From Mesoplasma tabanidae (lineage in GTDB: Bacteria > Bacillota_I > Bacilli_A > Mycoplasmatales > Mycoplasmataceae), in assembly GCF_002804025.1 (NCBI RefSeq), contig NZ_CP024969.1, positions 434,001 to 498,000 of the forward strand: a stretch of 64,000 bases of DNA. Direction: 5' to 3'. Each line of letters opens with the position of its first letter. Positions within the stretch are counted from its first letter, which is position 1. The position numbers and the translations under genes were made by a program. The notes under the pieces are model-generated. The model was not told where the DNA came from and searched no databases. It worked only from the letters and a program-made list of their open reading frames with translations. This document shows positions 1-64,000 of this stretch, piece by piece.

Positions 1-1
1 T

Positions 2-1087
2 CAAGTTCAAATTGAATCTGATGAAATTAATAATTCAAGAGATGTTTTAGATAAAGACTTAAGTGCGTTAAAACAAAGTAGAGAAGAATTCTTAGTTGAA
101 ATTGAATTAGAACAAGAAGATATTGAAATTCAAAGACTTGATTTAAATTTAAAATTTGATGAATTGAAAAAATTACAAGCAGATATTGCTGTTGCAACAA
201 TTAGTGAATATAAAGAAATTGATTCAATTAAAGCTGAATTCTCAAATAAACTTATAGATTTAAAATCTTATGTTGAAAGCATTAATGCAGAAACACAAAT
301 TGTTCAACAATCAAAATCTGAATACTTGGAAAAAATTAAAGAATTTAAAGAATATCATGATGAATTTAATAAGACAGCTTTTGCAGAAAAAGAATCAATT
401 AAAAATAGTATTTCAGAATTAAAAGAATTTATGCATCAAATTCAAATTGAATCAAGCGAAATTAATCAATCAAAAACTGAACTTGAAGAAGAAATAAAAA
501 AATTGAAAGAAGCACAAAGCAATGTATTAGACAAAATTGAAATTGAAAATATTTCAACTCAATCAAGACGAAAAGAATTAGAAAGTCAATACAGTGAAAT
601 CAATGCACTTCAAAGCAATATAACTTCAAAAGTTAATTTAATTAATGAAGGTTCATCAAGTATTAATGAATCTAATTTTGAAATTTTAAAATTGAAAGAA
701 GAATTAGAAAAATTAAAATATCAAATGAGTGAACAACAAAATTTAAAGAGATATGCAAGTACACCACAAACATGAAATAATGGTTTTGATAATCTTAATA
801 TGCAACAAGAAATGTGACAAAAACAAAGTGCAGCTTTATTTAAGGATCAAGAATTAGAAAAAATTAAATCGGATTTATACAAAGAAAAGAAATACTTTGA
901 AGAATTAAGAAAAGAAATGATTTTTGAAAAAGAAATGAATCAAAAGTTAGCTAAATTTGATAATGAAATGAAACAACGTGAAAATGTTTTAGAACTTGAA
1001 AGAGTTAGACGTGAAATCCAAGAAGAAAAAAACAAATTAAACGAAGTATTGATGATGCAAAATTTATCAAGTAAATTCTTAAAATAA
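2..1087 (+). CDS. Coiled-coil protein, 5' end outside window
   Basis: Open from the first base in frame 2, so the N-terminus lies upstream; it ends at TAA 1085-1087 just before the next ATG. About 361 residues are visible and nearly all are rich in Glu, Lys, Gln, Ile, Leu and Ser in heptad-like order, which indicates long coiled coils. Two TGA codons (773, 815) are read as Trp. I see no membrane segment or catalytic motif. It is the first visible member of a close-packed run with lipoproteins and a permease-like protein, so an intracellular structural or scaffold role is possible. I do not recognise the family. Confidence 0.8.
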
Positions 1088-1088
1088 A

Positions 1089-2960
1089 ATGTTTAAAAAG
1101 ATACTATCATTAGGTTCTGCATTTATTGTAGGGTTTGCTTTAATAACTACTGGTTGTGGTCAAAAACCAAAAGAAAATAAACAAGAATATAAAGCAATAT
1201 ATGACTACTACATTCTTGGTGAATCTTTTAAGCAAGAAGTTGAAACAATATTTCATAATGCATTAGTTGAAAACCAAAATAAAATCATTTATATTGACCA
1301 AGTTATGCAACAAAGTGAAAATTTTGACTTTTTTACTCAGTTTAATTTACAAGAAATTAATCAACGCAAACAAAATCAAAATGTAACTTCTAATTATGAA
1401 CTTTTATCTAAAATAGAAAAAGATGCATTAACTAATGATTTAAATAAAATTACAAAAAATAGTAAACTAGATGAAACAATTTTAAATTCAATGAAACCGG
1501 AATTAAATTTTTATTCTATTATTTTGGATTTTAAAGAAGAAGATCAAAATTGATTTAAAGGATTAACTTATGATTTTAACAACATAGATTTTGGATACTT
1601 AAGTTTTGATAAAGAAAATAAAAATTATATTGCAAATGTTAATTTAGATTTAGTATTTACTTATCAATATATTGATATCAACAGCAATATAATTAATAAC
1701 AATTATCAAGAAGATATTGTTATAACAATTTCAAATCAAAATGACATAATTGAAAATTTAATGTTTGCAACTAATGAGTTAAGAGAAAATCTTATTAAAA
1801 ATAAATTTCAATGAGCATGATTTGATGCTTATGATCTCAGAATAAATGACTATGCTAGATTATTTAATTTAAAAAACAGTGATTTTGAAAATCTTTTTAG
1901 ATTTGATAAATTTGAAAAAAGCTTATTAAATTATATTTCTCAGCATAATACTAATTTAACTAAAACAACTCAAAATTATAATTTTGCTTTTAAAAATGAA
2001 GACAGATTTAAAAAGTTTAAAACAATAAAAAAAATTGGTAATTTTAATCCCCGCAAAAATAAATACGGATCTGATGAATTAATTCTTGATGACACACTTT
2101 CAACAACAAATATAAGTAACATAAATTTATTTAAAGCAATTTTTAGTGAACTAACAATGGATGATGAAATTGTTTTGGAAAATAAGTTTGTAATAGGTAA
2201 TAAATATATTTACACCTATTTAAATAAAGAATACATGACTTGAGTTAATAATTTTCAATCTGATTTTAATCAAGAACTTGGCATTAATTCTAATTCAGTA
2301 GTTAACTATGGAGAAATAACTTTTAAAAACTTTTGCTTATATTTTGATGAATTTAACTATTTTCATCCAATAAGCCCTATTTCATATTATGTAGCAATAT
2401 CAGCTAATAACATCGAAGACACCTATTTAAAAACAGAAAACAAAACAACTGAAAAAAATACATTATCAGCAGATAAAGATTCAATTTTTAAAGCGATTTA
2501 TCAAAATACAATAAGTGCTTTAAACGATTTTCAAGATATTTATGGTACAGCTAAAACAACATGAACTTCTTTATCAGATAATAAGCAATTAATAAGTTTA
2601 AAAAGCTCAAACATTCTAAATTCTAAAATAAAAAATACTAATGATAAAAGTATTTCTGATGTAAACGCACAACTGAGTTTGCTTAATAGTAAAAGCGAAA
2701 CTTATTCAACAGAAGCTGAACGAACATTTTTTTTAAATAAAACAAATACATCATCATTTCATTTTCAATTTAACAATAGTGAAGAATTGCAAAATATTCC
2801 AATTATTGAAATAAATAATTCTCAACTTAATTTTAAAAAATTTAAAAAAGGCGTAGGTAATATTTCAGTTGATTTTAATCTATCATTTTTAAACCTAAGC
2901 TTTGTAATTAAGTCAGAAAAATTTTATTGATTTGAAAGAACACTAATTGAGTCAATTTAA
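1089..2960 (+). CDS. Lipoprotein, hypothetical
   Basis: 623 residues with TGA as Trp. The N-terminus is a lipoprotein signal peptide: MFKK, a hydrophobic stretch, then ITTGC with the acylated Cys at residue 23, so the protein is membrane-anchored and faces outward. The rest is Asn/Lys-rich without a recognised domain. The ATG lies one base after the upstream stop, which implies translational coupling. The permease-like gene follows after 35 bases. It may be the surface partner of that membrane protein, by position only. Confidence 0.85.
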
Positions 2961-2995
2961 TTTAGTCAGTTGCATTGAAAGGAGGTGAAGGTACT

Positions 2996-4810
2996 GTGGT
3001 AGAAGAAAATTATGAAAAAAAGAAGAAAAATCCTTTACAAAATTTTATAAAAGAAAAACTTATCAAATATAGGAGAATTCCTTTTGTTAAATTGATGAAA
3101 TTTAGTTTTAAAAGTTTATTAAAAGAAAAATTATTTTATATTTTAAATTTAGCAACTATTCTTATTTCCATTTTAGTTGGAATTATATTAGCTTTTGTAA
3201 AATCAGGAAGTTCACAAGTTGTAATATTCAACTTTTATATATTATTTTTTGTTTGTTGTTTAATGTTTGTGTTTATTTTAAGAATGATTCAATTTTTCTT
3301 TAGTAAAAATTTTGAAGATAAAACAACATATATTGTTTTAACTAATCAAGTAAGTAGAACGAAGTTTTTTATAGCTCAATATTTATTAATTATATTAATT
3401 TGTGCTGTTAACATTTTAATTAGTTTCACTGTAATTAATATATTTTATGCAACATTTACATTATTTCATTACGATCTATTTGTACTTAGAATGACATCAA
3501 TATATGCTATGTATTGTTTGCTTGCAACATTCTTTTTAATTAACTTTATAACATTTTTAATTTTTATATTTACATTGCAAACTACAACTATTATTTGTAC
3601 ATTATTGTTGGCTCTATCATTTATAGCAAATATCCCCATGTCTTTTATAAAAGCAAACGAAAAAAGTTATTATGTACAATTTACAAACGGTGACATTTTT
3701 CATTTAAATGATATATATGATGCTTATGGGTTATATGATCATGTAAATGAAGGAAATATTAAATATCCTCATTTATCTAAGTATGTGTACAACTATTTTC
3801 TTTCAAAAGAAATGATAAATGATGATTTTCATAACACGAGCAATATAAATTATAGAATGCAAATGTGAAAAGACTTAGGACTTATTAATCCTAATCCTGT
3901 AATTATTACAGAAACTAATTTAGATTTATTCTCAAAACCACTTCGAGATGCTTCTGTTCCAGACACTTGAAGAATTAATGATAAATTTAATCTGCAAATA
4001 ACATTAAAAGATACTTTTATAACAAATGAGCAATTAGAACAACTGATTAATAAAACAGTAGATAAAAATACAAAAAATATATTAATAGAATTTAGAAGTT
4101 TCACAAATGAAATTAATAAATATTTTAGCAATAATCTTCAATTTGAAAAATATGATTTATTTTATGATTTTTTATTTTTAAGTTCAGGTATTGAGACAAG
4201 TTATTTAGAGAAACTTAATCCAACTAATGAAGAAATAGAAGAAAATAAAGTAACTTATGCATTGAAAAGTCAAGATATTGTTTCATTCTATGAATATTCG
4301 GTTGCAGGAATCCGTAATGATGGATTTAGATTTACAAATGCAAATGATTTAGTTAAAAAACAATTAAATTTTAATTTAATGTATTCAGCTAGGGTCATTG
4401 AGGAATATTTTATTAAATATTCAAGTAACTACATAATTATGTCTTCAAATGCGATATCTAAAACTTCAGGAGACTGAAATAGTTATATTAAAGGTAGAAA
4501 AATAATGCGTAGCCTATCCTATTTTAACTTGTATAGCGGGTTGTGAATGGTTTATACAAAAAATTTAGGATTCTACAATAATGATATTTGATTTTCTCCA
4601 AATTCTTTTTCAAAAATTGATTTAGAAGAACAAAAAAACTTATTTTTAGGATATCCAGAATATGATATAAAACTTACTTCTAATAATATGATTGAAAAAA
4701 ATACCACATCAAATTATGTTAAACCTTGATATTATTTGATTATTTTATTTGGAATAAGCACATTGAGTTTTTCAATTGCTTTATATAAATTTAGAAAATT
4801 CGATTTCTAA
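2996..4810 (+). CDS. Multi-pass membrane protein, ABC-permease-like
   Basis: 604 residues. I chose GTG at 2996 because a strong Shine-Dalgarno (AAAGGAGGTG, about 2978-2987) precedes it; an in-frame TTG at 2975 would lie upstream of that site. A Lys-rich cytoplasmic N-terminus is followed by about five hydrophobic segments (roughly residues 40-225), a long polar region, and one C-terminal transmembrane helix before RKFDF. This resembles ABC-2/FtsX-like export permeases, but no ATPase gene is visible next to it. It sits between lipoprotein genes in the same run. The permease call is tentative; the membrane topology is clear. Confidence 0.75.
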
Positions 4811-4847
4811 AAAATTAAAAAACGTTAAGAAAAGAAAAGGAAAAAAT

Positions 4848-6845
4848 ATGAAAAAATTATTATTAATATTATCATCATTCGCTGTAGTTGGTACTTCTTC
4901 AATGGCTGTTATCTCATGTGGTAATACAGGCCCAGAAAGACCTGATCCAGAAGAAAAAGAAAAAGAAGCAATTAGAGAATTAATTAGACAATTTGAATCT
5001 GAAGTTCAAAATAAATTTTCAACAATTGTTTCATCTCCAATGGCAACAAGAGCAACATTATTAGATACAGAAGCTTCAAAAAATGGTTTAATTTTCTTTC
5101 AACAAGATAATTTAAAGTCAATTTACGAACAAGCATCAAATGGTGGTGAAACAAACCCTGAAAATTCAACATATGCTGATGATCAAGCTGTTAAATTTTA
5201 TGATGTTTTAAATTCTGATCAAAAAAAAGATTTAACTTCAAACGTTGAATCTTTATTAAGTCCAGCTAAAGCAATGGCAAATTTAAGAAATGCTATTAGT
5301 ACATCAACATACAGTGTTTTAATAGGTAGTTTTGGTTCAAAATGAATTGATGATCTTAAATTTGATTATGAAAATGCTGAAATGACTTATGGTGCTACTG
5401 GTATGAGTGGAGAAGGGTTTATCTCAAGCATAAATTTAAATTTCTCTTCAACTTACAAATATAAAGATGCTGAAAAAGCAACAGTCACAAAAGTTGTAAG
5501 GGGAACAATTGTTATTACTGTTTCAGACAATGGTGAAATTATAGCTTCAATTAACAAAATTAGTAATGAATTAGCAGGAGATATGTTAAAAGAAGCAAAT
5601 TCAACTGTTTATGTTGATTATGCAACATTGAAAGCATTAGAACCAAGTTTAACAACTCAAGACTTATTAACAGCTAATACAACTAGTTATAAGTCAGCAA
5701 TTAACAAATATAATCAAAATCTTGCTAAATCAATGACAACTACTGTAAAATCTAAATACTTTACAAATGGTACGCCTGTTGTAAGTGCTATTAAAGTTAA
5801 TTACTACAACGAAAACGACATCATTAGACAAGAACAGACAAATCATTTAAACAATACTGGAAAAATACAATTAAACTATGGTCATAATAACTGAGAAGTT
5901 TGAAACACATTCTTTGGAAAAATAAAAACTACAGGAAGTATTCAAATAGAAGGTAATAAAGTAAGCGGTGATGAAACTTTATATGCTGGTATTGATGGAC
6001 AATGAAAAAAAACATTAAGTGAATATAACTCAAAAATTATAAGTGAATATACAAAAAGAACAGAAAATTCAATAAATGTTGAAAAAAATGAAAGAACAGA
6101 TGATCTATTAGCTATGTCTATTTCAAGCGAAACAGTGACAATTAAAGGACTAACTATTTCATTAAATAATGGTTATACACAAAGATTAAGTGATGTTGGA
6201 TTTACATATTCAATTGCAATTGATAACAATGCAACAGCAATATCTGAAACAACAGACTCATCACAATCAAAAATATTCAGTTCATATTACAAAGGTATTG
6301 AAGAAATGTTTAATGTATTCCATACATTCTATGGAATACAAGAAAGTGATATTTGAACTTCACCAAATGCATCACAACAACAAATGAGAAACAAATTTAA
6401 AATGTCAGGTGAAACTGGAGTTAAAAAATCAGATGGTACAGATTTCAACATTTGAGATTACTTAAAAGAAACTGGAGCAGTTAACGGAAAAATTAATGCT
6501 AATGACTTTACAAATGCTTTGAGTTTAAACACAGGAGTTGAAGCTCAGCAAATTAAAGAAGAAAACTTAATTGCAAAAATGTCAGGTATCACATATATGA
6601 ATTTTACATACTCAGACTATACTCAAATCGGATATAGAAATATAAGAAGTGCATACATACAAGATAGTAACTATACTGGTCAAAATGGGACTCCCTTGAT
6701 GAAAGGTTTAACAATGCAAGCAACAAGAGAATCAACTCTAAAATTTGGTATTTCTTCAAACTTAATTGATTTTGCAATAGGTGATGAATCAACATCATTT
6801 GACTTTGCTTCACTTGGAAGATATACATTTATTGAAAGAATTTAA
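4848..6845 (+). CDS. Lipoprotein, hypothetical
   Basis: 665 residues; ATG 4848 follows AAGGAAAA. The lipoprotein signal ends in AVISCGN with Cys at about residue 25, followed by a Pro/Glu-rich linker. The mature part is Ser/Thr/Asn-rich and contains several TGA (Trp) codons. No known domain is recognised. Spacing to the genes on either side (37 and 27 bases) supports one operon. The mature protein should sit on the outer face of the membrane. Confidence 0.85.
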
Positions 6846-6872
6846 TAAATAAAATAGAAAAGGAAGCTGAAA

Positions 6873-8465
6873 ATGAAAAAATTATTATTAGCGCTATCAA
6901 GTTTAGTAGTTACAAGTTCAGCATCAACAATTGTTGTTTCATGTTCTACTAAAGCAGAAAAACAAAATATTGATTCAATTGAAAGATTTTTGACTACAAT
7001 ATTGCATAGTAAAGAAGATGACCAAGAACCTTGAAATAATGAGGCATTGGAAGCAGAGTTAATTAATCAAAAAATTGATATATCTGGTGGAATTAGTGTG
7101 AAAGTTGACGATGAAATTAAAGAGGGAACAATTACCAATAAACAGCAAAATATTGTATTAACTGGTAATGGTACTTCAAAAAATAATTATAAATATACAG
7201 GTTCTATAACTTTAATTTATAATTTTGGTGGAAATAAACCAGCACCTAAGAAAAAAATAACAAAAGAAGATTTGGAAATGACCATAATAGGATTGCAAAA
7301 CTTTTTAGATACTATTTATTTTAAAAGCGAAAATGCTGTTAAAAACGCATTTGTACCAAATGCAAATATTCCAGGAACTCCGTCTGAAGGTGTAGTATTC
7401 AAAACAGTTACAGTTAAATTCATTGAACCAACTCCACCATCTGATCCGTCACTTCCAAAGCTTACTAAATTTACAGTAAGTGGAACAATCGGTATTAAAA
7501 ATAATGATTCAGAATACTATGAATTTGATGATAATGTGACTGAACAAAATAAAAAATTTGCTTGTGAAGGAACAATTGTGGATCCAGTTATAATAGAAGA
7601 AAATGTTATAACTGAAGCAACAGAATCAATTAATAATTGAGTTAAAACTCAAAAATTTAGCGATTATAATGATTTTAAAGATAAAATTTTAGCTCAACAA
7701 AAAACAATTTTAAAAAGTGAACAAATTGTAATTGAAAGTGTTACTAATTTAGCTATAAACGAATTTGAAACATCTATTGATTCAATGTATTGAACAAATG
7801 AAGTAAATATTACTTTGAAAGCATCTGTTGGTTATGAATTTTCAAAAGAAGTAATTGAAAAAGAAAAATATAAAATAAAAACAAATATTGAAATATTAAA
7901 AATTCAATCGACTCCTTTAAAGTGACATGTCTTGACAAGTAAAAATAAAAAATATATTGAACCACAATTCATTCAATTTGATTCAAATATCAATACAAAT
8001 AAAATTCAAAAAGACTATTTATTAAAACAAGAAATTACGCAAGAATGAAATCACGAAAATGATAAACTTCAACAAAAACAATTTGTCGAAAGTTTAAATA
8101 TTTATAGTGGCGATGATAAAGATGCAAAAATAAATAAATTTGTTAATAATACTCAGTACTTTAATAATACAACTGCATTTAACTATGTTTCTGATACAAA
8201 TGGTCAATTATTTAATGTTGACGAAGTTTTATTCTTTGATAAAAGTCAAGAAAACTTAAATCAGAATATTGAAAGTATTTTAGGACAAACAAATTCATTA
8301 AATGAGTTAGTTTCTTCAAGTCACGCATTAACTAGAACAACTATTAATAATACTCAAAACATTAGTTATTACGTAGTATTTTTAACAAAAAATAGTGAGA
8401 ATACATACAAAGCTGCTAATAGAACTCTACATGTTCAACTTCAGCAAATCACTATAGTTGATTAA
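6873..8465 (+). CDS. Lipoprotein, hypothetical
   Basis: 530 residues; ATG 6873 follows AAAAGGAAG. The signal peptide ends in IVVSCS with the lipid-attached Cys at about residue 25. The mature region shows alternating Lys/Glu/Asn-rich segments with evenly placed Trp (TGA) codons, possibly repeated beta-rich domains, including a Pro-rich stretch near residues 190-205 (PTPPSDPSLPK). The family is unknown. It is the third lipoprotein of the 5' run, and a small gene follows 20 bases downstream. Confidence 0.85.
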
Positions 8466-8485
8466 AAATAGAAAGATAAAATATT

Positions 8486-8722
8486 ATGACAGAACAAATT
8501 AAAAAATTTTTTAGTGGTAATGATGTAGAAGCTAATTTAGAAAATTTAATTAAGTTTAAAAAACAATTAAATAAAAATTTAATTACAGAAATTAGCTCTA
8601 ATAAAAATTTACTTAAACTAGGTGAATTCAGAGTTAGTATATCAGACGCTGAAATGATCAATTCGCAACTAAATAAATTGATTAATGATTTAGAAGATAT
8701 TATAAATCGAATAAATTTATAA
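8486..8722 (+). CDS. Small helical protein, hypothetical
   Basis: 78 residues, mostly Lys/Asn/Leu/Ile with predicted helical character and no signal peptide or membrane segment. The start ATG 8486 has only a weak Shine-Dalgarno (GAAAGATAA). It is the last gene before a hairpin terminator, so it is probably cotranscribed with the lipoproteins upstream. No family recognised. Confidence 0.65.
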   Translation: MTEQIKKFFSGNDVEANLENLIKFKKQLNKNLITEISSNKNLLKLGEFRVSISDAEMINSQLNKLINDLEDIINRINL

Positions 8723-8751
8723 TAAGAAATGGTTTATCAAAAATACCTTTG

Positions 8752-8778
8752 AACCCTTCTTTTTTAATGAAGGGTTTT
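8752..8778 (+). terminator. Hairpin terminator
   Basis: AACCCTTC pairs with GAAGGGTT around a T-rich loop, then a short T tract. It ends the 5' lipoprotein run. Confidence 0.6.
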
Positions 8779-8798
8779 AATATTAAGAAAGGAAATTA

Positions 8799-9884
8799 AT
8801 GGAAAAACAAAATAAAAAGCAAAAAAGTAAAAAAAGTAAAGTAATTTTAGCTTTTAGTGTGATAATAACAATAGTTATTTTCTTTTTAATCAAAATAGTA
8901 AATGCACTAGTAAACAATACTAATATTTTACTATCATTAAAATCTATTGGACTAATTCCGCCAGCAAATTTAAGTTTACCCAACATAATTGATTATGTAG
9001 CTAATATTATTTTGCTTATCGTTTTACCTATTTTAATTCTTACTTTAATTATTCTAATTATTAAAAGTAAAAGCCAATCAAAAAACGTGCTAAAAAAAGA
9101 GAAAAAAGAACTTGAAAATGAAACAATTTTACAAGTTGAAAACTTTGATATTGATGATTATCCTCATTATGAAGAAGACAAAACATTTTTTGATGAAATT
9201 AATAATGAAAATATTAACGATTTGACTTTGCTGCAACAAAGAGCAAAATCAGATGGATCAATTTTAATTAAAGAAAATTTAAGTGAATTAGTTAAAAATG
9301 CTCAAAAAATTAAAAACTATGCCATTTTAAATAATATAAATGTTGATGAAGTAGTTTTAGAAGAAATGACAAAAAAAGAATTAATTCTATTTATGAAAAA
9401 AATAGGCAATGAAATAAGAGAAAATGAGTATAAGAATCTTAATTCTAAAGATAGTAAAGTAGATCAAGCAATTTTAATTATGAAAAATGATAATCAAGAT
9501 CAAAATAGATCAAAAACTCTATCAAAAAATAAGAATATAATTGAGGCAGGTAAAATAACTCAAAAAAAGTCCTTAATAAGAAAAAACAAAATTACTAAAA
9601 AAAATCTAATTGATTCAATTTTTGTAAGTAACGAAAATAAATTAACAAAGGTTAAAATTAAAAAAATTGTAGATAGCTTATTTGAATTAATGGAAAGTAA
9701 TTTAATTAAAGAAGACTCAGTAATTAGAATTAATAATTTTGCTAAGTTTTCAACAGTTTTAGTTAATGAAGCAACAATGAGAAACATCAAAACAGGTGAA
9801 TTAAAACTTGTTCCTTCACATAAGGCAATTAAATTTAAATCATTAAAAGGTTTAAAGGAGAAATTAAATAATGAAAAAATATAA
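8799..9884 (+). CDS. Membrane-anchored HU/IHF-like DNA-binding protein
   Basis: 361 residues; ATG 8799 follows AAGAAAGGAAATT. A Lys-rich N-terminus leads into two transmembrane helices (about residues 14-38 and 65-92) with a short outside loop, so both termini should be cytoplasmic. An acidic helical linker follows. Residues about 264-358 match the HU/IHF fold: ITKKNLIDSIF helix, EDSVIRINNFAKFS (compare 'v.i.gFGkF' in HU), MRNIKTGE and a KAIKFKSLKGLKEKL C-terminus like 'vPaFKpGkaLKe'. HU proteins are normally about 90-residue soluble dimers. The role is inferred: membrane tethering of DNA or regulation. It overlaps the HTH gene by 14 bases. Confidence 0.8.
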   Translation: MEKQNKKQKSKKSKVILAFSVIITIVIFFLIKIVNALVNNTNILLSLKSIGLIPPANLSLPNIIDYVANIILLIVLPILILTLIILIIKSKSQSKNVLKKEKKELENETILQVENFDIDDYPHYEEDKTFFDEINNENINDLTLLQQRAKSDGSILIKENLSELVKNAQKIKNYAILNNINVDEVVLEEMTKKELILFMKKIGNEIRENEYKNLNSKDSKVDQAILIMKNDNQDQNRSKTLSKNKNIIEAGKITQKKSLIRKNKITKKNLIDSIFVSNENKLTKVKIKKIVDSLFELMESNLIKEDSVIRINNFAKFSTVLVNEATMRNIKTGELKLVPSHKAIKFKSLKGLKEKLNNEKI

Positions 9885-10101
9885 TGCAGAAAATGATTTA
9901 ATTTTAATTATTGCAGCTAATTTAAGAAAAATCAGATCTAGTAAGGGTTTAACACAAGAAGAGTTAGGTTTTAGATCAAGTATTTCAAAAAATTATATTT
10001 CTGACTTTGAAAGAGGAAGAAGAAATATAACAATTAAAGTTTTTCAAAGACTTATTGAAGGTCTTGAAATAACACCTCAAGAATTGTTAATTAATAAATA
10101 A
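9871..10101 (+). CDS. XRE/Cro-CI family HTH transcriptional regulator
   Basis: 76 residues, essentially one HTH_3 domain: NLRKIRSSKGLTQEELGF, SKNYISDFERGRRN and a third helix region ending PQELL. A small soluble DNA-binding protein, probably a repressor. Its start lies inside the end of the membrane HU-like gene (14-base overlap; AAAGGAG just upstream), so the two are translationally coupled and likely act together. The target is unknown. Confidence 0.9.
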   Translation: MKKYNAENDLILIIAANLRKIRSSKGLTQEELGFRSSISKNYISDFERGRRNITIKVFQRLIEGLEITPQELLINK

Positions 10102-10134
10102 TTCTTTTATCTTTAACAAATAAGCTATATTTTT

Positions 10135-10162
10135 GAATCTTGCATGTGCGGGATTCTTTTTT
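10135..10162 (+). terminator. Rho-independent terminator
   Basis: Nine-pair stem GAATCTTGC / GCGGGATTC (two G-T pairs) with loop ATGT, followed by TTTTTT. Ends the HU-like/HTH pair. Confidence 0.85.
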
Positions 10163-10254
10163 ATTAATACATTGAACTTTTTAACCAAATTAGTTATAGA
10201 ATCTAATATTTTTAAACTATTTTTTATAACTTCTTAATATTTTTACTTTTATTG

Positions 10255-10284
10255 TTGATTATAAATATAGCAATAATATATAAT
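10255..10284 (+). promoter_or_regulatory. Promoter of riboswitch-guaAB
   Basis: TTGATT (10255-10260), 18-base spacer, TATAAT (10279-10284); transcription would start near 10291, about 20 bases before the riboswitch aptamer. Confidence 0.65.
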
Positions 10285-10310
10285 AAATTAAAATAATTAA
10301 ATATAAAAAT

Positions 10311-10371
10311 CTTATACATGGTAGCATAATGGGCTACCGACCTGCCTCTGGACCTATCCTTAGACTATAAG
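10311..10371 (+). promoter_or_regulatory. Purine (guanine-type) riboswitch aptamer
   Basis: Three-way-junction purine aptamer. P1 CTTATA/TATAAG; P2 GGTAGC/GCTACC closing loop ATAATGG; J2/3 GACCTGCC; P3 TCTGGA/TCC-TT-AGA closing loop CCTA; J3/1 CTAT. The C of J3/1 is the specificity base of guanine or 2'-deoxyguanosine aptamers (adenine types have U). Loops and shortened P3 match the Mesoplasma florum variants, but the J2/3 position that is C in the deoxyguanosine sensor appears to be T here, favouring guanine. A terminator follows and guaA is downstream, so excess ligand should switch GMP synthesis off. Confidence 0.88.
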
Positions 10372-10373
10372 CA

Positions 10374-10408
10374 TGAGGTTTTTTTCTATAAAAAACCTCA
10401 CTTTTTTT
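10374..10408 (+). terminator. Riboswitch expression-platform terminator
   Basis: Stem TGAGGTTTTTT / AAAAAACCTCA closing CTAT, then CTTTTTTT. It starts two bases after P1, as in ligand-stabilised OFF switches, and lies between the aptamer and the guaA Shine-Dalgarno. Confidence 0.85.
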
Positions 10409-10427
10409 ATTTGAAGGGAGATTAAAA

Positions 10428-11969
10428 ATGAAAAACACTCAAATCTTAATTTTAGATTTTGGAAGTCAATATACACAACTTTTAGCTAGAAGAGTTAGAG
10501 AAGCTAATATTTATACTGAAGTATTGCCTTTTGATACTTCAATCGAAAAAATAAAACAATACCCTTTATTAAAAGGTATTATTCTTTCTGGAGGACCATC
10601 AAGTGTCTACTTACAAAATGCTTATAAAATAGACTCTGAAATCTTAAATTTAGATATAGCCATACTTGGAGTTTGTTATGGTATGCAATTATTAACCCAA
10701 TATTTTGAAGGCGCTGTTGAATTAGCAAATGAACAAGAGTTTGGTAAGGCAATCATTACAATTGATGATAAAAATAATCCTCTTTTCAGAAATATTGATA
10801 CAAATACTCAAGTTTGAATGAGTCATGCTGATCATGTAACTAAATTACCAAAAGATTTTAAACAAATAGCTCATTCTAATGCAAGTATTGCAGGTATTTC
10901 ACATATTACTAAGCCAATTTATGGTATTCAGTTTCATGCTGAAGTTACTCACTCTTTACAAGGAAAAGAAATGTTAGAAAACTTTTTATATGATGTTGCA
11001 AAATGTACAAAAGATTGAAACCTAGATGATTTTATTGAAGAACAAATTAAAGAAATTAAAGAAATTGTTCAAGATAAGCAAGTTATTTTAGGTTTAAGTG
11101 GTGGAGTTGATTCTTCAGTTGCTGCAGCTATCATTGGTAAAGCAATTGGTAAACAGTTAACTTGTATTTTTGTTGATACAGGTTTATTAAGAAAAAATGA
11201 AAGTCATGAAGTAATGAAAGCATATGAAACTAATTTTGACATAAATATAAAATTAGTTAATGCTAGTGATCTTTTCTTTTCTAAATTAAAAAATATTAAA
11301 GAACCTGAAGCTAAAAGAAAAGTAATTGGCAAATGTTTCATTGATGTTTTTACTAACGCAGCAAGAGAATATAAAGATGCTGACTTTTTGGCTCAAGGAA
11401 CTATTTATCCTGATGTTATTGAGTCTTCTTCACATGGTGCTAGTTCAAAAACTATTAAATCTCATCATAATGTTGGTGGTTTACCTGAAGATTTAAAATT
11501 TAAACTAATTGAACCTTTAAGAAATTTATTTAAAGATGAAGTTAGACAAGTTGGTTTTAAATTAGGATTACCAGAAGAAATGATTAATCGTCATCCGTTT
11601 CCAGGACCTGGATTAGGAATTAGAGTAATTGAAGAAGTCACTAGAGATAAAGTAGCAATATTACAAGAAGTAGATGCTATATTCATTAAAAAATTAAGAG
11701 ACTGAAACTTATATAATTCAGTTTCACAAGCTTTTGTAACTTTATTACCTGTTAAAACGGTTGGTGTAATGGGAGACAATCGTACTTATGATTATGTAGT
11801 TGCGTTAAGAAGCGTTAATACAATTGATTTCATGACAGCAACAAGTACACATCTTCCTTGAGAGTTTTTAGACGAAGTAGTAAATGAAATAATAAATAAA
11901 GTAGATAATGTTAACCGTGTTGTTTATGATGTCACATCAAAACCTCCTGGAACAATAGAATGAGAGTAA
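10428..11969 (+). CDS. guaA: GMP synthase (glutamine-hydrolysing)
   Basis: 513 residues, the usual size. It converts XMP to GMP with ATP and glutamine. The N-terminal class-I amidotransferase domain has [14 protein letters not shown], the catalytic-Cys motif GVCYGMQLL and the His/Glu region FHAEVTHS. The ATP-pyrophosphatase domain has the P-loop GLSGGVDSS (about residue 222), and the dimerisation domain has [10 protein letters not shown] and ends KPPGTIEWE. Four TGA codons are Trp. AAGGGAG precedes the ATG. The riboswitch and terminator upstream should control it, and guaB follows directly. Confidence 0.97.
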
Positions 11970-11971
11970 AA

Positions 11972-13102
<1,131 letters not shown>

Positions 13103-13108
13103 AGAAAA

Positions 13109-13130
13109 CTCACTTTGTTATAAAAGTGAG
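13109..13130 (+). terminator. Hairpin after guaB, flanking IS copy
   Basis: CTCACTTT / AAAAGTGAG with loop GTTAT. It lacks a T tract because the IS end (TATAAATT) follows at once. A related hairpin with six T (about 14092-14113) lies on the other side of the IS, which suggests insertion into or beside a terminator. Confidence 0.55.
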
Positions 13131-14092
13131 TATAAATTGTAAATGAAAGTGCAACACTTCTAACCGAATGTCTCATAAAATTTCTGAGCTGATTTGTAAT
13201 TCAGGATTTTACGAGGCATTTTATTTATTTCATTTAATATCACCTTTTAAATTTGTAAAATTAGTTTTCTTAGGTAAATATCTTCTGATCAAACCATTTA
13301 AATTTTCTTTTGCAATTAATTCTTTTAATTTTCTTTTGTATGTTTCATAGTTTTATTTTCTAATTTAATTGCAAAACCTTTTCTAGTAACTCTTTCAACT
13401 AGTGTCATTATGGCTTTTGAACTATTGCCAGAACTAACAATTAAATCAATTTCAAAATGACCAATGTCTTTTCTTTGATTAATATTTTTTAGGTATATAA
13501 GTAATTAGAATGGAATTCATTTTTGATATTTCTCATAGATAATGCTTATATTTACTAGACTTTTTTCATCAAAACCTAGGTCTCAATAAATCTTTTGATT
13601 TAATTTTTATTTGCTTATTCTTAATTCAATTGTAAACAGTTTGGGTTGCTGGTGTTTTAATCCCAAGTTCTTTGGCTTTAAAAACACAAACATCAATGCT
13701 AAAACTTTTTGGATTAAAATTAATATAAAGAAATTTCAAGAATTCATTATATTTACTTATTTTATTTTGATGAGATAAGGTATTATTAATATCTCTAGTA
13801 AATTGTGAATCCTTGGCTTTATAAATCATAGCTGCTTTATTTCTTTTAATTTCTCTGTAAATAGTTGATCTATTTCTATTTAGTTCTTTAGCTATGAAAA
13901 AAACTGATTTATTTTGAACATTTAATAGATATTCAATTAAAGTTCTTTCTTTTAAAGATATTTGTTTATAATTATTCATGGTAACTCCTTTGGGCTTTGA
14001 TCGGTCAGAAGTTGCTTTTTTTGTATAAAAAAAGCTGCAATTCCAATGAGATTATTTTCTCATAAGTGTTGCAGTTCCAATTTTAATTCGTA
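13131..14092 (-). mobile_element. IS30-family element, decayed copy
   Basis: 962 bp. The end at 14092, read inward on the minus strand (TACGAATTAAAATTGGAACT), matches the left end of the intact copy at 33965. The other end (TATAAATTGTAAATGAAAGT) has diverged slightly from that copy's right end. The transposase, on the minus strand, is broken, and the element is about 145 bp shorter than the intact copy because of an internal deletion. Confidence 0.9.
13160..13979 (-). pseudogene. IS30-family transposase, frameshifted and deleted
   Basis: Starts MNNYKQISLKERTLIEYLL with the HTH that heads IS30 transposases (RNRSTIYREIKRNKA), nearly identical to the intact protein at 34077. After Trp (TGA 13626) the reading frame is lost near 13490-13505 by small insertions. 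A block of about 130 bp that should hold the second Asp and the region before the Glu of the DDE site is missing near 13320. The end (TAG 13160-13162) is preserved. Not functional. Confidence 0.9.
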
Positions 14093-14122
14093 CTCATTTT
14101 AAATGAGTTTTTTAATTATATA

Positions 14123-14374
14123 TTATTTTTTAGCTTGTTGCATTGCACGCATTGTTTTTTTAATGTCTGATTCACTTGGTTTTCTTCCCATGCTCATGTA
14201 CATTGCACGAATTTGTTTTTCTGTAACAGGTGGGTTATCTTTTAATTGTTTTTTAACCATTGATCTAGTAATGAAAAATCCAATAATTGCTCCTAAAATA
14301 ATTGCTCCTAAGATAACTCCAATTAGCATTCCTGCTAATCCTCCTGCTGAAAATTCTGTTGTTAATAGTACCAT
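14123..14374 (-). CDS. UPF0154 (YneF-like) membrane protein
   Basis: 83 residues: an N-terminal hydrophobic helix (residues 9-36, GLAGMLIGVILGAIILGAII) and a cytoplasmic tail with PPVTEKQIRAMYMSMGRKPSE, the signature of the UPF0154/YneF family found across Firmicutes and Mollicutes. Function unknown. It lies 36 bases after tkt in the same direction, as yneF follows tkt in Bacillus. Confidence 0.92.
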   Translation of the reverse strand: MVLLTTEFSAGGLAGMLIGVILGAIILGAIIGFFITRSMVKKQLKDNPPVTEKQIRAMYMSMGRKPSESDIKKTMRAMQQAKK

Positions 14375-14410
14375 AAATTCACTCTATTCTATTTTTTCTT
14401 TATTTTAAAA

Positions 14411-16378
14411 TTATTTTATAACCTTTTTAATTTTATTAAAAATTTGTTCACTTGTAAATCCATATTGATTAATTATTGTATTAGCTGGTGCACTTGCTCC
14501 AAAAATATCGATTCCAATATTTAAGCCATTATCAGCAGTATATTTGCTTCATCCATAAGTTGTTCCCATTTCGATTGAAACTCTTAAAGTTGATTTATCA
14601 ATAATTTTGTCTTTATATGATTGCTCTTGTTGATCAAATAAGTTTGTTGACGGCATTGATACAACTTTAGCAATAATACCTTCTTCTTTTAGTTTAGCAG
14701 CTGTCTGCATAGCTAATCCAACTTCGCTTCCTGTTGCAATTAAAGTTATAGTAGCATTTGGTTGATCTAACATTAAATATGCACCTCTTTTAACTTCTTC
14801 ATAAACATCATTATGTGGTAATTGAACTAAATCCTGTCTAGTTAAAACTAAAGTTGAAGGGCAGTTTTTTAAATCCTGTAATGCTATTTTGTATGATGCT
14901 AATGTTTCAGCATAATCAGCTGGTCTAAAAGTTATATGATTAGGTATGCTTCTGATCATTGCTAATTGTTCAATTGGCTGATGAGTTGGGCCATCTTCTC
15001 CAACAGCAACCGAATCATGAGTAAAGATAAATAATTGTTGAGAATTCATAATTGATGATAAACGCATTGCTGGTTTCATATAATCTGAGAATACAAAGAA
15101 TCCACTTGAAAACGGAATTAATCCACCATGTTGATGAATACCATTGTTAATTGCACCCATTGCAAATTCTCTAACACCATAAAGAATGTTTCTTCCACTT
15201 CTGTTATCAACATCAAATTGACCATCAGCACCTTTAATTCTTGTTGATGATACTAAATCAGCTGATCCTCCAATTAAGAACTTAACTTGAGCATTTATAC
15301 TGTCTCAAATGTTTCCTGAACTAACTCTTGTAGCTTCAGCTTTTTCTGGTGCTTTTGCAAGTAATTCTTCATAATCAAAATTAATTTCTTTATTAAGCGC
15401 ATTCACAAATTGTTTTGCTAATTCTGGTTTTAATGCTTTTAATTTATTTAAATCTTCATTTCATTTTGATTCAATAGATAAGTTTTTTGAAATATTTTCG
15501 TTTCAATGTGAATAAACTTCATTTGGGATTTCAAAATCATTATATTTTCAATCAAAAGCATTTTTAACAGTTTCAATATCTGAACCAATTGGGGCACCAT
15601 GTACTGCACTAGTCCCTTGTTTTGTGGCTCCTATACCAATAATTGTTTTAACTTCAATATATGTAGGTTTATCTGATGCTTTAGCATCATTAATAGCTTT
15701 TTCAATAGCTACTAAATCTTCACCATCATTAATTTTTAAAGTATTTCATTGAGCAGCTTTAAATCTTTCGTGCATATTTTCACTTTGAGCTTTTTCAACT
15801 TTGTCATCTAATTGAATATCATTTGAGTCGTGAATTATAATTAATTTATTTAATTTTAATCTACCAGCTAAACTAATTGATTCTTGAGCTACACCTTCTT
15901 GTAAATCTCCATCACCACATAAAACAAATGTATGGTGATCAACTAATTTTAAATCTGATTGATTATATACTGATGCTGTATGAGATTCAGCAATTGCCAA
16001 TCCAACAGCCATAGCAATTCCTTGACCTAAAGGTCCAGTTGTTACATCAACACCTTCAGTTAAGTGAGATTCAGGGTGACCTGGTGTTTTACTATTTCAT
16101 TGTCTAAAGTTTTTAATTTCATCCATTGATAAATTATAACCAGCTAAATGTAATGCTGAATATAATAAAGCACTTCCATGTCCTGCTGATAATACGAAAC
16201 GATCTCTATCAAATCACTTAGGATTTTTAGGATTATGTTTCATTATTTTGTTAAATAAAGTATAAACGATTGGTGCAGCCCCTAATACAATACCTGGGTG
16301 ACCTGAATTTGCTTTATTAATTGCAGAAACCCCTAAAATTCTTAAAGCATTTAAATTGTTGTTATTTTTGTTTATCAT
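14411..16378 (-). CDS. tkt: Transketolase
   Basis: 655 residues, normal length. A thiamine-diphosphate enzyme of the non-oxidative pentose phosphate pathway that moves two-carbon units between sugar phosphates. Seen: ANSGHPG near the start, [15 protein letters not shown], the TPP/Mg motif [16 protein letters not shown], and the pyrimidine-domain stretch [15 protein letters not shown] followed by FRPADYAET. Several TGA codons are Trp. The ATG follows GGAGATAAAT and overlaps the stop of the upstream DUF896 gene by 17 bases, indicating coupling. Confidence 0.96.
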
Positions 16379-16616
16379 ATTTATCTCCTTCATTTTTTAG
16401 TTTGCTTGGTGTTACATCATTTCCTTGTGCATCTATTACTTTTGTGCTTTTTAATTGTTGTTCAAAACCACTTCTAAAGTATTTTAAGTATAGAGCTTTT
16501 AATTCTTCTCTATATGTGCTTTCTTCTGATGTCAGTTCACGATCTTTTTTTATTTTTGCCAAACGATTTATTTCTTGAATAACTTCTGGCATTGACATTT
16601 CTTTTGATTGACTCAT
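16362..16616 (-). CDS. DUF896/UPF0291 (YnzC-like) protein
   Basis: 84 residues. EVIQEINRLAKIKKDRELT then EESTYREELKALYLKYFRSG is the two-helix signature of the UPF0291/DUF896 family of small Firmicute proteins (YnzC). The biochemical function is not established. The TAA lies inside the start of tkt (17-base overlap), and yneF/tkt/ynzC adjacency is also seen in Bacillus. Confidence 0.9.
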   Translation of the reverse strand: MSQSKEMSMPEVIQEINRLAKIKKDRELTSEESTYREELKALYLKYFRSGFEQQLKSTKVIDAQGNDVTPSKLKNEGDKYDKQK

Positions 16617-16644
16617 TTTAATACCCCTTTAAACTTATTTTATA

Positions 16645-17742
16645 CTAAACTAATGGTTTTCTTAATGTTGTTTCAACTTCAACATTGCTTGTAGGAATAT
16701 TTATTGTTATTTTCATTGGATTTTTAACTTTAAAGTTAAATCAACCTAATCCTGAAATAGATATTTCAAATTCTTTGTTTATATCTTTTTCACTAAATAT
16801 AAACTCTCTTTTAACAAAGTTATTGTCTAAATTATACGGAACAATATTTTCTTTATTTCTTGTGTAATAATCAAACGCATTTTTTGTATTAGTTCTATGT
16901 AATTTGATTTCTTTGTTATTGAAGAAATGAAAACTGTTAATTTCATCACTTTCTCATTCAAAATCAACTCAAGCAATACCTGCATAAAAAATTGAGTTAA
17001 ATGGTTTTAATTGAAAAGTATTTTGTGCAACTTCTTTATTGAAGTAAATATATTTTCATTCTTCTTTATCTAACAAGTTAGCAGCAGAATTGCTTCTAGC
17101 AATTCCTGGTGTATCAAATATAATATCATCACTTGATAATTTAATTTGAATGAAGTCTAATGTTGTATTAAAGTATTTAGATTCAACTATTTGAGGTATC
17201 AAATTGTTAGCTCTTAAAAGTGAATTAATAATTGAAGATTTACCAACGTTAGAACTACCAATGAAATATTTTTTAGTTTTAGTTTTCTTAATTTTGTTTA
17301 ACAAACTATTTGTAAAATTATTTTTAAAACTTGTATTTAAAATAATGTTTGCATCGTATATAGCACTTTTTGAGAATAGATCAGTTATATATCTTCTTAT
17401 TTTTGCTAGTTTCACAGCTTTAGGGAGTAAATCTATTTTATTAACTACAATTGTAACTGGGTATCTTTTAATAGCTTCTTCAATTTCTTTAACTCTACTT
17501 CCTTCTAAATCAAAAATATCGATTATATAAAAGAATTCTATATCTTTTGGTTTATCATTTTGAATTAAAGTTTTTAGTTTTAAAATAAATTGTTCAGCAT
17601 TTATTTCTTGATTAATTAATTCATTATAGTTTTTAATTTTAAAACATCTTAAACAATATTCATTTTCTGGTTTAATAACATAACCAGGTTTATTTTGATC
17701 TTTATTTTGTTTTAAAATTCCACAACCTATACACTTGCTCAT
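16645..17742 (-). CDS. yqeH: Circularly permuted ribosome-biogenesis GTPase, YqeH type
   Basis: 365 residues. An N-terminal zinc finger (CIGCG ... YCLRCF) precedes a GTPase domain with permuted motifs: G4 VNKIDLLPK (about residue 110) comes before G1 GSSNVGKSS (about 175), and G3 is DTPG (about 220). The C-terminal part contains the TGA-Trp codons. The YqeH family acts in 30S subunit assembly. The divergent P-loop still keeps GKSS. Its start overlaps the stop of the upstream gene by 16 bases. Confidence 0.92.
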
Positions 17743-18638
17743 GTTTCCCCCATTTGTTTGTTCATAATATAACTTAAGAACTTTATTAAAACTAATATTT
17801 TTAATACATCATCATAACAATGTGATCTAGCTTCTTTTAAACTTTTAGATAATTTATTATGTTCATATTGTGAAACATTTTCTAAACTAAATAGTTTTAA
17901 AGCTCTACTACACAAGAATGTTATGTTATCATCTTTAAAATTATATTTATTATGTAATTCTTCTGTGTAGTCAAAGAATTTTTTTAAACTTCTTATTTTA
18001 ATAGAATCATCTACATCACCCTTTTTAAGGTTTTGTTCATTATAAAATTTTTCACCATTTTTTGAATAATTAGAAAAACTTAAATTTTGCTCTAATGCAT
18101 CATATATATCAAAACTATTTAACTTATAGCTTTTTGTATCTTTATTGAAAATAAATAAATCAGTTTTTTTATTCTTAAATAAAGCTTTGTATGTATTAAT
18201 TCATTGTTCGATTATTTTTTTATCATTATCTTGTCCTGCAAAAATAATTGTTCTAATGTTTTTGTTTACACACATATTAATAAAGCTTTTAATCATTGAC
18301 TGATATTGATTTTTAAAATCATATTTATCATCATTGATTTTTCTTTTAATTGATAAACTGTTTATTGATTTATGATTATTTCTAGTTAAAACTTCATTAA
18401 AATTTTTAGCAAATGAATAGTTCATTAAATAAACTATATCTTTTTCTTCTTCACTGTATAATTTAGGTTTTATGTTTTCAAAGTCATGACTACGATTAAA
18501 AAATTCTGTATCTAGTATTAGAACCGGAAATTTTATTTCTTTTAATTTATTTTGTAAACCTTCAAAATTAAAATGAATTGATTGGTATTTATTCAGTTTT
18601 ATCGAATTATCTTTAATTTCCAAATTTTTATACTTCAT
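17727..18638 (-). CDS. Hypothetical, possible DEDD-type exonuclease
   Basis: 303 residues. I chose ATG 18638 because AAGGAAAAGAAGAG precedes it. The order of motifs suggests an RNase H-like 3'-5' exonuclease: LILDTEFF (residues about 40-47, like the DxE of Exo I), then RTIIFAGQDNDKKII (an Exo II-like position), and SHCYDDVLKI near the C-terminus (an Exo III-like H..DD). The spacing of the last motif is one residue off the classical DEDDh pattern, so this is tentative. Its stop lies inside yqeH, so the two are coupled. Confidence 0.55.
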
Positions 18639-18672
18639 AGTTCTCTTCTTTTCCTTTTTATATTTTAACAAA

Positions 18673-18700
18673 TTAATATATTATTTCATTGTTGTATAAT
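18673..18700 (+). promoter_or_regulatory. Putative promoter
   Basis: TTAATA (18673-18678), 16-base spacer, TATAAT (18695-18700), 40 bases before the start of the plus-strand gene at 18741. Confidence 0.45.
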
Positions 18701-18740
18701 CTTATTTATAGGTTATAAACACTAAATGGAGGCATTTTTA

Positions 18741-19445
18741 ATGATATTAAGTAAATTAACTAGTAACATTTTAATTAATGAATTAATTGATGATATAAAT
18801 TCTTGCATTAAAAATATGAATTTAGTTGAGGAATTGAACCAGAGTAATGATTATAATTTCAATAATTTGCATGAGATTTATAATAATAAATTAATAGAAT
18901 TGTTCGAACTAGATAATGTTCTTTCTTCAATAAATATTTTTATAGAAGATTTTACTCAGCAGGTAAGTAAAATGTTAATTGATGAAAAGCAAACATTTAA
19001 ATTAAATCATTCAAAAGAACAAGAAAATAAAAAAAGAGTTTTTGAATTCATTATTTTCATTCAAAATAAACTTTTAAACTATAAAAAAATAATTATATCT
19101 TTAAACTGAATCCTAGAAAAAATGGGTAATGACGTTGAAATAAATGAAAATAATAAAATTGAGTTTTATTCTTTAGTTGATTTTAATATTGAAAGAAGAT
19201 TTAAAAAAATAAGAGAAGATATTGAATTAAGTTCAAACTTATTAGATTTAGAAAATGTATTTATCAATGAATTTGAAAAATTAAATTTAAATGATAAGAA
19301 AGAACAACTAGAAAAATTATTAAGCTCAATAAATTTTGATTCCATTTTAGAAATGCATGATGTTGACGAAATTATTAGAATATCACAAATGTCTACTTCA
19401 ATAAATTTTTTAATTAAGTTTATCGAGGTTATTAATAAAATTTAA
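18741..19445 (+). CDS. Helical/coiled-coil protein, hypothetical
   Basis: 234 residues. ATG 18741 is preferred over the in-frame ATG 18726 because the latter is part of the Shine-Dalgarno (TGGAGG, 18727-18732). The sequence is Leu/Ile/Asn/Lys/Glu-rich throughout, predicted all-helical, with no signal peptide or membrane segment. One TGA-Trp joins the two halves. Monocistronic between a divergent neighbour and a terminator. Family not recognised. Confidence 0.75.
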
Positions 19446-19465
19446 AAATAATTATGCATTTAAAT

Positions 19466-19501
19466 TAAAAAAGTAACCTTCTTTTCTACAGGCTACTTTT
19501 T
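19466..19501. terminator. Bidirectional terminator
   Basis: AAAAAGTAACC pairs imperfectly with GGCTACTTTTT; A-rich on one side and T-rich on the other, between two convergent genes. Confidence 0.7.
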
Positions 19502-19503
19502 AA

Positions 19504-21807
19504 TTAATTTAGTTTACTCATGTCTTTAAACTTTGGTTTATATTCATTTTGTCAATTTGTATTTTCATCAAACCCTTGATGATTTCGAACATTTAATACA
19601 TTTCATTTTGATATATCATTATTAAAATTAGAATTATTAAACATATAAGACATATCAGTTACATTTGAAACATTTCATTCTGATATATTTTGATTAAAAA
19701 TAGAATTTTGAAACATTTTCTTTGTATTAGTGACTTTCGAAACATCTCATTTTGACAAGTCTTGATCAAAATTATAATTTAAAGCAAACATATATGACAT
19801 ATTAGTAACATTTGAAACTTTTCAATCAATAACTGTTTGGTCAAAATTAGTTCCAGTAAACATTGCTTCCATATTTTTCACTTTTGACACATTTCAGATC
19901 GATATATTACTGTCAAAACTTGAATAAGCAAACATATACGACATGTCAATAATATTAGATACATCTCAACTTGATATATCTTGATTAAAATTTTTAGTAA
20001 ACCTAAATAAATTTTTAAAACTTGTTATATTTTTGCTTACTGAATTAGGAACTTGCTCTATGGAGTTAGGCAATTTATATGCTAAACCATTTTTATCATA
20101 ACCTATATTAGTAACTATTTTTGTTCCATCTGGCGCAGAGCCCTTTATACTTATTTCTTTTTCACTATCTATATCTATATAGTATGTTAAATCATCAATA
20201 TAGTTTTTTTCTGTGTAAAAAGTGATATCTTCAACTTTACCAGAATAGACCAATGAATTTTCAATTGGTTCAACTGTAACTGTGTATTTTTTTATTTCTA
20301 AACCTTTAGGTATAGCTGTAATTGTTAATTTTACTTCATTAATTTTTAATTTAGGATTTTGTTTTAATAAAGCATCTTCTACAATTTGTTTATCATCACT
20401 TTCTAATTTACCTAAATCTTTTTCTAAAATTAAGCCTGGCAAATCGTCAAGATAGTTTTTTTCTGTGTAAAAAGTGATATCTTCAACTTTACCAGAATAG
20501 ACCAATGAATTTTCAATTGGTTCAACTGTAACTGTGTATTTTTTTATTTCAAAACCTTTATGTATAGCTGTAATTGTTAATTTTACTTCATTAATTTTTA
20601 ATTTAGGATTTTGTTTTAATAAAGCATCTTCTACAATTTGTTTATCATCACTTTCTAATTCACCTAAATCTTTTTCTAAAATTACGCTAGACAAATCGTC
20701 AAGATAGTTTTTTTCTGTGTAAAAAGTGATATCTTCAACTTTACCAGAATAGACCAATGAATTTTCAATTGGTTCAACTGTAACTGTGTATTTTTTTATT
20801 TCTAAACCTTTAGGTATAGCTGTAATTGTTAATTTTACTTCATTAATTTTTAATTTAGGATTTTGTTTTAATAAAGCATCTTCTACAATTTGTTTATCAT
20901 CACTTTCTAATTTACCTAAATCTTTTTCTAAAATTAAGCCTGGCAAATCGTCAAGATAGTTTTTTTCTGTGTAAAAAGTGATATCTTCAACTTTACCAGA
21001 ATAGACCAATGAATTTTCAATTGGTTCAACTGTAACTGTGTATTTTTTTATTTCAAAACCTTTATGTATAGCTGTAATTGTTAATTTTACTTCATTAATT
21101 TTTAATTTAGGATTTTGTTTTAATAAAGCATCTTCTACAATTTGTTTATCATCACTTTCTAATTCACCTAAATCTTTTTCTAAAATTACGCTAGACAAAT
21201 CGTCAAGATAAATAGCTTCTGTGTAAAAAGTGATATCTTCAACCTTACCAGAATAGACCAATGAATTTTCAATTGGTTCAACTGTAACTGTGTATTTTTT
21301 TATTTCTAAACCTTTAGGTATAGCTGTAATTGTTAATTTTACTTCATTAATTTTTAATTTAGAATTTTGTTTTAATAAAGCATCTTCTACAATTTGTTTA
21401 TCATCACTTTCTAATTTACCTAAATCTTTTTCTAAAATTACGCTAGACAAATCGTCAAGATAAATAGCTTCTGTGTAAAAAGTGATATCTTCAACTTTAC
21501 CAGAATAGACCAATGAATTTTCAATTGGTTCAACTGTAACTGTGTATTTTTTTATTTCTAAACCTTTAGGTATAGCTGTAATTGTTAATTTTACTTCATT
21601 AATTTTTAATTTAGGATTTTGTTTTAATAAAGCATCTTCTACAATTTGTTTATCATCACTTTCTAATTTACCTAAATCTTTTTCTAAAATTAAGCCTGGC
21701 AAATCAATTTTCTTATTTGTTACATTTTCACTACTACAAGAAACAGCTAAAATAACACCGTTTGTTGTTAAACTTAAAGCACATAAAAAACCTAATAATA
21801 CTTTCAT
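19504..21807 (-). CDS. Repeat-containing surface lipoprotein with DUF285/BspA-like C-terminus
   Basis: 767 residues. Lipoprotein signal with Cys at residue 24 (ILAVSCSS). Residues 36-539 are six tandem 84-residue repeats (ILEKDLG.LESDDKQIVEDA ... KVEDITFYTE). The C-terminal part (about residues 600-767) has repeats of the form FNQDISSWDVSNIIDMSYMF with the Trp encoded by TGA, the DUF285 (mycoplasma PARCEL/BspA-like) signature of surface proteins. Likely an exposed, size-variable adhesin-like protein. A 16-nt homopolymer lies 35 bases before the start, where the promoter should be, so phase-variable expression is plausible. Confidence 0.92.
20191..21702 (-). repeat. Six 252-bp tandem repeats within the DUF285 lipoprotein
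   Basis: Period exactly 252 bp (84 codons). Units differ at a few sites (LPGL or LSSV start; GKLES or GELES; PKGLEIKK or HKGFEIKK). In translation order, units 3+4 and 5+6 form a repeated 504-bp pair, pointing to recent recombination. Confidence 0.95.
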
Positions 21808-21828
21808 TTTTTCCTCGTCATTTCTATT

Positions 21829-21861
21829 ATTTTAATTATTGCAAAAAAAAAAAAAAAACAA
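21829..21861 (-). promoter_or_regulatory. Homopolymer-containing promoter region (candidate phase switch)
   Basis: On the minus strand: TTGTTT overlapping the start of a run of 16 T (21858-21843), then GC and AATAATTAAAAT. With -35 TTGTTT and -10 AATAAT (21840-21835) the spacer is 15 bases, almost all T. Alternatively -10 is TAAAAT (21834-21829). Start codon at 21807. Confidence 0.6.
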
Positions 21862-21914
21862 GTGAAATGTAAAAATCCATTTCTCTTGTAATAAGATTTA
21901 AAAAATATTGTTTT

Positions 21915-24428
21915 TTATTTTATTTCAATTATTAATTCAATAGAGTTATCGATATCTCCATTTTCACTAACTAATACTGTTTCAATTGTTTCACCTAAGT
22001 CGTTTGTTTTTTCGCTCATACCAACAACAACATATTGTGTATTGTTGTAATCTATAATTTCTCCAACTTTAGCTATATGATCAAGTCTGATTATATCTAT
22101 TTGATCAACTTCATCATCAGAATGTCAATTTAAGTTATCAATTGTACCTAATTCATCATCATCCATTGATTCAAATAAATCTGAATATTTTCCTTCAACA
22201 TCATCTAAGAATTTTAAAGCATCCATTGTTGAATCAGTTTCACTTTCTTCTAATGTTTCATCTTTTAATGACTGATTTAGTATACTTTCATATTTATCTT
22301 CAACATCGTCTAAGAATTTTAAAGCATCCATTGTTGAACTTACTTCATTATCATCATCTAAATCAAGAGTTAATAAACTTTCATATTTATCTTCAACATC
22401 GTCTAAGAATTTTAAAGCATCCATTGTGCTAGTTTCTTGATCAATTCCAGATGATAGTGTAACGTTTTCAAACATTGTATCATCAACATCTAAATCTTCT
22501 GGTTCAAATTGAAATAGAGTTCTTTCTTCTTCACTAAAGATTAATTCATCAAGGTCGCCATTAACTTTTTCAGTATAGCTTTCAAGATTGCTAATTGTTT
22601 CTTCAATTTGTGTTAATTCTTTTTCAATTTCATGATCAAAATTTTCATCAATGTCACCATATAGAATTTTTGACTCAGATAAATGAGGAACTTCTTCATT
22701 ATTAACAGTTTTAATACTTAATTCTTCTATTTCATCATAAGAATCAAACTCGTCTTCATCAATTATTGAGATACTGTTATCTGTATCAAATTCAAAGCTA
22801 TTTAGACTATCTTCTTCAGTTCCTAAAAGACTTGCTGTTGTCATTTCTTCTAATTCTTCATAATCTTCTGTTTTAATTACATCTTGATCAAAAGTGAAAT
22901 CAACTAACTCAGTTTCTTCTTCTGAAACAACATTTTTAAATGGTTTATTAACACCTTCTTTAATGTATGCTTTTTCATGTAAGAAATGAACTTTATCTTC
23001 TTCAGAATTAAATCTAATTTCTTTGTTAGGTTCTTCAAATGATAATGTTTCACCATTTAACTCATTATAATCAGCTGTTTTAATAGAATCATCATTTTGC
23101 TCATTTAAATCAGCTGTATTTAAGAATGTATCATCATGTTTTGTATCTTCTGATTCTTCAAATATAGCTAATGTTTCTTCTTCTAATTCTTCATAATCTT
23201 CTGTTTTAATTACATCTTGATCAAAAGTGAAATCAACTAATTCAGTTTCTTCTTCTAAAACAACATTTTTAAATGGTTTATTAACACCTTCTTTAATGTA
23301 TGCTTTTTCATGTAAGAAATGAACTTTATCTTCTTCAGAATTAAATCTAATTTCTTTGTTAGGTTCTTCAAATGATAATGTTTCACCATTTAACTCATTA
23401 TAATCAGCTGTTTGAATAGAATCATCATTTTGCTCGTTTAAATCAGCTGTATTTAAGAATGTATCATCATGCTCAGTTTTTAAAGAATCATCTAAAACAT
23501 TTAATTGTTCTTCTTCATCTGAATACTCTATTTCACCAAGAATATCGATTGTTGAATAATCATCTATTTTGTCATCAAATAATGATAAAGTTTTTTCATC
23601 TTCAGGTAATTCATCATAATCTTCAAAAATTAAATCTTCATTATCAGATTCATAAGAAATTGGATCTGTTGAGTCATCTAATAAAATTTGTGTTTTATCT
23701 GCTTGTAACGTTGCTGAAATGATTTCACTAATTGTTTTTTCACCATCATGAGCTGATCCACTTGTTTTTAATTCTTCAAAAGTTGATGTTAAATCTATTA
23801 ATTCATCATCAAAGCTTAATTCTTCTGCTTTATCAAAATTATTACTTATTGTTCTATTAATTGAATCAATTAACGCTGAAGCATCATCAGATTCACTTTC
23901 AAAAGTTTTTGATGTGTTATCTTCTGTAACTTCTTCAATAGTTTCTTCTGTAAGTTCATTATCGATTGTTTCACTAACAATATTTGTAATTAAAATTTCA
24001 CCTTCATCTGATAAAACCTCTTCAAATGCTATTTGTTTTGGTTTTTCTTCTTCTTGTCTTTTTCATAGGTTATTAGATAAAGAATTTAATCTGCTACGTT
24101 TTTGTTTATTTTGATTAATTTTGCTAAAAGGATCTTGTAAGTCTTTAATTAATTTTTCTGTTTGTTTTTCATTAACTACTTTAACATTATTCTTAGCTTC
24201 TAAAACTTCAAGTCTTGCAACATATTTTTCTCATGCATTAGTTGAATCTTTTTTATTATCATCCAATCATATTAAATAAAGTGTGTACTTTTTAATATGT
24301 TCTTGAATTTGCTTATCATAATTTGAAATTTCTTTAGTTAAGATTGCTAAAGTTGCATCAGCTGAAAATTTTTGCTTTAAGATGTAATTATTTATTTTAT
24401 TTATTAATTCTATTGAAACTCTTCTCAT
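21915..24428 (-). CDS. Large acidic repeat protein
   Basis: 837 residues. ATG 24428 follows AAAAGAGGTTAAT. Residues 1-120 are basic and helical (RRVSIELINKINNYILKQK) and contain no signal peptide. The remainder is extremely acidic, with two 111-residue repeats (TFLNTADLNEQNDDSI, KVHFLHEKAYIKEGVNKPFK) and three copies of STMDALKFLDDVE. The C-terminal 70 residues (RLDHIAKVGEIIDYNNTQYV) look like a small beta-rich domain. Probably cytoplasmic; cytoskeletal or scaffold roles known for acidic mollicute repeat proteins are a guess only. Flanked by terminators, so probably monocistronic. Confidence 0.85.
22187..22432 (-). repeat. Three short repeats encoding STMDALKFLDDVE
   Basis: Three nearly identical 42-54 bp blocks (about 22187-22229, 22295-22343 and 22391-22432) separated by diverged acidic spacers inside the acidic protein gene. 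Confidence 0.85.
22848..23471 (-). repeat. Two 290-bp direct repeats, period 333 bp
   Basis: Blocks 22848-23138 and 23181-23471 are almost identical at the DNA level and lie in the same frame (111-residue period), a recent duplication inside the acidic protein gene. Confidence 0.9.
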
Positions 24429-24487
24429 ATTAACCTCTTTTATTAAATTATACTTTATTTACATATTTTTTATTATTTAGAAATAAC

Positions 24488-24515
24488 AAAAAAACGGTGT
24501 TTTTACCGTTTTTTT
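24488..24515. terminator. Bidirectional terminator after valS
   Basis: AAAAAAACGGT / ACCGTTTTTTT with loop GTTTTT. It overlaps the valS stop codon. Confidence 0.85.
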
Positions 24516-27135
24516 ACATTTTATTTAGTTTATCTTGAATTAGTTCTAATTGTTGTTTGTATAATTCATATTTTTCTTTTTCTTCTTCTATTTTTGAAGG
24601 AGCTGCTTTTGATATGAAATTTTCATTACTTAACATTCTTTCAGATCTATTTATTTCATTTTCAAGTTCTTTTTTCTTAGTTGCTAATTCTTCTAACATT
24701 TTTTCTTTATCAATGAAATCATCGTTAGGAATTTCAATAAAGAAGTCAAGTACAGACAAACTTGTTGTTTCGCTAATCAAAGATTCATTGATTGATAAAT
24801 TTGCATTAAGAAACTCATTTAAAAAGTTATTTATTTCTAAATTATATTTAGTTATTATTTCTAAATTACCATTAGTTGCATTTCAATTTAAAACCACATT
24901 ATTCTTAATATTATTTGCTGCTCTAAATTCTCTTATTGAATTAATTAATTCAATAACAACATTAATGTAATCTGTTTCAAATATAAATTCTTTATCAAAT
25001 CAACTTTCTTCTAAAATAGAGTTTTTCATGTCTAATGATTTATAAATATGTTCAGTTACAAATGGCAAGTATGGATGCAACATAATCAATATATTTTTTA
25101 ATAAATAAACAATTGTTTGTTGAGTAGCTTCTTTTGTTTTTGGATTATTTAAATTAACTTTTGCAAATTCAATATATCAACTACAGTATGTATTTCACAC
25201 AAAGTCATAAAGCATTTTACCAGCAATTGCAAATTCATATTTATCTATTAAGTAATTAACTTGTTTTGAAACTTTGCTAAATTCTGTTAAAACTCATTTA
25301 TCAGTTTCGTTTAGAGAATTTGAATTTAAGATTGCTTGTTCTTCTCAAGGTTTAAAGTCTTCTTCCAAATTCATTAAAACATATCTTGATGCATTTCATA
25401 ATTTATTAATGAAATTTCAACCAGCTTTAACTTTAGAATCACTATATCTGATATCTTGTCCAGGTGTTGAATTAGTTAATAATGAAAATCTTAATGAATC
25501 AGAACCATTGTTAGCAATTACATCCATTGGATCAATCCCATTACCTAATGATTTACTCATTTTTGTTCCATGTTCATCTCTTACTAAACCATGTATTAAT
25601 ACATCGTTAAAAGGTATTTGCCCAGTATATTCAATTGTTTGAAATATCATTCTTGAAACTCAAGAGAAAATAATATCATGACCGGTTACTAAAACACCAT
25701 TTGGTAAATATTCTTTAAAATATTTAGATTCAAATCCTTCTCCACGCATTAATGTGGCAAAAGGTCATAAACCAGATGAAAATCATGTATCAAGCACGTC
25801 TTCATCTTGAATTCAATTTTCTGCATCTTTAGGCGCTTCCATACCCACATAAATTTTTGTTTTATCTTCTTTGTTATATCAAGCTGGAATTCTGTGACCT
25901 CATCATAATTGTCTTGATATAGTTCAATCATGAATGTTTTCCATTCATTTTTTTAATACTTGATCAAAACGTTCAGGGAAAAACCTAATCTTATCATTGC
26001 TTTCTTGAAGCTTTAAAATCATGTCAGCAAAACTATCCATTTTAACAAATCATTGATCACTTAAATAAGGTTCTACTATTGCATTACTTCTTTCACTAAA
26101 TCCAACTTGATGAATCATAGGTTCTGCTTTAATAAAAGTTTTTTCTTTTGTTAAATTTTCAATAATTTTATTTCTTGCTTCAAAACGGTCTAAACCTTGG
26201 TATTCTTGTCCACCCATTTCATTTATTGTTCCGTCTTCATTCATACATATTGGTTTTTCTAAATTATGACGAACAGCAATTTCAAAATCATTTAAATCAT
26301 GTGCTGGAGTACATTTCATAACTCCAGTACCAAAATCTAATTCTACATAATCATCAGCAATAATTGGAATTGCTTGCTTATTAACTGGATTAATCGCATT
26401 TTTCCCAATAAATGATGTATATCTTTCGTCTTTAGGGTTAACAACTAAACATTGATCAGCAAACATTGTTTCTGGTCTTGTTGTTGCAACATTTAAAAAT
26501 TCATTAGTTCCTTGAATCATGTATTTAAAGTGATACATAAACCCTTCAACTTCTTTATAAATAACTTCAACATTTGAAATTGCAGTTTTTTGCATTGGGT
26601 CTCAGTTAACTATTCTTTTACCTTTGTATATTAATCCTTTATTGTAAAAATCAACAAATATTTCTGTAACTATTTTATTAATATCATCATCCAATGTAAA
26701 TTTTTCCATACTGTAATCAAATGCAAGACCTAATTTAGATCATTGTTGTCTAATGATTGCGGCATATTCATGTTTTCATTTTCAAGCTTGTTCTAAGAAT
26801 TTTTCTCTTCCTAATTCAAAACGACTAATACCTTGTTCTCTAAGTTTTGCTTCTACTTTAACTTGAGTACTGATACCAGCATGATCCATCCCTGGTAAAT
26901 AAAGTACATCAAATCCATTTAATTTTTTAAATCTAATAATGGCATCTTGCAAACTTCCATCTCATGCATGCCCAATGTGCAGCTTACCTGTTACGTTTGG
27001 TGGAGGTAAAACAATTGAAAATTTTGGTTTTTTAGAATCTGGATTAGCTTTGAAATACTCATTTTGAATTCATCATTCGTATCTATTTTTTTCAACTATT
27101 TCATAACTATATTTAGCTTCTAATTCTTTTTTCAT
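24514..27135 (-). CDS. valS: Valyl-tRNA synthetase
   Basis: 873 residues, normal length. A class I synthetase charging tRNA-Val. Seen: [20 protein letters not shown] (HIGH motif, about residue 45), [12 protein letters not shown], editing-domain residues [11 protein letters not shown] and [19 protein letters not shown] (KMSKS motif), and the C-terminal coiled-coil arm ([18 protein letters not shown]) typical of ValRS. Many Trp codons are TGA. ATG 27135 follows GGAGATAATAG. No T-box leader fits in the short upstream gap. Confidence 0.97.
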
Positions 27136-27186
27136 TTCTATTATCTCCATTTCAATATATTAATTTTATAATATTTACTCTTTAAC

Positions 27187-27229
27187 AAAAAGTGAAACTT
27201 CCAATTTTAAGTAGAAGTTTCACTTTTTA
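27187..27229. terminator. Bidirectional terminator
   Basis: 15-bp near-perfect stem AAAAAGTGAAACTTC / GAAGTTTCACTTTTT with a 12-base loop, between the hypothetical gene at 27241 and valS. Confidence 0.9.
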
Positions 27230-27240
27230 ATGATTTTTTA

Positions 27241-27756
27241 TTATTTACAAGGTATATATCTAAATGATTTTCCTAATTCAGTATTATTAATTTTTTTGTA
27301 TTTTCTAAATTGATAAATCAATACATCAAATTTATCTTCGTCAACAAAACCTTCTTCGTTGATCATTGATTCATTTATATAAATATTTTTTACACTTAAA
27401 CATATATTAGCGATTCCATTTTTTAATAGTTCGCCTTCATAAAATGCTTCAATATATAATGTCGTATTTTCGATATAATCAATTTTAAAATCGCTTTTTA
27501 CCAACTTTAAATTAGTTTTAGCTATTTTATCTATAACAAGCTCTTTTCCTTTTATTACATTTGTTTTTGATGCAGAGAAGTTTGCTATTTTTTCAATTTT
27601 ATTTCACATTTGTGATGGAACAACATTTAATATTAATTTTTTATTTAATTTAATATTTTCATAAGCTTTTGATGTTGAATTAGGTATTAAATCCAATATT
27701 GGTAATAGACAAACAGGAAATCCTCAGTAAATAGTTTTAGTTTCTAATTTCTTCAT
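27241..27756 (-). CDS. Hypothetical protein
   Basis: 171 residues beginning MKKLETKTIYWGFPVCLL, with one early TGA-Trp. The first 30 residues are moderately hydrophobic but not a clear signal peptide; the rest is mixed alpha/beta with Lys, Ile and Asn. No known motif. It stands alone between two terminators or gaps. Confidence 0.7.
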
Positions 27757-27812
27757 TGTTTAGCTTTCTGTATTTTAATTTATTATAAACAAAAAATAAT
27801 GAGATGAACTCA

Positions 27813-30728
27813 TTACTTTTTATGTTTTTTATTTTGTTCTTTTACATCTTGATTAATCATTTCAGCAATTAGCATTTGATTTTTTTGTCAATTACCAACT
27901 GATAAATGATATGAGTAAAATACAATTGCATCAATTAATAAAATCAATAAAAATGGAACTATTGAAATTGCAAATGCTACAAACATAATTCAAATATTAT
28001 CACTTGTTCATTTTGCTGTTTCTTTTGAATATCCCACTAATCCTAAAACACTTTCATTTAAACCTGGAATTGTTATAACTCCAACTGATAAAACTAAAGC
28101 AATTAATGACGCATAAATTAAAGGTTTTGAAACTTGTAATTTAATTTTTTTAGATGCTTTTCAATTTGATATTTTTATTAAATGAGCAAAAAACAATGGT
28201 GACATAACAATTGTTATAAACATTGCAGTTCTTCCAAAAACAATATATTCATCTAAAAGTTTATTTCTTTCAATAGCTGATAAACTACTATTCATAATTG
28301 CATGTATTTGATCTAATCAGTTTGTTGAATCTAAACTTATTTTTCCAATATATTCGCCTGAGTTAAATACATTGTTTCAAGTTTTAATGTCTGTTGCCAT
28401 CATTCCAATAAAGAATGAAGCAACTGAACATAATGCTGATAGTACTCCAATTTTAATGATAGGAAGTATTATTCCTTTTAATAATCCATTTTTTCCAACT
28501 TGTGGTTTAAGTTTCATTAAAGTGTCATCTAATGGACCCATTCCAATAGCAATAGCTAAACATGATTCTACTATTAAGTTAATGTATAAAATATTTGTTG
28601 CTTCTAATGGTGATATTTTAAAAATTAATGAAATTATTAAAATAGATAAAACGTTAGCTAAGTTGAATCCCATTAATAAAGTAATTGCTCGCTTAATTTT
28701 TTGATAAACGTTTCTTCCTTCATTAACTCCAGTCATAATAGTTGCAAAGTTATCGTCAGTTAAAATAACATCACTCGCTTGTTTTGCCACATCAGTACCT
28801 GTAATACCCATAGCAACCCCAATATCAGCTTTACTTAAACTTGGTGCATCATTTACTCCATCACCAGTCATTGAGACAATATATCCCTTTTTCTGTAATG
28901 TAGCAACAATCTTAACCTTATGTTCTGGGTTAACACGAGCAAATACTCTTATGTTATCAATAACTTCTTCTAATTCTGCATCAGACATAGTATCAAGTTT
29001 ATCTGATGAAATAACTTGCTTTTCATCATAAGCTAATCCTAAATCTCTAGCAATAGCTAAAGCAGTAATCGCATGATCACCTGTAATCATACAAACTTCA
29101 ACTCCAGCAGCATGAGCCTCTTCAATTGCTTGAACAGCTTCTTTTCTAACTGGGTCAATCATTGCAACTGCTCCAATAAAAGTAAGACCCTTTTCTTCAA
29201 GTTTATTATTTTTAACTTCTTTATAAGCAAAAGCTAAAACTCTTAATGCATCATCACTTAAATTAATACTTGCACGCATAATTTCATGTTTATGAGATTC
29301 AGTTAATTTAATAACTTTATTTTCAATCATTATATGATCACAAATACTTAATAATTGGTCTATAGCACCTTTTGTAAATGCTATAGTTTTTTTATCAACA
29401 GTATTTAAAGTACTCATTAACTTTCTTTCACTATCAAAAGGTATTTCATCAATTCTTTCGAATTTCTTACGGTAAACTAGTTCATCAATTCCCATTAACT
29501 CAGCAAAATCTACTAACGCTAATTCTGTTGGATCTCCAATTCTTTCATTTCCCTCAGTAATACTATCATTTGGTAAAACTAAAGCTTTAAGTAATAATTC
29601 TTTTTGAATACTTTTATCTAATTCAAGATATTCATCTGAATCCATAATTCTATTATTATCAATAACTTTTTTGACTGTCATTTTATTTTGAGTTAATGTA
29701 CCAGTTTTATCTGTACAAATAACATTAACTGAACCTAAAGTTTCAACACTTGCTAATTTTTTAACAATAACATTATTATTTGCCATTCTTTTTGTTGAAA
29801 AACTCAATGTAATAGAAATTACAGCTGCCAATGATTCTGGTATAACACCAATTGCTAAAGTAATTGCAACCATTAAATAACTAGCTCATGCTTCAAATCC
29901 ACCAACTAAAGATAATAATAAAAAAACAAAAATTCCTATTAAACCTGCTACACAACTAATCACATATCCAAATTTACTAATTTTTTTCTCAAGCGGAGTT
30001 TCAGACTCTTCGTTTTTATCAATAGCTTCTGAAATTTTCCCTATTTCTGTGTTTAAACCAGTTCCAATAACAATACCTACAGCTCTACCAGCTGTAGTAA
30101 ATGTTGACATGAATGCTATATTAGTTTTTTCTGCTAATATAGTTGTCTCTTTTATTGCTTTATGTGTTTTTTCAACAGGAACTGATTCACCAGTTAAAAT
30201 TGCTTCATCGATCATGAAATCAGCTGATTGAACAATTCTTAATTCAGCAGGAACATATTTACCAGCTTCAAGAATTACAATATCACCAACTACAAGATCA
30301 GATGCATCTATTTCTTTTTGATTATGTTCTCTTAAAACTACAGCCTTTGGCTTAGAAAGTGACTTAAGTGCGTCAACACTCTTTCTAGCTTTAACTGTTT
30401 GAATTGTTTCTAAAACAGCATCAACAATAACAATAAGCATAATAACAACAAAATCTATAAATTCATGAAAACCTAATTTTTCACCAGGAGATGAAATTAA
30501 TGGTGCTACAACTGATATAACAGCAGCAAACATTAATATTAATTGTAATGGTTCAAGAAACGCATGCAAGAATGTAACTCATCAAGGAGTAACCTTTGCA
30601 GTTGGTAATTCATTTTTACCATTCTCTATAAGTCTTTTTTTTGCTTCTTCTTCTGTTAAACCTGTTTTTATATCACTATCTAACTTATTTTCAATTTCTT
30701 TTATCTGACTACTCTCTCAACTATCCAT
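27813..30728 (-). CDS. P-type cation-transporting ATPase (P2, calcium-pump-like)
   Basis: 971 residues. ATP-driven cation export across the membrane. N-terminal cation-ATPase domain ending NELPTAKVTPWW; actuator TGESVPVEK; M4 IGVIPESL; phosphorylation site ICDKTGTLTQNK; nucleotide-binding region FTKGA; hinge MTGDGVNDAPSLSKADIG; and six C-terminal transmembrane helices. The overall order fits the P2A/P2B (Ca2+) group, but ion specificity cannot be settled by eye. The start overlaps the end of engB by 8 bases. Confidence 0.93.
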
Positions 30729-31317
30729 TTTCTACCTCTAATAATCTAATTAAAGCATCATAGCTCTCTTTAATATTTATTTTATCTAAATTTGAAACTT
30801 TAACAAACACATCATTTTGATCAAACTCTAAAGTTTCTTTTATTAATTTTTCATTTTTTGCAATTTCATTTCTTTTTAATTTATCTAACTTTGTTCCAAT
30901 CATTAATACTGGAATATCATTAGCTTTTAAAAAGTCATACATTTGAATATCATCATTTGTTGGTTTGTGTCTTAGATCTACTAACATACAGACAAGTTTA
31001 AGATTTTCTCTTGTTATTAAATAATCCTCCATCATAATACCAAACTCAACTTTCATTGAATTAGAAATTTTAGCATAACCATATCCAGGTGCATCCACAA
31101 GTCTAAAACTACTATTGTTAATATCGAAGAAATTTAATAATCTTGTTTTACCTGGTGTGTTAGCTACTTTAGCTAATTTTTTATTATTTGCTAAAGTATT
31201 AATAAAACTTGATTTACCAACATTACTTCTTCCTACAAAACAAACTTCTGGAATGTTATCTTCGATTCAACCAGACTTATTTGCTGCAGATTTAATAAAT
31301 ACACTTTGTTTAAACAT
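30721..31317 (-). CDS. engB: Ribosome-biogenesis GTPase EngB (YihA/YsxC)
   Basis: 198 residues. TRAFAC GTPase with G1 GRSNVGKSS (residues 29-37), G2 NTPGKTR, G3 DAPGYGYAK, G4 GTKLDKL and G5 VSNLDK, all expected for EngB, which is needed for 50S assembly. Length and motif spacing are normal. It starts 9 bases after the membrane protein upstream and overlaps the P-type ATPase start. Confidence 0.96.
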
Positions 31318-31325
31318 TTTACCTC

Positions 31326-31862
31326 CTAAATAAATTCTGTTTTCATTTTTAATTCAATTAAAAAGTCCTTTAATTCTCAATGATATGAAACTTTTATTAT
31401 GTCATATTCTTTATTTTCTTTAATTTTAAAAATTATTTTTTTACGTTTAATATCATTTTTAATTATTTCTATTTCTTCAATATCAAAAACTTTATCTCAT
31501 ATAACTATTTTTTTGTTCTTAGCAACTACATATATTGATTTAATTTTATTTTGAATTAAAGTTATCCAAGCAATTAGCATTATCATGTACATGACACAGA
31601 TGATTGATTGTACTAATAAAATTACATTTGTCATATATACTAAACAAGCAATTGTGATAACAACAAATACAAAACTAAATATTATTAATGATATCAAATA
31701 ACCAAAACATATATATAATAATTTTAAATTTTGAAAATATTTACTATCTTGTTTAATCAACTCTTGAATCTGTTTGAAGTATTTTCAATCTTTTACAGCA
31801 ATATAGAATGAATACGCCATTAAAAATAAACTTATTATTAATGGAAATATAATTATTCTCAT
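31326..31862 (-). CDS. Small membrane protein, hypothetical
   Basis: 178 residues. The first hydrophobic helix is at residues 1-20, a pair of long ones about 45-105, then a basic cytoplasmic-looking tail rich in Lys/Ile/Glu. I chose ATG 31862, spaced about 10 bases from GGAG; an in-frame ATG at 31871 sits too close to that site. It overlaps the preceding gene's stop region and precedes engB, within one operon. No family recognised. Confidence 0.7.
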
Positions 31863-31863
31863 T

Positions 31864-32472
31864 TTACTCATTCTCCAATCTGAATTTTGAAATGATAGAT
31901 TTTAGTTTTAAGTCATTAGACACAAAATACATTTCTTCGTTTTTCGTTTTTAAGTAAATAGTTTTTAAATATTTACCATTAAAATTTCAAATATAATTTT
32001 CAACTAATATAACATTATTAAATTTTATAATTTTAAATTCTGCGCCATTATCTAAAACAATTCTTTTATTACTTACATAAATTAGTGTTTTTTCTAAATC
32101 ACTTTGTTTTTCTTTTATTTTAAAAAGAGAATAATTTTTTTTAAGTTTTTTAATGTACTGATCATACTCGTCATCAAACTCTTTTTTCTTATTATTTTTA
32201 TTTACAATTTCATTAAAAGAAACTTCTAATTCATCAACAAAATAAATGCTTTCATTTTCTGAAAGTTCAAATTTTGTTTTAATAGGTTTTATTTTTTTAA
32301 GTATTTCGTCTTCCACTTTTTTGTATTCAGCAATTTCTTTTAGATATTCATCATTAATTACTTTAAAAGGTTTGTGTTTAACTGAATAAATATATGACAG
32401 AATTCCAACAATTAAAAGTATTATTGCATATAAAATTATTATGCAAATTGCAATTATAAATTTTGAGTCCAT
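31864..32472 (-). CDS. Single-pass membrane protein, hypothetical
   Basis: 202 residues. Start ATG 32472 (MDSKFIIAICIII) follows GAAGAAGAATAA. One N-terminal transmembrane helix (residues 4-28) is followed by a Lys/Glu-rich coiled-coil-like cytoplasmic part and a beta-rich end (KRIVLDNGAEFKIIKFNNV). It begins one base after the stop of the upstream gene. Unknown function; probably works with the two neighbours, which share its operon. Confidence 0.7.
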
Positions 32473-32473
32473 T

Positions 32474-33145
32474 TTATTCTTCTTCAAAATCCATTTCATA
32501 TTGTGATCAAATATCAATTAAATTAATTAATGATTCTGCTTTATTTAATATTTCTAAAAATTCATATTTTTTTTCTTCGTTTATAGCTCTATCAATTTTA
32601 AGTAAATTTATCATTAATTTACTTGCTTCTCTTAAATCATTTAGATTAGATTCTTCAATTGCTATTTTTAAAACTTTGAAAAATTCACTTTCATTATCAT
32701 AAACATTTTTAAATTCAGAAAGTGATTCATTATAAATTTCATTAACTTTTTTTATTATTACTTCTTTAAATATTTCTAAAATATTTTCTTGATTTACAAT
32801 TATTTCTTTTGCCTGAGTTTTAGCTTCTATTGAATCTGTAAATTTAAATAAAAATTCATTAGGTGCTAAAAATTTGCTCATAGATATAGCTATTTGCAAA
32901 TCTGAAATTATTTCAAATTCTTCTTTATGGTTTAAAGATTTAATCTCTATTATTAAATCTTTTTCTATGTCTTTAAGTTCATTTAACATTTTAGTTAAGT
33001 TTTCTAACTCTTCAACTTCATTTAGATTATCCAAAAGATTTGTTAATTCCTTTTTGTTTTTTAACTCAGCTTCAACATTTTCTAAACTTGAAATAACAAT
33101 TGCTAAACCTGGTTCTAAAAAATCAACTTCGATTTCCTTATTCAT
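32474..33145 (-). CDS. Helical/coiled-coil protein, hypothetical
   Basis: 223 residues, strongly acidic and helical (VEELENLTKMLNELKDIEK), with no signal peptide or membrane segment. ATG 33145 follows AAAAGGAGAAAG. First gene of a run (33145 down to 27813) that includes two small membrane proteins, engB and the P-type ATPase. Not recognised. Confidence 0.75.
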
Positions 33146-33224
33146 CTTCTTTCTCCTTTTAAAGTATAATTATATTTAATTATACCTTATAATATAAAAA
33201 AGAATAAAAAATAGAGGAGTTATA

Positions 33225-33932
33225 ATGATTCAAATTTTTAAATTAAAAGAACTAAATCAAAGTGAATTAGATCACATAGAAGAACTAAATTCGTGATGAG
33301 ATAAACCAATAAATAAGAAAATACAAAAATGCAAAACTTTTATTTCAAAATTTGGATTGCAGCCAAATGATTACATAACATTTGATAATCTAAATGAAGT
33401 TTCTTTTAATGATTTTATAAAGGGCGTAAATAACTATTTAAACTTTTATACGCCTAAATTAAAAACAATAGTTAGTGAAAGACATGCTTTTAAAAAATTT
33501 GACAAGTCAATTATTAATTATATGCAACTTAATGGATATGCAACATCAATAAGCACAATAGCTTCATTTTATGCTGAAAAAGTTGATAATGATTTAACTA
33601 AATTTAATAAAAAAGAAGCCATTAGTTTTGCAAATAAAGTTTTAATTGAAAAGTGAAATAAATTTAAAAGAGAAGTTTTATCTAACTTTGGTGGAAATGA
33701 AATAATTAAAGATGTTATTAAAGGTATTTTTGAAAATGAAGTTATATACGATGATGTTTTATTTGATTCTAGAGTTATTATTAATACAATTGTTAAATAT
33801 ACATCAAATTTATTAAAAAGAACTGAAGTTACAGAAAAACAATTTCTAAATATAATGTACTTAGCTTACTTACAAGCAAATTTCATTGAATCTTTTATTT
33901 ATATTTATAATGGATTTATAATTAATCTTTAA
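33225..33932 (+). CDS. Hypothetical protein
   Basis: 235 residues; ATG 33225 follows AGAGGAGTTAT. Soluble, mixed helical, with aromatic-rich stretches (NNYLNFYTPKLK; FIESFIYIYNGF). Two or three TGA-Trp codons. Divergent from the 33145 gene. Its natural terminator downstream was the target of the IS insertion at 33946. No family recognised. Confidence 0.75.
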
Positions 33933-33945
33933 ATTACAAAAGAAT

Positions 33946-33964
33946 ATTAAGTGATTTACTTAAT
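33946..33964 (+). repeat. 19-bp target-site duplication, left copy
   Basis: ATTAAGTGATTTACTTAAT, repeated exactly at 35072-35090 on the other side of the IS. The sequence is itself an inverted repeat (ATTAAGT/ACTTAAT). Confidence 0.9.
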
Positions 33965-33980
33965 TACGAATTAAAATTGG

Positions 33981-34029
33981 AACTGCAACACTTATGAGAA
34001 AATAATCTCATAGGAATTGCAGTTTTTTT
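33981..34029 (+). terminator. IS left-end terminator hairpin
   Basis: AACTGCAA (33981-33988) pairs with TTGCAGTT (34017-34024) around an inner stem TATGAGA/TCTCATA, then seven T. It lies upstream of the transposase and includes part of the terminal inverted repeat. Confidence 0.8.
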
Positions 34030-34076
34030 GATACAAAAAAGCAACTTCTGACCGATCAAAGCCCAAAGGAGTTACC

Positions 34077-35042
34077 ATGAATAATTATAAACAAATATCT
34101 TTAAAAGAAAGAACTTTAATTGAATATCTATTAAATGTTCAAAATAAATCAGTTTTTTTCATAGCTAAAGAACTAAATAGAAATAGATCAACTATTTACA
34201 GAGAAATTAAAAGAAATAAAGCAGCTATGATTTATAAAGCCAAGGATTCACAATTTACTAGAGATATTAATAATACCTTATCTCATCAAAATAAAATAAG
34301 TAAATATAATGAATTCTTGAGATTTCTTTATGTTAATTTTAATCCAAAAAGTTTTAGCATTGATGTTTGTGTTTTTAAAGCCAAAGAACTTGGGATTAAA
34401 ACACCAACAACCCAAACTGTTTACAATTGAATTAAGAATAAGCAAATAAAAATTAAATCAAAAGATTTATTGAGACCTAGGTTTTGATGAAAAAAGTCTA
34501 GTAAATATAAGCATTATCTATGAGAAATATCAAAAATGAATTCCATTCCAATTACTTATAGACCTAAAAATATTAATCAAAGAAAAGACATTGGTCATTT
34601 TGAAATTGATTTAATTGTTAGTTCTGGCAATAGTTCAAAAGCCATAATGACACTAGTTGAAAGAGTTACCAGAAAAGGTTTTGCAATTAAATTAGAAAAT
34701 AAAACTATGAAACATACAAATGAAAAATTAAAAGAATTAATTGGAAAAGAAAATTTAAATATTAAATCTATTACTAAAGATAATGGTATGGAATTTAATC
34801 TTTTACATGAAGTCACACAAGAATTAAACGTACCACTTTATACATGTAATACCTACGCTTCTTGTGAAAAAGGAACTAATGAAAATTTTAATGGTTTGAT
34901 TAGAAGATATTTACCTAAGAAAACTAATTTTACAAATTTAAAAGATGATAATATAATAGAAATATTAAATGAAATAAATAAAATGCCTCGTAAAATTCTG
35001 AACTATAAATCAGCTCAGGAATTTTATGAGACATTCGGTTAG
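34077..35042 (+). CDS. IS30-family transposase
   Basis: 321 residues with TGA as Trp. The N-terminal HTH has NRNRSTIYREIKRNKA. The catalytic core shows the DDE order: FEIDLIVSSGNSSKAIMTLV (first Asp), SITKDNGMEFN (second Asp), and CEKGTNENFNGLIRRYLPK (Glu), ending with the usual IS30 tail. ATG follows CAAAGGAGTTACC. It cuts and joins the IS ends. The frame is intact, so the element may be active. Confidence 0.95.
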
Positions 35043-35071
35043 AAGTGTTGCACTTCCAATTTTAATTTATA

Positions 35072-35090
35072 ATTAAGTGATTTACTTAAT
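35072..35090 (+). repeat. 19-bp target-site duplication, right copy
   Basis: Exact repeat of 33946-33964. Joined without the IS, the flanks rebuild a terminator palindrome AAAAGAATATTAAGT-GATTT-ACTTAATATTCTTTT. Confidence 0.9.
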
Positions 35091-35106
35091 ATTCTTTTTA
35101 AATTTA

Positions 35107-35714
35107 TTAATAAACTTTTATTTCTTGACCATTTATATCGCTTTCAATAACATTAATAAATGCATCTGCTGCTTTTGCAACAGGAATTGCTTTGATACCT
35201 TTAAAATAATCTCCATATAGATTAAGTGACTCATCAAAAATTGAAGGACTTATAGAATTTATTCTTATATTTTTCTTAAGATCATAAGCAGCTGCTTTTG
35301 CAAAAGCCATAACAGCTCCATTAGTTAAAGCTAACATTGTTCCTTCTTTTATAGGCTCATCTTTAGCTTTACCAGTAATCAATGTGATACTTCCTGTTTC
35401 ATTAATAAAGTTGATTCCAATCAATACTGTATTTACTTGTCCTAACATCTTATTATTGATAGAAAACATTATATCTTCATTACTCAAATCTTCAATTGGT
35501 TTAATCGCTGCTGATCCCGCTGCAACTATAATATGATCTCATTACCAATTTTTTCAAACATTGCTTCAATACTTTCTTTTGAGGTCATATCTACATGAAC
35601 ATCACCAGAAGTTCTTCCAGCAGTAATTATTTGATAAGAGCTATTTTTAGTTTTCAATTGTTGTACTATTGCTGATCCTAATGTTCCACAGCCACCTAAA
35701 ATTAATACTTTCAT
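35107..35714 (-). pseudogene. Short-chain dehydrogenase/reductase, frameshifted
   Basis: Starts at ATG 35714 after GGAGGAAACAA. The first part has the SDR nucleotide-binding motif LGGCGTLGSAIV; the second has ITLITGK, the catalytic-region ALTNGAVMAFAKAAAYDL and INSISPS. Between them, near 35537-35545, one base is missing: the first frame ends at TAG after GNEII, while the second opens at DHIIVAAGSAA. An inserted T would restore GNWDHIIVAAG through a TGA-Trp codon. Either a recent single-base loss or a sequencing error. The 3' flank abuts the IS target duplication. Confidence 0.85.
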
Positions 35715-35784
35715 TTGTTTCCTCCGCATTTATTAAATAAATTATATATGATAAATATTTTAAAGACTCATTTATTACTGTCAT

Positions 35785-35811
35785 AAAAAAAAGATGCATA
35801 AAGCATCTTTT
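35785..35811. terminator. Terminator after rpsU
   Basis: AAAGATGC / GCATCTTT hairpin with A-rich and T-rich sides, 23 bases beyond the rpsU stop on the minus strand. Confidence 0.8.
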
Positions 35812-35834
35812 AGCAATTTACTTGCCATTATTAA

Positions 35835-35999
35835 TTATTTATATTTACGGTTTTGTTTTTGTTTGTAAATTCTTTTTTCTTTTTTACTTAGGTGATACTC
35901 ACGTTTTCTAGCTTCAGCTTTATTAGATGATGCTACTTTTTGAAATCGTTTAAGAGCTTTTTCGATTGATTCTCCCTCGTGTACGATAATACTTGCCAT
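35835..35999 (-). CDS. rpsU: 30S ribosomal protein S21
   Basis: 54 residues: MASIIVHEGESIEKALKRFQ, then a Lys/Arg-rich helical tail (REYHLSKKEKRIYKQKQNRK). The start pattern and length are typical of bacterial S21 in the 30S platform. Single gene with its own terminator. Confidence 0.95.
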   Translation of the reverse strand: MASIIVHEGESIEKALKRFQKVASSNKAEARKREYHLSKKEKRIYKQKQNRKYK

Positions 36000-36105
36000 T
36001 TTTTCAACTCCAATTCAATAAACTATTAATATTTTATCTTAATTTGTCTGTAAATTACAAGACTTTTATAAAAAATTAATTTTTTAACTTTTTTTATTAA
36101 ACTTT

Positions 36106-36984
36106 TTATAAGAATCATCAAAGTTTTTTGTCAGACTTTTTTCTAATAATAAAGTATGGAATAAACACTACAAATAATACAATCGCTAATATCGTAAAGA
36201 AAATTAACATGCAAAATTTATTTGCTGCCTTTTTTAAAGCAAGTTGTTGATCAACTGGAATAATTTCATATCCATAAAATGAATCAATATTTCCTTTTCT
36301 TGAATAATTAAACATCAAAGAAAAAATTTGAATTATAGCTGTTAAAGATAAAACAACAATAAAAATCATTATTTCAGAATCTAAATTTATCTTATCTGAT
36401 TTATTAATTAAAAATAAAATTAATGTTGTTAAACCACCGTATAAATAAATTCCAAAACACGCTCAATTTAAAAATATATGTCTTTTAACTATTTTTTTAT
36501 AACTTTTTATAATAAAGAATGGGATTCTTTCTTTTCCCATCAATAAATCTGATTTATAACCTTTAACATCAATTAAAATATGTCTTAAATCTATTAAAGC
36601 TATTATCATAACTATAGAACTTAAAACTAAAATAGATATCATGATAGCAACACTGGGAATTAATTTTGGATCAATTTTCAAAAAGTTTTGCCCATCACTT
36701 AATTTTATATAATTTAAAGCAATAAAGAATATTGAAACAGTAGCACAAATGATTGAAGCAAACATTAAGAAAGCAATCTTATATTTTTCCATTTTAATTT
36801 CTTTTGCGATTCTTTTATTTACATTAACAGCTTCTAATTCTTTTTTGGTAAATTCTGGAGTTAATCCTCTAAATTTTTTATCACCAAATACTGAATCACT
36901 TGAATTAACATAATTAGGATTATTTATTTTATTTTGCTCATTTGGATTTGGTTGTTGAATTCCATTTATAATTTCATTATTCAT
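36106..36984 (-). CDS. Four-helix membrane protein, hypothetical
   Basis: 292 residues when TGA at 36463 is read as Trp, which joins two pieces that look separate under the standard code. An Asn/Pro-rich soluble N-terminus (residues 1-65) is followed by four or five hydrophobic helices (about 72-95, 108-130, 172-195, 205-225, 255-280). No transporter motif seen. Overlaps the preceding small gene by one base (TAATG), so the two form an operon. Confidence 0.75.
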
Positions 36985-37232
36985 TATTTATTTTCCCTTT
37001 CTTTTGATTTTGTTTCTCTAATTATTGAGTTTATTTCTTCATCTATTTTAATTTTTTCAAGTTCTAAATTATTACTGCTTTTATCCATTTTAGTCTTTGT
37101 TACAACAAACTTTGTTAAATAAATAAGCAAAGAAGCTAACATAAGTGATGCAAAGAAAATAAAAATAAATAAAAATGGTATTGGTTTTCCAAATATGACT
37201 AAAGCATTATTTACATCAAATATTCCCTTCAT
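36984..37232 (-). CDS. Small membrane protein, hypothetical
   Basis: 82 residues. One strong transmembrane helix (residues 18-44, FLFIFIFFASLMLASLLIYL), then a charged cytoplasmic tail ending KSKERENK. ATG 37232 follows AAAGGAGAAAT. Coupled to the larger membrane protein downstream by a one-base overlap. Unknown. Confidence 0.7.
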   Translation of the reverse strand: MKGIFDVNNALVIFGKPIPFLFIFIFFASLMLASLLIYLTKFVVTKTKMDKSSNNLELEKIKIDEEINSIIRETKSKERENK

Positions 37233-37340
37233 ATCATTTCTCCTTTAAATAATTTTATCATTTTTTAGTTTATATTGTTTTTATGATTAAATTACTACAA
37301 TATAAAAAACTAAACAATTAATGCTTAGTCTTTATTTGCT

Positions 37341-39074
37341 TTATTTCATTGTTTTAATATTTAACTCAGTTAATTGTTTTTCTTCAACATAACTTGGTGC
37401 ATCATTCATCATATCAATGCCTTTTGAATTTTTAGGGAACGCAATAACATCTCTAATTGATTCAGAATTAGTTAATAACATAATTACTCTATCAATTCCA
37501 AAAGCAAATCCTGCATGGTTTGGGGCCCCATATTTATATGCATTAATAAATCATCCAAAATTTTTCTCAATAGTTTCATCATCTAATCCAACAGCTTCAA
37601 ACATTCTTTGTTGAATTTCAGAATCTGTAATACGGACTCCGCCACTTCCAAGTTCAAATCCATTTAATACTAAATCATAAGAATCAGCAATTGCTTCTTC
37701 TTTATTAGTTTCAAAATCAGCAATTGACTTAATGTTTGGCATTGTAAATGGGTTATGAGCTGCTACATATCTTTCTTCTTCATCACTTCATTCATATAAT
37801 GGGAAATCAATAATTCATAATAATTTATAATCATTAGGATCTGTTAGATTTAATATTTCAGCAGCTTTATTTCTAACTGCTCCTAACATATCTGATATTT
37901 TGTCATATTTAGCAACATTTAATAAAATAGTTGCTTTATTTTTGATATTAAATTGTTTAATTAAAGCTTCTTTTTCACTATCTAATAAAGTAGATGCAAT
38001 TGAACCACTTCATGTACCATTTTCATATTTAGCAAAAGCTAAATTGTTAAAGTTTTTTTGTTTTGCTGTTTCCGTTAAAGTTTCTAATTGTTTTTTACTT
38101 AATAATTCTTCAACACAAATTCCTCTAATTGTTAGATTATTTTCTTTGAAACCTTCAAATAATTTAATTTCAGTATTAGCAAAAATTTCATTTAAAGTAT
38201 TAATTTTTAAATCAAATCTAATATCTGGTTTATCACTACCATATAAATCGATTGCTTCTCTAAAAGGCATTTTGATTAATTTTTCTTTAAAATCAATTCC
38301 CTTAACTTCTAAGAATATTTTCTTAATTACCTTTTCAATTTGATCTTGAACTTCAGCAGCTGTTGCAAATGACATTTCCATATCTAATTGTGTAAATTCA
38401 GGTTGACGATCATTTCTTAAGTCTTCATCTCTAAAACATCTAACGATTTGGTAATATTTATCAAAACCACTAACCATTAATAACTGTTTATATAATTGTG
38501 GAGATTGAGGTAAAGCATAGAAAGTATTTTTATTTAATCTTGAAGGAACTAAATAATCTCTTGCTCCTTCTGGTGTTGATTTACCAAAGTATGGAGTTTC
38601 AACTTCAACAAAACCATCTGCTTCAAATTCATTACGAATAATACTATTTACTTTTGCTCTTAAAAGCATATTACTTTGTATTTTTTGGCGTCTTAAATCT
38701 AAATATCTATATGACATTCTTGTTTCTTCTGAAACTTCTACGTCGTTTTCAATAACAAAAGGGGTTACTTTACTTTTATTAACTAACTCAATAGTTTCAA
38801 CATCAATTTCAATCTCACCAGTAGCTATATCTTTGTTTTTTGATTTACGTTCAACTACTTTACCTGATATGGAAATCACATATTCTGGTTTTAAGTTAGC
38901 AATTAATTCTTGTTTTTTTTCACCAACAACAATTTGAGTAATTCCATAAAAGTCTCTTAAATCTATAAATGTTATTTGACCCATTTTACGAATTTTTTTA
39001 ATTCATCCTTTTAGCGTAACTTCTTGATTTACATTTGTTATGTTTAATTGGTTGCAATTATGTGTTCTTTTCAT
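37341..39074 (-). CDS. aspS: Aspartyl-tRNA synthetase
   Basis: 577 residues, normal. Class II synthetase. The N-terminal OB fold contains [20 protein letters not shown]; motif 2 region [19 protein letters not shown]; insertion (GAD) domain in the middle; C-terminal motif 3 region ends [10 protein letters not shown]-like and LNIKTMK. The start overlaps the hisS stop by 17 bases, and AGAGGAAAGAAG inside hisS serves as its ribosome-binding site. Confidence 0.97.
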
Positions 39075-40323
39075 TTCTTCTTTCCTCTTTTAAATATTTA
39101 ACGATTTCATTAAACTTAACTTCTTTTACTTTGCCAGATTTTTGATCTTTTATTGCATAAATATCACTTTTCATAGAGTTATCACCTATAACAACTATTT
39201 TTTTAGCATTAGATCTTTCTGCGGATTTAAATCCTGTTTTTAAATTCTTAATATTTCAATTTGTATCAACTTTTAAATTTGCTTTTCTAGCTTCCATTAA
39301 AAGTTTATTAGTTATAAATTGTGCTTCTTCTGTTAAAGGTATGATAAATAAATCTAATTGATCATTATTTCCAACTTTTATACCTTGTTCATTAAGAATT
39401 AACATTATTCTTTCAATTCCAATTGCAAAACCACTAGCAGGCAAACTTGGTCCGCCTAATTCTTCTACTAAATTATTGTATGATCCTCCAGAAATAATAG
39501 CTTGGTCAGTTTTGGCATTTTTAAATTCAAAAACTAAACCTGTGTAATAATCTAAGCCTCTAACTAAGTTAAAGTTTATTTGTGTTTTAATTCCAAGTTG
39601 TTTCAATTGATTAAATGTTTCGCCCAATCTGTCTTTATTTTCTTGGCTAGCAAATTCAAACATTTTTGGAGCATTTATAAATTTACTTGCATCTATTTTA
39701 CAGTCTAATGTACGTAAAACATTTTTATTAATTCTTGTTTTACAATCTGAGCATAAATCAGTAAACGAACTTAAATATTTTTTAAGTTCTACTTCATACA
39801 TTTTTCTTTCGTCACCAGTTATTAAATAATTAATTTCTATAACTACGTCATTATTAATTTTTAGTTCATTTAAAAATGACTGACCTAGTGAAACCAACTC
39901 CACATCATGACTAATTGAATCTATGCCAAATGTTTCTACACCTAATTGATTAAATTGTCTATATCTTCCAGCTTGTGGCCTTTCATATCTAAAAATAGGT
40001 CCTATGTAAAATGCTTTAAAAGGTAAGTTTTCTTGAATGTACAATTTGTTTTCAATAACAGCTCTTACTGTTGGTGCTGTTCCTTCAGGTCTTAAAACAT
40101 ACTCACGTCCTTTGCGATCAGTAAACTCATACATTTCTTTGCTTACAATATCGCTTGTGTCTCCTACACTTCTAACAAATAATTCTTTTGATTCAAACAT
40201 TGGAGTAACAATTTCACCATAGTTAAAAAGATTTAGAATTTTTCTAAATTTTTCTTCTACTATGTTTCATTCTTTTGAATTATTTAAATATAAATCTTGA
40301 GTTCCTCTAGGTTTTTGAATCAT
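39058..40323 (-). CDS. hisS: Histidyl-tRNA synthetase
   Basis: 421 residues, normal. Class II synthetase: QKPRGTQDLYL near the start, motif 2 region YIGPIFRYERPQAGRYRQFN, the HisA/HisB signature LVRGLDYYTGLVFEF, SGGSYNNLVEELGG and motif 3 ASGFAIGIERIMLIL. ATG 40323 follows GGAGATTTT. First gene of a hisS-aspS operon, the usual arrangement in Firmicutes and Mollicutes. Confidence 0.97.
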
Positions 40324-40396
40324 AAAATCTCCTTTTGCTTTAAATATTATAACATTTTCATTTCTTAACAAAGAATATGGATTTATAAAATAAAAA

Positions 40397-40418
40397 AAAT
40401 GATAGAAATCTATCATTT
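40397..40418. terminator. Terminator hairpin
   Basis: AAATGATAGA / TCTATCATTT with a two-base loop region and A-rich or T-rich flanks, between hisS and the membrane protein gene at 40424. Confidence 0.75.
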
Positions 40419-40423
40419 AACTA

Positions 40424-41854
40424 TTAGTTTTGTTCGTCTTCGTCAAATAATGAAGGATCTATTTCATAATGCTTTCCTTGCATAGCAGCCATTGTAGCAT
40501 TTGTTTGCTCAGCTCTTGCTTTCATAATTTTTTGAAGATCTTTTTTAGGATTTATAATTACCATAAAAATTGAAAATAAAATTGTTACAAATGAAAATCC
40601 TAAAGTCAATATTGAAATTGTTATAATTGCACTTATTTGACTTGAAAAATTAGTTTTTATCAAATCAAAGAATGCTGCAAAATCCGCTGGAGTTGCAGTT
40701 TCTTTCCCTGTTTCAGCATCTTTTGATACAATTTTTAATTTTTCAAAAAATCCTCATTGACTTTCTATACTTTTTATTGAAATACTTGAAAATGAGTATG
40801 AAATAATTGAAATCATTAAAAATATAACTATAAATAGCGTAAAACCACTGATTCTATACTTTCTTTTTGAATCTTCTGTTTTTTTGCTAATCGAATATCC
40901 CATATATGCTATTCATACAAATAAAATAATTGAAAAAATGATTGGGAAAATTCCTGCAGATTGACTACCAAGTATATTTCAAACACTATTTATTGAATTA
41001 AAATCTTTGTACCCTTCTCTAGAATAGTGATCTTTATTCTTTAAATCAAAATCACCAAAAAGTGCTTTAAAGTATAAGTCTCCTTCTTTTAATTCAATTT
41101 TAACCGTGCTTGCATATATATATAAAGCAGTAAATAGAGCCGCAGTAATAACTAACAATATAGTTAAAATGATTTTAAGTAATGGCATGTATTTTGGTTT
41201 TGTTTTAAATGGATAAAATTTAGGATTCAAAAAAATGTTTTGAGGCATATTTCCACCCATATTTCCACCAAAGAAATTTTGTTGTTGATTAAAGTTTTGA
41301 TTGTTGAAGTTTTGTTGATTAATATTTTCTGAATTAGTTGCTGTTTTTTTAGCTTCAGGATTAGTTTTTTCTTTTTCAGCTTTTTCTTTTGCTTCCTTTT
41401 CGGCTTTGTCTTTTGCTTCAGCAGCTATTTTTTCATCCATTTTTTTAACAAAATCAGCAGCTAATTTACCATTTAATTCTATATCTTCGATTGTAAAAAG
41501 TTCTTCTTCATTTGTTAGTGTTTTTCTTGTTGTTTTATAGTTTTCACTAATAAAACCTACAACACGTGAATATTCAGCATAGATTTCTTCACTATTTATT
41601 TCTTCTTCAGTTGCTTCAAATCTGTTTGAAACTTTAGTAATTTTTACATATGCTTTAGCAAACTCTGCAGCTATTTTTTTACGGTTATATCTACATTTAA
41701 ATTTATCACTTTCTAAAAGTAATAATAAATCAATTAGTTTAATAACTTCTTTTCTGAAAGCTTCATCTTTTCTTAAATAGTATTTTAATTTATTGTTTTT
41801 TATAATGTTAAATATTAAATAAGAAATACTAATATAAATCTTTTTATTATCCAT
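40424..41854 (-). CDS. Large membrane protein with Ala/Lys/Glu linker, hypothetical
   Basis: 476 residues with TGA-Trp at 40979 joining two open stretches. A soluble helical N-terminus (residues 1-140) is followed by an AEAKDKAEKEAKEKAEKEK linker, an Asn/Gln/Gly-rich segment (about 170-205), then four hydrophobic helices (about 225-250, 300-318, 338-360, 410-435) and an acidic tail ending SLFDEDEQN. Starts within the end of holA (8-base overlap). No transport or enzyme motif seen. Confidence 0.75.
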
Positions 41855-42806
41855 TTTTATCCTCCATATTTTTTATAAATTGATATTCAACTATATTATC
41901 TTTATCCATAGTGTTATTTAAAACACCTTGTTGAATAGAATATAATAATTTAATTTTATCATTTAATTTTTTAATGTTAAGTTTATTTGATAACGCAACT
42001 TTAACTCTATAGGGGTGAGCTTTAGTTATTTGAACTATTTCATCATTTCTCATACCTTGTTGTCTCATAACATTTACATCTCTAAAGAAAACTACAGTTG
42101 AACTTAATAGGGCTACCAATTTTGATATATCGTCATTCAATAATAAGTAATCTTTGTACAATTTTAGAAATATTTTTGTCTGATTATTTACAAAAGCATT
42201 AGATAGTTCAAAAATATCATTATCAATATATTTAGTTAAGTTATTTTTAATATCTTCAATTGTGATCACATCTGATTCTATATGAGAAAGTTTTGTTAAT
42301 TCATTTGTTAATGTTTGCATATCCTTTGGAATTGATTGAAATATAAATGAAGCGTTTTCATCTGTTATTGATTTTTCACTTCTTGTAAAAAATGCCTTAA
42401 TGTAATTTAAGACTTCAATTTCTTGCATAGGTTTAACATTTGTTAATTCCAAATTTTCTTCTAAGTATTTAACTAGTTTTAATCTCTTTGATATTCTTTC
42501 ATTGTTCAAAGTAAATATAACTACATTATCTGTTTTGCTCTCAAGAATTTTATATAAAGCTTCTTCTGAATAATTTCTATGCAAGCTTATTTTTTCTTCT
42601 GTTGCAAATCAGGCATCACTTATTATTAATATTTTTGGTTCTCCAAATAAAGAAAAGGTATTTAATGTCGTGTATATTTCAGATATGTCATTATAAATTA
42701 AAGAATAATTTTCAATTTCATAATTTTTTTCAATTAGTAATCCCTTAACTAATTTATTAACAGTTTTTGTTAACAAAAAATGATCTTCAGAATAAATAAA
42801 ATGCAT
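41847..42806 (-). CDS. holA: DNA polymerase III subunit delta
   Basis: 319 residues. The clamp-loader delta subunit that opens the sliding clamp. It begins MHFIYSEDHFLLTKTVNKLV, has the FSLFGEPKILIISDAW strand of the AAA+-like fold, and ends with the collar helices (MRQQGMRNDEIVQITKAHPY, then NNTMDKDNIVEYQFIKNM). Length fits the family. ATG 42806 follows GTGGAGGTAATC. Overlaps the membrane gene downstream. Divergent from rpsT, the common neighbour of holA. Confidence 0.9.
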
Positions 42807-42876
42807 GATTACCTCCACAAATGTTATTCTTATTTTATATCAATGTTTACATAAAAATGTTTAAAGAATAAAAATG

Positions 42877-42905
42877 TTTAATTTTATCTACTTATTTGTT
42901 ATAAT
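42877..42905 (+). promoter_or_regulatory. rpsT promoter
   Basis: TTTAAT (42877-42882), 17-base spacer, TATAAT (42900-42905), 38 bases before the rpsT start. Confidence 0.6.
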
Positions 42906-42943
42906 CTAAATTGTACTAAAAATTATATAAAGGAGTTGAAATT

Positions 42944-43189
42944 ATGCCAAATATTAAATCACAAAAAAAACGTGTTTTAACTAACGAAAAATCAAGAGCT
43001 TCAAACAAAGCGATTAAATCTGAAATTAGAACAGCGATTAAAAAAGCTTTAGCTGCTAAAAAAGATGAAGCTACTGATGCAACAGATTTAATTAACCACG
43101 CAGTTAGTTTAATTGACAAAGGTGTTAAAAAAGGTATCTTAAAACCTAACAAAGCTGCAAGAGAAAAATCACGTTTAATGCAAGCGTAA
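42944..43189 (+). CDS. rpsT: 30S ribosomal protein S20
   Basis: 81 residues: MPNIKSQKKRVLTNEKSRA, three-helix basic protein ending GILKPNKAAREKSRLMQA, the standard S20 pattern. It binds 16S rRNA early in 30S assembly. AAGGAG precedes the ATG; a strong terminator follows. Codon use is more G/C-tolerant than its neighbours, as expected for a ribosomal protein gene. Confidence 0.97.
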   Translation: MPNIKSQKKRVLTNEKSRASNKAIKSEIRTAIKKALAAKKDEATDATDLINHAVSLIDKGVKKGILKPNKAAREKSRLMQA

Positions 43190-43213
43190 TTCTCAACTAA
43201 AAAAGAATAATGT

Positions 43214-43241
43214 AAGGCAACATAAGTTGCCTTATTTTTTT
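43214..43241 (+). terminator. rpsT terminator
   Basis: AAGGCAAC / GTTGCCTT with loop ATAA, then ATTTTTTT. It overlaps the end of comEC on the opposite strand. Confidence 0.9.
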
Positions 43242-45280
43242 ATGATTTTCATAGATTTAAATAAAACGAAAAAATTATTTGAACCATTTGTTATATAAAA
43301 ATTTATTTTTAACCTTTTTAATGTATTTATAGTTTCTTGATGCGGAAACTTTTTATTTCCTCCTTCATTTTCTCCACTAATTAATGCAAAATCAGGGTTT
43401 ATCAAATTAATGAAATCAAAAGATGAACTAGTTTTACTTCCATGATGACCGATTTGTAAAATATTCACTTTTTTTAAATTTAAAATATAAAGAAAATCTA
43501 TCCTACTCATTAAGTGAATCTCTGTTTCTTTTTCAGAATCACCCATGAAAACTGTTCTTATACTGCCAACATCTACAATTAAAACTAAACTTTTATTATT
43601 TTCAGAATTAGCATTAGGATTAATAAAAGCATTTATAATAATATTTTTTATCTTAATAGTACTAATAAAATCATCATTATATATTATTTCATTTATTCTA
43701 AATTTCTCCTTCAAACTAAATAAATTATTATAGTGATCTTCATGATTGTGGGAAATAAAAATTAAATTAATTTTATTTATTCCTTGATATTTTAAAAAAT
43801 CACTAACTAACTCAGAGCTTCTTTGTTTCCCAACTCCAGCATCAAATATTATTGTTATATTATTTCATTTGTTATGATAAACAAAGCTATTACCATTTCC
43901 TACATTTAGCATTGCTAAATACTCGCTAGGTTTAATTAGTCAATTTAAAAATCAAAACATAATAAATAAAAATATTCAAAAGGATTTTATTTTAAAAGTA
44001 ATTAAGTCTGATGAAATGCAAACAATCATTATAAAACCAAAAACTAAAAATAAAATACTATAGCTTCCAACATTTATTATTAAACTTATTTTTTTAAATG
44101 CCGAAATAATAAGCACTAAAACTTGGTATAAGTTTGTTAAAAAATCTTTATTAATAAAATACAGTAATGGGGTAACTAAATAATAGATACTTATTACTGG
44201 TGACAGTAAAATTGCGTAAAAACTTGATGTTATATTTATTTGATAATTAAAATAAATATTTAATACATTTAACAATGTGTAAAAATAAATAAATTGTATT
44301 ATTTTGCTATTTTTTTTATTTATAAAATAACTAAATAAAACAATTAAGTTAATATATCAAAATCCAGAACTAAATATAAAATTTGGGAATATTAGAATTA
44401 ATAATGTTATTACAATCAAATTTTTTAGTTCACTTTTGTTTTTTAATTGTTTAAACAAACTTAAAATCTGTTTAATCATAATCCTTGTCATAATTAAGGG
44501 TCAACAAGTTATATAGTTTCAAGCAAGCGATATTGTAATAAATAATATAACAACTATTTTACTTTTATTTTTTTTAAAAAATTTAAATATTAAAAGCATG
44601 TTAATTATGTTAAAGTTGAGTAAAAAAATTAGACCTAAATCATTAAAATTTGAAGCAACTAAATCACTTGAATCATATCTATTTAAAAACAAAGTTTTTA
44701 TTAATTCATGAGCTTCATTTAATTTAAAAACTTTGTATATTAAAACTCTTAAATTAAAATTATTAACTTCTTTTATGCTAGATACTTTTATCTGAAAGTT
44801 TACATATTCCTTTTTTAAGTAATCTTTAAAATCAAATTGATAATAATTGGCTGTACTATTTATATAACTCACTTTACCATTTATATGGACTTTCATTCCT
44901 ACAACATAATTATTTTTATTTGCTTGTATATAAAATTTTGTATTCTGAATCTTAACTATAATGTAATTTGTTTTACATTTAATTATTTTTCCTTTACCTA
45001 TTATTTCTTGTTCATTTTTAAAGCTATCTGAATTTCAATATAAATAAATCAAAAGTAAGGATATGAAAATTAATATCCAAGCTATTAAAAAATATTTTTT
45101 ATATTTTTCTTGTACTGACATAAAATAAACTGCTATTAATAAAGTTAATAATAAATATATAATTTCATTCGTAAAAATAAAATAATAAATTGATACAACT
45201 GAAAGTAAAAATGAAAAATATACTATTGGTTTAAAATGTAATAAATTTATTAATTCCTTTTTCAAATAAAAATTTGTCAT
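43232..45280 (-). CDS. comEC: ComEC/Rec2-like DNA uptake protein
   Basis: 682 residues with TGA as Trp. ATG 45280 is preferred; GTG 45292 is possible. N-terminal membrane helices and OB-like region (GKGKIIKCKTNYIIV), then the multi-helix Competence domain (SSGFWYINLIVLF), then a C-terminal metallo-beta-lactamase-like part with LNVGNGNSF, SHNHEDHYNNL (HxHxDH), GDSEKETEIHLM, QIGHHGSKTS and LISGENEGGNKKFPH. In competent bacteria it moves single-stranded DNA across the membrane. The metal ligands are retained. The start overlaps the upstream gene by 50 bases. Confidence 0.9.
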
Positions 45281-45725
45281 TTTTAGATTCACAAAAAAAT
45301 TTCACCTCACTTTCAATAACTAAAGGTGGTTTAGATTGATTTAAAATTGAAAATAAAACAGTTGTTTCTTTTAAACTCAAGTTAAAAATTAATAATTGTT
45401 TTATATTAACCTCTTTAAATTTTACTTTTTGAACATATTTTTCTTTAATATCCAAAATAATAAAATCACTTTTTAAATCAATATTAATTTGTTCAAATCA
45501 CCCGATATTACTATTAAAATTTTGGAATTCTGATCAATAATTTTTGTACTTATTTTTAGGTAATTTTTTTGGGTATGTAAAATTACTTATTGTGGTTTTA
45601 AATTCATATCTTATTTTAAAAATAAATTCTTGTTTTTTATCTAAATAACCTATATTAAAAACACTTGTTATAAAAACAAGAATTAAAACTAAAATTATTC
45701 CTATTAAATTCTTAGTTTTTCTCAT
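45231..45725 (-). CDS. Membrane-anchored protein upstream of comEC, hypothetical
   Basis: 164 residues. An N-terminal signal-anchor (residues 6-26, LIGIILVLILVFITSVFNI) and an extracytoplasmic part with Lys/Phe/Ile-rich sequence. TGA-Trp joins two stretches. It overlaps comEC by 50 bases, so the two are translationally coupled. It occupies the place of comEA in other comE operons, but no helix-hairpin-helix DNA-binding motif is seen, so I do not call it ComEA. Confidence 0.75.
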
Positions 45726-45748
45726 ACTAGTTATTAAGTTTAAAAAAT

Positions 45749-45778
45749 AAAAAAAATCTACCTGAGTAGATTAATTTT
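45749..45778 (-). terminator. rbfA terminator
   Basis: AATCTAC / GTAGATT with loop CTGA; on the minus strand it is followed by eight T. Confidence 0.8.
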
Positions 45779-45781
45779 TAA

Positions 45782-46132
45782 CTATTTATTAACTTTGTTT
45801 AAGATTTCTTCAATTCTATTAGCATTTTCTAAACTTGTGTCGTATTCAAAAAATAAATCTGGAACAGTTCTTGTATTTAATTTATGTGCTAATTTCATAC
45901 GAATTGTTTTTTTATTTTCTTCAAGTTCACTTGATATTAATTCTTTTGTTATTTCATTGTTTAACGGTAAGAATGATCAATAAATTTTAGCTATTTCACT
46001 ATCATTTGTTAATCTTACTTCAGCAATTGAAAGAGCTCTTAAAATGTCATTTTTCATTTCTCTTTCAATAATAATTGTAAGTTCTCTTAAAATTGTAGCT
46101 TCTTTTCTACCTTTAATTTTGTGATTTGCCAT
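45782..46132 (-). CDS. rbfA: Ribosome-binding factor A
   Basis: 116 residues. KH-like cold-shock and 30S maturation factor: GRKEATILRELTIIIERE, then ALSIAEVRLTNDSEIAKIYW and the RMKLAHKLNTRTVPDLFFEYD segment (compare 'la..l..r.vPeL.F..D'). Length normal. Last gene of the mtnN-side run. Confidence 0.93.
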
Positions 46133-46159
46133 AAATCCACCTCTAGTTCTATAGTATTA

Positions 46160-46810
46160 TTATAATATTTTTTTAAGTATTTCCAAAATTTCTTTTCCTG
46201 CTATTTTAATAAAATCATTAAATTGAATATTGTTGGCATCATTTTTTCCAATTACATCACTTACTATTTTAATTACACTAAACTCTTTATTAAATAAAAA
46301 TGCTGTTTGAGCATAAGCAAAACATTCCATATCTAAAATACTAATTTCATCATCTATTTTTTTAACAAATAAATCAACTTGATCAACTGAGTGAATAAAT
46401 ATATCAGATGACGCAATATTTTTAATTTTTACATAATCAATTCTATTAATTACTTTCTCTTTATTTGTTTCATAATATTTAGGCATTCTAGGAACTTGAC
46501 CATAAGCATAACCAAAAGCTGTTGCGTCAGCAACACTATTATAAACTTTATCAACAAGTATAATATCACCTTGTTTTAAAGTGTCATCACAAGCACCACT
46601 AGTACCTATATTAATTATTGAATTAATTTCATATTTAGTTAAAATATACGCTAATTGCACTGCTGAATTGATTAATCCAACACCTGTAATGCAAAACATG
46701 ATTTCTTCATTTTTATAAATAATGAATTTTTCATCTTCAATTTTATTTAAATTATAAAAATCAATTGAATCTTGTAGTTCTTCATGCATTGCTCCAATTA
46801 TTAATTTCAT
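46160..46810 (-). CDS. mtnN: 5'-methylthioadenosine/S-adenosylhomocysteine nucleosidase
   Basis: 216 residues. It cleaves MTA and SAH to adenine and the thio-sugar. Seen: IIGAMHEELQ at the start (catalytic Glu region), TGVGLINSAVQLAYIL, NIGTSGACD, DATAFGYAYGQVPRMP, ISILDMECFAYAQTA (substrate-binding Met-Glu) and KIVSDVIGKND (catalytic Asp). Its ATG overlaps the nadD stop by one base. Confidence 0.95.
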   Translation of the reverse strand: MKLIIGAMHEELQDSIDFYNLNKIEDEKFIIYKNEEIMFCITGVGLINSAVQLAYILTKYEINSIINIGTSGACDDTLKQGDIILVDKVYNSVADATAFGYAYGQVPRMPKYYETNKEKVINRIDYVKIKNIASSDIFIHSVDQVDLFVKKIDDEISILDMECFAYAQTAFLFNKEFSVIKIVSDVIGKNDANNIQFNDFIKIAGKEILEILKKIL

Positions 46811-47919
46811 TACTTATCTCCTTTTACATAAAAATTATATGTTTTTAATAGCTTATCTCCAATAGCTTCAATTCCATGAGTTTTAATTGCTGCTTCATAC
46901 TGATTAACTAATAACTTAATAAATCCTAATTTTAAATCTTTAAAACATTCTTCGCGATAATATTCAACATCTTCATAATCACGTTCTGCACTAATTTTAT
47001 CAGCACAAAAAACAATCATATCCAAAGTTGACATTTTTTCACAACCAACTGTATGGTTATAAACTGCACTAATAATTTCTTCATCTTTAATTAATCAGTC
47101 ATTTTTTAGATGAAATGCTCCAGTGTATGAGTGTCAAACTGGTTTTGGTTCAGCAAGCAATGATTTTTCATACTTAGTTAAATACGAAATTTGTTTTTCT
47201 TCAGATCATCTTTTAGTAATGTCATGTAATGTTCCTGCAACTTTTGCCTTTTGTTCATCAATATTGTTTAATTTAGCTAATTTAGCAGCCATTTGTCCTA
47301 CATTTAAACAGTGTAGGTATCTTTGTTCATCCATGAATGGTTTCATTCTGGTATCAAGGTATAACAAATTATAGTTAATATAATCATTAATTTTTGGAGT
47401 TAATAATTTTAAATCTTCAAGTTCTCTTATTTTTGTTGAACTTAAATAATTATTTTCAAAATGATAAATCGGTAAATTATATTTTTTTGCAATTTCTTTT
47501 TTGTAAATATCACTTCTTTCAAAAACAATGAAGTTTACTAAATTAATTAACTCATCAAAATTATTTCATTCTTCTAAACGGTTTAAATTATCAGATCCTA
47601 TTACAAAAGAAAAATCATAATTAGAGTACATCTTTTTAAAATGCAAAACAGTTTCATAAGTTGTTGTAACTCTTTGATTATTCATTTCAAATTTATCAAT
47701 TTTAATATAACTTTCATTTTCAAAAATTAAGTTAAGTAGGTTTAATCTTTCATTATTAGATGTTTTGGTTGAAGATTTAAACGGATTTAAAAAAGTCGGT
47801 ATAATTCAAACTTCTTCAAAACCAAGTTTTTCATGGCACGCTTTGGCCATATTATAATGGTCAGTATGAACAGGATCAAAACTGCCACCAAAAAGTGCTA
47901 TTTTTTTATTATTTTTCAT
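46810..47919 (-). CDS. nadD: Fused nicotinate-nucleotide adenylyltransferase / YqeK HD hydrolase
   Basis: 369 residues, about twice a lone NadD. Residues 1-190 are NadD: FGGSFDPVHTDHY (GxFDPxHxxH), the VIGSDNLNRLEEW strand and SSTKIRE (SSTxIR); this part makes NaAD or NAD in NAD synthesis. Residues about 195-369 are a YqeK-type HD domain: YLHCLNVGQMAAKLA, AGTLHDITK (HD), YNHTVG and FCADKIS; YqeK proteins are known to hydrolyse Ap4A. In Bacillus these are adjacent separate genes. ATG 47919 lies inside the end of trmL. Confidence 0.93.
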
Positions 47920-48448
47920 CTTTTCATCTTTCACTCATAATATAGTCTTTGCCTTTTTGCACTTCAGTTTTACTTAAAGTAGGATAATCTCATTGTCTTA
48001 AAATTTCATAAGTTACTATCCCAACAGTATTAGCAACGTTAATACTTCTTGTTTGAGAAGACATTGGCAATCTAAAAGTATTTTCGTAATTATCTTTAAT
48101 AATTTGTTTTGGTATTCCTGTTGATTCTTTACCAAACATTACAAAAACTGGTTTTTCATAAGAGTTAAAATCAAAATCACTATGTGGTTTTTCACCATAT
48201 CTTGAAATACAAAATAAATCAATACTTTGGTTTTTTTCACAAAAATCTTCTCAATCATCATATAGTTTATATTCAACTAAATCAAAAGTTCCAGCACTAG
48301 CACGGTTTAATTCTTCTTTTTTAAATATAAAACCTAATGGTTCAATAATATGTAATTTTGCATTAGTAGCAACGCATGTTCTAATAATAGCAGCAACATT
48401 CTGAGCTATTTCAGGTTCATATAAAACTATGTTAACTTGTCTCTCCAT
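47909..48448 (-). CDS. trmL: tRNA (cytidine/uridine-34 2'-O)-methyltransferase
   Basis: 179 residues. SPOUT-fold methylase: VNIVLYEPEIAQNVAAIIRT at the start, LHIIEPLGF, the SAM-knot segments FVMFGKESTGIP and LPMSSQTRSINVANTVGIV. It methylates the wobble ribose of tRNA-Leu isoacceptors. One TGA-Trp at 48251. The TAA overlaps the nadD start (11 bases) and the ATG overlaps the rdgB stop by one base. Confidence 0.94.
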
Positions 48449-49044
48449 TATTTAATTTCCTTTTCAATTATTTTCTTAATATCATTTAAAGCATATGCTC
48501 TTGCTGAACAATTTATCTTTTCTTCTTCACTTATTTCAGCACAATAAACATTAAATGGTTCTGGTTTAAAAATATAATCATAGCCAAATGTATGATCTGA
48601 CACTTTTAATTCATTTCCCATGACACCTTTTGTTATACCTAAAGCTTCAAAACTTTCATTTTGATTATAATTACAAATTACGATTGCAGTTTGCATGCTC
48701 ATGTTTTTGTTATTTAAATGCTTTGTTTTATTTATTATCATTTTACAAATCTCTTTAAAATCAGTTATTGGATATGCTCATCTTCTTGAATAAACACCAG
48801 GAAAACCGTTTAATGCTTCAAAAAAATAACCAGTATCATCAGCAATAGCTCAACCATTAATATACTTTGAAAGAGCCTCAGCTTTAATTCTCGCGTTTTC
48901 TAATAATGTTTCACCATCTTCTTCTGGCTCAACATATTCTGGTAAGTCTTTAACACTTTTAATTTCATAATCAGGTAGTAATAACTTAAATTCTTTAATT
49001 TTACCCTCATTATTAGTAGCTATTCATAATTCTTTTTTATTCAT
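48448..49044 (-). CDS. rdgB: dITP/XTP pyrophosphatase (Ham1/RdgB)
   Basis: 198 residues. It hydrolyses non-canonical purine NTPs. Seen: ELWIATNNEGKIKEFKLLL, EDGETLLENARIKAEAL, ADDTGYFFEALNGFPGVYS and a FGYDYIFKP motif; the C-terminus is somewhat diverged (SARAYAL replaces the usual SHR-A motif). ATG 49044 at the head of the rdgB-trmL-nadD-mtnN run, in which adjacent genes overlap by 1-11 bases. Confidence 0.9.
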
Positions 49045-49106
49045 GACTGCCTTTCTGAGATAATTTGATAATATATATTATATATTTTAGAGGTTTAGGT
49101 ATAAAA

Positions 49107-49868
49107 ATGAAAGCAGTTCACGGTTTAAGTAATAAAATAAGTGTTAATGAAAATAATTTAATCAAAGAATCATATCCTTATGTTAATAAATATCTTGATA
49201 GAATTAATGAAATAAAGGTTTATGAGCAATTATCTAATATGAAAAATGATTTTATAATAATTCCTTACAAATGGGAATTCAAGAATAATAAAATGATTTC
49301 TGTAACTAATTTTTATCAAAGTGCTATAACTCTTCATGATACTGATATTTGCGTTAATAAAATGAAATCAATCATAAAAATAATTAGCAAAATACATAAT
49401 TTGGAATTACTTGATGTTAAAACTTTTAATCCTAAAGAATTTTCAGAATTCTTTATCAAAAATACAAAAAAATGTTTATTTGACTTATATTTTATAAAGA
49501 ATAAAGTAGATTTGATTATAACTAATTATTGATCAGATAATTCTAAACCCGTTTTTTCTCATAACGATTTAGTTAAGGGCAATTTTATTAACTTTAAAAA
49601 AGGGTGAAAAGTGATTGATTTTGAATATGGTATGTACAATCATTATTTATTTGATTATGCAAGTTTTGTCAGCGAATCATTAAACAAGAAAAGATGAAAT
49701 GTTTTTTTAAACTTATTGAATTTGTCTTCAAGTGAATTAAACAAAATTAATGATTTAATCTTGTTTCAGAATTACTTATGAATTTATTGAGCAAGCTATA
49801 TGTTTGAACAAACAAATGAGCAAGTATTTATAGATATAGCAAAAGAAAAATTTGAAAATTTAAAGTAA
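49107..49868 (+). CDS. Choline/ethanolamine-kinase-like phosphotransferase
   Basis: 253 residues. A protein-kinase-like fold of the APH/choline kinase group: the Brenner motif FSHNDLVKGNF (HxDxxxxN, catalytic Asp) and VIDFEYGMYN (metal-binding Asp) in the C-terminal half, typical of LicA-type kinases. The substrate is not settled; choline use for lipid headgroups fits a mollicute. ATG 49107 follows TTTAGAGGTTTAGG. Single gene, divergent from rdgB. Confidence 0.85.
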
Positions 49869-49894
49869 AAAGTGAACTGAAAAAATTCACTTTT
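49867..49894. terminator. Bidirectional terminator
   Basis: AAAAGTGAA / TTCACTTTT hairpin between convergent genes; it overlaps both stop codons. Confidence 0.85.
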
Positions 49895-51020
49895 AGCTAA
49901 ATAATTGTGTTGCTCCTATTGCTGATGCAACAAGTATTCAAAGTGGAATAGTTATAATACTTGTTAGAATTGTTAATGTTCCTACATGAGATGCTATTTT
50001 AGGTTCCTTATTATAAATAATTGCATAACCAACAATTGTATTAGCGGTTGGGGATGCAATTATAGCTACACATAGCACAAAAGCTAACGAGCTTATTCAA
50101 TTACCTGTAATGCCTTTTAGAATTAAACTAAAAATAAGAAACAATATGACACATATTATAGGGGTTATAACATTTTTAATAAAAGTTGTTCATCAAACTA
50201 ATGATGATTTTAATGCTTCTTTAATCTGACTTTTTGCTAAAACAGCTCCCATTGAAAATCAAGCTAGAGGGCTTGCTAATGGGGCTAATATATTTAGTAT
50301 TTGACTTAAACCGGGTATGAATTTATCTATTCTACTTATTGAATAATATTCATCATTTATATGTATTATTTTAACTCCTGGTATTAATTGAAATAATCAT
50401 AAAAAAATACCTACAAACGTTGCAATAATAACTGGGTTTTTAAAAACTTTTATAAAACTTAGAAATGATTTTGGTTCTTTTTTATTTAATAAACTATTTT
50501 CTATTTCATTTTTATTAAATCGTTTCTTCTTCATTATATTATCTGCAGCAGAATACATAAAAATTCAAAAACCAATTAGAAATAATGATGAATACAAATC
50601 AATTGTTTTTTGTTGATCTGGTGAAATTGCTTTTACGATCATAACACCAAAATAAACTGCTGATGAAAATGCTATACTCATTCCTAAAGCGTCTTGTAAT
50701 GCTTTTGTTTTACCTATAAAAAAGTATTTTGAACCAAAAGTCAAACTTGTATAAAATATTATACCTATAACAGCAATAAAAATAGATTCCCAAATATCTT
50801 CAGTATTTATATCAATTAAAAAGCTTTTAAGTGCTAACGCTGGCAATGCAGCATAAAGAATTATTTTAACTACAACTTTTTCTCAATCTGAAAATATTAA
50901 TTTTTTTCTTTGAAAAATAAAACCTATAAAAATAATAAAAGATGCAGCTATTAAAATGCTTCAAAAATTAAAATTTGATAATACATCAGTCATTGCTTTA
51001 AGTGAACTACTATAAATCAT
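49893..51020 (-). CDS. AEC-family (auxin efflux carrier-like) transporter
   Basis: 375 residues with about ten hydrophobic helices. ATG 51020 follows GGAGAAAATA. The N-terminal half has the AEC pattern (FIIFIGFIF, KIILYAALPALALKSFL) and the C-terminal half has the Asn-containing helix near NTIVGYAII. AEC proteins export small organic anions such as malate; the substrate here is unknown. Read through TGA codons. Confidence 0.88.
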
Positions 51021-51056
51021 TATTTTCTCCAAAACTATATTTACATTAATTATAAA

Positions 51057-51578
51057 CTATTTATTTTTTTGATTTTCTAGTGCTAGTAATTTTTGCTTTT
51101 TTTCAATTCCGCAACTATAACCGCCCAAACCTTTATTTGTATTTATTATTCTATGACACGGTATTAATACTACAATCTTATTTTTTGCATTTGCATTTGC
51201 TACTGCTCTTGAAGCTTTATCATTACCGATTCTTGTAGCTAATTCCTTATATGAAATTGTTTTTCCATAAGGAATTTTTAATAATTCACTTCATACTAGT
51301 TTTTGAAATTTAGTTCCTCTCATTAAAAAGGGAGTTTCAAATTCCTTTAATTCACCTTTAAAATACAATTTAATTTCTTTATCTATTTTTTTAGAAATTT
51401 TAGTTATTTTTTCTTCAACTTTACAATTAAATTCATTCTCTAAAGTTAATATTTCTTCATTTAAATTTTTTTTATCAGCAAATTCAAGTAAAAATAATTT
51501 TTTTTCATCTGAAATAACAATCATTTGTCCTAAATCAGTATCAATATGTTGTTTAAATATTTTTGTTCTTTGTTGCAT
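51057..51578 (-). CDS. ogt: Methylated-DNA--protein-cysteine methyltransferase
   Basis: 173 residues. Suicide repair of O6-methylguanine. The C-terminal domain carries FQKLVWSELLKIPYGKTISY, GNDKASRAVANANAKN and the active-site VLIPCHRII (Cys of PCHR), ending GLGGYSCGIEKKQKLLALE. The N-terminal ribonuclease-like domain is present but diverged. Length normal. Confidence 0.95.
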
Positions 51579-52014
51579 AAAGTTTTTTCCTTAAAAATGA
51601 ATTTTATATTGTTTAAAAAGTAAAATACTTACTATAAAAAATTAAATTAATGGCATCAAGCCTTCTCTTTTCATAATAACACTATTATCTTTTACAGTAT
51701 TATAACATTAAAATTTAAGTTAACATATTTGAATAACTCAATAAAACATACATTATTTTTGTTCTTTTAATAAGTATTTTTGCAATTTTCAAGAACTTTA
51801 TAAAATAATAATTTATAAGTATTTTAATTTTTACATAGCTATATTTCTTTAGAAATTTTTTGATTCATTTTAGAACATTTGATTTTACCGATACTGAATA
51901 TAATTATAAGTCTTTTTAGTTTTAATTAGTGTTTTTATTTAAAAAAGATTACTTAAAATCAATGATAAAATTTTGATAAGTTAGTTATGAGACTAACGAA
52001 AAAAGGAGCAAGAA
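51579..52014 (+). other. 436-bp non-coding gap
   Basis: Very A+T-rich with no supported coding frame. A TATAAT lies at 51899-51904, but the nearest TTGATT (51879-51884) leaves only a 14-base spacer, so the promoter of the gene at 52015 is uncertain. AAAAAAGGAG precedes that start. Nothing else recognised. Confidence 0.6.
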
Positions 52015-52713
52015 ATGAAAAAGTTATTATCAATTTTTAGTGTATTTGGGTTAACTGCGTCATCAGCACCAACTATTATGCATATTAATACATCAAGTGA
52101 AAATGCATCAATTAACAATGAAGAAATAAGAACTTTAGGTTCAGATGATATTCTTTATAATGAAAAAGCATTATCAAGTGAACGCGTTGCATATAAATTC
52201 AACAACTCGTACAATAATGAATTATTCTTTCATGAAACAACAGCAACAGGGAGACCTGATTGGACATATAGAACATATATTATTAAAACAAACACTCCAA
52301 AAAGTGAAGGCAAATGAATTGAATCAGTGGCCGTTAATAACGTTTATGGATCAAATAAAAAAGAAAGTGAAATTGTTTGAGGCGGTGATCGTTACTATCC
52401 AACTTCAGCTTTTGCAAGAACAAATTATATTAATACAAATAGAATCAATACAGGTTTTCCAAGTATGCCACCAGAATATATTAAAGCTTATTCAAATAAG
52501 TTAGCTTCATATTCATGAAGTTCTGGACTAGCAGTGCTTGATTATGAAGAATGAAGTGGAATTACAGAATATGATGATCCTTACTCAAATAACTTTGCTT
52601 TTATGTGAATTGTAGGATCGTGAATTAATCCTAAATGATCATTTTCTAATGGTAAGGCATGAACAAATTTAGGAAGAGAAATCGTCTTAGACATTAAATA
52701 TAATAGTTTCTAA
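52015..52713 (+). CDS. Secreted protein, hypothetical
   Basis: 232 residues. The signal peptide is of the mollicute lipoprotein style (MKKLLSIFSVFGLTASSAP) but has no Cys, so the product is probably secreted and cleaved, or held by its hydrophobic N-terminus. The mature part is rich in Trp (many TGA), Tyr, Ser and Asn, suggesting a compact beta-rich binding domain. No family recognised. Monocistronic: terminator at 52736. Confidence 0.85.
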
Positions 52714-52735
52714 ATCATATTTATTAACACAAAAT

Positions 52736-52763
52736 AAAACGAAGAATTTTCTTCGTTTTTTTT
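52736..52763 (+). terminator. Rho-independent terminator
   Basis: AAAACGAAG / CTTCGTTTT with loop AATTTT, then a run of eight T. Confidence 0.9.
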
Positions 52764-52803
52764 CGTTTTTTAATCAAAAAAATCAAGTTATTTTCTTATA
52801 TGC

Positions 52804-52830
52804 TTGACAAAAAAAAAAAAAAAATAGTAT
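52804..52830 (+). promoter_or_regulatory. Promoter with poly-A spacer (phase-variation switch)
   Basis: Consensus -35 TTGACA (52804-52809) and -10 TAGTAT (52825-52830). The 15 bases between are all A (16 A in all with the last base of TTGACA). A 17-base spacer is optimal, so gain of one or two A would raise expression. It drives the surface-repeat operon. Confidence 0.85.
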
Positions 52831-52963
52831 TAGAAGTAACACTATTGTAGGTATATGTTTAATTTAATAAGTGAATTTTATTAACAGATATCTAAAAGTG
52901 GCAGCTAATAGTTATTTTTTAATATTAGCAAAAAAAGATCAAACAAAAAGGAGGATAACAAAA

Positions 52964-54271
52964 TTGAATGAAAATATTTTTAATAATAAAAAACAAAAAA
53001 CATCATTAATAATTATCCTATTGTTTTTCATATGTTTATTTTTAGGGTTAATTTTTTGGGTAAATCAATTAAATGATACGCACAAATATTTCATAGATTT
53101 TGTTAAAACTGAGCAAAAAGTTAAACAATATACAAATGATAATACATTTACAAGTATCGATAATTATCAAAGAGAGATTAATCAACTTGAGCTTGAAGGT
53201 GTTGAACTGTTTGCAAGTTTAAAAGATAACCAATCTATGTTAATTAATTCTCATACTAGTCAACAATATGAAATCAACATTCAAGTAAATTTTAAACTAA
53301 AATACAAATATTTTTGAATTCAAACAGAGCTAAATAACGAACAACAAAAAGAAACTTATTTGCTAAGTATCGATAATAGAAAAATAATTAATAAACAAGA
53401 TTTAGAACAATTTACAAGAAAACAATTAAGTTTTAAAGAATATGCTTTTACAAGTGATATACAAATTGATTTAGAAAAAATCGCTAAGCAATTTATTCCA
53501 ACTAAAGACGCTATAAATCTAAATCTAGTTAATCCAGAAAAAGAAATAAATGAATATATTGATGTAAGAGCTAGTTTGAACAATGAGCTTTATAAATGAA
53601 ATGATGGAAATGATGATGAGTATATAATGAAAGATATAAAAATTAAGAAAGACTTTTCAATTTTAATTGATGAGCAAAATGTGAATCAAGCATTAAGCAA
53701 AATAATTCAACAGATTAATTATTCAAGTATGCTATCAATTGATCAAGTAATTAATGAAACTTTTGTTGCTTATAATGCACAAGCTATTAATGACAACAAT
53801 ATAAAAGGAAGCTATATTATAAAAACAACACAAAAGTTAAAAACAAACTCTTCAAAAAATAAAAAAGAATTTTACTCATTAGAGTTTGAAATAGGTTTAG
53901 ATAGTAGATACAAATGAATTTCAACAAGAACAAACGAAACTAAAAAATTTATTTTTACTGACGACATTTATATTATTAACAACAAAATTTTGCTGGTTAA
54001 TGAAATTAAAAAAATAAAAATAAATTTTGAACAGCAGAAGTTCACCACTTATGATGAGTTAAATACTGAACTTGAAAGATTGAACAAAGAAAATGATCAA
54101 TATCAGCTTAAAATAACTGATTTTGATTTAAGCAAACCACTTGAAAATGACATGATAATTCAAATTAACATAAATTTAATTAATGATCACTATTGATTAT
54201 TAGACGATAACAGCATAATTAATGACGACATTATTTTAAAGCTAATCGTTAACAAAACAAAGGAGAAATAA
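52964..54271 (+). CDS. Membrane-anchored surface repeat protein 1
   Basis: 435 residues from TTG 52964, chosen because AAAAAGGAGG (52945-52954) stands before it; a GTG at 52871 has no such site. A basic N-terminus and one signal-anchor helix (about residues 12-34, LIIILLFFICLFLGLIFW) leave the rest outside. The outside part has about three related domains of 110-120 residues, each with a helix-forming stretch (TFTSIDNYQREINQLE; KFTTYDELNTELERL) and a strand ending in Lys-Trp or Tyr-Trp (Trp = TGA). Possibly related to mycoplasma type-17 lipoprotein domains. First gene of the switchable operon. Confidence 0.85.
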
Positions 54272-54272
54272 A

Positions 54273-55856
54273 ATGAAAAAATTATTAGGACTAATAACTG
54301 CAATATCATTAATATCAACATCAACTACATCATTTTATTCAATTAACACAAATAACAAAAAAGAAAATGTTATTTTGCCTGAAGAAAAGCCAAATGAACA
54401 AGGTGAAAATGATGTTAATAACACAAAATTAATTGCCAATGATGTTATTAACAAAATTCATAGTTCAGCTCAAAAAAGAACTTTTAAGTCATTTAGTGAA
54501 GCTCAAAATGAAATTTTAAACAATAAAACAAAAGGAACTACAATTTCATTTGAAAACACTCTTTTAAGTGAAGGCACAATTAAAAATGGAATGTTTAATA
54601 TAAACATTAAACTTGCTTTAGAAGAAAATTTTTCATGAGATAACACTAGTTTAGAAAATGAATTAACAATTTCAACAGTAATTAGTGTCGATGAAAGAAC
54701 AGAAATTGATGATAGTCAAATTTCAAGTTTATTTACACCGCTTAGTGAAACAATCCCAGCAACAGAAGAGAAAGTTGAACATCAAAGATATTATAAAACT
54801 ATAAATAATGCAATCAAAACTATTTTAAAAACTCAATACAATGATGGTGAAATTTTAAATGTTAATATTAAAGATGAATCAATAGCCCATGAAGTATTTA
54901 TTAATCAAGAAGTAACGTTTTTAGTTGAAATTATTTTAAATGAAGAAAATAAATGAAATCATTCTAATCAAAAAGAATTAAGTACAAAACAATTTGAAGT
55001 TACTTTGAAAATTGATCAAAGACAAGAAATTAAAGTTGGAGATATTCAACAAGATATAATGGCTAAAATACCACTTAATGAATATAATCAACGTAAGTTT
55101 TATTCTGAAAAAGAAGCATTAGACGCGATTAATAACTATAGTGACATATCTAGCTTAGAAGTTATAAAGGATAAAAAAATTTCACTTCAAGTTGAAAGCG
55201 ATTCATCAATTTTAACAAATGACCCAGTCTATAAAAAAGAATACAAAATCAAAGCAACCATTAATGATGAAAAATACAAGTGAAGTGATGAAACAATCGA
55301 AAGCAAAACTATAAATTTAGAAACTATTATTGATATAAGAACTGAAATTAAACAAGCTGATGTTGAAAAAAAACTATCTGATGCATTAGTTAATAAAAAA
55401 TTTAACACAGAAGCAGATCTAGTAAATCAAGTATTACAAATTGAAACAATTGATGGTTCTATGATTACAAATGTTGCAGTTACTCAAGTTAATGATGATG
55501 CAAAAGTAACTATACAAGTTATCTTGGATGCACAGCATCGATGAGATGATAAGGACGACAATAATTTACCTAAATCATTTCAAATTGATTCAAAAATTAT
55601 TGATACAAGATTAAGTTTAAGTAATGTTCACAAAGTTTTAAAAACAAAGTTTAATGAACAAAAATTTAAAAGCACTGATGAAGTAAAGAAATTTATTGAA
55701 GAAATTGAAATTGATGGATTGCTTATTAAAGAAGTAAGTATCACCGGAAACGAAACTGAAGGATGAATAATTATTTTAGAATTAACACCAAATGAAGATT
55801 ATACTTGAACAGATGGAACAAACAAACCAACAAAAGTAACACTTCTAGGAAATTAA
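54273..55856 (+). CDS. Secreted surface repeat protein 2
   Basis: 527 residues; ATG 54273 one base after the previous stop, with AAAGGAG before it. Signal peptide MKKLLGLITAISLISTSTTS without a lipobox Cys. The mature part has four or five domains of about 85-115 residues like those in the neighbouring genes (KRTFKSFSEAQNEIL; RKFYSEKEALDAINNY; KKFNTEADLVNQV; QKFKSTDEVKKFIEE), each closing with a D.R.EI-type strand. An outer-surface or secreted role is inferred. Confidence 0.87.
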
Positions 55857-55860
55857 AATA

Positions 55861-57132
55861 ATGAAAAGAAAATTAAATACATTAAAGAATTATAATAAGC
55901 ATCTGTGAATAAAAAAATACTTTAGACTTTGAATTAGTAAATCTAAATATAATAAAGTTTATAAGAAAGACATAATCAATGCACTTGATATTAAGCATCA
56001 AGAAATAAGTAAAATAAAAATTACAAATGTTGTTAATAGAACTCTTGAAAGTATCCAAAATGAACTTTTTAATCAACAAATAATAACTATTCGAGATTTT
56101 GGTAGTTTAAAAGTTGTAAAAAACAAAAAGCAATTAAGAATAGTTAAATTTACTCCTAGTAAAACTTTGAAAGAAAAAATGCAAGCAACAGAATGAACAG
56201 GCAAATATTGACAGCTAAAGAAAATAAAAAGAAAAAAGAAATGATTAATTTTACTTTTATTATTGCTTGCTTGTTTATTGTCAATAACTGCTACAACAAT
56301 AACAATTATTACTGTAACAGGTCAAACAACACAAAGAATTAAAAAAATAAGTTTTAATGAGCAACGTTTATTTATTCAGAATCTTGTTAAAGACAAAATC
56401 TATGATAGTTTTAATGATTTTGAAAAAGATGTTAAAGAAAATGCAAATAAGCAAGTTTTAGTAACTATTGAAAAAACTTCAACAAGAGAAAAAAGTGCGT
56501 TCTCAAAAATTGAAACACGAATTAAATTGGTTCCTAACGAAGGACATGAATGAGATGAAAATAAAGATGATCTAGAGCGTAGTTTTGAACAGCAGGTTTT
56601 AATTAAGAACAATAAAATTGTTAAAAAACAAGAAGTTGAAACACGACTAAATCAAATTTTAAATCTTTCATTTAATAATGAAAGTGACCTAATTGCAAAA
56701 GTTAATAAAGAATTTGCAGATTTTGAAAATATAATTTTTAAATCGGCTTTTCTTGACCAAAATCAGCAAGAAGAAAATAATTATATTTTTATTTTTGGAA
56801 TAGAGAACGATTATGTTTGAGATGATCAAACACAAGATGATATTGAAATATCAAAGCAAGTTAATTTATCTAATAAAATTGTTAGTTTAGCAAAAACAAT
56901 TAAACATATTAATCAATATTTTGAAGATTATATTTTTGTATCTGAATTAGAGCTAGACACATATATTAGTGAATTTAATTATCAAATTGAAACAATTAAT
57001 ATAAGTAAAGATAATTTCAACATGCAAACAAGTATTTTAACGTTAAAAATTAATTTAAATAATGACTATTACTGATCAGATGAAACAAGAGAAGAAGTAA
57101 TCTTACAAATAGTAATAAAAGGAAAGGAGTAA
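55861..57132 (+). CDS. HU-like domain fused through a membrane anchor to surface repeats
   Basis: 423 residues. Residues about 33-108 match HU/IHF: YKKDIINALDIKHQEISK helix, ITNVVNRTLESIQNEL, the beta turn IITIRDFGSLKVV (compare 'v.l.gFGtF'), then the C-terminal KFTPSKTLKEKM. The flexible DNA-gripping arm is shortened. A polybasic stretch (KKIKRKKK, 120-127) and one transmembrane helix (128-152) follow, so the HU domain is cytoplasmic. Residues 155-423 are outside and carry two or three repeat domains like those of the neighbours. Linkage of DNA or regulation to the surface is inference. Stop lies 3 bases before the next ATG. Confidence 0.85.
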
Positions 57133-57135
57133 TTT

Positions 57136-59682
57136 ATGAAAAAATTATTATCAATACTAGGAATAGGAATTTTTGTTACAGGGACTTCAACAGCTTCTTA
57201 TCCTATTTTAAGTTCAATTAGCCAAAATTTTAGAATTAATGAAAACATAAAGATTTTAAAAGTTAGTGAAATTAAACAAAATTTGCAAGAACAATTGAAC
57301 AATACTTTTAAAAATGAAGAAGATGTTGTTAAACTAATTAAAACTAATAACATTAAAGGTATTGAATATTCTGCTCAAATGCGCCCTATTAATGATGGAT
57401 TACATTTTGGACTAAGAACATTTAACATTATTGTAAAGATAACTGATTTTAGTTTATATCAATGAGAAAATAGTGATAAGCCTGATATGTTATTAACTAT
57501 GACTGCATTCATTGATGAACGCATTGAAATATCAACTAATTTAATACAGCAAGAATTAAATAAACGCTATGAAAATAAAATATTTGATTCAGAAATTAAA
57601 GCACAAAGAGAAATTTTATTAAACAATGAAATTATAACTGGAGCAAATGTTATTTATGTTGAACCTACTAATGCAATTAAACCTGAAGATAGTAAAATTT
57701 ATCAACAAAAATATAATGTTAAGGTTTCGTTAGACGATAAATATAAATGAGATATTCAACAACAATCAACAGAAGGTTTATACATAAAAACAAATATTGA
57801 CGAAAGAAATAAAATTGACTCTGAATCTATTAAAAATGAAATCAAAGAAAAACTTAATCTTAATAATAAACATTATGAAACAATTAGTGAAGCTACAAAT
57901 GAATTAAAAAATGTTGATTTCACTTTAAAAAATGATGTTGAAATAATAAATGTTAAACCCTTATCAAATATTACAAAAATAGACACTAAACAAATAAGTT
58001 TGAGCTATGATTTAAAATTAAAAGAACCTAAAAAAAATAAATGAGTTGATGAAACAGTTGATGATATAAACGCTGAAGTTTCAGTAGCTATTGATAGTAG
58101 AAATGAAGTAGATCTAAATAAAGTTAATAGCGAAATTAACACTTATATACAAGCAAAACAATTCAAATCAGTTGAAGAAGCTTTAAACTACACTAAAGAA
58201 TACAAAAACCTACCAGAAGAAATCATATTTGATAGTGTAACATCAACTTCAACAACAATCTTTGGTAATGCTGATTTAACAATCAAACTAAAAATAAAAG
58301 ACAGCAACAAAGCAAAATGATCAGACAACACAACCGAAACAAAAACAATCACCATCCAAGCAAAAATCGATGGAAGAAGCATTGTAGATCTAAATAAAGT
58401 TAATAGCGAAATTAACACTTATATACAAGCAAAACAATTCAAATCAGTTGAAGAAGCTTTAAACTACACTAAAGAATACAAAAACCTACCAGAAGAAATC
58501 ATATTTGATAGTGTAACATCAACTTCAACAACAATCTTTGGTAATGCTGATTTAACAATCAAACTAAAAATAAAAGACAGCAACAAAGCAAAATGATCAG
58601 ACAACACAACCGAAACAAAAACAATCACCATCCAAGCAAAAATCGATGGAAGAAGCATTGTAGATCTAAATAAAGTTAATAGCGAAATTAACACTTATAT
58701 ACAAGCAAAACAATTCAAATCAGTTGAAGAAGCTTTAAACTACACTAAAGAATACAAAAACCTACCAGAAGAAATCATATTTGATAGTGTAACATCAACT
58801 TCAACAACAATCTTTGGTAATGCTGATTTAACAATCAAACTAAAAATAAAAGACAGCAACAAAGCAAAATGATCAGACAACACAACCGAAACAAAAACAA
58901 TCACCATCCAAGCAAAAATCGATGGAAGAATATCAATTAAAACTGATTTAATAGTAACTGATTTAGGTTACTTTGCTTGAAAAGAAACAGAAGCTCAACA
59001 AACTATTAAAAACAAAATTTTAGAAAAAAATGCAAATTTAAAAATTGATGAGATTGAACTTACAGAAATAACAAATAAAAGCGCAAAAGTTAATGTTAAC
59101 CAAAATTCTAGCATATACTTTGTCGAATCATTAATTATAAGCTTTGAAAGAGATGTTCGTGTAGCACTAGCAACACATGTAAATAAAACAAATATTGGTC
59201 AGATACAAACCACTAGAGATAAAATCAATTTAAATTTATTAAAAGCATTAGTTATAAATAATCCAAATTTAAATACTAACGAGATTGAAATTTTAAATAT
59301 AAATTATTCAGACGAAAATAACTGTAAATTTGACTTAAGCGTTAAAAAAGATTCTAAAGTTTACTTTGAAACTAAAATGGCTTTAACATTCACCCTTAAA
59401 AAAATTGATATTATTGCAAGTATAAATAGTACAAGTAAGACAATTATGATTGAAAAAGTGGAAACATTAGAAGATGCATATAATTACTTTAAAAGTGGAA
59501 AAGATCCCCAATTTAATAATCTTTATCAGTGAGATGATGTTGAAATAGTAGAGTGAGTTAATGGTTCAAGTTCATCTTATCCAGAATGATATTCAGGTTA
59601 CTATGTCATAAAAGTAAAAAAAGATTCATTCTATTATAAAAATGGTGGTCAATCTAAATTGTATCTTAGAAGAAAATATTAA
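57136..59682 (+). CDS. Secreted surface repeat protein 3, size-variable
   Basis: 848 residues. Signal peptide MKKLLSILGIGIFVTGTSTAS without Cys. Several diverged domains are followed by three identical 92-residue units (FKSVEEALNYTKEYKNLPEE ... WSDNTTETKTITIQAKIDGR, Trp = TGA), then a unique C-terminal part (about 595-848) with two LI.NL/ALVINNPNLNTNEI-type modules and an aromatic end (SSSSYPEWYSGYYVIK). AAAGGAG before ATG 57136. Last gene of the phase-switch operon; a terminator follows. Likely surface-exposed and length-variable. Confidence 0.9.
58108..58930 (+). repeat. Three identical 276-bp tandem repeats
   Basis: Units start at 58108, 58384 and 58660 (GTAGATCTAAATAAAG). No difference was seen between them across the full 276-bp unit; the third loses identity at 58931. 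In frame (92 codons). Confidence 0.95.
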
Positions 59683-59704
59683 CGAATACAAAAAATGTAG
59701 TACT

Positions 59705-59738
59705 AAAAAGTTTTTTCAAATACATAAAAAAACTTTTT
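59705..59738 (+). terminator. Operon terminator
   Basis: AAAAAGTTTTTT / AAAAAAACTTTTT hairpin ending in a T tract, 23 bases after the last surface gene. Confidence 0.8.
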
Positions 59739-59751
59739 TATTAACAAGAAA

Positions 59752-60225
59752 TATAAATTAAAATTAGAAGTATAACACTTCTAACCGAATGCCTCGTAAT
59801 TCGCGAACTGATTATAGTTCATGAATTACGAGGCATTTAAATTTGTTAAGCCTTTTCGTGTACTTTCAACTATTGTCATTATGGCTTTTGAACTATTACC
59901 AAAGCTAACAACTAAATCAATTTTAAAATGACGAATATCTTTTCTTTGATTGATGCTTCTAGGTCTATAGGTAATTGGAATAGAATTCATATTAGATATT
60001 TTTTCATTAATTTACCATTATTCAAGAATTCTTCTGTCAATGCTTTATCTGTAAATTTTTGATCTATCTCATTAATTCATCAGCTATAAAAGAAACATAT
60101 TTATTTATAATTATTCATTGTAACTTACTTGAACTTTGAATGGTCAAGGATTGCTTTTTATATCAAAAAAACTGCAATTCTTATAAGATTATTTTCTCAT
60201 AGAGAATAAAGCTGCATTTTTGATT
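59752..60225 (-). mobile_element. IS30-family element remnant
   Basis: Minus-strand relic. The left limit TATAAATTAAAATTAGAAGT matches the right end of the intact IS (59752 onward); then a hairpin ATGCCTCGTAATTC/GAATTACGAGGCAT (59789-59836). Pieces of transposase follow (FEIDLVVSFGNSSKAIMTIV-like coding near 59870-59950), then large deletions, and the other end near 60130-60225 still shows the hairpin before the transposase start (ATGAATAATTATAAAT complement). No intact gene. Confidence 0.8.
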
Positions 60226-60317
60226 GTAACATCTTTTATTCGAATTAGTTTTATTGAAGTTTAAACGTTGATTTTGTAAGCTTTTATTTTAGATGATCAT
60301 TATAGTAAAACTTAAGT

Positions 60318-61420
60318 TATCAATTGTAATTGGAAGTGCAACACTTGTGAGAAAATATTTTCATGAGTCACTTCCTTTTTTGCATAAAAAAAGTGAATAC
60401 CTCAATAACCGTTCAAAGCACAAAGGAGTATTCACATGAATAATTATAAACAACTAAATAAAAAAGATAGATATTTGATTGAATATTTATTAAATGGCTG
60501 AAAAGTATTGCTTATATTGCAAAAGAATTGAATAAAAATAGATCAACAATTTATAGAGAAATAAAAAGAAATAAAGCTAGTGAAATTTATACAGCAAAAG
60601 ATGCACAATTCTCAAGAGAAATAAATAATCAAAAATCTCATTTAAATGAAACAAAAAATTATCAAAACTTTATTCAATATTTATACTCCAATTTTAGTAA
60701 AAAATATTCAAGTATTGATATTTGTGTTTTTAAAGCCAAACAATTTGGTATAAACACGCCAACAACAAAAACTGCTTACAATTGAATCAATACAAATCAG
60801 TTAAAGATTAAACCTAAACATTTGTTGAGACCTAGATTATGATGAGATAAGTCAAGTAAATACAATGAACCCTTTAAAAAAATAGCTAACTTAAATTCAA
60901 TACCTATTTCGTTTAGACCTAAATGAATAAACAATCGTTCAGAGTTTGGCCACTATGAAGTTGATCTAATTGTTGGTGAAAAAAACAGTGGTTATATTTT
61001 AACTTTAGTTGAAAGATTAACTAGAAAAGCTTTTGCGATTAAATTAAAAAATAGAACAATGAAGCATACAAATGAAAAATTTTTAGAACTTATTAATAAA
61101 AAAAATATTATGCTAAAAAGTATCACAAAAGATAATGGTATGGAATTCAATTTATTACATGAAATTACTAATAAAATTAATGTCAAATTATATACGTGTA
61201 ATACTTATGCTTCTTGTGAACGTGGGACAAATGAAAATTTCAATGGACTAATGAGAAGAGAATATCCAAAATCAACAAACTTTTCTAATTTAAATGATGA
61301 TACGATTAACTCATTACTATCACAAATAAATAAAATGTCTCGAATAACTGCTTAGCCATAAAACTGCTAATCAATTATTCGAGACATTCGGTTATAAGTG
61401 TTGCACTTCCATTTACAATT
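60318..61420 (+). mobile_element. IS30-family element, diverged second type, decayed
   Basis: About 1.1 kb with ends AATTGTAATTGGAAGTGCAA (left, 60322) and AATTGTAAATGGAAGTGCAA (right, reverse strand), both continuing CACTT. The flanks TAAAACTTAAGTT (60306) and TAAAACTTTAGTT (61421) look like an imperfect target duplication. The right end touches the pepP stop codon. The transposase is broken. Sequence differs clearly from the 33965 copy, so it is a separate subtype. Confidence 0.85.
60436..61400 (+). pseudogene. IS30-family transposase, frameshifted twice
   Basis: Begins MNNYKQLNKKDRYLIEYLLNGW. One A is missing near 60500-60505 (GGCTGAAAAG), which throws the HTH (IAKELNKNRSTIYREIKRNKA) out of frame with the start. 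The body from 60528 is open through TGA-Trp codons and keeps the DDE residues: FGHYEVDLIVG, SITKDNGMEFN, CERGTNENFNGLMRR. A second single-base change near 61350 brings a stop (ACTGCTTAG) before the normal ETFGYK end. Confidence 0.88.
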
Positions 61421-62493
61421 TAAAACTTTAGTTTTACTAGTTCTCTTTTGGCTGTTGTTAGCATTCTATAACCTTCTTTTAAAACAAGAATGTCATCTTC
61501 TATTCTAACTCCACCTAAACCTGGAATATAAATACCAGGTTCAATTGTTAAAGTCATGTTTTCTTTTAAAACAGTATTACCAGCAGCTGATGCATAAGGT
61601 TCTTCATGAATTTCAACTCCATAACCATGACCTAAACCATGTGTGAAGTATCCTCCATATCCTTTTTGCTCAATGAAATCATAAACTTGCTTATGTATTT
61701 GCCCAGCATTAACACCTTCAGATACTAGACTTATCCCTATTGATTGTGCTTCATAAACTGCATTATAAATGTCTTCTAATTTAGCATCAATTTCACCAAT
61801 AGCAATAGTTCTTGTTTGATCTGAACAATATCCATTGTAATAACATCCCATATCAATAGTTACAAGATCTCCAATTTCAATTTTTTTGTCAGTTGGAACA
61901 GCGTGAGGCATGCTTCCGTTGACACCAGATGCAATAATAGTATCAAATGAGATTTTTTCAGCACCTTTTACTAAAAATTCATTATCAATAAATCTTTGTA
62001 ATTCTTTTTCAGTCATTCCTGGTTTTACATATTCAAGAATTGCTTCAAAAACTTCATTTGTTATATCACATGCTTTTTGTAGTTGCTCAATTTCTCATTC
62101 ATCTTTAACTATTCTAATTTCTGAACAATTAATTGGAACCAAAGTTTGATCTGTAAAAATTGATGCATATTTTTCAAATTCAGCATAATGAACTCAATCA
62201 GATTCAAAACCTAATTTGTGAACATTATGTTCTTTTAAAATTTCTTTCATTTGGGTAAATAAATTACTTGAAAACTCTCTAATTTCAATTTCAGCTGGAA
62301 TATTCTTTGAATTTCTTGCTGCTGTTATATATCTTCCATCAACTAATAAGTAACTTTTTGTTTTAGTTATTAATAAATAACCTAAAGATGATTTAAATCT
62401 TGAAAATCAGTATCTATTTTCAGGTGAATAAAACAAAATTGCCTCAGCTGAATTTAATTCTAATAATTGATTTACTATTTGTTGTTTTTTCAT
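61420..62493 (-). CDS. pepP: Xaa-Pro aminopeptidase (M24)
   Basis: 357 residues. It removes N-terminal residues preceding proline. The N-terminal creatinase-like domain is followed by the metal-dependent pita-bread domain: TIDMGCYYNGYCSDQTRT (two metal Asp), THGLGHGYGVEIHEEP (His), TLTIEPGIYIPGLGG (Glu) and VRIEDDILV (Glu). All five ligands are present. ATG 62493 follows GGAGTATTT. The IS end lies directly at its stop codon. Confidence 0.95.
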
Positions 62494-62540
62494 AAATACT
62501 CCTTATTTAATTTATTATTATTTTGCCATTAAATAAAAAA

Positions 62541-62562
62541 ATAAAATAGTTAAAACTATTTT
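62541..62562 (-). terminator. rpmG terminator
   Basis: AAAATAGTT / AACTATTTT hairpin, then a T tract on the minus strand; it overlaps the rpmG stop codon. Confidence 0.8.
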
Positions 62563-62699
62563 TTTTGTTTATGTAATTCGTGTTTGTTACAGTTACTGCA
62601 GAATTTTTTAACTTCTATTTTTTCTTTTTTCTTATCGTTTTTACCAATGTAATTTTCATTTTTACATTCTGTACAACGTAGAATATATTTTTCACGCAT
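62556..62699 (-). CDS. rpmG: 50S ribosomal protein L33
   Basis: 47 residues. The zinc-binding type of L33: CTECKNENY and [15 protein letters not shown] supply four Cys (CxxC pairs). Starts [12 protein letters not shown] 62699 follows GAGGTGACGTTT. Too short to show in many ORF scans but a clear family match. Its own terminator follows. Confidence 0.95.
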
Positions 62700-62813
62700 A
62701 AACGTCACCTCGCTAAACTTTTCTTGTATACATACAATATCTATTTAATAATATCAATCTTTATGATTTTTTACAAGTTAGATAGGCAATTATTTTATTA
62801 TTAAATAATTAAT

Positions 62814-62843
62814 TTGGTTATTTTTAATGTTTTATAGTAAAAT
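62814..62843 (+). promoter_or_regulatory. Putative promoter of the lipoprotein gene at 62883
   Basis: TTGGTT (62814-62819), 18-base spacer, TAAAAT (62838-62843), 39 bases before the start codon. Confidence 0.5.
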
Positions 62844-62882
62844 ATTAATAATGATTTCAATCATTTATCTTAAGGAGGAATT

Positions 62883-63935
62883 ATGAAAAAATTAATAGCC
62901 CTTTTAGGAGCTACTACTTTGACTGCAGCATCAGCATCAGTTGTTGTTGCTTGTGGGAATACGACAGTTCCAGAATATGAAAATTTTGCAAAATTAGCTA
63001 ACGCTACAAGACCAACATTAGATAAAAATGGTGAAGTACAAAAGAATGGATCAACTCTTGTTTACTATATAGGGGCTCAAGACAACCTTTCTTCTTTATC
63101 ATTTGAATATGCATTGAAAGAAGCAACAGTTGTTAGTCAAAATGCAAGTTTAGACGAAGCATTTGCCAAAGTGAATGAGGCAAATGGATCAAGTAATGAT
63201 TTTGCTGGAAATTTTAAAAAAATAGGTAATACTTTTGAATCTAATGATGAAAACGGTGAAGATGGTTTGAATTTAGCTCAAACTAGTGTAACTTATAATA
63301 AAAAGAAGAAATTATGATATTTTGAAAATCAAACAGATTTAATGACTTTTAGTGCAAAAGCAACTGGTGAAAAAATAGAAATGCATGGTACAACTGTTGA
63401 AACCGTTAGTGATCTTTGAACAGATAAAGCAACTAAAAAAATCTTAAATGATTGAATAAAACCTTCTGTCGCTAGAATGGTATACTCAAAAAATGGTCAA
63501 ACTATATGAGACAAAACCAAAGATGCGACTAAAATTAAAACAATAAATGAAGAAATTAATTCAAGAGTTGATGCTATAAAGAGTTCAAAAGGTCCTTTAT
63601 TTTTAATAATAAGAAACGGTGAATTTGTTGGTTATCTTAATGGATTTGAGGTTTACGCTAATCAAATTAAACCTGGTGATAATACATCGTTAAGATCAAA
63701 AAAATATGATTCAACAGATTTAACTCATAAATTTAATGAAAGTATTATGAATGTTGTTCATACTAAAAATGTTATGACTACTACATATGAATCAACAAAT
63801 ACAAGCTTTGATTTAAATAGTAAATCAAAAGGTAATTGAAAATGAGAACACTGAGATAATTGAGTTATCAGAGATTCTAAAACGTCATCAGAATCAGATT
63901 CATCATCTTATTCATACAATCTAAATAGATACTAA
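62883..63935 (+). CDS. Lipoprotein, hypothetical
   Basis: 350 residues. Lipoprotein signal MKKLIALLGATTLTAASASV then VVACGN with the modified Cys at residue 24. The mature part is Asn/Ser/Lys-rich, with Trp (TGA) clusters near the end (GNWKWEHWDNWVI) and a Ser-rich C-terminus. No recognised domain. AAGGAGG precedes the ATG. Monocistronic, terminator at 63934. Surface protein by signal peptide. Confidence 0.9.
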
Positions 63936-63958
63936 TAGGACTTGTGATCCTATTTTTT
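63934..63958 (+). terminator. Rho-independent terminator
   Basis: AATAGGA / TCCTATT with loop CTTGTGA, then TTTT; overlaps the preceding stop codon. Confidence 0.85.
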
Positions 63959-64000
63959 ATTTTCTTATCAACTTAAATAAAAAAACAACCCTAAGGTTGA

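Follow-up and report, generated by a model that had tools for sequence, protein, structure and literature searches.

Positions 52804–52830 (plus strand) of the window, that is, of the whole 64-kb stretch of Mesoplasma tabanidae DNA analysed here, carry a promoter-like element ahead of four adjoining genes. As read directly, the perfect −35 consensus TTGACA (52804–52809) is followed by the −10-like element TAGTAT (52825–52830), and the spacer between them consists entirely of A (15 A, 52810–52824). Together with the last base of TTGACA, the spacer forms a run of 16 A (52809–52824). The original prediction, which proposed here a slipped-strand switch of a surface-protein operon, gave all of these bases and coordinates exactly. 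TAGTAT matches TATAAT or TAWAAT at only four of six positions. The 27-mer 52804–52830 is unique in the genome of 846,907 bases. It is absent from the output of a consensus promoter scan, which admits spacers of 16–18 bases only. The preceding gene (52015–52713) ends in its own intrinsic terminator (52736–52759, plus strand), a 10-pair stem with a T tail, which isolates the promoter from upstream transcription. On the other side, a predicted 5′ leader (52837–52963, plus strand), whose start site is placed 6–7 bases past the −10, ends in an AGGAGG Shine-Dalgarno sequence. The A-run is adjoined by an imperfect inverted repeat, TAGTATTA-GAAG-TAACACTA (52825–52844), with an 8-pair flush stem that is reached by 1.0% of shuffles. 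The minus strand of this repeat and the run reads as a weak hairpin followed by T16, which could mean another role for the run. Reading the run as an UP element was rejected because it sits between the −35 and −10 and not 5′ of the −35. We consider 52804–52830 very probably to be a sigma-70-type promoter with a homopolymer −35/−10 spacer, lying ahead of the genes at 52964–59682.

The four ORFs lie on the plus strand with gaps of 1, 4 and 3 bases, and their reading frames require TGA to encode Trp. This layout backs the earlier claim that a single element stands ahead of four genes. Gene 1 (52964–54271, 435 aa) begins with TTG after AGGAGG, and its product has an N-terminal transmembrane segment and an outer repeat-type domain. 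Gene 2 (54273–55856, 527 aa) encodes a protein with a signal-like N-terminus and repeated alpha/beta domains but without a lipobox Cys. The product of gene 3 (55861–57132, 423 aa) combines an HU/IHF-like DNA-binding domain (27.6 bits against PF00216, cut-off 22.4), a transmembrane segment and an outer repeat-type domain. Gene 4 (57136–59682, 848 aa) encodes a signal-like N-terminus and three identical 92-aa repeats. There is one strong hydrophobic segment each in the products of gene 1 (residues 9–38) and gene 3 (residues 125–154), and those of genes 2 and 4 have weak signal-like N-termini that start with MKKLL as in signal peptides. From these segments and N-termini, we infer that the operon proteins are located at the cell surface. 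No Cys was found in the first 35 residues of the products of genes 2, 3 and 4, so they are not typical lipoproteins, and the gene 2 product scores under the NCBIfam lipoprotein cut-off. The Vlp lipoprotein family was not among the Pfam and NCBIfam matches of the four proteins. BLAST revealed a relationship between genes 2 and 4, and weaker matches connect them with genes 1 and 3. The gene 2 structure model suggests repeated alpha/beta domains (mean pLDDT 76, pTM 0.47); it had no convincing match in the PDB, the best TM-scores being 0.2 or less among the matches listed. In gene 4, 58108–58930 consists of three 276-base tandem repeats that are identical (100% match) and in frame, so recombination could alter protein length.

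Mobile DNA also lies near the operon. An insertion sequence at 60320–61410, which we take to be IS30-like, has a transposase-like ORF and terminal inverted repeats, and a shorter inverted repeat at 59768–59840 has ends that look similar by eye. The bases past 52830 also resemble the ends of this element by eye. A 21-base search for an insertion-sequence end beside the run, allowing 3 mismatches, found no second copy within the 64-kb window.

A profile search with gene 1 found homologs in 3 of 60 genomes of the family, belonging to 2 of 12 genera: M. tabanidae itself (G000), G005 and G009, the last counted once though it gave two matches of one gene. Gene 1 as a single-sequence query against the genome contigs found no homolog; the profile search did. 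The G005 and G009 homologs share 35 and 28% identity with the gene 1 product. All three genes carry in the intergenic region 5′ of them the same 21 bases, TTGAC followed by A16, and the −35 element TTGACA is identical. Thus, the run is exactly 16 long in every one of the three species. When the flanks (60 bases upstream and up to 70 downstream) were compared in pairs, the fractions of shuffles reaching the score were 0.023, 0.977, 0.540, 0.103, 0.043 and 0.263. The similarity of the flanks lies within that of shuffles, and the upstream side retains a trace at most. The likely −10 differs between the species: TAGTAT with a spacer of 15 in M. tabanidae, CATAAT with 16 in G005 and TAAGAT with 18 in G009. 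The gene 1 start codon is TTG in M. tabanidae (L040) and G005 (L079) and GTG in G009. G005 has counterparts of genes 2 and 4, each at 37% identity, and in G009 gene 1 is followed by genes of similar size and N-terminus. Gene 3 has no counterpart in the G005 or G009 operon, and no such gene lies between their genes 2 and 3. Terminator-like hairpins are seen by eye at the corresponding place in both loci, while no inverted repeat corresponding to 52825–52844 was seen at the G005 homolog. The claim of a homopolymer-spacer promoter before the operon is borne out by TTGAC and A16 in three of three homologous operons among 60 family genomes, in intergenic surroundings that have diverged.

The run is one of a set. 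The whole M. tabanidae genome contains ten A/T runs of at least 12, and their lengths are 15 (one), 16 (eight) and 18 (one). In 144,606 bases of this genome, runs up to 7 occur as expected from a first-order Markov model, those of 8 number 52 against 103 expected, and those of 9–14 are absent against about 79 expected. Because this sample was chosen for holding runs, the fair comparison for lengths of at least 15 is the whole genome, with ten runs against roughly three expected from the scaled Markov figure. The occurrence of the A-run at the promoter is not due to chance. Runs of at least 11 number 51 across the seven genomes of the genus, with lengths of 15 (10), 16 (33), 17 (6), 18 (1) and 19 (1); four of them lie in G004, at 44583, 284209, 437602 and 548682. 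The loci of the other six genomes also contain four runs of 9–10, overlapping loci included. In another genus of the family (30 loci), 27 of 35 runs of at least 9 have length 15–18, and C followed by at least 11 A is matched in 51 of the 60 family genomes. Nearly all of the 51 runs are intergenic and 5′ of a gene. The exceptions are one run flanked by converging genes and one located in a short, doubtful ORF; an apparent second in-gene run (G002:54241) is an ORF-calling artefact ahead of a PTS-like gene. Among the genes behind the runs are probable lipoproteins of the MKKLL type, genes resembling PTS and ABC transporters and, in G005, a C5-methyltransferase-like gene; save for the four operon proteins and P0001, these names were given by eye from sequence. 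The run at 52809–52824 is one of these genus-wide tracts, which stand ahead of genes for transporters, a DNA methyltransferase and what are probably surface lipoproteins. The original prediction was right about the site and its bases, but overlooked that the run belongs to this genome- and genus-wide set. In the sense of the gene behind, the run is A in 7 and T in 19 of 26 run groups.

Several other loci of this kind were observed. The second A16 run of the window (21843–21858) is T16 in the sense of the gene at 19504–21807 (minus strand), 35 bases from its start. This gene encodes a 767-aa probable lipoprotein; a hairpin lies against its T16, and its G005 ortholog also has T16. At L080 (G005:C2:117514–117529), CTTGC-A16-GATAGAAT stands ahead of the gene that by eye is C5 DNA-methyltransferase-like, which is possibly a phase-variable modification gene. 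L072 (G002:C1:470878–470909) consists of adjoining runs of T and A, 15 and 17 long, and similar pairs are found again in genus g8, for example at G027:541670–541691.

Promoter-like motifs flank these runs. For the counts, one representative was taken per run group (26 groups of the genus), and control draws were made from the same flanks. TTG lies within five bases 5′ of the run in 13 of 26 groups (control mean 1.7; 0 of 2000 draws reached 13). On the 3′ side, TAnnnT starts within 0–8 bases in 15 groups (control 7.75, reached in 0.1% of draws), and TAWAAT is matched at 5 of 6 positions in 17 groups (control 9.7, 0.25% of draws). This enrichment above control at long runs elsewhere in the genus also upholds the homopolymer-spacer promoter. 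TTGACA-A(n)-TAnnnT was found at eight places in five of the 60 family genomes and the reversed pattern at two. TTGAC, TTAAC or TTGC, a pattern picked after the sites had been seen, precedes 4 of 7 A-class runs; among 258 short runs, the share is 0.8%. Nor is the motif restricted to the family, since TTGACA followed by A14 or more and TAnnnT was found in 44 stretches across 84,980 species of many phyla, including Mycoplasma testudinis. At T-class runs, the adjoining hairpin has a mean flush stem of 7.9 pairs against 5.1 in shuffles (19 groups), and 9 of the 19 are reached by 4% of shuffles or fewer, which is what a terminator of the upstream gene would show. The T class thus looks mixed, and the U-tract of a terminator and the spacer of a promoter may coincide there; this is a lead and not a result.

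The base of the run can change between genera. The MQFL gene has T17 in G002 (Mesoplasma) and A15 with TTGACA in G032 of another genus (54% identity, 369 aa). Similarly, the gene of a 77-aa membrane protein has T16 in M. tabanidae and A16 with TTGACA in G038 (53% identity over 76 aa). In these two genes, the feature that is kept is a homopolymer of about 16 ahead of the gene, whichever base it is made of. This exchange of A and T at orthologs is hard to explain by a terminator or by neutral drift alone.

We propose that the A-run in the spacer is a slippage switch of the four-gene operon, which is likely on the basis of sequence comparison. The promoter at 52804–52830 would drive the adjoining genes at 52964–59682, and its 16-A run would gain or lose bases through replication slippage in a genome lacking MutS. 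Each change in length would shift the −10 and rotate it relative to the −35 round the helix, and transcription of the operon would rise or fall with run length. The sequenced state, with its spacer of 15, would probably be weak, and one or two extra A would bring the spacer to 16–17. A weak state is plausible from this spacer and a −10 matching at four of six positions; that it is OFF, as judged from the spacing, is a guess. No match to MutS_V was found in the M. tabanidae genome, and the same search was positive in 11 of 14 control genomes. In the absence of MutS, frequent slippage is expected at a 16-base run. Furthermore, run length differs among members, by 1–3, in 8 of 11 ortholog or paralog groups with at least two members.

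Some observations count against a switch. The run is fixed at 16 A in the three homologous operons, and it does not vary in the MEKN (16 in seven of seven) and MKVLL (two of two) groups. As a −10, TAGTAT is poor; the promoter consensus of M. florum, as given in the part of PMC10884336 that was consulted, has a strong −10 and a degenerate −35. An alternative is an operon promoter that does not switch, in which a stable, bent or stiff A-tract spacer is selected at 16 and expression is constant. The length of 16 in three of three operons and in 33 of the 51 genus runs fits such a spacer, and it has a documented precedent in the vpma T-tract (PMC2268961, consulted in part). However, a 16-base homopolymer without MutS is expected to slip, and length does differ in 8 of 11 multi-member groups. 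In addition, the same A16 is accompanied by spacers of 15, 16 and 18 in the three species, and the total spacing is thus not kept the same. We regard a constant-expression spacer as unlikely.

Alternatively, an intrinsic terminator might use the run as its U-tract. In the gene sense, many of the sister runs consist of T and adjoin a hairpin, with the longer stems of the T class described above, and the minus strand at the promoter itself reads as a hairpin and T16. But in the sense of the operon the run is A, so it cannot terminate the transcript of the operon or of the upstream gene, and the latter already has its terminator at 52736–52759. No main minus-strand gene lies within 52964–59682, and the hairpin is missing from the other A-class groups and from the G005 homolog. 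Even for the T class, TTG stands ahead of 11 of 19 runs against 5 of 41 ordinary terminator-like runs of T5–8. An intrinsic terminator in the operon sense was rejected because a hairpin followed by a T-run in that sense is not found, and a terminator as the explanation of the A-run is quite improbable. For the T-class runs, termination may well be an additional role.

A similarly small chance is left to a functionless homopolymer, in which intergenic runs past about 9 would grow, without mismatch repair, to an equilibrium near 16. The sharply bimodal lengths in the 144,606 bases (8 or less, or at least 15) and the absence of MutS are as this would predict. Against it speak the identical 21 bases at three operons with diverged flanks, the enrichment of TTG and −10-like motifs around runs, and the two genes with an A-run in one genus and a T-run in another. 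A neutral length equilibrium is compatible with a promoter role. An assembly or sequencing artefact is negligible: although M. tabanidae was assembled from MiSeq reads at about 880× (PMC6117150, consulted in part) and one-base stutter is possible, all 51 runs of the seven genomes (G004 included) are 15–19 long, and an artefact cannot explain that the run is there at all.

Returning to the slippage switch, a wider version of it is tentative and falls somewhat short of an even chance. The family would share contingency promoters built on one class of tract (A or T, about 15–17; 11–14 absent in the genus), the same orthologs would keep the switch across genera despite the change from T to A, and T-type tracts would double as the U-tract of the upstream terminator. 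If this is true, one slip in a T-type tract could affect both initiation and read-through, and switchable genes would exist at four sites even in the near-minimal model M. florum. Most known cases of phase variation in mollicutes come from animal pathogens, in which immune escape accounts for it. If the switch is real, insect- and plant-associated near-minimal Mesoplasma would keep bet-hedging without an adaptive immunity to evade, and it would cover transporters, surface proteins and DNA modification. It would also mean hidden heterogeneity in the chassis M. florum, whose promoters and terminators were mapped assuming a fixed sequence. The conservation of the promoter in three species offers a direct test.

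Homopolymer-spacer promoters are already known in mollicutes. The vlp promoters of Mycoplasma hyorhinis, reportedly studied by Citti and Wise in 1995, have a poly-A spacer tract. The repeat is poly-T in maa2 of M. arthritidis and TA in vmm of M. mycoides; these are single genes in pathogens. According to the portion of PMC2268961 consulted, vlp, maa2 and vmm are switched by indels in the promoter spacer. The comparison with vlp made in the original prediction is therefore apt in kind. As in those systems, a simple repeat lies between the −35 and −10 (TTGACA-A15-TAGTAT), and the same −35 and run are present in both homologs. The likeness to vlp extends to a slippage-prone spacer tract in a mollicute, ahead of genes for surface proteins, here probable ones. 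In vlp, an indel turns transcription on or off. The Mesoplasma tract differs in preceding a four-gene operon without typical lipobox cysteines or a match to the Vlp family, and its switching is a proposal. The host also differs, as M. tabanidae is insect-associated (PMC6117150, Table 1, consulted in part). Compared with maa2 and vmm, which are likewise spacer-length switches, the repeat bases differ, and the consulted part of PMC2268961 describes no genus-wide set for them. vpma of M. agalactiae also resembles the Mesoplasma promoter in having a homopolymer, a T-tract, directly 5′ of the −10 at the promoter of a surface protein, in Mesoplasma a probable one; the vpma tract was found not to cause variation (PMC2268961, same portion), which calls for caution about a switch in Mesoplasma. 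In the main texts of the open-access literature, we found nothing for Mesoplasma on phase variation or on homopolymer promoters. With the same scope, "phase var" and "homopolymer" are both absent from the M. florum papers PMC7745072 and PMC10884336, as is "homopolymer" from PMC5893858. Three things are new relative to vlp, maa2 and vmm: a conserved operon would be under such control, the runs form a set across the genus, and two orthologous genes have an A-run in one genus and a T-run in another. The set, its uniform length and the exchange of A and T are the part that would surprise.

Follow-up and report, generated by a model that had tools for sequence, protein, structure and literature searches.

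Four adjacent genes (g1–g4) in the window, the 64,000-nucleotide stretch of Mesoplasma tabanidae DNA analyzed here, encode paralogous surface proteins that share a repeat domain and all lack a lipobox cysteine. Our preferred reading, which we rate somewhat above even, is that they form a complex at the cell surface that is tethered to the membrane, expressed as a set, and probably phase-variable. An earlier sequence-only reading of the locus had also proposed a complex, in which anchored members hold secreted ones.

Read with NCBI code 4 (TGA as Trp), the four open reading frames (Table 1) are separated by 1, 4, and 3 bp (g1–g2, g2–g3, and g3–g4, respectively), in agreement with the spacing of 1–4 bases given in the sequence-only reading. 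The start codon of g1 is TTG, with GGAGG just upstream. A single transcription unit is the best explanation for g1–g4, a joint judgment that we hold with slightly better than even confidence. As for internal operon promoters, the promoter scan returned 53 matches, fewer than the 68 obtained in shuffles, and internal matches carry no meaning in DNA this AT-rich.

Table 1. Features of the g1–g4 operon and its flanks, in window positions
Feature	Position	Strand	Description
Terminator-like hairpin and T-run closing the preceding gene	52736..52759	+	10 pairs, then a T-rich tail
Promoter candidate	52804..52833	+	TTGACA 52804-52809; A16 52809-52824; weak -10, TAGTAT 52825-52830 or TATTAG 52828-52833
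g1	52964..54271	+	Predicted N-in signal-anchor (TM ~aa 13-33), 4 repeat domains; first operon gene, conserved
g1 repeats 1-4	53093..54265	+	53093-53383, 53387-53680, 53681-53986, 53996-54265; domain table, coordinates converted from aa
g2	54273..55856	+	MKKLL signal without Cys, 5 repeat domains
g2 repeats 1-5	54435..55844	+	Domain table
g3	55861..57132	+	HU-like domain, predicted cytoplasmic; one TM; 3 repeat domains
g3 HU/IHF-like domain without DNA-binding arm	55948..56181	+	PF00216 match, arm gap, Hbb match, Foldseek
g3 transmembrane segment	56239..56319	+	QLKKIKRKKKW directly before TM, hence N-inside
g3 repeats 1-3	56347..57120	+	Domain table
g4	57136..59682	+	MKKLL signal without Cys, 6 repeat domains, C-terminal region distinct from them
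g4 repeats 1-6	57256..58932	+	Domain table
g4 tandem copies	58108..58930	+	Three x 276 bp; the first two identical, the third divergent at the array end only
g4 C-terminal region	58933..59682	+	LGYFAW.../LGQIQTT... repeats and final W-rich domain; repeat profile gives no match
Possible terminator after g4	59704..59741	+	AT-rich inverted repeat then T's, read from sequence; too GC-poor for the hairpin scan

The repeat domain that the sequence-only reading had seen in all four genes is real, and profiles show its copies to be related far above chance. It spans ~90 residues, is predicted to fold as helix-helix-three strands, and is present in 18 copies (four in g1, five in g2, three in g3, and six in g4). 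Profiles built from three genes recovered the fourth with E values of 2.5e-7 (g1), 1.9e-26 (g2), 6.2e-8 (g3), and 8e-27 (g4); none of 800 shuffled sequences was listed, and the best other proteins of the window reached E 10–13. The motif proposed to define the domain turned out to be loose: the Trp of the W-D/E-D motif is the sole invariant residue across copies, and the D.R.EI element, clear in g2 and g4, is weak in g1 and g3. Searches of curated Pfam and NCBIfam profiles gave no match to the repeats of g1–g3 and one above cut-off in g4, to SSURE (35.4 bits), which was rejected as chance because the score accumulates over three near-identical versions of one 29-residue segment. A PDB fold search returned a best Foldseek E of 0.28 and a best VIA-align Z of 6.6, the level of common arrangements, and when the repeat profile was run against PDB sequences, keratin came out best (E 0.12). 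The idea of the outer repeats as diverged HU folds, prompted by helix-helix-strand predictions for both, found no support (profile–profile probability 0.1%). The near-identical tandem repeats of g4, overlooked in the sequence-only reading and duplicated independently in a genome of another genus (G003), would allow the longest subunit to vary in length.

The case for a possible switch lies upstream of g1, in a poly-A promoter candidate that the sequence-only reading had also overlooked. Promoters of M. florum have mostly strongly degenerate -35 elements (PMC7745072), against which a perfect TTGACA followed by a weak -10 stands out here. Ahead of the orthologous operons of M. grammopterae and G003 there is likewise a TTGACA with A16. 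The combination of TTGACA with at least 12 A occurs once each in this genome and that of M. grammopterae, both times at the operon, and is absent from five other Mesoplasma genomes; G003 has two such sites, one at the operon and the other preceding a different anchored protein with tandem repeats. A TTGACA-poly-A match at G050:66552, behind an acyltransferase-like gene, may be terminator sequence. Expression of M. hyorhinis vlp and M. mycoides vmm is switched by repeat-length changes in the promoter region (PMC10502178), and the candidate promoter region here likewise contains a simple-sequence tract. With a -35/-10 spacer consisting almost entirely of poly-A, gain or loss of one A would alter the distance between the two elements and could turn all four genes on or off as one, which would make the candidate promoter an on/off switch. 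The resemblance to Vlp and Vmm extends to surface genes placed behind a homopolymer or dinucleotide tract and to in-frame, length-changing tandem repeats (PMC10502178), whereas one candidate promoter serving a four-gene operon, non-lipoprotein products, and large divergent domains set the present locus, where switching is putative, apart.

The A tract measures 16 nt at all three orthologous operons and at the second G003 site (one genome per species); in this genome, the same length is shared by most of the other long A/T tracts examined, those at transporter genes among them. Such constancy could point to a fixed promoter element, or to selection for the ON length, rather than to a hypermutable switch. 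A fixed, intrinsically curved element that raises transcription without switching is accordingly a serious contender, though one we rate below even. Against it, homopolymers of 16 nt are inherently slippage-prone. The analogous M. hyorhinis tracts, moreover, do switch (PMC10502178). With this poly-A promoter, coordinated phase variation of a whole assembly becomes testable in the genus of M. florum, a laboratory model.

The sequence-only reading was right to divide the proteins into two with signal-anchors (g1 and g3) and two with Cys-less signals (g2 and g4), but g3 is more than an anchor, since an HU-like region had been overlooked. The N-terminal ~125 residues of g3 are predicted to be cytoplasmic and HU/IHF-like. 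Residues ~30–107 score 27.6 bits against PF00216 (cut-off 22.4; 33.1 bits in a six-frame genome scan), a PDB sequence search with the domain matched Hbb, and the top 28 Foldseek rows obtained with a low-confidence model (pLDDT 62.5) were nearly all HU/IHF. Thus placed above the curated cut-off of the family that includes Borrelia Hbb and Spiroplasma HU, g3 differs from it in being fused to a TM and an ectodomain and in lacking the RNPxTGE-type DNA-binding β-arm: the PF00216 match stops at profile position 57–58 of 90, and a 14-column gap opens at the arm when g3 is aligned with the genome's five further HU-fold proteins. Four of these five are membrane proteins (window 8799–9884, and 565257, 597218, and 829450 in this genome, G000), and the genes at 565257 and 597218 lie directly behind surface repeat protein genes. 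Like g3, they attach an HU-fold domain to the membrane; unlike g3, they have N-terminal TMs, a C-terminal HU domain with the arm, and no g3-type ectodomain. A literature search on membrane-anchored HU in mollicutes found nothing direct. Bacteroidetes HU-TM-SPOR proteins place HU inside, followed by a TM and an extracytoplasmic, peptidoglycan-binding SPOR domain, the same layout as in g3, except that g3 carries a mollicute surface repeat on the outside; mollicutes themselves are wall-less.

The gene is missing from the other loci carrying the operon (M. grammopterae, G003, G054, and G055), and a scan of genome contigs with g3 alone found no relative; the scan with the g2 alignment recovered the M. 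grammopterae locus. By its repeats, g3 looks like a lineage-specific duplicate of the g1 type; g3r1 groups with g1r1, g3r3 with g1r4, and g3r2 weakly with g2r4, all on long branches. The lost arm, the long branches, and the occurrence of the gene in one species among those examined would suit a passive fusion with the HU-like tail as a decaying, partnerless remnant, an account we find unlikely given a reading frame that stays open for 423 codons in a reduced genome, the retention of core HU positions and of EWTG, which resembles the KWTG-like motif found after the HU domain in other membrane HU proteins, and the appearance in the low-confidence model of both helices used by HU for dimerization. 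Under the preferred reading, the tail would most likely pair with another HU-fold protein, perhaps a membrane HU protein of this genome, rather than bind DNA in the arm-dependent manner. That it might link a phase-variable surface assembly to the nucleoid, pairing inside with HU or a membrane HU protein while the outer repeats join the complex, is a long shot, and g3 offers a concrete way to ask whether the nucleoid of mollicutes is attached to the envelope.

Without g3, the operon is conserved. The same succession of g1, g2, and g4 is found again in four relatives belonging to three genera (M. grammopterae in the same genus, G003 in another, G054, and G055), so that the order anchor, g2-type, g4-type is kept in five genomes including this one. 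G054 has one complete cassette plus an additional anchor-g2 pair, and in M. grammopterae g2 and g4 lie 95 bp apart, a distance at which g4 might be driven by a promoter of its own. The repeat counts of g1/g2/g4 are 4/5/6 here versus 4/5/6 and 3/5/5 in the compared relatives, and the repeats of the three compared species cluster by position, not by species, indicating that the architecture is old and the repeats are not interchangeable. Neither PADLOC, for anti-phage defense, nor tblastn with g2, for a plasmid origin, gave a match. Surface-antigen operons are common in mollicutes, and the repeat domain is also present elsewhere in single lipoproteins that have the Cys (L052, L055, and L061), as might be expected if the four were separate surface antigens with an operon and an old domain in common but no joint complex. 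We nevertheless regard such independence as rather improbable, because across several genera the gene order stays fixed and the repeats are orthologous position by position, which suggests constraint between subunits. The retained order fits the multi-subunit assembly that the sequence-only reading had in mind, but its particular form, with g1 and g3 anchoring g2 and g4, is not a conserved unit.

Cysteine positions confirm that a lipobox Cys is missing from the N-termini of all four proteins: the only Cys residues are C24 of g1 and C138 of g3, both within the hydrophobic anchors, and C730 of g4. The lipobox with an invariant Cys that marks bacterial lipoproteins is absent from g2 and g4 and from their relatives in every genome carrying the operon; g2 scores 20.8 bits with LP_plasma, below the cut-off of 24, and no match was reported for g4. 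A search for signal peptidase I (Peptidase_S26, PF10502) was negative in all seven Mesoplasma genomes and positive in 14 of 14 control genomes, and LspA (SPase II) was found in 7/7 Mesoplasma genomes. With no recognizable SPase I in Mesoplasma, the Cys-less signals of g2 and g4 more likely keep both proteins membrane-tethered as uncleaved anchors, as has been reported for membrane-bound M. hominis P80 (PMC539234); release by an unrecognized protease is possible. In the proposed arrangement, g1 would be an N-in/C-out anchor, and g2 and g4 would be exported by lipoprotein-derived signals that lost the lipid-modified Cys and remain in the membrane uncleaved. The design of tethered plus released members, with the g1 and g3 anchors holding secreted g2 and g4, is doubtful given the seven genomes without an SPase I match and the position of g3 outside the conserved unit, even though mean hydropathy of the TM segments is far higher in g1 and g3 (3.3 and 2.7) than in g2 and g4 (1.3–1.4), g4 contains STA|S, where cleavage would be plausible, and M. 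hominis P80 is known both as an uncleaved membrane form and as a released form (PMC539234).

In near-minimal bacteria that are wall-less and, in Mesoplasma, without recognizable SPase I, a conserved Cys-less surface operon suggests that tethering without lipid or cleavage can be a stable design rather than an annotation error. A close organizational parallel is M. hominis P60/P80/HinT, co-transcribed surface proteins of which P80 stays attached through an uncleaved signal lacking Cys, whereas P60 is a genuine lipoprotein (PMC539234). Compared by organization only, the two operons share co-transcription of surface proteins and a Cys-less uncleaved signal (both putative here), as well as a connection with a cytoplasmic partner that the same operon encodes. 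HinT is a separate protein, whereas in g3 the putative inner partner, an HU-like domain, forms part of a subunit.

The four adjacent genes for related surface proteins (g1 to g4) form a conserved set that is more interesting than first stated, for partly different reasons. The M. tabanidae genome (G000) is a single contig of 846,907 bases, with TGA read as Trp. The sequence-only reading of a common repeat domain, spacings of 1-4 bases and no lipobox Cys in any of the four proteins is real: the gaps measure 1, 4 and 3 bp, no such Cys occurs, and in a leave-one-gene-out search the repeat profile from three genes recovered the fourth at E 2.5e-7 (g1), 1.9e-26 (g2), 6.2e-8 (g3) and 8e-27 (g4). That profile listed 0 of 800 shuffled control sequences, and other window proteins reached E 10-13 at best. 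AlphaFold2, run on 16 window repeats, predicts a helix-helix-three-strand domain (pLDDT 85), which had no significant Foldseek neighbor and a best VIA-align Z of 6.6, the level of common arrangements. The genes would share one transcript and their products would assemble jointly. The window also holds three transposase-like copies, which we take to be IS30-like, one of them just downstream of the operon and apparently incomplete.

Coordinates of the features discussed (window positions unless a genome stretch, L, or C1 is named)
Feature	Position	Remark
g1	52964-54271	4 repeats
g2	54273-55856	5 repeats
g3	55861-57132	3 repeats
g4	57136-59682	6 repeats
Transposase-like copies	60528-61355, 34017-35042, 13479-13979
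Membrane HU protein	8799-9884	PF00216, 65 bits
Surface repeat/HU pairs	L056 7174-8007 + 8011-11814; L066 1417-2319 + 2309-3217	G000
Anchor protein	L053 4184-5269	G054
g4 remnant	L051 5072-5389	G012
Cys-less MKKLL signals	52015-52713; L056 4081-5187	G000
Repeat lipoprotein	19504-21807
T16 tract	21843-21858	minus strand
Long A/T tracts (L141-L148)	G000:C1 near 242635, 274434, 400385, 432101, 556073, 583691, 590759

A scan of named genomes placed a g2 relative in the congeneric Mesoplasma grammopterae ATCC 49580. Relatives of g1, g2 and g4 occur in identical order there and in three other genomes (G003, from another genus, G054 and G055), with an additional anchor-g2 pair after the trio in G054. 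The repeat search found no such operon in the other Mesoplasma examined, and its distribution is therefore patchy. G012 keeps a truncated g4 remnant, beside a valS-linked region; because the window genome has a repeat lipoprotein there, this region suggests a surface-gene exchange site. When 45 repeats of M. tabanidae, M. grammopterae and G003 were placed in one tree, grouping followed position rather than species, except at the end of g4, where the window has three near-identical 276-bp copies and G003 two (3 differences over 276 bp). These copies cluster species by species, so the same part of the protein seems to have been duplicated recently and independently in each, which is suggestive of size variation.

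Mollicute surface-protein operons are already known; the unusual component here is the HU-tailed subunit g3, which is absent at the other loci carrying the operon. About 125 residues precede its TM, and residues 35-91 match PF00216 over the curated cut-off. The best PDB sequence match of this tail is Borrelia Hbb (E 0.021), and the top 28 Foldseek rows, obtained with a weak query model (pLDDT 62.5), are nearly all HU or IHF. The tail lacks the arm by which HU grips DNA, and the EWTG that follows it corresponds to a KWTG found behind the HU domain of three of the four membrane HU proteins of this genome. Those four, with N-terminal TMs, and one ordinary HU are its HU-fold proteins besides g3; the one in the window carries a C-terminal HU/IHF domain with a DNA-binding arm. 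Two lie directly behind surface repeat protein genes (3 bp apart or overlapping) whose products have a C-terminal TM, the same pairing as in g3 but split over two genes. An HU-fold protein may partner the g3 tail. The closest relatives of the g3 ectodomain are g1 (r1 groups with g1r1 and r3 with g1r4; r2, a long branch, groups with g2r4) and M. grammopterae g1, so g3 looks like a g1 duplicate that gained an HU tail. An anchor protein of G054 has a basic cytoplasmic extension of ~60 residues before its TM, in which no HU domain was recognized by eye.

The further proposal that some members are released is weakened. SPase I (PF10502) was not detected in seven of seven Mesoplasma by a search positive in 14 of 14 controls; LspA was found in all seven, and the g2 and g4 signals cannot be its substrates because they lack Cys. 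Release by some unrecognized protease is possible. The simplest outcome for Cys-less proteins would be that the signal stays uncleaved and serves as anchor. This is the reported state of the membrane form of M. hominis P80, a protein of which a cleaved, released form exists as well (PMC539234). On this reading the operon's proteins would be retained in the membrane. They may descend from lipoproteins, since relatives carry the same domain in lipoproteins that do have the Cys. Further MKKLL signals without Cys are present in G000, so they form a class, not an accident. One (52015-52713) scores 28.8 bits with LP_plasma, over the cut-off, and such proteins may therefore be mislabeled as lipoproteins by annotation pipelines.

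Upstream of g1 lie TTGACA, A16 and a weak -10, and TTGACA with A16 stands at the same place before the orthologous operons of M. grammopterae and G003. G000 and M. grammopterae each have a single TTGACA followed by at least 12 A, in both cases at this operon, and the other five Mesoplasma have none; a second G003 site precedes another tandem-repeat anchored protein. In M. florum the -35 element of promoters is as a rule degenerate (PMC7745072). In other mollicutes, similar tracts act as switches of vlp and vmm genes (PMC10502178). The four genes would switch together, a reading held with caution mainly because tract length is constant at 16; A16 may be a fixed element or a selected ON length. 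Only two homopolymers of at least 11 nt occur in the window, both of 16, the other lying 36 bp upstream of the repeat lipoprotein gene. That lipoprotein, with six 252-bp repeats and WDVSNVT-type repeats (the PARCEL/DUF285 repeats of mollicutes), is probably a second phase-variable candidate. The long G000 tracts that were read span 15-18 nt and stand before genes for lipoproteins, for one anchored protein and for transporter-like products; those of L141-L148 are near-constant in length, mostly exactly 16 nt, and the genes shortly downstream of them are of lipoprotein, anchored-protein, ABC and PTS type.

Follow-up and report, generated by a model that had tools for sequence, protein, structure and literature searches.

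A 423-aa protein of Mesoplasma tabanidae joins an HU domain through a single membrane helix to three repeats that are predicted to lie outside the cell and that are shared with the neighbouring genes of its operon, while its HU part, which descends from a family of membrane-linked HU proteins according to the domain tree, has lost the beta-arm. With a probability that we place short of even, we read this protein as derived from a surface-protein/membrane-HU pair in the form of a single chain; its HU core would dimerise with arm-bearing HUs and thereby keep surface proteins at the nucleoid. The features around the gene are given below as positions in the window, by which we mean the whole stretch of 64,000 nucleotides that was analysed.

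52871..54271, + strand: operon neighbour with a short inside tail, a helix and four outside repeats of the same repeat family (M. grammopterae homologue, 33% identity)
54273..55856, + strand: operon neighbour with a signal peptide and five outside repeats (M. grammopterae homologue, 37% identity)
55861..57132, + strand: HU-helix-outside gene, 423 aa in code 4 (ORF intact; TGA read as W)
55945..56187, + strand: HU domain, residues 29-109 (PF00216 over cut-off; 52.1 bits with the paralog profile; nested in the membrane-HU clade)
56131..56139, + strand: site of the beta-arm deletion, residues 91-93 (profile positions 64-79 skipped; FG-to-KF distance)
56194..56202, + strand: WTG motif just past the HU domain (alignments; common to the two-helix HU paralogs)
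56212..56244, + strand: polybasic stop, residues 118-128 (from sequence)
56245..56316, + strand: membrane helix, about residues 129-152 (hydropathy 2.68; charge asymmetry)
56344..57129, + strand: three outside repeats, residues 162-251, 252-338 and 339-423 (repeat profile; predicted fold of one)
57136..59682, + strand: operon neighbour with a signal peptide and six outside repeats, plus an additional C-terminal region (M. grammopterae homologue, 36% identity)

Between 52871 and 59682, four genes form a tightly packed operon with gaps of 1, 4 and 3 bp, the stop of the upstream gene lying 4 bp before the HU-helix-outside gene and the next start 3 bp after it; a promoter scan gave matches no more numerous than in shuffles. 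An open reading frame such as 55861-57132 would be stop-free by chance with P ~6e-14 in a window of 25% GC, and the codon-position bias in the 423-codon frame is strong (GC3 0.12). In the protein a single strong hydrophobic segment is present at residues 129-147, with 35 K/R and 8 D/E before the helix and 34 K/R and 49 D/E after it, and because the former part is basic and the latter acidic, the HU domain is predicted to be inside and the remainder outside (N-inside). The polybasic stretch separates HU domain and helix, and the outside repeats, of about 90 aa each and with a Y-x-W-x-D signature, are of one family with the repeats of the operon neighbours. These are the very parts that the initial annotation had described, namely an HU/IHF-like domain, a polybasic stop, one membrane helix and outside domains shared with the neighbours, and all of them were borne out. 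Searched against PHROGs, the protein gave a weak match to a DNA-binding protein and nothing else, and a Pfam match to SPOR was not found in it, though a membrane helix is present.

The assignment of the HU domain is carried by profile comparison. PF00216 matches residues 35-91 with 27.6 bits (gathering cut-off 22.4) and reaches 33.1 bits in the genome scan. Since the HU region is lysine-rich, composition was addressed by shuffling: a profile built from paralogous HU domains of relatives, with the 423-aa protein left out, scored 52.1 bits as opposed to at most 10.9 bits over 5000 shufflings of this region. Its alignment spans residues 29-91 and 93-109 and takes in both motifs quoted in the initial annotation. 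Among solved structures, the best relative is Borrelia Hbb (E 0.0023). Homology of the N-terminal part to HU is confirmed at the level of sequence. Modelling of residues 1-150 by AlphaFold2 from three sequences only resulted in a pLDDT of 54, with a predicted order of elements that would be that of an armless HU (the order in HU/IHF being helix-helix-strand-strand-(arm)-strand-helix). With this low-confidence model, Foldseek placed HU chains among its top rows, none of them significant, and VIA-align retrieved common helix arrangements only, with Z below 6 (IHF at Z 4.1).

Within the domain, conservation extends to the core helices, the FG turn and the C-terminal helix, and the arm alone is gone. 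The FG-to-KF distance amounts to 15 residues compared with 30-31 in 31 other HU domains of the own and related genomes, and the arm is kept in 35 of the 35 other HU domains compared, 31 by this distance and four by inspection of the sequence. Fifteen residues including the NPxTGE tip have been lost, in frame and not by a frameshift since the reading frame is continuous. In known HU/IHF complexes the beta-arm with its NPxTGE tip wraps and kinks DNA, and as most of HU's grip on DNA resides in the arm, DNA contact of the 423-aa protein may be lost. The deletion had not been remarked upon in the initial annotation.

The window's genome encodes six HU domains, namely one ordinary HU of 90 aa, four two-helix proteins (L002, L003, L004 and window 8799-9884) and the HU-helix-outside protein, so that five are membrane-linked. 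In the two-helix proteins the HU domain is C-terminal, lies inside and has its arm intact. Two N-terminal helices with a GPxG outside loop were not found in the 423-aa protein, which has one helix, C-terminal to HU. Most of 60 genomes of the family have one plain HU, and Mesoplasma genomes three to six. K31, N34 and the GPxG loop of the two-helix module are invariant in 11 sequences from three genera, and credible modules among 320 genomes of the order come from Mesoplasma (7/7) and from two further genera, with one and four genomes respectively, and from nowhere else. All seven Mesoplasma genomes share one two-helix HU copy, which is 67-82% identical among them and adjoins mnmG in 4/4 loci inspected. 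In the tree of HU domains the 423-aa protein falls within the clade of two-helix HUs with a WTG tail, which shows that its HU part descends from the membrane-HU family; the branch leading to it measures 2.56 changes per column, which is very long, and the exact sister is unsure for this reason. In another genus, three genomes gave matches to the two-helix module that were discounted as stop-ridden, repeated short stretches.

Further members of the family in the window's genome, alone or in pairs with a surface gene, are the following.

8799..9884, + strand: second membrane-linked HU protein in the window, with two helices and a C-terminal HU that has its arm (PF00216 65.2 bits, residues 266-357)
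L069 674-5314 and L070 635-5654 (at about 565-570 and 597-602 kb): surface gene of 1267 or 1375 aa and two-helix HU, 3 bp apart or overlapping

The second membrane-linked HU protein in the window was absent from the initial annotation; its HU is preceded by a long inner linker that includes a DGS-motif domain, and orthologues occur in several Mesoplasma genomes. Two-helix HU proteins of genus g11 (L023, L026, L027 and L030) have, ahead of HU, inner linkers that are acidic or contain cysteine. In genus g10, tandem genes (L034 2983-4891 and L035 3127-4836) code for two distinct HU proteins, each extended at the N-terminus by about 150 residues and neither with a membrane helix.

A second type of two-helix HU (L003/L004) is located in two genera directly downstream of a surface gene of 1200-1375 aa, the product of which has a signal peptide, a weak match to a Spiralin domain and a C-terminal membrane anchor. 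The pair is present in the window's genome (twice), in G008, G009 and G010 and, in the other genus, in G055; surface gene and HU are both broken in G012, an HU remnant alone is left and the surface gene gone in G011 and G054, and G007 has neither. Being present, broken or lost together, surface gene and membrane HU make up a recurrent pair, and their joint loss argues for a joint function. Two-helix proteins with a DGS-motif inner domain and without HU likewise follow surface genes. Such proteins, with the same membrane module, are encoded at L079 3205-4008 and L039 2291-3094; Pfam gave no match for them, and they adjoin surface lipoprotein genes.

One of the outside repeats is predicted with fair confidence to fold as a strand, two helices and then strands (pLDDT 81), and this predicted fold had no match among solved structures. 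Elsewhere in the genus, the repeats occur as one array in M. grammopterae and as single weak matches in two other genomes. The M. grammopterae operon contains homologues of the three neighbours with 33-37% identity, and a counterpart of the HU-helix-outside gene was not found in it, which makes this gene dispensable in the genus. In the window, the operon is flanked by ogt and pepP, two genes with 75 bp between them in M. grammopterae, and it adjoins a transposase with an integrase core. As only two genomes have the operon, gain and loss of the gene both fit. A search for the same architecture in relatives, as proposed by the initial annotation, covered 60 genomes of the family, and the order of HU before helix was found solely in the window's own genome. 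In the neighbour of 848 aa, three near-identical outside repeats of 92 aa stand in tandem (window 58102-58929), probably a sign of recent expansion. For the operon neighbours, Pfam gave weak matches to SSURE, SPOR and NTF2; SSURE exceeds its cut-off in the repeated protein only.

According to the reading that we tentatively prefer, the HU domain of a membrane-HU paralog would have been joined to the helix and repeats of the host surface operon. HU cores form an intertwined dimer, and the core may have been retained as a dimerisation module which pairs with itself or with an arm-bearing HU, be it one of the two-helix membrane HUs or the free HU. The surface repeats would thereby be held at the membrane beside the nucleoid, and the 423-aa protein would be the armless, surface-bearing subunit of an envelope-nucleoid link. 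The architecture, the kinship of the HU part, the loss of its arm and the pairing of surface genes with membrane HUs in the genomes are shown by the analysis, and from there we infer the dimerisation, its partners and the link to DNA. The conserved HU core, the nesting in the WTG clade and the recurrent pair of surface gene and membrane HU support the derivation from such a pair, as do the strongly basic N-terminal part and the tight operon with three surface genes. It is weakened by the missing arm, by a branch length that also fits decay, by the absence of the gene from the M. grammopterae operon and by the low pLDDT of 54 for the HU model.

Deleted arm, long branch and a fusion seen in one genome out of the 60 of the family are also what would be left if HU no longer contacted DNA or other HUs and had been kept, after an accidental fusion, as a basic cytoplasmic plug which dimerises or positions the surface protein; we regard this as a possibility of substance, though a doubtful one, as the HU core scores far above chance, the flanking family motifs are kept and the link between surface gene and membrane HU recurs elsewhere. 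The location of the operon between ogt and pepP, direct neighbours at 75 bp in M. grammopterae, the adjoining integrase-type transposase and the homologous operon without the gene could also point to a chimeric gene of recent origin, its function not settled, in a variable surface operon, but the intact frame of 423 codons, its strong codon-position bias and the packed operon render this improbable. An outside domain joined to an HU fold by one helix brings to mind a transmembrane sensor, in which a ligand bound outside would change DNA binding by HU or gene expression within the cell; HU, however, does not bind DNA in a sequence-specific manner, the arm is missing and no regulatory domain is found in the sequence between HU and helix, and such a sensor is thus very improbable.

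The suggestion of the initial annotation that the protein could tether the chromosome to the envelope or pass a surface signal to DNA is plausible for the arm-bearing membrane-HU paralogs but is probably less direct for the armless 423-aa protein. A wider proposal, which we consider rather unlikely, would see in the membrane-embedded HU family, coupled to surface proteins, a general chromosome-to-envelope tether in Mesoplasma and related genera, with the 423-aa protein as the one-piece form that directly connects an array of surface repeats with the nucleoid. A ParB_N domain was not found in the window's genome (10/14 controls positive), which may make an alternative tether attractive but is no proof of one. 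The question addressed is how the chromosome is attached and parted in wall-less, near-minimal bacteria without ParB-type segregation proteins. A membrane-embedded HU family that is conserved and easily tagged in Mesoplasma, putatively including the model M. florum, makes chromosome-envelope tethering directly testable, and its coupling to surface genes indicates a possible link from the cell surface to the nucleoid. The broader two-helix HU family merits closer attention than the fused gene by itself.

That a nucleoid-type domain linked to a surface domain had not been described, as held by the initial annotation, was too strong a claim: four other membrane-linked HUs are present in the window's genome, and membrane-linked HU has reportedly been proposed in Bacteroidetes already. 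In the HU-CCDC81 and HU-HIG families of Bacteroidetes (PF18174, PF18175 and PF18291), HU is fused to other segments, in some cases to an outside SPOR domain by way of a membrane helix; in contrast to the 423-aa protein, they belong to another lineage and have another outside domain, and the host of the 423-aa protein has no peptidoglycan. PF18174 gave no match in the window's genome, the Bacteroides control being positive. Membrane/SPOR-linked HU proteins in Bacteroidetes (HU-CCDC81) were reportedly treated by Burroughs et al. 2017 (Cell Cycle), a study from which Pfam took HU families and which is said to have proposed a role in chromosome partitioning. This work is cited in PMC12218091 and PMC5906684. 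In the literature searched on Mollicutes, M. florum papers included, a membrane-linked HU or a two-helix HU family was not found.

Noc of Bacillus subtilis brings DNA to the cell membrane (PMC4331003) and is comparable in its working only; it is of the ParB type and not homologous to the 423-aa protein. With HU/IHF (PF00216; Borrelia Hbb, E. coli HU), the 423-aa protein has the helical core, the FG turn and the C-terminal helix in common, whereas it is devoid of the beta-arm and continues into a membrane helix and outside repeats. The two-helix membrane HUs, in contrast, have a C-terminal HU after two helices, with the arm intact and no surface repeats in the chain, but they are membrane-held like the 423-aa protein, L002, L003 and L004 belong to the same HU clade with a WTG tail, and it is the L003/L004 type that forms pairs with surface genes.
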